DNA of 14,353 nt from Candidatus Desantisiibacteriota bacterium (GCA_016209155.1 JACQWU010000269.1:1-14353), one strand, 5' to 3'; shown: positions 1 through 14,353, counted from the stretch's first letter. Made by a program: numbers and translations. Notes: generated by a model not told the origin, from the letters alone.

Positions 1-124
1 CTTCATTACTTTTTTCTCCTTGGGTAAATCCTACTATATCAGTAAATATTACAGTATGATTAATTTTATTAAATTTTTCTTTATCTCCGAGAATAAAATG
101 ATCATTAATTTTACCTTTTGACAT
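1..124 (-). CDS. class III adenylate/guanylate cyclase, N-terminal fragment
   Basis: This is the first 41 codons of a gene that runs off the left edge. It starts at ATG 124-122, with AAGAAAGGAG at 131-140 on the minus strand as a good ribosome site 6 nt upstream. The peptide begins MSKGKINDHF and reaches HTVIFTDIVGFTQGEKSNE. The block VIFTDIVGFT is the opening signature of the class III nucleotidyl cyclase catalytic domain. Its Asp (about residue 30) is one of the two metal-binding aspartates that act in ATP or GTP cyclisation. The domain lies almost at the N-terminus, so there is no N-terminal sensor or membrane anchor; any partner domain would be C-terminal. cAMP versus cGMP specificity cannot be read from this fragment. 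The family call is secure, the full architecture unknown. Confidence 0.85.
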   Translation of the reverse strand, partial: MSKGKINDHFILGDKEKFNKINHTVIFTDIVGFTQGEKSNE

Positions 125-140
125 CTTGCACTCCTTTCTT

Positions 141-612
141 AATATTTATTTTTGATGCTTATTTTATTGTTCACTATAATCGTTGGTCTAACCCTATAAA
201 TAAAAGACAGCTAAACACCTCCTCTTTAAATAAATTTATAATACGAAAAATTGGAAGGGGTAAAACACTGTGTCAAATTTGTACATAATATCATTATAGC
301 TGATAATATACCTTTTTTCAAATTTTTATAATATTAGCAAAATTTGTTGCTATTTTAATAATTTGTTTTTAGTTTCGAACTTCTACTATGATATGCTGCG
401 GTATTATCCTTAATGTTTATTTATTATTTTGGTGGCTATTCAAAATATAACAAATATGTTGGAAATTTTGATAATATTTTGAAATAAATATTTTCCACAT
501 TACTTCCATTTTTTTATCTCTCCCCTCAACTTTACCTCTCTTTTCACCTTTATCCCTTTGCCCTAAACTTAAACCAGTTCTTTAAAACTAAAACAGAAAG
601 GAAGGTGAAAAA
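141..612. other. divergent intergenic region with a G-free pyrimidine-rich leader
   Basis: About 470 bp separate the minus-strand cyclase from the plus-strand cassette starting at 613. No ORF with coding character is visible. The left part carries the minus-strand promoter candidate. A weaker plus-strand possibility is TTGTAC (279-284) and GATAAT (302-307), spaced 17 nt. Positions 482-559 contain no G at all on the plus strand and are mostly C and T. If transcribed, this would be an unstructured C-over-G-rich RNA of the kind bound by Rho or CsrA/Hfq-type factors. The region ends in the ribosome site GGAAGGTG (600-607) for the gene at 613. Confidence 0.5.
293..321 (-). promoter_or_regulatory. 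candidate sigma-70 promoter for the cyclase gene
   Basis: On the minus strand TTGAAA (321-316) and TATAAT (298-293) are separated by exactly 17 nt. The -10 is a perfect consensus and the -35 matches at four of six positions. Transcription would start near 286 and give a leader of about 160 nt before the cyclase ATG. An imperfect dyad TATCA/TGATA (289-293 and 301-305) flanks and overlaps the -10 and could be an operator. AT-rich sequence produces such matches by chance, so confidence is moderate. Confidence 0.45.
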
Positions 613-825
613 ATGTACAGTCCTAAAATTGCAGAAGAATTAATACCGGAAATATATCGTATCAGCAAATCAAAAGGCAAGCCAATGACTCATGTTGTTA
701 ATGAAATCATTGGGAACGCTCTTTATTCAAAAGAGCGTAAAAATCAGAAGAAAGGAGAAACAGCACATGCAATTGCAACCCTTAATTCAGGAATTGGAAA
801 ACCAAAAAGCGCAGAAGTGGGATAA
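613..825 (+). CDS. small ribbon-helix-helix-like protein
   Basis: A 70-residue protein starting at ATG 613 with GGAAGGTG just upstream. Residues 2-38 (YSPKIAEELIPEIYRISKSK, then GKPMTHVVNEIIGNALY) have the pattern of a ribbon-helix-helix DNA-binding or accessory domain: a short strand, a helix, a turn with a conserved Pro/Thr, then the second helix with VNEII. The remaining 30 residues are basic and polar and look disordered. The gene overlaps the next gene by 59 nt (767-825) in another frame, so the two are translationally linked. As the first gene of the cassette it may be its autoregulator or a small accessory protein. The fold assignment is by pattern only; the specific function is unknown. 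Confidence 0.6.
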   Translation: MYSPKIAEELIPEIYRISKSKGKPMTHVVNEIIGNALYSKERKNQKKGETAHAIATLNSGIGKPKSAEVG

Positions 826-1762
826 GAAGATTTTAAGCAGAGAAGTTAAAATGATTGAAGAAAAACCATGTTTAGCTTTAGGAGCAGAAAGTCCTTATGA
901 ATTAACAGCATCCTGCCATAATCAATTAGCGGATAAACTGGAGATTCCGACTAAGTATTACCAAAAAATGATGATTTCAGATCCAAAACTTCTGGCAACC
1001 AATGTTAATACCTGGCTTAACCGTCAAGAAGACGAGTCATTCTTTATTCGCGGTATAGCAAACAGAATCAGAGCAGTATTGTCTCCAAGTTATAGAGTAA
1101 TTGATAATTACAATGTCTTGATGTGTTCTCTTACTGAAATGCAAGCGCAGAATATTGAAATTGAAGATTGTCATTTATCAGAGACAGGAATGTTTGTAAA
1201 AATCAGAAGCAACCAGATGAAAGATTTTGTCAGGCACAAAGGCGATGAAATAATTGGCGGTATTCTTGTCTCCAACTCTGAAACCGGTCATGGAGCAGTC
1301 AATATCAAACCCAGAATTTTTAGAGTTCAATGTACCAATGGCATGGTATTGGAAAAAATTGCTTCCAGACAAATTCATTTGGGAAATGGAAATTATACAG
1401 ATGCGGAATTATTAGACGATCAGGTATATTTGTCTATCCGCCAATCCATCAGAGAAACATTCAATCAATTTGGCAGAATTGTGATTATGCTGAGAGAATC
1501 AACAGAAATTTCCATTAATGAGCCAGTGAAAATAATTAATAATGTGGTCAGGGAATACCGGATGACTGAAGAACAAAAAGAACAAATTATTATGTCTTTT
1601 GGCATGGAAAGAGATAAAACCAAATATGGCATTGCTAATGCCATAACCAACGCTGCTCAATCCCAGAATCACTTTGAAAAAGCTTTGGAAATGGAAAGAA
1701 TTGGCGGCAGAATCATTGTAATGAATAATCAAAGATTCAAGCAATTGGAATATGCGGCATAA
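767..1762 (+). CDS. DUF932 phage/plasmid-like protein
   Basis: A 331-residue protein. I choose ATG 767 (MQLQPLIQELENQ) because AAGGAG at 752-757 lies 9 nt upstream; the longer reading from 692 lies inside the preceding gene without a good site. It matches DUF932 (phage/plasmid-like TIGR03299 type). Recognisable blocks are the substrate-like start WDKKILSREVKMIEE, the central IRAVLSPSYRVIDNYNV, and GGILVSNSETGHGAVNIKP followed by FRVQCTNGMVLEK. The C-terminal third is helical. DUF932 proteins are found on phages, plasmids and integrated elements, often near recombination genes; their biochemical role is not established. No signal peptide or membrane segment is seen, so it is cytoplasmic. Its neighbours (RHH protein upstream, nuclease downstream) point to DNA metabolism of a mobile element. 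The family call is confident, the role unknown. Confidence 0.85.
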   Translation: MQLQPLIQELENQKAQKWDKKILSREVKMIEEKPCLALGAESPYELTASCHNQLADKLEIPTKYYQKMMISDPKLLATNVNTWLNRQEDESFFIRGIANRIRAVLSPSYRVIDNYNVLMCSLTEMQAQNIEIEDCHLSETGMFVKIRSNQMKDFVRHKGDEIIGGILVSNSETGHGAVNIKPRIFRVQCTNGMVLEKIASRQIHLGNGNYTDAELLDDQVYLSIRQSIRETFNQFGRIVIMLRESTEISINEPVKIINNVVREYRMTEEQKEQIIMSFGMERDKTKYGIANAITNAAQSQNHFEKALEMERIGGRIIVMNNQRFKQLEYAA

Positions 1763-1789
1763 ATCAAAAAAGAAAGAAGGTGAAAAAGT

Positions 1790-2338
1790 ATGAGAATACT
1801 TGCGAATTACGGATATAAGAATAACGGGGATAGTTATTCCGTGACATTTGAAACAACCGGCGATGTGCCAATAGAAAAAGCTTCATCTACTGTAGATGAT
1901 TTATTCAAGCTGGCAAAAGAAGCGATTCAAAGGCAGATTTCTGAAAAAGAAACCGATCCATTAAGAATTGATCCTTCAAAAGATGTTTCCCCTGAAAGTG
2001 ATAATAGCAATCATTCTTATCAAAAAAATAGAGGGAATAACGGAAATAGTAAAAATGGGGAAAATAGGGATAGCAATGGTAAAAACAATGAAATGAAAAT
2101 GACCACTAATCAGAAAAAATTTCTATACAGACTATTGTATTTCAACAAAAAAATGTCCGGCGAAGAAGCCACCGCGTATTTAAAGGAAGAATTTAAAGTG
2201 AGGCTTGTAAATGACATCCCTTGTTCTCAGGCAGACATCTTTATCAAGAAAATCCTGAAAGAAGCAGAGAATCGAGGTGGCGGCAATGGTTCGACTAAAC
2301 TCACCAGAAATGGATCATATCAGCGTCTGTCAAATTAA
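1790..2338 (+). CDS. two-domain hypothetical protein, C-terminal short helical module found in phage recombination proteins
   Basis: A 182-residue protein with ATG 1790 and GAAGGTG upstream. Three parts are visible. Residues 1-55 (MRILANYGYKNNGDSYSVTF onward) form a small alpha/beta domain. Residues 56-100 are an Asn/Ser/Lys-rich, low-complexity linker (NRGNNGNSKNGENRDSNGKN). Residues 103-162 (TTNQKKFLYRLLYFNKK onward, ending around CSQADIFIKKILKEAE) resemble the small helical module T-x-x-Q-x3-L-x2-L ... A-s-x2-I-x2-L seen at the C-termini of phage ssDNA-annealing and related proteins. The disordered linker plus C-terminal module is reminiscent of an ssDNA-binding or annealing accessory factor, but no SSB or RecT core is recognisable. 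It ends inside the start of the nuclease gene (overlap about 53 nt). Function is inferred only from context. Confidence 0.65.
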   Translation: MRILANYGYKNNGDSYSVTFETTGDVPIEKASSTVDDLFKLAKEAIQRQISEKETDPLRIDPSKDVSPESDNSNHSYQKNRGNNGNSKNGENRDSNGKNNEMKMTTNQKKFLYRLLYFNKKMSGEEATAYLKEEFKVRLVNDIPCSQADIFIKKILKEAENRGGGNGSTKLTRNGSYQRLSN

Positions 2339-3071
2339 CTTGTACCAGCAGTGCAGTTTGAAATATAAATTCAGGTATATTGATAAAATTCCATCTGCTT
2401 TTATCTCTGTTAATCTTGCTTTTGGCAGCGCGATTCATTCCAGCTTAGCTTGGCTTCATGAAGAAATTGTAAAAGGAAATATGCCAACCCTTGAAGAATT
2501 CCAGCAGGTATTTTCCATTGAATGGTATAGTCAAACAATTGAGGAAAACATTAATTACAATGGTTGCAATTGGACGGAATTATTAGAAAAAGGCAAAGCA
2601 ATGCTGGCGCTGTATCATGAGAATCCGGCTAAAGAAATACAAGCGATAGAATCCGGCTTTATTATTCCCATTATCAATCCGGCAACCGGCGAACAATTGG
2701 ACACCCCATTAAAAGGTATTTTTGATTTAGTTCTAAGTAGCGGCACGATCGTAGAATTCAAAACAGCCGGTAAAACTTTTGATCTTATGCTTTTGCATAA
2801 AATGCTTCAGCTTACCGCTTACAGTTACGCCTTTGAATATCTGTACAAACAAAAACCTTCCAATCTTAAGCTGATTGCTTTCATTAAAAACAAAAATCCA
2901 AAAATGGAGCAGTGGGAAACAACAAGAAACGAAAAGGATTACATTCAATTTTTTAATATCACAAAAAATATAATCACTGGTATCAAAAATAAAATCTTTT
3001 TTCCTATTTACACTTATCTTTGCAAAGACTGCGAATATCTTGAAGAATGCAAAAAGTGGGAAGGGAAATAA
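2286..3071 (+). CDS. PD-(D/E)XK nuclease with predicted 4Fe-4S cluster (Cas4/AddB-type, stand-alone)
   Basis: A 261-residue protein from ATG 2286, chosen over GTG 2277 because GAGGTGG (2274-2280) sits 5 nt before this ATG. The N-terminal motif (SVCQINLYQQCSLKYKFRYI) is the usual opening of PDDEXK_1/RecB-like nucleases and supplies the first cluster cysteine, C23. H51 (FGSAIHSS), D147 (GIFDLVL), E157 and K159 (VEFKTAG) make the catalytic H...D...ExK set that binds the metal and cuts DNA. C246, C249 and C255 (CKDCEYLEEC) complete the four-cysteine iron staple seen in Cas4, AddB and Dna2. There is no helicase domain, so this is a single-domain exonuclease. Cas genes are absent, so a CRISPR adaptation role is not supported; recombination end-processing fits the cassette better. 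It is the last gene before the terminator at 3076. Confidence in the family is high. Confidence 0.88.
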   Translation: MVRLNSPEMDHISVCQINLYQQCSLKYKFRYIDKIPSAFISVNLAFGSAIHSSLAWLHEEIVKGNMPTLEEFQQVFSIEWYSQTIEENINYNGCNWTELLEKGKAMLALYHENPAKEIQAIESGFIIPIINPATGEQLDTPLKGIFDLVLSSGTIVEFKTAGKTFDLMLLHKMLQLTAYSYAFEYLYKQKPSNLKLIAFIKNKNPKMEQWETTRNEKDYIQFFNITKNIITGIKNKIFFPIYTYLCKDCEYLEECKKWEGK

Positions 3072-3075
3072 GGTT

Positions 3076-3107
3076 AAGGAAGTAGTAAAAAACACTACTT
3101 CCTTTTT
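3076..3107 (+). terminator. rho-independent terminator of the DUF932/nuclease cassette
   Basis: A perfect 11-bp stem, AAGGAAGTAGT (3076-3086) with ACTACTTCCTT (3094-3104), with a 7-nt loop (AAAAAAC) and a T run at 3103-3107. It begins 5 nt after the nuclease stop codon. It cleanly separates the cassette from the defence operon. Confidence 0.88.
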
Positions 3108-3113
3108 AATTCG

Positions 3114-3144
3114 AAGTGAATCTAAAAGTGAATCTAAAAGTGGA
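3114..3144 (+). repeat. 12-bp tandem repeat abutting the gaj promoter
   Basis: AAGTGAATCTAA occurs at 3114-3125 and again, exactly, at 3126-3137. A third copy begins AAGTGGA at 3138-3144 and breaks off inside the -35 hexamer TGGACA (3141-3146). The phase of 12 bp and the overlap with the promoter suggest a cooperative regulator-binding site, though replication slippage is the simpler explanation. Confidence 0.7.
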
Positions 3145-3169
3145 CAGCTCAAGTCATACCTGATATAAT
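3141..3169 (+). promoter_or_regulatory. strong sigma-70 promoter of the Gabija operon
   Basis: The -35 is TGGACA (3141-3146, one mismatch to consensus). A 17-nt spacer follows, then a perfect -10 TATAAT (3164-3169) preceded by TG one base away (3161-3162), which is the extended -10 TGnTATAAT. Transcription would begin near 3176, giving a leader of about 57 nt before gajA, whose ribosome site GAGGAT is at 3222-3227. Another TATAAT at 3195-3200 has no good -35. Confidence 0.75.
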
Positions 3170-3232
3170 TTTATAAACTATAAGTCGTATGCTGTATAAT
3201 TTATATAATTATTATCTCATTGAGGATCTTTT

Positions 3233-4915
3233 ATGTATTTATCTAAGATATCTATTAAAGGTTATAAAGGAATTAGAGATTTAGAAGTAGAATTCAATCC
3301 CAATATAAATATTATAATTGGAGAAAATGGAAGCTGTAAATCAGCCCTTATTGATTCAATCAGATTACTATACAATTTGGGGAATCAACAAAAGGATATT
3401 TTTGTATCAGAGGATGATTTTTATTATGATAAAGATTCTAAAAAGACTCTTACTAAAATTGAAATATCATATCAATTTAGGGATTTGTCTGAAGCTCAAA
3501 AAGGTGCTTATTACGAGTTCATGGTTCTTGCAGAGGATCCAAAACATGATTATATTAATATAGGTTTAAGCTATGAATATAGAGAAAACCGCTATCCCGA
3601 TTTTAGTTATTATACCGGTGCTGTTGATGGCCAAAAAGCAGAATTCAAAACATTTGAATTATTTCAGCATTATTATTTAGGAGCATTAAGAGATAGTACA
3701 AAAGACCTTTTGAGAATTAAAGGAAACATATTGGGTGGTTTGATTAAAAGGAGTATTGATAGAAATGGAACAAGTAAAAATTTTGAACAAATAATATCTA
3801 CAGCAAACAATGAATTGTTAAAACAAAAAGAAGTCTTAGATGCCAGAGAAAATATTAATCAGAATCTTAAAAAAATTTATAAACAATATATAGAAAATCA
3901 AGTGGGTTTATTGATAGAGCCGTCTAAGCTTGACTATATTGTCAATGTAATAAAACCATATCTTCCATTTAGTTTAAAAGAATTAGCAGGAGATGGGTTG
4001 CAATTATGCCAAAATAGTTTGGGTTTTAATAATTTAATTTATATTGCCACAATACTTGGAGATATTGATCAGAGAATAAAAGATGAGCCATTAACTCATT
4101 ATGCTCTGTTAATCGAGGAGCCGGAAGCACATTTGCATCCACAACTTCAATTAAGTCTTTATAGTTTTTTGAAGGAAACAAACAAGTGCGATAACAGTCA
4201 ATTGTTTATAACCACTCACTCTCCCACATTAACATCTAAAGTGCCTTTTGAAAATTTAATACTTTTAGATAAAAAATCTTATAGGATGAGTAATTGTTTT
4301 GCTGGCAGAGAAGATGAAAAGATAATTGAAGACACAAAAAAACAAAAGGAGCTAAAAGAACAGGATTTTAAAATTAAAGAAAAAATGCTTGAGAGATATA
4401 TTGATGTGACAAGGTCTCAATTGTTTTATGCAAAGAAGATTCTATTAGTTGAAGGAATATCGGAAGAATTATTAATTCCTGTTTTTTGTAAATTAGATAA
4501 TTTTAAGCTTGAAGATTACAGAATTGAATTGGTAAATGTACAAGGTACATCATTTTATCCTTTTTTATATTTATTTAATTCGAAAGATGAAAAGAAAGTA
4601 ATCCCAAAGAAAGTAGCTGTTTTAACTGATGATGATAGATTTACGGAGTCAAAAAAACCAGAATATTCTTTTAAAAATCTTATTGAGGATAATTATTCTA
4701 AATTAGATGAACTATATAATCAATTGATTGCCAAACATGAATCAAGCAGAGAGGAAGAGAGATATAAGCTCGCTATATTATTATGGAAAGCAATGCCGTC
4801 AAAGGCTGTTTTTGCTCAAGATTTTTCATTTTATATATGCGAAAATTTTCAAGAAGCAAAAAAAACTTTAATAATTCCGCCTTATATCTTAGAAGCTTTT
4901 CAACACCTTAAATAA
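3233..4915 (+). CDS. gajA: GajA, OLD-family ATPase/TOPRIM nuclease of a Gabija defence system
   Basis: A 560-residue protein from ATG 3233 with GAGGAT 5 nt upstream, close to the usual GajA length (about 580). The N-terminal ABC/SMC-type ATPase has Walker A GENGSCKS (residues 30-37), Walker B LLIEEPEAHLHP (E295/E296) and the H-switch TTHSP (327-331). The C-terminal TOPRIM nuclease has the catalytic Glu in LLVEGISEE (E407), the acidic trio TDDDR (D466-D468) and the late conserved Lys in PSKAVFA (K524). In characterised Gabija systems GajA nicks specific DNA sequences and is inhibited by ATP-level nucleotides; loss of nucleotides during infection releases it. An oddity is that the third glycine of Walker A is Cys35 (codon TGT; one base from GGT). 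The pairing with a UvrD-like helicase 13 bp downstream makes GajA the best call; a generic OLD nuclease is the alternative. Confidence 0.9.
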   Translation: MYLSKISIKGYKGIRDLEVEFNPNINIIIGENGSCKSALIDSIRLLYNLGNQQKDIFVSEDDFYYDKDSKKTLTKIEISYQFRDLSEAQKGAYYEFMVLAEDPKHDYINIGLSYEYRENRYPDFSYYTGAVDGQKAEFKTFELFQHYYLGALRDSTKDLLRIKGNILGGLIKRSIDRNGTSKNFEQIISTANNELLKQKEVLDARENINQNLKKIYKQYIENQVGLLIEPSKLDYIVNVIKPYLPFSLKELAGDGLQLCQNSLGFNNLIYIATILGDIDQRIKDEPLTHYALLIEEPEAHLHPQLQLSLYSFLKETNKCDNSQLFITTHSPTLTSKVPFENLILLDKKSYRMSNCFAGREDEKIIEDTKKQKELKEQDFKIKEKMLERYIDVTRSQLFYAKKILLVEGISEELLIPVFCKLDNFKLEDYRIELVNVQGTSFYPFLYLFNSKDEKKVIPKKVAVLTDDDRFTESKKPEYSFKNLIEDNYSKLDELYNQLIAKHESSREEERYKLAILLWKAMPSKAVFAQDFSFYICENFQEAKKTLIIPPYILEAFQHLK

Positions 4916-4928
4916 GGTTAGTTTACTT

Positions 4929-6656
4929 ATGATTTTTGAAAAGAATCATGAAAACGAAAAATACATATCTTCCAGAGGCAAAATTATTTTAGATGCCTGT
5001 CCTGGCAGTGGAAAAACGTCCACTATTGCTTATAAATTAAATGAATTAGTAAAAGAATGCGAGCAAAAATATGGAAATTTTTCAGGAATTGCATGTCTGT
5101 CTTTTACCAATGTAGCTAAAGATGAAATAACTCAAAAATATAAAGAATTTGTTGGAACATCAGTCAGTTATCCACATTCTATTTCAACAATTGATAACTT
5201 TATTAATAAATATATTACTCTCCCTTTTTATTATTTAATTAATAATTCATGCATAAGACCCAAGATAATTGATGACGAGGAATTTATAGATAAAGCATGG
5301 ATGGATCGATGGAACAAAAAGTATAAAACAAATTCTGGTCAACTAATATGTTTTTCATATCCAGCCAGTTCAATTAATTTTGAATTTAAAGATGGTTATT
5401 CTTCAAGTGGACATAAACCGGATTTTTCAAAGGTTGATAAAAATATATTTAATGAATATTGTAAAAATTTAAAAAATTGGCAGATTAATAAAGGATTATT
5501 AAAATCTTCCGATTCTACATTTATTGCATTTCAAATTTTAAATAATTATCCAAGAATTGCCTCATGGTTAACTAAAAAATTTCCTGTCATTATTATTGAT
5601 GAAGCACAAGACACTTCCGAAATACAGCATGCAATATTTGATAAATTGATAGAACATGGACTTGAAAATCTTGAATTAGTCGGGGATCCATATCAATGTT
5701 TGTATGAATGGAGGGACGCTAAACCAAATTTATTTTATAAAAAAAATATTGATACCTGTTTACCTTTAAATACTTGTAGGCGTTCAACTCAAAAAATAGT
5801 TGATTGTTACAGTCTTTTAAGATCAGATAATATTCCGAAGATTAAATCAATAAATAACGAAAAAGATATACCGATACAAATATATACTTATAGTATTAAT
5901 AATGAAAAAGAAATTATTGATAAATATATTAACAATTGCAAAATGTTTTCAAATAATCACATAGTAGTTAGGGGGAAAAAATTAAAAAATAAATTAATTG
6001 GTAATATCGATGAAGATATCGAGCCATGGAAACATTACGCTCCCTATGAAATTTTGATAGCCAAAAATGAACTCAATGGAAAAAAAATTAAAGAATCTGT
6101 CCAACGTATACATTCATTATTGGCATTAGTACAAAATCCAAAAGCAGAGTATCATGATATAAAAGAATATGAAAAACAATTAAAACAAGATAATATGCGT
6201 AATGCTCTAATTATTGAATTTCTTAAAAATATTCCCTCATATGACCTACAATTAAGTGACTGGACAATAAAAACAGAAAAATATTTTATTGATACATTTA
6301 AATTAAAAGTGAAAATAGAGTTTGACCTAAAACAAGGTAAGTGGAAAAAGAAACATGATAGTAAAATTAAAGATATGTTTACTGTTAATTCCATTCTCCC
6401 TATCCCTATTTCAACAATTCATCAAGTAAAAGGCATGACGTTTGATTCACTTCTTCTAATGCTAAGCGAAGATAGTAAAGGGCAAAATATTTCAATTAAG
6501 GATATTTATAAACCAACTGATTTCCCAAATGAAAAACAGAGGTTAATTTATGTATCGATGTCTAGACCAAAATATCTTTTAGCAATTGGGATTCCTGATA
6601 CCATTAAGAAAGATTTAATTTATAGTACATTTGGAAAAGAAATTGAAATCATATGA
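4929..6656 (+). CDS. gajB: GajB, UvrD/Rep-like superfamily 1 helicase of Gabija
   Basis: A 575-residue protein starting 13 bp after gajA, so almost surely co-transcribed; the ribosome site is weak (AAGG near the gajA stop). SF1 helicase motifs occur in order: Walker A ACPGSGKTST (K29), motif Ia CLSFTNVAKDEI, motif II IIIDEAQDTSE (D224, E225), motif III VGDPYQCLYEW, motif IV NTCRRS, motif V STIHQVKGMTFD (495-506), and motif VI YVSMSRPK with Arg546 as the arginine finger. Motif VI usually reads YVAxTRA; the version here is divergent but keeps the Arg. In Gabija, GajB is activated by DNA termini or ssDNA and hydrolyses (d)NTPs, which frees GajA to cut. It is longer than the roughly 490-residue reference GajB; the extra length seems to lie between motifs IV and V (roughly residues 300-490). 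High confidence in the fold, good confidence in the Gabija role from linkage. Confidence 0.9.
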   Translation: MIFEKNHENEKYISSRGKIILDACPGSGKTSTIAYKLNELVKECEQKYGNFSGIACLSFTNVAKDEITQKYKEFVGTSVSYPHSISTIDNFINKYITLPFYYLINNSCIRPKIIDDEEFIDKAWMDRWNKKYKTNSGQLICFSYPASSINFEFKDGYSSSGHKPDFSKVDKNIFNEYCKNLKNWQINKGLLKSSDSTFIAFQILNNYPRIASWLTKKFPVIIIDEAQDTSEIQHAIFDKLIEHGLENLELVGDPYQCLYEWRDAKPNLFYKKNIDTCLPLNTCRRSTQKIVDCYSLLRSDNIPKIKSINNEKDIPIQIYTYSINNEKEIIDKYINNCKMFSNNHIVVRGKKLKNKLIGNIDEDIEPWKHYAPYEILIAKNELNGKKIKESVQRIHSLLALVQNPKAEYHDIKEYEKQLKQDNMRNALIIEFLKNIPSYDLQLSDWTIKTEKYFIDTFKLKVKIEFDLKQGKWKKKHDSKIKDMFTVNSILPIPISTIHQVKGMTFDSLLLMLSEDSKGQNISIKDIYKPTDFPNEKQRLIYVSMSRPKYLLAIGIPDTIKKDLIYSTFGKEIEII

Positions 6657-6746
6657 TTTGCTACGTATTCCGGCTACAATCCGAGGTGTTGGGATTACCT
6701 GTTAAACTCATGGATCTAAAATTTTCAGTAAAAGTCAGGAGTGAAA

Positions 6747-8063
6747 ATGTATTCAGCTTTGAGTTCTCTGGATAATAGAGAGCTATCTACAATAATATGG
6801 TTTGTAATATTGATTATTTGGGTGTCTAAAGATGCTAAAGTAAGAAACTCAATTAAAGAATTTATTAAAGCTTCTTTGAAAAGATACATTATTATTTCCT
6901 TTATATTCCTTTTTGCATATACGTTAGTATCAACATGGTTGTTAAGTCATATCGGTTTATGGGATATTTCGCAAATTAAAAATACTATTTTTTGGTTCTT
7001 TTTAGTAGCAGCTGCATCGTTCTTGGAACTATCAAATATTGCTAACAACGATGAATATTTTAAGACTTCGATTAAAGACAATTTAAAAATTATTGTTGTA
7101 ATTGAATTTATTTTAAATTTTTATACATTTAGTTTTATTGCTGAGTTAATTTTTGTTCCGTTCCTTGTGATAATTGGCGTAACGTTAGCAGTATCCCAAA
7201 ATAAAGAAAAGAATAAAGCAGTAGCAAAATTTTTAAACTATATTACTAATCTTGTTGCTGTATTTATTATTATTTTTACGATTTATAAACTAATAACAGA
7301 ATTTAATGAAATCGCTAAAAAACAAACATTAATTGATTTTATTGTTCCAACAATACTTTCAATATTATTATTACCATACATATATATCCAATATGTTTAT
7401 ATTAACTACGATAAGATATTTTTTCGATTAAAATTTTTAATTAAAGATAAAATTTTATTTGTATACACGATGAAACAAGCGATAATCTGTTTTCATCTAA
7501 AAATAATACAACTAAAAAGGTGGGTAAATGCTCTCCATTATCAAAATATTAATTCTAAGTCTGATATTGATAGATCAATTGAAGAAATTTATAAACGTAT
7601 ATCTGAAGCAAAAAGTCCACCAATTGTTCCGGAAGAACTTGGATGGTCTCCATATAAAGCTACAGATTTCCTTAAAAGCGAAGGATTGAAAACAAATTTT
7701 TACAAGAAGTCCTTTGATAACATATGGTTTGCTGATTCTTCTTGTCTTGACGTAGATGATGAACTTATACTGAGCTCCGTTGTTTTTTGTTTGGAAGGTG
7801 ATAGCGTGGCTGTAAAATTTTTAAAATTAGAGATGAATATATTTAATAAAGAAAAATTAGAAGCACCACATCAACTTTTGTTGAAAATTGCATCCCAATT
7901 GTTCGAACAAGCAATTGGGAGTAATATTTCCGCTCAAGTATCCTCTGCAATAATAAAAGGAGGGAATATACAAGAGATTATTAAATCGAAGCTCGTGAAA
8001 GTTGTTACTAAAAATTTGAATAGTAATGTCTATATGATTATTTTTTCAATCGAAATCATTTGA
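6747..8063 (+). CDS. polytopic membrane protein of unknown function, third gene of the Gabija locus
   Basis: A 438-residue protein. I take ATG 6747 because AGGAG (6737-6741) is 5 nt upstream; the GTG at 6741 lies inside that site. The N-terminal half has about six or seven hydrophobic stretches (approximately residues 13-27, 46-68, 79-95, 113-127, 128-146, 165-185 and 200-220). The first is preceded by the conserved-looking NRELSTIIWF. The C-terminal half (about 260-438) is soluble and likely cytosolic. It contains ELGWSPYKATDFLKSEGL, then an alternating strand/helix pattern (VDDELILSSVVFCLEGDSVA), with no catalytic motif I recognise. The gene follows gajB by 90 bp on the same strand with no terminator between, so co-transcription is plausible. 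It could be an accessory membrane sensor or effector, or an unrelated passenger of the defence island. Confidence 0.7.
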   Translation: MYSALSSLDNRELSTIIWFVILIIWVSKDAKVRNSIKEFIKASLKRYIIISFIFLFAYTLVSTWLLSHIGLWDISQIKNTIFWFFLVAAASFLELSNIANNDEYFKTSIKDNLKIIVVIEFILNFYTFSFIAELIFVPFLVIIGVTLAVSQNKEKNKAVAKFLNYITNLVAVFIIIFTIYKLITEFNEIAKKQTLIDFIVPTILSILLLPYIYIQYVYINYDKIFFRLKFLIKDKILFVYTMKQAIICFHLKIIQLKRWVNALHYQNINSKSDIDRSIEEIYKRISEAKSPPIVPEELGWSPYKATDFLKSEGLKTNFYKKSFDNIWFADSSCLDVDDELILSSVVFCLEGDSVAVKFLKLEMNIFNKEKLEAPHQLLLKIASQLFEQAIGSNISAQVSSAIIKGGNIQEIIKSKLVKVVTKNLNSNVYMIIFSIEII

Positions 8064-8169
8064 CTGACAATATAGATACTGAATATTTCGCAAGCATTTA
8101 CCCCCTCTTGCCAACCCTCTTGTCTTGCAGCCTAATCCTTGCTACAATGATATTGTTTTTGAGCATGAT
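8064..8169. other. convergent gap with short direct repeats
   Basis: This 106-bp gap lies between the plus-strand membrane gene and the end of the minus-strand recombinase. No classic terminator hairpin is visible. CCCTCTTG occurs at 8103-8110 and 8115-8122, 12 bp apart, within a C/T-rich stretch that differs in base composition from the flanking AT-rich DNA. It might belong to the recombinase module (an attachment or 3' boundary segment), but this is not demonstrated. Confidence 0.35.
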
Positions 8170-9597
8170 TTATTCTTCCTTGTTGCCGGAAACAAACCAA
8201 TTTTTGGCTTGATTTGCGAAAAAAATCATATTTTTTATAGGTTCTAACCATTTTTGTAGGTTGTTATTGTTTTGCTGAATTTTTTCTTCTAATTGCCACT
8301 TTTTACGTGAAAGCTCTTGTTTCTTTTGGGAAAATTCCTCTTTATCAAACACACCTTCCAATAAAAGATCGGTTAATCTTTTTAAGGCGCAATCAGTTTT
8401 TTCTAAAGATAATTTTTGCGATTCCAAAATATTTCTTGATTCTTTTTTATCATCATCTTTAACTTCGTCAAAATATTTGATTGCCCAGTCCCTAAACTTA
8501 TTAGGAATAAATATTTTTTCTAAATACGCCAATATTTGGTTTTCAATTTCTTCCATCTTGACCGGCAATTGTTTGCATAAAACACCCTTTTTTCTTTTGG
8601 TGCAGTGATAATAGGTGTAATGATGGACATTGCCGTTTTTTTGGCATTTAGTTTTTTCTTCCGCAGTTATCATACTTCCGCATTCTCCGCATCTCATAAT
8701 ACCGGTATAAGCAAATTCGTGAGTTTTAGACCTTGGCCTGTCTTTCCTACCTAAAATATATTGGGCTTCTTCAAATTGAGTCAAAGTAATCATTGGTTCA
8801 TGAATGCCTTTATATTCTTTAGATTCTCCATCTTGTTTTCTTCTAATAATTCCGGCATAAAACGGATTAGAAAACATTGCATAAACACGACTTAAAGAGA
8901 GAGGTTTTTTACCTGTATCCTTCCGCCCTTTGGTTCTTAATCCTAATTCATTTGTAGCTATAGCGGAAATTTTTTCTATGCCATCGCTTCTTAATAATAA
9001 TTCCCACATTTTTTTCACTAATTCAAACCGTTCGGGATCTTTAACAATTATTTTATTATGATTCGCATCTGTGCGGTTTAAATAGCCGATAGGCGCAAGT
9101 CCGGGCAAAATGCCTTTTTCCAGCTTATGTCTAATGCCTCTTTTTACATTTTTTCTTAAGTCAATAATAAATTGATTAGCCATGCCGAATTCAAGAACCA
9201 TTAGCAATATGTTGTCTCCGGGAAAATAATCTTTTTCAAACGTGACAATATGCTTTATTGTTTCTTCTTGAAGCATCATTTGCACTGTTGCTGCGTCAAT
9301 CGGATTTCTTGCCAGACGATCAAGTTTCCAAGCCAGAATACCTTGCGCTTGATTCTTCTCAATTATTTTTAGCATTTTATTAAAAATAGGTCTGCCTTGT
9401 TTTTTGGCAGACCTGGATTCAAAGAAAACATCAACAATTTCTAAATTGCGTTTCTTTGCTAATTCCCTAAGCTCATTAATTTGGGATTCAATGGAAAGCA
9501 CCTGCCTCCCATCATCAACAGTGGATTTCCGAGCATAGATAATATATTTGTTATGATTTTTTACTTCCTCCATATTTTTCTTGTTGGTTAAAATCAT
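8170..9597 (-). CDS. large serine recombinase (site-specific integrase/resolvase)
   Basis: A 475-residue protein. The catalytic domain begins with YIIYARKSTVDDG, where Ser25 is the nucleophile that links to DNA, followed by SIESQ and KLDRLARNP (conserved catalytic arginines). The Recombinase domain follows with PIGYLNR and the region to about 240. A zinc ribbon is at about 300-345 (MRCGECGS, TKCQ, YYHC, VLCK). Then comes a Lys/Glu-rich coiled coil at about 380-455. This is the full architecture of a phage-type large serine integrase at normal length. The start could also be ATG 9573 (MEEVKNHNK); neither start has a clear SD. It overlaps the small ORF upstream by up to 47 nt. It is convergent with the Gabija locus and probably mobilises the region or a part of it; its att sites are not identified. 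Confidence 0.93.
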   Translation of the reverse strand: MILTNKKNMEEVKNHNKYIIYARKSTVDDGRQVLSIESQINELRELAKKRNLEIVDVFFESRSAKKQGRPIFNKMLKIIEKNQAQGILAWKLDRLARNPIDAATVQMMLQEETIKHIVTFEKDYFPGDNILLMVLEFGMANQFIIDLRKNVKRGIRHKLEKGILPGLAPIGYLNRTDANHNKIIVKDPERFELVKKMWELLLRSDGIEKISAIATNELGLRTKGRKDTGKKPLSLSRVYAMFSNPFYAGIIRRKQDGESKEYKGIHEPMITLTQFEEAQYILGRKDRPRSKTHEFAYTGIMRCGECGSMITAEEKTKCQKNGNVHHYTYYHCTKRKKGVLCKQLPVKMEEIENQILAYLEKIFIPNKFRDWAIKYFDEVKDDDKKESRNILESQKLSLEKTDCALKRLTDLLLEGVFDKEEFSQKKQELSRKKWQLEEKIQQNNNNLQKWLEPIKNMIFFANQAKNWFVSGNKEE

Positions 9598-9739
9598 TGG
9601 GCAAAGGTCGAAATATAATCTGACAGAATCTCATAAAATTTTTTGCCAATATTTCAGCTTGTTCGTGTGATATGTTTTCAGAAAATACTTCATTATGAAT
9701 TTGTTGAAATTCCCGGATAGCCTCTTTTGATAATTGCAT
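9551..9739 (-). CDS. small acidic leader protein of the serine recombinase
   Basis: A 62-residue protein from ATG 9739 (MQLSKEAIREFQQIHNEVF); a GTG at 9769 would add ten hydrophobic residues. The sequence is helical: KEAIREFQQIHNEVFSENIS, then HEQAEILAKNFMRFCQIIF and RPLPND. I recognise this pattern (helix, D/N-IS-EEA, LxRxxxIIxRP) as that of small conserved proteins that sit directly upstream of serine recombinases in candidate-phyla bacteria; the role is unknown. The 3' end overlaps the recombinase start, so translation is coupled. A partner that modulates recombinase direction is one possibility. There is no obvious ribosome site. Confidence 0.65.
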   Translation of the reverse strand: MQLSKEAIREFQQIHNEVFSENISHEQAEILAKNFMRFCQIIFRPLPNDFNQQEKYGGSKKS

Positions 9740-9769
9740 AAATGAAAGTAAAATGATTGATACTTTCAC

Positions 9770-9982
9770 AATAGCAAATTATCAAAAACGCTATAAGACA
9801 GGTAATTTTGTTTGAATAAGCAACAAACGCTAATATTACCGATTTGCGCATTTTTTTTAATGTGTTCACAAGAATACCGCTCGTTGGGAATGAAGTCAAA
9901 TCCGCTCAATTTTTTATGACTTATCCCCACCCTACCCTTCTTTTTTATCCTTCTGGATAATTTTATCTCTCTTATAAAAATC
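9770..9982. other. non-coding stretch upstream of the recombinase module
   Basis: About 210 bp without a convincing gene. Two short minus-strand readings exist (up to 72 codons), but they lack ribosome sites and family signals and overlap each other. The stretch holds the minus-strand promoter candidate at 9871-9899. For large serine recombinases the attachment site is often beside the 5' end of the gene, so this is a logical place to look for it; no clear dyad core was found by eye. Confidence 0.4.
9871..9899 (-). promoter_or_regulatory. candidate promoter for the small ORF and recombinase
   Basis: On the minus strand TTGACT (9899-9894) is followed after exactly 17 nt by TATTCT (9876-9871). 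The -35 matches consensus at five of six positions and the -10 at four of six. Transcription would start near 9864, about 125 nt before the ATG at 9739. Confidence 0.4.
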
Positions 9983-10019
9983 ATCCCTTTTGTTAAAATT
10001 TAACAGGAGGGATTTTTTT
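9983..10019 (+). terminator. strong hairpin with T-tract, possible bidirectional terminator
   Basis: ATCCCTTTTGTTAAA (9983-9997) pairs with TTTAACAGGAGGGAT (9999-10013) over 15 positions, two of them G-U. A seven-T run follows at 10013-10019. On the other side a run of A (9976-9980) gives a T tract on the minus strand, so it could stop transcription both ways and insulate the recombinase unit from the xre unit. Confidence 0.6.
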
Positions 10020-10024
10020 ATTTT

Positions 10025-10075
10025 ATCCGCTCCTGATAATATCCTTCCGAATTTATTTAAAATCAGGAGCGGGAT
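10025..10075. repeat. inverted repeat with 24-bp spacer
   Basis: ATCCGCTCCTGAT (10025-10037) and ATCAGGAGCGGGAT (10062-10075) are inverted copies with one bulged base, separated by 24 AT-rich bp. There is no T tract. It could be a regulator dyad, a recombinase site or a weak hairpin; it lies between two other hairpins. Confidence 0.6.
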
Positions 10076-10145
10076 TAATTAATATTTTGATCTTTTTGGT
10101 ATTGTCTCTCTTCGAGGGCATGCCTGCTTGCTATCAGGAGGGATA

Positions 10146-10172
10146 ACCCCATTAGATGTTATCTAACGGGGT
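10146..10172 (+). promoter_or_regulatory. leader hairpin before the XRE gene
   Basis: ACCCCATTAGAT (10146-10157), loop GTT, ATCTAACGGGGT (10161-10172) form a 12-bp stem with a single A-C mismatch. It ends 8 nt before the ribosome site GGAGGGG (10181-10187), so it can affect translation initiation. No T tract follows, which argues against a simple terminator. Confidence 0.6.
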
Positions 10173-10202
10173 AAATAATTGGAGGGGTCAAACAAAATTA
10201 TT

Positions 10203-10643
10203 ATGGTTCTACAAAACTCACCACAAGTGGTTCTACTAAGTTCCGTTCGACAAGCTCATGACAAGTCACCACAAGTGGCTCAACGCAACTCGCTGCAAAT
10301 GGCAGATTTTATTAATAGCATCCGGATCTTGCGTCAAAAGAGAGAGTATAAACAAAAAGAGTTGGCGTATATTTTAAACAAAAAATCATCGCTTGTAAGC
10401 AAGTGGGAAAAAGGAATTACCTTCCCAAATTTAGAAAACGCTTTTAAATTAGCCATTGCGCTCTCTACCCCGGTAGAGTTTGTTTTCAAAGAACTTTTCA
10501 ATTCTCTAAAAGTAGAAATAATGCCTCGCAAAGATTATGTTTGTCAAAAGATTGTTAGAAACAAGGAAAATGGTTCGATAAGCTCACCACAAGATGGATT
10601 TAGTGAGTCTAATGGTGATAATACCATTGATACTGTAAAATAA
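10203..10643 (+). CDS. XRE-family helix-turn-helix regulator with repeat-derived termini
   Basis: I use ATG 10203, though GGAGGGG is 15 nt away. A TTG at 10179 overlaps the site, and the conserved part starts only at ATG 10299 (MADFINSIRILRQKREYKQ). That core has the XRE fold: IRILRQKREYKQKELAYILN, then the recognition helix KKSSLVSKWEKGITFPNLEN and the packing helix FKLAIALSTPVEFVFKELF. Such proteins bind operator DNA as dimers. The first 32 residues (from 10203) are encoded by the repeats at 10217-10278. The tail after about residue 115 is encoded by another copy at 10572-10597 and is polar and likely disordered. Direct neighbours are the hairpin leader and the RuvC-like gene, which may be co-transcribed. 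Targets are unknown; autoregulation is typical of the family. Confidence 0.75.
   Translation: MVLQNSPQVVLLSSVRQAHDKSPQVAQRNSLQMADFINSIRILRQKREYKQKELAYILNKKSSLVSKWEKGITFPNLENAFKLAIALSTPVEFVFKELFNSLKVEIMPRKDYVCQKIVRNKENGSISSPQDGFSESNGDNTIDTVK
10217..10278 (+). repeat. interspersed repeat cluster in the 5' part of the XRE gene
   Basis: TCACCACAAGTGG occurs exactly at 10218-10230 and 10266-10278 (48 bp apart), with GTTCGACAAGCTC at 10245-10257 between them. The sequence is richer in G and C than the surroundings. Its termini contain the small dyad CCAC..GTGG. Confidence 0.75.
10572..10597 (+). repeat. third copy of the interspersed repeat, 3' part of the XRE gene
   Basis: GTTCGATAAGCTC (10573-10585) differs at one base from the copy at 10245-10257 and runs directly into TCACCACAAG (10584-10593), the start of the 13-mer found twice upstream. 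It is in the same orientation, so the XRE core is bracketed by direct repeats. Confidence 0.7.
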
Positions 10644-10671
10644 ATTTCTTTTTAATAAAATGCTCCGCAGG

Positions 10672-10716
10672 AAAGCCCCGCAAGCGAACGAGTTCTCAAT
10701 GGGGCAGGCAGGCTTT
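10672..10716 (+). terminator. possible terminator after the XRE gene
   Basis: AAAGCC (10672-10677) can pair with GGCTTT (10711-10716), followed by T residues to 10719; an alternative pairing is GCCCC (10675-10679) with GGGGC (10701-10705). The loop is long, so efficiency is doubtful and read-through into the RuvC-like gene remains possible. Confidence 0.35.
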
Positions 10717-10768
10717 TTTGCGGGATAAATAGACTGGTTTATTCGTAAAAAACTTTAAGATATAAAAT

Positions 10769-11287
10769 ATGAACTATAAAATCAAACAACCAAAAAGAAT
10801 ACTTGCTGTTGATCCTGGAACTCGTTATTTTGGAGTTGTTGTTATAGAAGATGGCGAGCTAATTTATTACGGTGTAAAAACAATCAAAACAAATCAACCA
10901 CCGCAAAAAAGAATTAATGAGGCAAAGGCAATTATTCAAAAACTGATTGATTTATATCAACCACACACTTTAATAATTAAAAAGCCTAAACCGCATTGGA
11001 GCAGGCAGTCAAAGCTGTTGTTAAAAATAACTGGTGTGATTAAAGAAATGGCAAAGGCAAATAGAATGCGGATAAAAAATATAACTCCCGATCAAGTCAG
11101 AGAGAGAATTTGTGGAAACGCGAAAGCAAATAAAAATGAAATGCTTAATGTTTTATTACAAAAATATCCTGCTTTGCGGATTATTATAGATATCAATAAA
11201 ACCAAAGACATATATTGGAATCACTTGTTTGGTGCTATAGTGTTGGGAATTTTAGTCTTTTATAAAAACGATGAGATTCTTAAATAA
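10769..11287 (+). CDS. RuvC-like (RNase H fold) protein with altered active site
   Basis: A 172-residue protein from ATG 10769, no SD visible. The opening ILAVDPGTRYFGVVVIEDGE is the first strand of the RuvC/RNase H fold with its metal-binding Asp. FICGN-like sequence (RERICGNAKANKNEM) also matches the RuvC-like family. The other catalytic acids seem lost. The strand that should read V-I-E-K-T reads LIIKKP (Glu to Lys), and the C-terminal helix expected as NMFDAVALG reads HLFGAIVLG (Asp to Gly). Each change needs a single base. RuvC-type enzymes resolve Holliday junctions with four acidic residues, so this copy may be inactive or a binding-only version. It follows the XRE gene on the same strand, 125 bp away. 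It is a relative of the many short RuvC-like genes in candidate-phyla genomes rather than canonical ruvC. Confidence 0.75.
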   Translation: MNYKIKQPKRILAVDPGTRYFGVVVIEDGELIYYGVKTIKTNQPPQKRINEAKAIIQKLIDLYQPHTLIIKKPKPHWSRQSKLLLKITGVIKEMAKANRMRIKNITPDQVRERICGNAKANKNEMLNVLLQKYPALRIIIDINKTKDIYWNHLFGAIVLGILVFYKNDEILK

Positions 11288-11316
11288 AAATAATTACAAT
11301 AATGATACATAAAAAC

Positions 11317-11344
11317 TTGACTTATTTTAAAGGAAATGTAAAAT
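11317..11344 (+). promoter_or_regulatory. candidate promoter for the TM/PLD-like gene
   Basis: TTGACT (11317-11322) and TAAAAT (11339-11344) are separated by 16 nt; each matches consensus at five of six positions. Transcription would begin near 11351, at the first arm of the hairpins described next. Confidence 0.5.
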
Positions 11345-11348
11345 AAAT

Positions 11349-11407
11349 ATAATCTACAATAAATAAAAAAGAGAATTGTAGTCTTTTAGTAGATTATTGT
11401 ATTTTTT
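11349..11407 (+). ncRNA. leader with two mutually exclusive hairpins (attenuator or small RNA candidate)
   Basis: ATAATCTAC (11349-11357) pairs perfectly with GTAGATTAT (11389-11397), followed shortly by six T (11402-11407), like a terminator. CTACAAT (11354-11360) pairs perfectly with ATTGTAG (11375-11381). The two share CTAC at 11354-11357, so only one can form fully. The structure sits between the promoter candidate and the gene at 11444. No known riboswitch class is recognised. Confidence 0.45.
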
Positions 11408-11443
11408 ATACTTGATTCCCTAAAATATTAAGGAGGCAAAAAA

Positions 11444-12238
11444 ATGGAAAACAAAAAAGAAGATACCTCTGCAATATTTTTCCAAAAAGATGACAAACTA
11501 TTATATATTACAGGAATAATTGGAGTTGCAATATCTTTTGCTGATTTCATTGGAATTTTAGATAATTTTTTATGGATAAAAAATAGAATTCCTCAACTGA
11601 TTTTATTGCTTTTGGCAACAACAGTTTTATATTTGAGTAAGGCTTTAAAAAGAATAGAAAATAAAATAGAAATTACCGCCTTATATAATTTAACAAAACC
11701 TGATGTTATTGTATTTAAAGGATTAACAGAGGCGTATAATTATATTTCTAATAAAATTATAAATGCTAAAAAAAGTATAGACGATATTACATGGGCTGCC
11801 TATACAGGTCATAGAACAAAAGAAGAACAAGAAGCTTACAATAATTATGTAAAAACAATTGAGAGAGTATGCAAAAAGGGGACTATCAGCTACAGAGAAA
11901 TTGCAAGTCTTGCAGATAAACATTATTTTACACGTTCATTTAATCTGTTAGAACATTATAGTTACCATTTAGCTTACCATAATTTATCATCACTAACTGT
12001 ACCTTTAATATCATATATTATTATTGACAATGAAGAAGTTATTATTGGATTTTATAAAGTACCTGGTCAAAAAGAACCTTTAGAAGGGATTAAATATATG
12101 AACATTTGCAACCCTGTTCTCGTTAAATTTTTTAAAGATTATTACGATTGTATTTGGAACGATGCTGAGAAATTAAAAGAATCTACCGATATAAATATGC
12201 AAAAAATTAATGAAATTAAAGTTAAATTGGGAGCATAG
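11444..12238 (+). CDS. two-TM membrane protein with possible phospholipase-D-like domain
   Basis: A 264-residue protein with a very good start (AAGGAGG at 11430-11436, 7 nt before ATG). Two hydrophobic segments, about residues 19-40 (YITGIIGVAISFADFIGIL) and 48-67 (PQLILLLLATTVLYLSKAL), anchor it; a short coiled stretch follows (KRIENKIE). Residues 85-235 have a strand/helix order reminiscent of the PLD fold: YISNKIINAKKSIDDITWAA, then HYSYHLAYHN, then PLISYIIIDNEEVIIGFY and FKDYYDCIWNDAEKL. The HxKxxxxD catalytic motif is not present, so enzymatic activity is unlikely; PLD-like pseudoenzymes of this layout can act as sensors. The gene stands alone between a promoter/leader and an AT hairpin. 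The fold call is tentative. Confidence 0.6.
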   Translation: MENKKEDTSAIFFQKDDKLLYITGIIGVAISFADFIGILDNFLWIKNRIPQLILLLLATTVLYLSKALKRIENKIEITALYNLTKPDVIVFKGLTEAYNYISNKIINAKKSIDDITWAAYTGHRTKEEQEAYNNYVKTIERVCKKGTISYREIASLADKHYFTRSFNLLEHYSYHLAYHNLSSLTVPLISYIIIDNEEVIIGFYKVPGQKEPLEGIKYMNICNPVLVKFFKDYYDCIWNDAEKLKESTDINMQKINEIKVKLGA

Positions 12239-12253
12239 TTGTTTAAAAATATT

Positions 12254-12286
12254 ATTTATTTATAATGAGTCTAATTATAAATAAAT
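12254..12286 (+). repeat. perfect 13-bp AT-only inverted repeat
   Basis: ATTTATTTATAAT (12254-12266) and ATTATAAATAAAT (12274-12286) are exact inverted copies with a 7-nt loop GAGTCTA. It starts 16 nt after the previous stop and ends right before GGA (12287-12289), the probable ribosome site of the peptidase. Without a T tract it is more likely a translation-control or RNA-stability hairpin, or a weak terminator. Confidence 0.65.
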
Positions 12287-12298
12287 GGAATGAAATTT

Positions 12299-13483
12299 AT
12301 GAAAATAAAAATAGATGAAATCCAAAAAAGAATAAGACAACTTAATGGCGATGGTTGGCTTTTTTATGATGTTCACAATAGAGATCATATCGCCTACAAA
12401 ATTTTGGGGATTAATGATAAAAAACTGACTTCAAGACGTTGGTTTTATTTTATACCAAAAGCAGGAACATCTATTAAATTAGTCCATCGGATTGAAAATA
12501 AACGTTTGGAGAACATTCCCGGGGATACAATTACATATTTAGGTTGGCAAGAAATGCAATTGCAATTAAAAAATATATTATCTAATAGTAAAAAAATATT
12601 CATGCAATATTCACCTTTAAATAATATCCCAACTATTTCATATGCTGACGCTGGAATGGTAGAGTTAATAAGAAGTTTTAATATAGAAGTTCTTTCGTCT
12701 GCCAATCTAATTCAATTTTTTGAGAATCAAATAGACGAATACGGGATTTCGCTCCATAGAAAAGCGGGTGAAAAGATACAAATAATTAAAGACATGGCTT
12801 TTAATCTAATAATTAGTCATATCAATTCTGATAAAATTATTACGGAATATGATGTTCAAAAATTTATATTAGCAGAATTTGAAAAGGAAAATCTTACGTG
12901 TGAAGGCATATATCCTATAGTTGCTGCTAATTCGCACGCGGCTGACCCGCATTTTGAACTAACGAAGAAAAATTCAACTATAATCAAAAAAAATGACAGA
13001 GTATTAATTGATTTATGGGCTAAAGAAAATATGCCAAATGGTATTTATTATGATATCACATGGTGTGGATATATGGGATTATTTCCCCCGGAAGAATATT
13101 CTAAATTGTTTAATATAGTAGTTCACGCCAGAGATGCCGCTAAAAATTTTATAATAGAACGATTAAAAAAAGAGGAACCAATTTTAGGATGGGAAGTTGA
13201 TAAAGTGGCGCGTGACCATATCAAAAATATGGGATATGGCGAATATTTTATACATAGAACTGGGCATTCAATCCATACCAGTGTTCATGGCAATGGCGCG
13301 AATTTAGATAACCTTGAAACTAAAGATGACAGAGAGATTATCCCTGGATCTTGTTTTTCCATTGAACCAGGAATATATAAAAATGGAATAGGAGTGAGAT
13401 CCGAGATTAATGTTATAATAGATTATCAAAAAAATCTCATTATAGTCGGACCAGAACAACAGGATCTTGTTTTAATAAAATGA
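12299..13483 (+). CDS. M24-family metallopeptidase (Xaa-Pro aminopeptidase/prolidase-like)
   Basis: A 394-residue protein; ATG 12299 is preferred to ATG 12290 because the GGA at 12287-12289 is 9 nt upstream. The N-terminal creatinase-type domain occupies about residues 1-150 (DGWLFYDVHNRDHIAYKIL opening). The C-terminal pita-bread domain shows all five dinuclear metal ligands: D238 (VLIDLWAK), D252 (YYDITW), H323 (RTGHSIHTSVHG), E356 (SIEPGIY) and E369 (VRSEINV). Substrate-binding histidines are in HTSVHG. The spacing of the first two aspartates (14) is typical of the subfamily with DLWAKE...YYDITW rather than of E. coli PepP. It would remove N-terminal residues next to proline or cleave X-Pro dipeptides in the cytosol. 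The exact substrate is not deducible. It is followed by another metallopeptidase gene. Confidence 0.92.
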   Translation: MKIKIDEIQKRIRQLNGDGWLFYDVHNRDHIAYKILGINDKKLTSRRWFYFIPKAGTSIKLVHRIENKRLENIPGDTITYLGWQEMQLQLKNILSNSKKIFMQYSPLNNIPTISYADAGMVELIRSFNIEVLSSANLIQFFENQIDEYGISLHRKAGEKIQIIKDMAFNLIISHINSDKIITEYDVQKFILAEFEKENLTCEGIYPIVAANSHAADPHFELTKKNSTIIKKNDRVLIDLWAKENMPNGIYYDITWCGYMGLFPPEEYSKLFNIVVHARDAAKNFIIERLKKEEPILGWEVDKVARDHIKNMGYGEYFIHRTGHSIHTSVHGNGANLDNLETKDDREIIPGSCFSIEPGIYKNGIGVRSEINVIIDYQKNLIIVGPEQQDLVLIK

Positions 13484-13557
13484 ATTTAAAAAATTATATT
13501 GTTAAGCTAATAATTAAGAGTTATATTTTGAAATATCTAATTGATAGGAGTTAATTT

Positions 13558-14353
13558 ATGAAAACATTTTTAATTGAAGAAGAATACATTCGACTTTCTT
13601 TTGTAGCAGATAATATTTTAGGAAAAGGATCTATCGTTGATGCTTATTATGGAGATATTAATTTATTGAAAGATTTACCTCAATTTGATGTGCCAACTCT
13701 TATTAGAGAATTAGAACAGTTGCGAAAATCAATCAGTGGTAAATTTCATGATGAGGCAGACATTTTTAGAAAGACAATGCTTGAAAAACAAGTAGATGCA
13801 TTAATAATGTATATTCGCATTAAAAAGAATTTAATAGATATTGGTTATAAAGAAGCTGTAAAAGTGCTTCTTGATATTGATATTGTTGAAGAACCCCAAT
13901 TACAGCTCATGGAACAATTACGTTATAAATTGCAAGAGTTATTAAAAAAATCCGGTTATCAAGGAACATTATTTGAAATGTTTAATCTTTGGAGTACTAA
14001 AAATGAAATAGATGCGGATGAATTTCTTAAAGAAGTAAAAGATATTGCATTAGTTTTTTTAACTAAAACCCGTGATAAAGTGTTGTCAAAAATACTTTTA
14101 CCGTCAGAAGCAGAGGAGCTCATAAAAAGTTCAAATGTTGAATTTGCTGTTGTAGATACTAATCAGGGTTGGTCTGGATACAACTATTATGATCGTAATT
14201 TTTTTGGTAAAGTTGTATTTAATCGTAAAATAAAAAGAAATAAAAATAGTGCATTCGGCATCGTTGCACATGAAGCATATCCGGGACACCATACCTCGTG
14301 TATTATTAGGGAGTATCTTTATAACAAAAAAAAATTAGGAGCGGAAGCATCTA
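13558..14353 (+). CDS. HExxxGHH metallopeptidase (DUF885-like), 3' truncated
   Basis: An open frame of 265 codons from ATG 13558 to the window end with no stop; GATAGGAG (13543-13550) is 7 nt upstream. It begins MKTFLIEEEYIRLSFVADN and includes IVDAYYGDI near residue 30. This block is common to a family of cytosolic proteins with this metallopeptidase motif. Helical sequence follows to about residue 200. At residues 239-246 it has HEAYPGHH, the zinc-binding motif of the DUF885/gluzincin type (His, catalytic Glu, then His). It is followed by a long helix (CIIREYLYNKKK) that would carry the third ligand, beyond the edge. The order after the M24 peptidase, on the same strand with a 74-bp gap, suggests a peptide-degradation pair. 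Substrate unknown. Confidence 0.75.
   Translation, partial: MKTFLIEEEYIRLSFVADNILGKGSIVDAYYGDINLLKDLPQFDVPTLIRELEQLRKSISGKFHDEADIFRKTMLEKQVDALIMYIRIKKNLIDIGYKEAVKVLLDIDIVEEPQLQLMEQLRYKLQELLKKSGYQGTLFEMFNLWSTKNEIDADEFLKEVKDIALVFLTKTRDKVLSKILLPSEAEELIKSSNVEFAVVDTNQGWSGYNYYDRNFFGKVVFNRKIKRNKNSAFGIVAHEAYPGHHTSCIIREYLYNKKKLGAEAS

What the first reader, a model, noticed from the sequence alone, without database searches (positions are those of the whole stretch)
3141..6656. Complete Gabija defence pair under its own near-consensus promoter
GajA has both an ATPase and a TOPRIM set of residues and GajB has all SF1 motifs, with 13 bp between them. A TGGACA-17-TGATATAAT promoter lies upstream and a terminator seals it from the left. 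If the host is a Patescibacterium, as I infer, this is a defence system in a lineage with very small genomes.
Basis: partly seen in the sequence, partly recalled or inferred. Interest (0 to 1): 0.6.

Follow-up and report, generated by a model that had tools for sequence, protein, structure and literature searches.

The report
Gabija pair with broken nuclease gene

Summary
The pair is Gabija: gajA (3233-4915) and gajB (4929-6656), 13 nt apart, hit PADLOC GajA and GajB at E=3e-234 and 1e-109. Thirteen close relatives (54-62% GajA identity, mostly Bacteroidota) carry the same two-gene unit. GajB has all the SF1 motifs checked. The terminator and an 11/12 extended -10 promoter-like site are present.

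"Complete" is wrong. GajA lacks a 71-75-residue block (junction after nt 4750, R506|E507) present in all 13 relatives. The block holds the last Toprim strand and the TxE metal-B motif, equivalent to B. cereus GajA D511/D513; D511A abolishes cleavage. Among 55 other complete GajA/OLD-like frames read, no Gabija-type one has this gap. Outside it GajA is well conserved, and no repeat near the breakpoints would explain a misassembly. Best reading: a recent in-frame deletion made GajA nuclease-defective beside an intact GajB. A second Gabija locus in the same bin (contig C316) also has a truncated gajA and an intact gajB.

Patescibacteria is not supported: the bin is 3.08 Mb at 79% completeness, encodes uL30, and its phylum has four held genomes (2.4-3.1 Mb). 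The locus lies beside mobile-element-type genes. Known system, degraded component; low interest.

The parts
3076..3104 (.). Bidirectional intrinsic-terminator-like hairpin separating the upstream PD-(D/E)XK gene from gajA
   Evidence: 11-12 pair stem with flanking A/T tracts on both strands; 4 terminator-like sites found in 4 kb against 1.3 expected
3141..3169 (+). Extended -10 promoter-like site TGGACA-17-TGATATAAT
   Evidence: 11 of 12 with TG, best on the plus strand; promoter-like sites as a whole are no more frequent than in shuffles
3233..4915 (+). gajA (560 aa): OLD-family ATPase + Toprim protein with an internal deletion; GAGG ribosome-binding site at 3222-3225
   Evidence: PADLOC GajA PDLC00083 E=3.3e-234, aligned to profile 1-510 of 639; profile 579-637 matched separately at 4739-4915, so about 68 profile positions are missing. 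Pfam AAA_15 and OLD-like_TOPRIM
3320..3343 (+). GajA Walker A, GENGSCKS (aa 30-37)
   Evidence: conserved in all close homologues
4451..4465 (+). Toprim glutamates E407 (LVEG) and E411, equivalent to B. cereus GajA E379/E383
   Evidence: correspondence from PMC10822852
4628..4636 (+). Toprim DxD, D466/D468, equivalent to B. cereus GajA D432/D434
4748..4753 (+). Junction of the in-frame deletion (R506|E507): 71-75 residues with the KT(F/L)E motif are missing relative to 13 homologues
4802..4804 (+). K524 (SKAVFAQ), equivalent to the catalytic lysine K541 of B. cereus GajA / K562 of BpOLD
4929..6656 (+). gajB (575 aa): UvrD-like SF1 helicase, full length, all motifs checked present
   Evidence: PDLC00138 E=1.1e-109 over 11-563
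692..1762 (+). DUF932 (phage/plasmid-type) gene upstream; part of the mobile-element-like context
   Evidence: a decayed copy lies on contig C28 of the same bin
2277..3071 (+). PD-(D/E)XK nuclease (PDDEXK_1, phage exonuclease-like)
8170..9597 (-). Large serine recombinase / integrase (resolvase, Recombinase and Zn-ribbon domains)
   Evidence: phrog_95 integrase E=1e-73

Best explanation
This is a genuine two-gene Gabija locus of the PADLOC PDLC00083/PDLC00138 type, whose close known relatives are mainly in Bacteroidota, sitting next to mobile-element-type genes. Its gajA has recently suffered an in-frame deletion of about 72 codons. The deletion removes the last Toprim strand, the first helices of the helical domain and the TxE motif that binds metal B. 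GajB is intact. SHOWN: the gene pair, the homology, the deletion relative to every close homologue, and conservation elsewhere. INFERRED: that the deletion is real in the organism and that the protein cannot cut DNA processively. If so, the ring-forming ATPase half and the GajB helicase may still be made, but GajA cannot carry out the cleavage that underlies Gabija defence, so the system is probably inactive or nearly so. An intact Gabija of this type would work by GajA nicking/cleaving DNA within the GajA4-GajB4 ring under ATPase/nucleotide control, with GajB proposed to engage DNA ends.
For: Gabija identity: (13 close relatives, all gajA+gajB adjacent). Deletion: profile matched in two pieces, 1-510 and 579-637; 71-75 residues missing against all 13; window longest core gap 71; others 0-2; all other Gabija-type complete frames carry T and E. 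Role of the missing motif: BcGajA D511A abolishes cleavage (PMC8136825); D511/D513 align with BpOLD T506/E508, the metal-B ligands (PMC10822852; PMC6755086); BpOLD lacking 505-577 is impaired in both nicking and cleavage. Recent event: 0 of 39 Toprim and 3 of 118 ATPase invariant positions violated, with a terminal branch no longer than those of comparable relatives. Real rather than misassembled: no shared word over 7 nt near the breakpoints in homologues and no second copy of the missing segment in the bin. AlphaFold with the same 12 sequences gives the full-length relative's Toprim/helical part (from about residue 450) pLDDT about 71-96 but the window's about 22-45, while the first 140 residues score alike.
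Against: Raw reads were not available, so an assembly or minority-strain artefact is not excluded. Single metal-B substitutions in BpOLD had no discernible effect on cleavage, and loss of one metal site still allowed nicking (PMC6755086), so residual activity is possible. The AlphaFold alignment was shallow and the window model poor overall. The intact reading frame and intact gajB would also fit a working variant.
Confidence: 0.62

Rival explanations
1. The deletion is an assembly artefact or comes from a minority strain in the metagenome; the organism has an ordinary, intact Gabija system.
For: The source is a fragmented bin (352 contigs, 79% complete). Outside the gap GajA is well conserved. 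A false join keeps the frame one time in three. A second gajA in the bin is also broken, which could point to a general assembly problem.
Against: A false join normally needs a shared word at the breakpoints; homologues share at most 7 nt there. The missing segment is not found elsewhere in the bin.
Confidence: 0.22
2. A working Gabija variant with a reduced nuclease: GajA uses metal A plus K524 for nicking only, or acts as a regulated ATPase platform while GajB or a host nuclease does the damage.
For: Frame and all remaining catalytic residues are kept. gajB is intact. In BpOLD one metal site still allows nicking.
Against: No other Gabija-type frame read has this form. The deletion takes structural elements as well as ligands, and the comparable BpOLD truncation impairs nicking too. 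BcGajA D511A is inactive.
Confidence: 0.1
3. A complete, functional Gabija pair in a Patescibacterium, as first read.
For: Both profiles hit strongly.
Against: Active-site motif missing. Bin 3.08 Mb, uL30 present, phylum of four held genomes. The contig's composition fits the bin, and it shares 91%-identical DNA with another contig of the bin.
Confidence: 0.03

Closest known systems
Gabija (GajAB), B. cereus VD045 type system
   Same: Two adjacent genes: OLD-family ATPase-Toprim protein and UvrD-like SF1 helicase; Walker A, Toprim E/E, DxD and lysine kept; GajB motifs kept
   Different: GajA lacks the segment with D511/D513; overall sequence is distant (VD045 GajA was found only by profile)
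GajA/GajB pairs of Bacteroidota (e.g. L039 Bacteroidetes MAG JACPRZ010000064, L047 Flavobacterium cauense) and of Paenibacillus sp. Cedars plasmid NZ_CP020864
   Same: 54-62% (GajA) and 42-45% (GajB) identity, same gene order and spacing
   Different: Their GajA is 624-643 aa with an intact KT(F/L)E segment; the window's is 560 aa
Class 2 OLD nucleases (BpOLD, XccOLD)
   Same: Toprim plus helical domain, helicase gene downstream; profile and fold matches
   Different: The window protein lacks the equivalent of T506/E508 and much of the helical domain before K562

Membership tests
Gabija | GajA profile (ATPase + OLD-type Toprim) | tested here: met
   PDLC00083 E=3.3e-234; AAA_15 and OLD-like_TOPRIM above cut-off
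Gabija | GajB profile, SF1 UvrD-like helicase directly downstream | tested here: met
   PDLC00138 E=1.1e-109 over nearly the whole length; 13 nt after gajA
Gabija | ATPase motifs of GajA (Walker A, EEPE, conserved His) | tested here: met
Gabija | Complete Toprim active site (E379, E383, D432, D434, D511, D513, K541 equivalents) | tested here: not met
   E407, E411, D466, D468, K524 present; D511/D513 equivalents (TxE) deleted. A member by descent, but not shown to be functional
Gabija | SF1 motifs of GajB | tested here: met
   motifs I, Ia, II, III, IV, V, VI found by pattern
Gabija | GajA4-GajB4 complex, DNA cleavage, phage protection | not testable with these tools
   Needs expression and assay
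Class 2 OLD nuclease | Two-metal site with ligands from Toprim and helical domains | tested here: not met
   Metal-B ligands T506/E508 equivalents absent
Patescibacteria host | Very small genome (about 1 Mb) and lack of ribosomal protein uL30 | tested here: not met
   Bin 3.08 Mb at 78.8% completeness; rpmD at G000:C83 above cut-off (71.6 bits); only three other held genomes in the phylum. The defining features are from general knowledge

The most novel reading that the evidence does not exclude
A naturally occurring Gabija variant that keeps GajB and a one-metal or nuclease-free GajA and still works, for example by nicking only or by recruiting another nuclease; a second Gabija locus in the same bin also keeps gajB beside a truncated gajA.
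Probability: 0.08. Interest if true: 0.5.

Novelty: new member of a known kind. Interest (0 to 1): 0.2.

Why it matters
It shows that two strong profile hits in the right order do not prove a working defence system: a profile-based scan would be expected to count this locus as Gabija although its nuclease lacks half of the metal-B site. If the deletion is real, the two Gabija loci of this bin, each with a damaged gajA and an intact gajB, make it possible to ask whether gajB is kept without an active GajA.

Tried and rejected
Scanned genome contigs with the single GajA sequence: no relative; the two-sequence alignment then found 12 close ones. Two AlphaFold jobs: the window model is too poor for a fold search (pLDDT 43), so only the relative's model was searched, and the residue mapping rests on alignments and published correspondences. 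Searched viral contigs for the exact junction: none. Searched the bin for the missing segment: none. Looked for direct repeats that could explain a misassembly: none over 7 nt. Tested relaxed constraint in GajA and GajB: none seen. Tested the GGTTCGACAAGCTCACC repeat as a binning mark: it occurs (with one mismatch) only in the window contig within the bin, and is abundant in one unrelated genome, so it is not informative. Sampling 386 genomes found only one other strong GajA hit.

Full report
What was claimed.

What is there. Two ORFs stand at the stated places: 3233-4915 (560 aa) and 4929-6656 (575 aa), with 13 nt between them. PADLOC profiles give GajA PDLC00083 E=3.3e-234 and GajB PDLC00138 E=1.1e-109. 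Pfam gives AAA_15 and OLD-like_TOPRIM for the first and UvrD-helicase for the second. GajB shows motifs I, Ia, II, III, IV, V and VI and solved GajB structures are among its matches. The terminator hairpin at 3076-3104 is near perfect on both strands. The promoter-like site at 3141-3169 matches 11 of 12 with an extended -10 and is the best on the plus strand, but promoter-like matches as a class are no more frequent than in shuffled sequence (29 against 26.1 +/- 5.0), so it is plausible rather than demonstrated.

Relatives. The closest named relatives found are 12 loci, all Bacteroidota by record title (Flavobacterium, Gillisia, Kordia, Paludibacter and unclassified Bacteroidetes/Flavobacteriia bins), and one Paenibacillus plasmid. 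All 13 carry gajA of 624-643 aa followed at once by gajB of 575-610 aa. The window is therefore Gabija by descent and by gene order.

The gap in GajA. The GajA profile matches the window in two pieces, 1-510 and 579-637 of 639. Alignment with the 13 relatives shows one block of 71-75 residues missing between R506 and E507, in frame, at nt 4750/4751. Over columns shared by the family, the window's longest gap is 71; in the other sequences it is 0-2. The block holds the KT(F/L)E motif. Among 55 other complete GajA/OLD-like frames read here, every Gabija-type one keeps T and E at these positions; the exceptions (L011, L117, L121, L124, L126, L129, L130) are divergent OLD/AAA relatives at under 25% identity, several of which have D in place of T but keep E, and a few of which may be misaligned.

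Why it matters for function. In B. cereus GajA the active site is E379, E383, D432, D434, D511, D513 and K541; D511/D513 superpose on BpOLD T506/E508 (PMC10822852). BpOLD E508 binds metal B directly and T506 through water (PMC6755086). BcGajA E379A, D511A and K541A are each inactive (PMC8136825). In BpOLD single metal-ligand changes had no discernible effect, and loss of one metal site left nicking, but removal of residues 505-577 impaired nicking and cleavage. The window deletion is of that size and covers the start of that region; it also takes a strand that the model of the intact relative L039 places in the Toprim part (residues 513-518). The window keeps E407, E411, D466, D468 and K524. 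With the same 12-sequence alignment, the relative's Toprim/helical part (from about residue 450) is modelled at pLDDT about 71-96 and the window's at about 22-45, while the first 140 residues are alike. This is supportive only, because the alignment is shallow. The relative's model matches solved GajA and OLD structures.

Recent, old or artefact? Outside the gap there is no sign of decay: 0 of 39 Toprim and 3 of 118 ATPase invariant positions are violated, GajB is conserved to the same degree as in comparably distant relatives, and branch lengths are ordinary. A long-dead gene would look worse, and a long-established non-nuclease variant would not be expected to keep every other catalytic residue. 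So the deletion is either recent or not real. A false assembly join usually needs a repeated word; near the breakpoints homologues share at most 7 nt, and the missing segment is not elsewhere in the bin. I favour a recent real deletion, with an artefact as the main rival.

A second damaged Gabija in the same bin. Contig C316 carries, just after radC, only the C-terminal part of another GajA type (202 aa, PDLC00069 positions 480-685 of 687) followed by an intact GajB (578 aa, PDLC00119 E=5.5e-224). Its remnant keeps the DxD, TFE and lysine regions but lacks the ATPase half and the Toprim glutamate region. Both gajA genes of the bin are thus damaged beside intact gajB genes. Two cases are too few for a conclusion.

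Host and setting. The window is a whole contig (C202) of a 3.08 Mb bin, 78.8% complete. Of 97 other genomes sampled as relatives only three share its phylum, at 2.4-2.7 Mb, and the bin encodes uL30 above cut-off, a ribosomal protein that Patescibacteria lack (general knowledge). The contig's tetranucleotide profile and flanking G+C fit the bin (correlation 0.98; flanks 0.33-0.34 against mostly 0.32-0.37; gajAB itself 0.28). It shares 91%-identical DNA at two places (483-1338 and 9921-10130) with bin contig C28, where the DUF932 gene is broken and the stretch between the shared blocks is different. Neighbouring genes are of mobile-element type: DUF932, a PD-(D/E)XK nuclease, a large serine recombinase (phrog_95), a phage-type repressor and a RuvC-like resolvase. 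The most economical view is a Gabija pair acquired on or beside a mobile element, in a bacterium of a little-sampled phylum that is not Patescibacteria. The phylum could not be named with these tools.

Verdict. A known system, correctly recognised, but not complete: GajA lacks part of its active site and the pair is probably not functional.

Noticed in passing
G000:C316:9204-11650 (locus L060): Second Gabija locus in the same bin: 5'-truncated gajA remnant (202 aa, PDLC00069 480-685) after radC, with intact gajB (PDLC00119 E=5.5e-224).
   Followed up: partly
G000:C28:2961-3817 and 80-287 (locus L168) against window 483-1338 and 9921-10130: 91%-identical DNA shared with the window contig; the C28 copy of the DUF932 gene is broken by stops, and the cargo between the shared blocks differs (a 341-aa gene and a UPF0175/DUF3368 pair).
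   Followed up: partly
L168:3898-4269: TIR-domain protein (PADLOC PDC-S66 E=1.6e-60, ThsB-like E=6e-37) beside a 247-aa gene of unknown function and a HerA/TrwB-like ATPase fragment at the contig end.
   Followed up: no
window 2-124, minus strand: Start of a gene cut by the contig end, MSKGKINDHFILGDKEKFNKINHTVIFTDIVGFTQG..., by eye like the start of a class III nucleotide cyclase; no Pfam match to the 41-aa fragment.
   Followed up: partly
window 6741-8063: 440-aa protein that looks membrane-bound, directly downstream of gajB, with no match in PADLOC, NCBIfam or PHROGs and only a weak DUF637 match in Pfam.
   Followed up: no
window 11444-12238: 264-aa protein, apparently with N-terminal membrane helices, without significant family match, between a RuvC-like gene and an M24 peptidase.
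   Followed up: no
window 3116-3146: Tandem 12-nt repeat GTGAATCTAAAA running into the -35 hexamer of gajA, a possible operator.
   Followed up: no
window 10179-10643: HTH repressor gene whose 5' part contains GGTTCGACAAGCTCACC-like repeat units, a repeat abundant in one unrelated genome (G034, 42 copies) but not elsewhere in this bin.
   Followed up: partly
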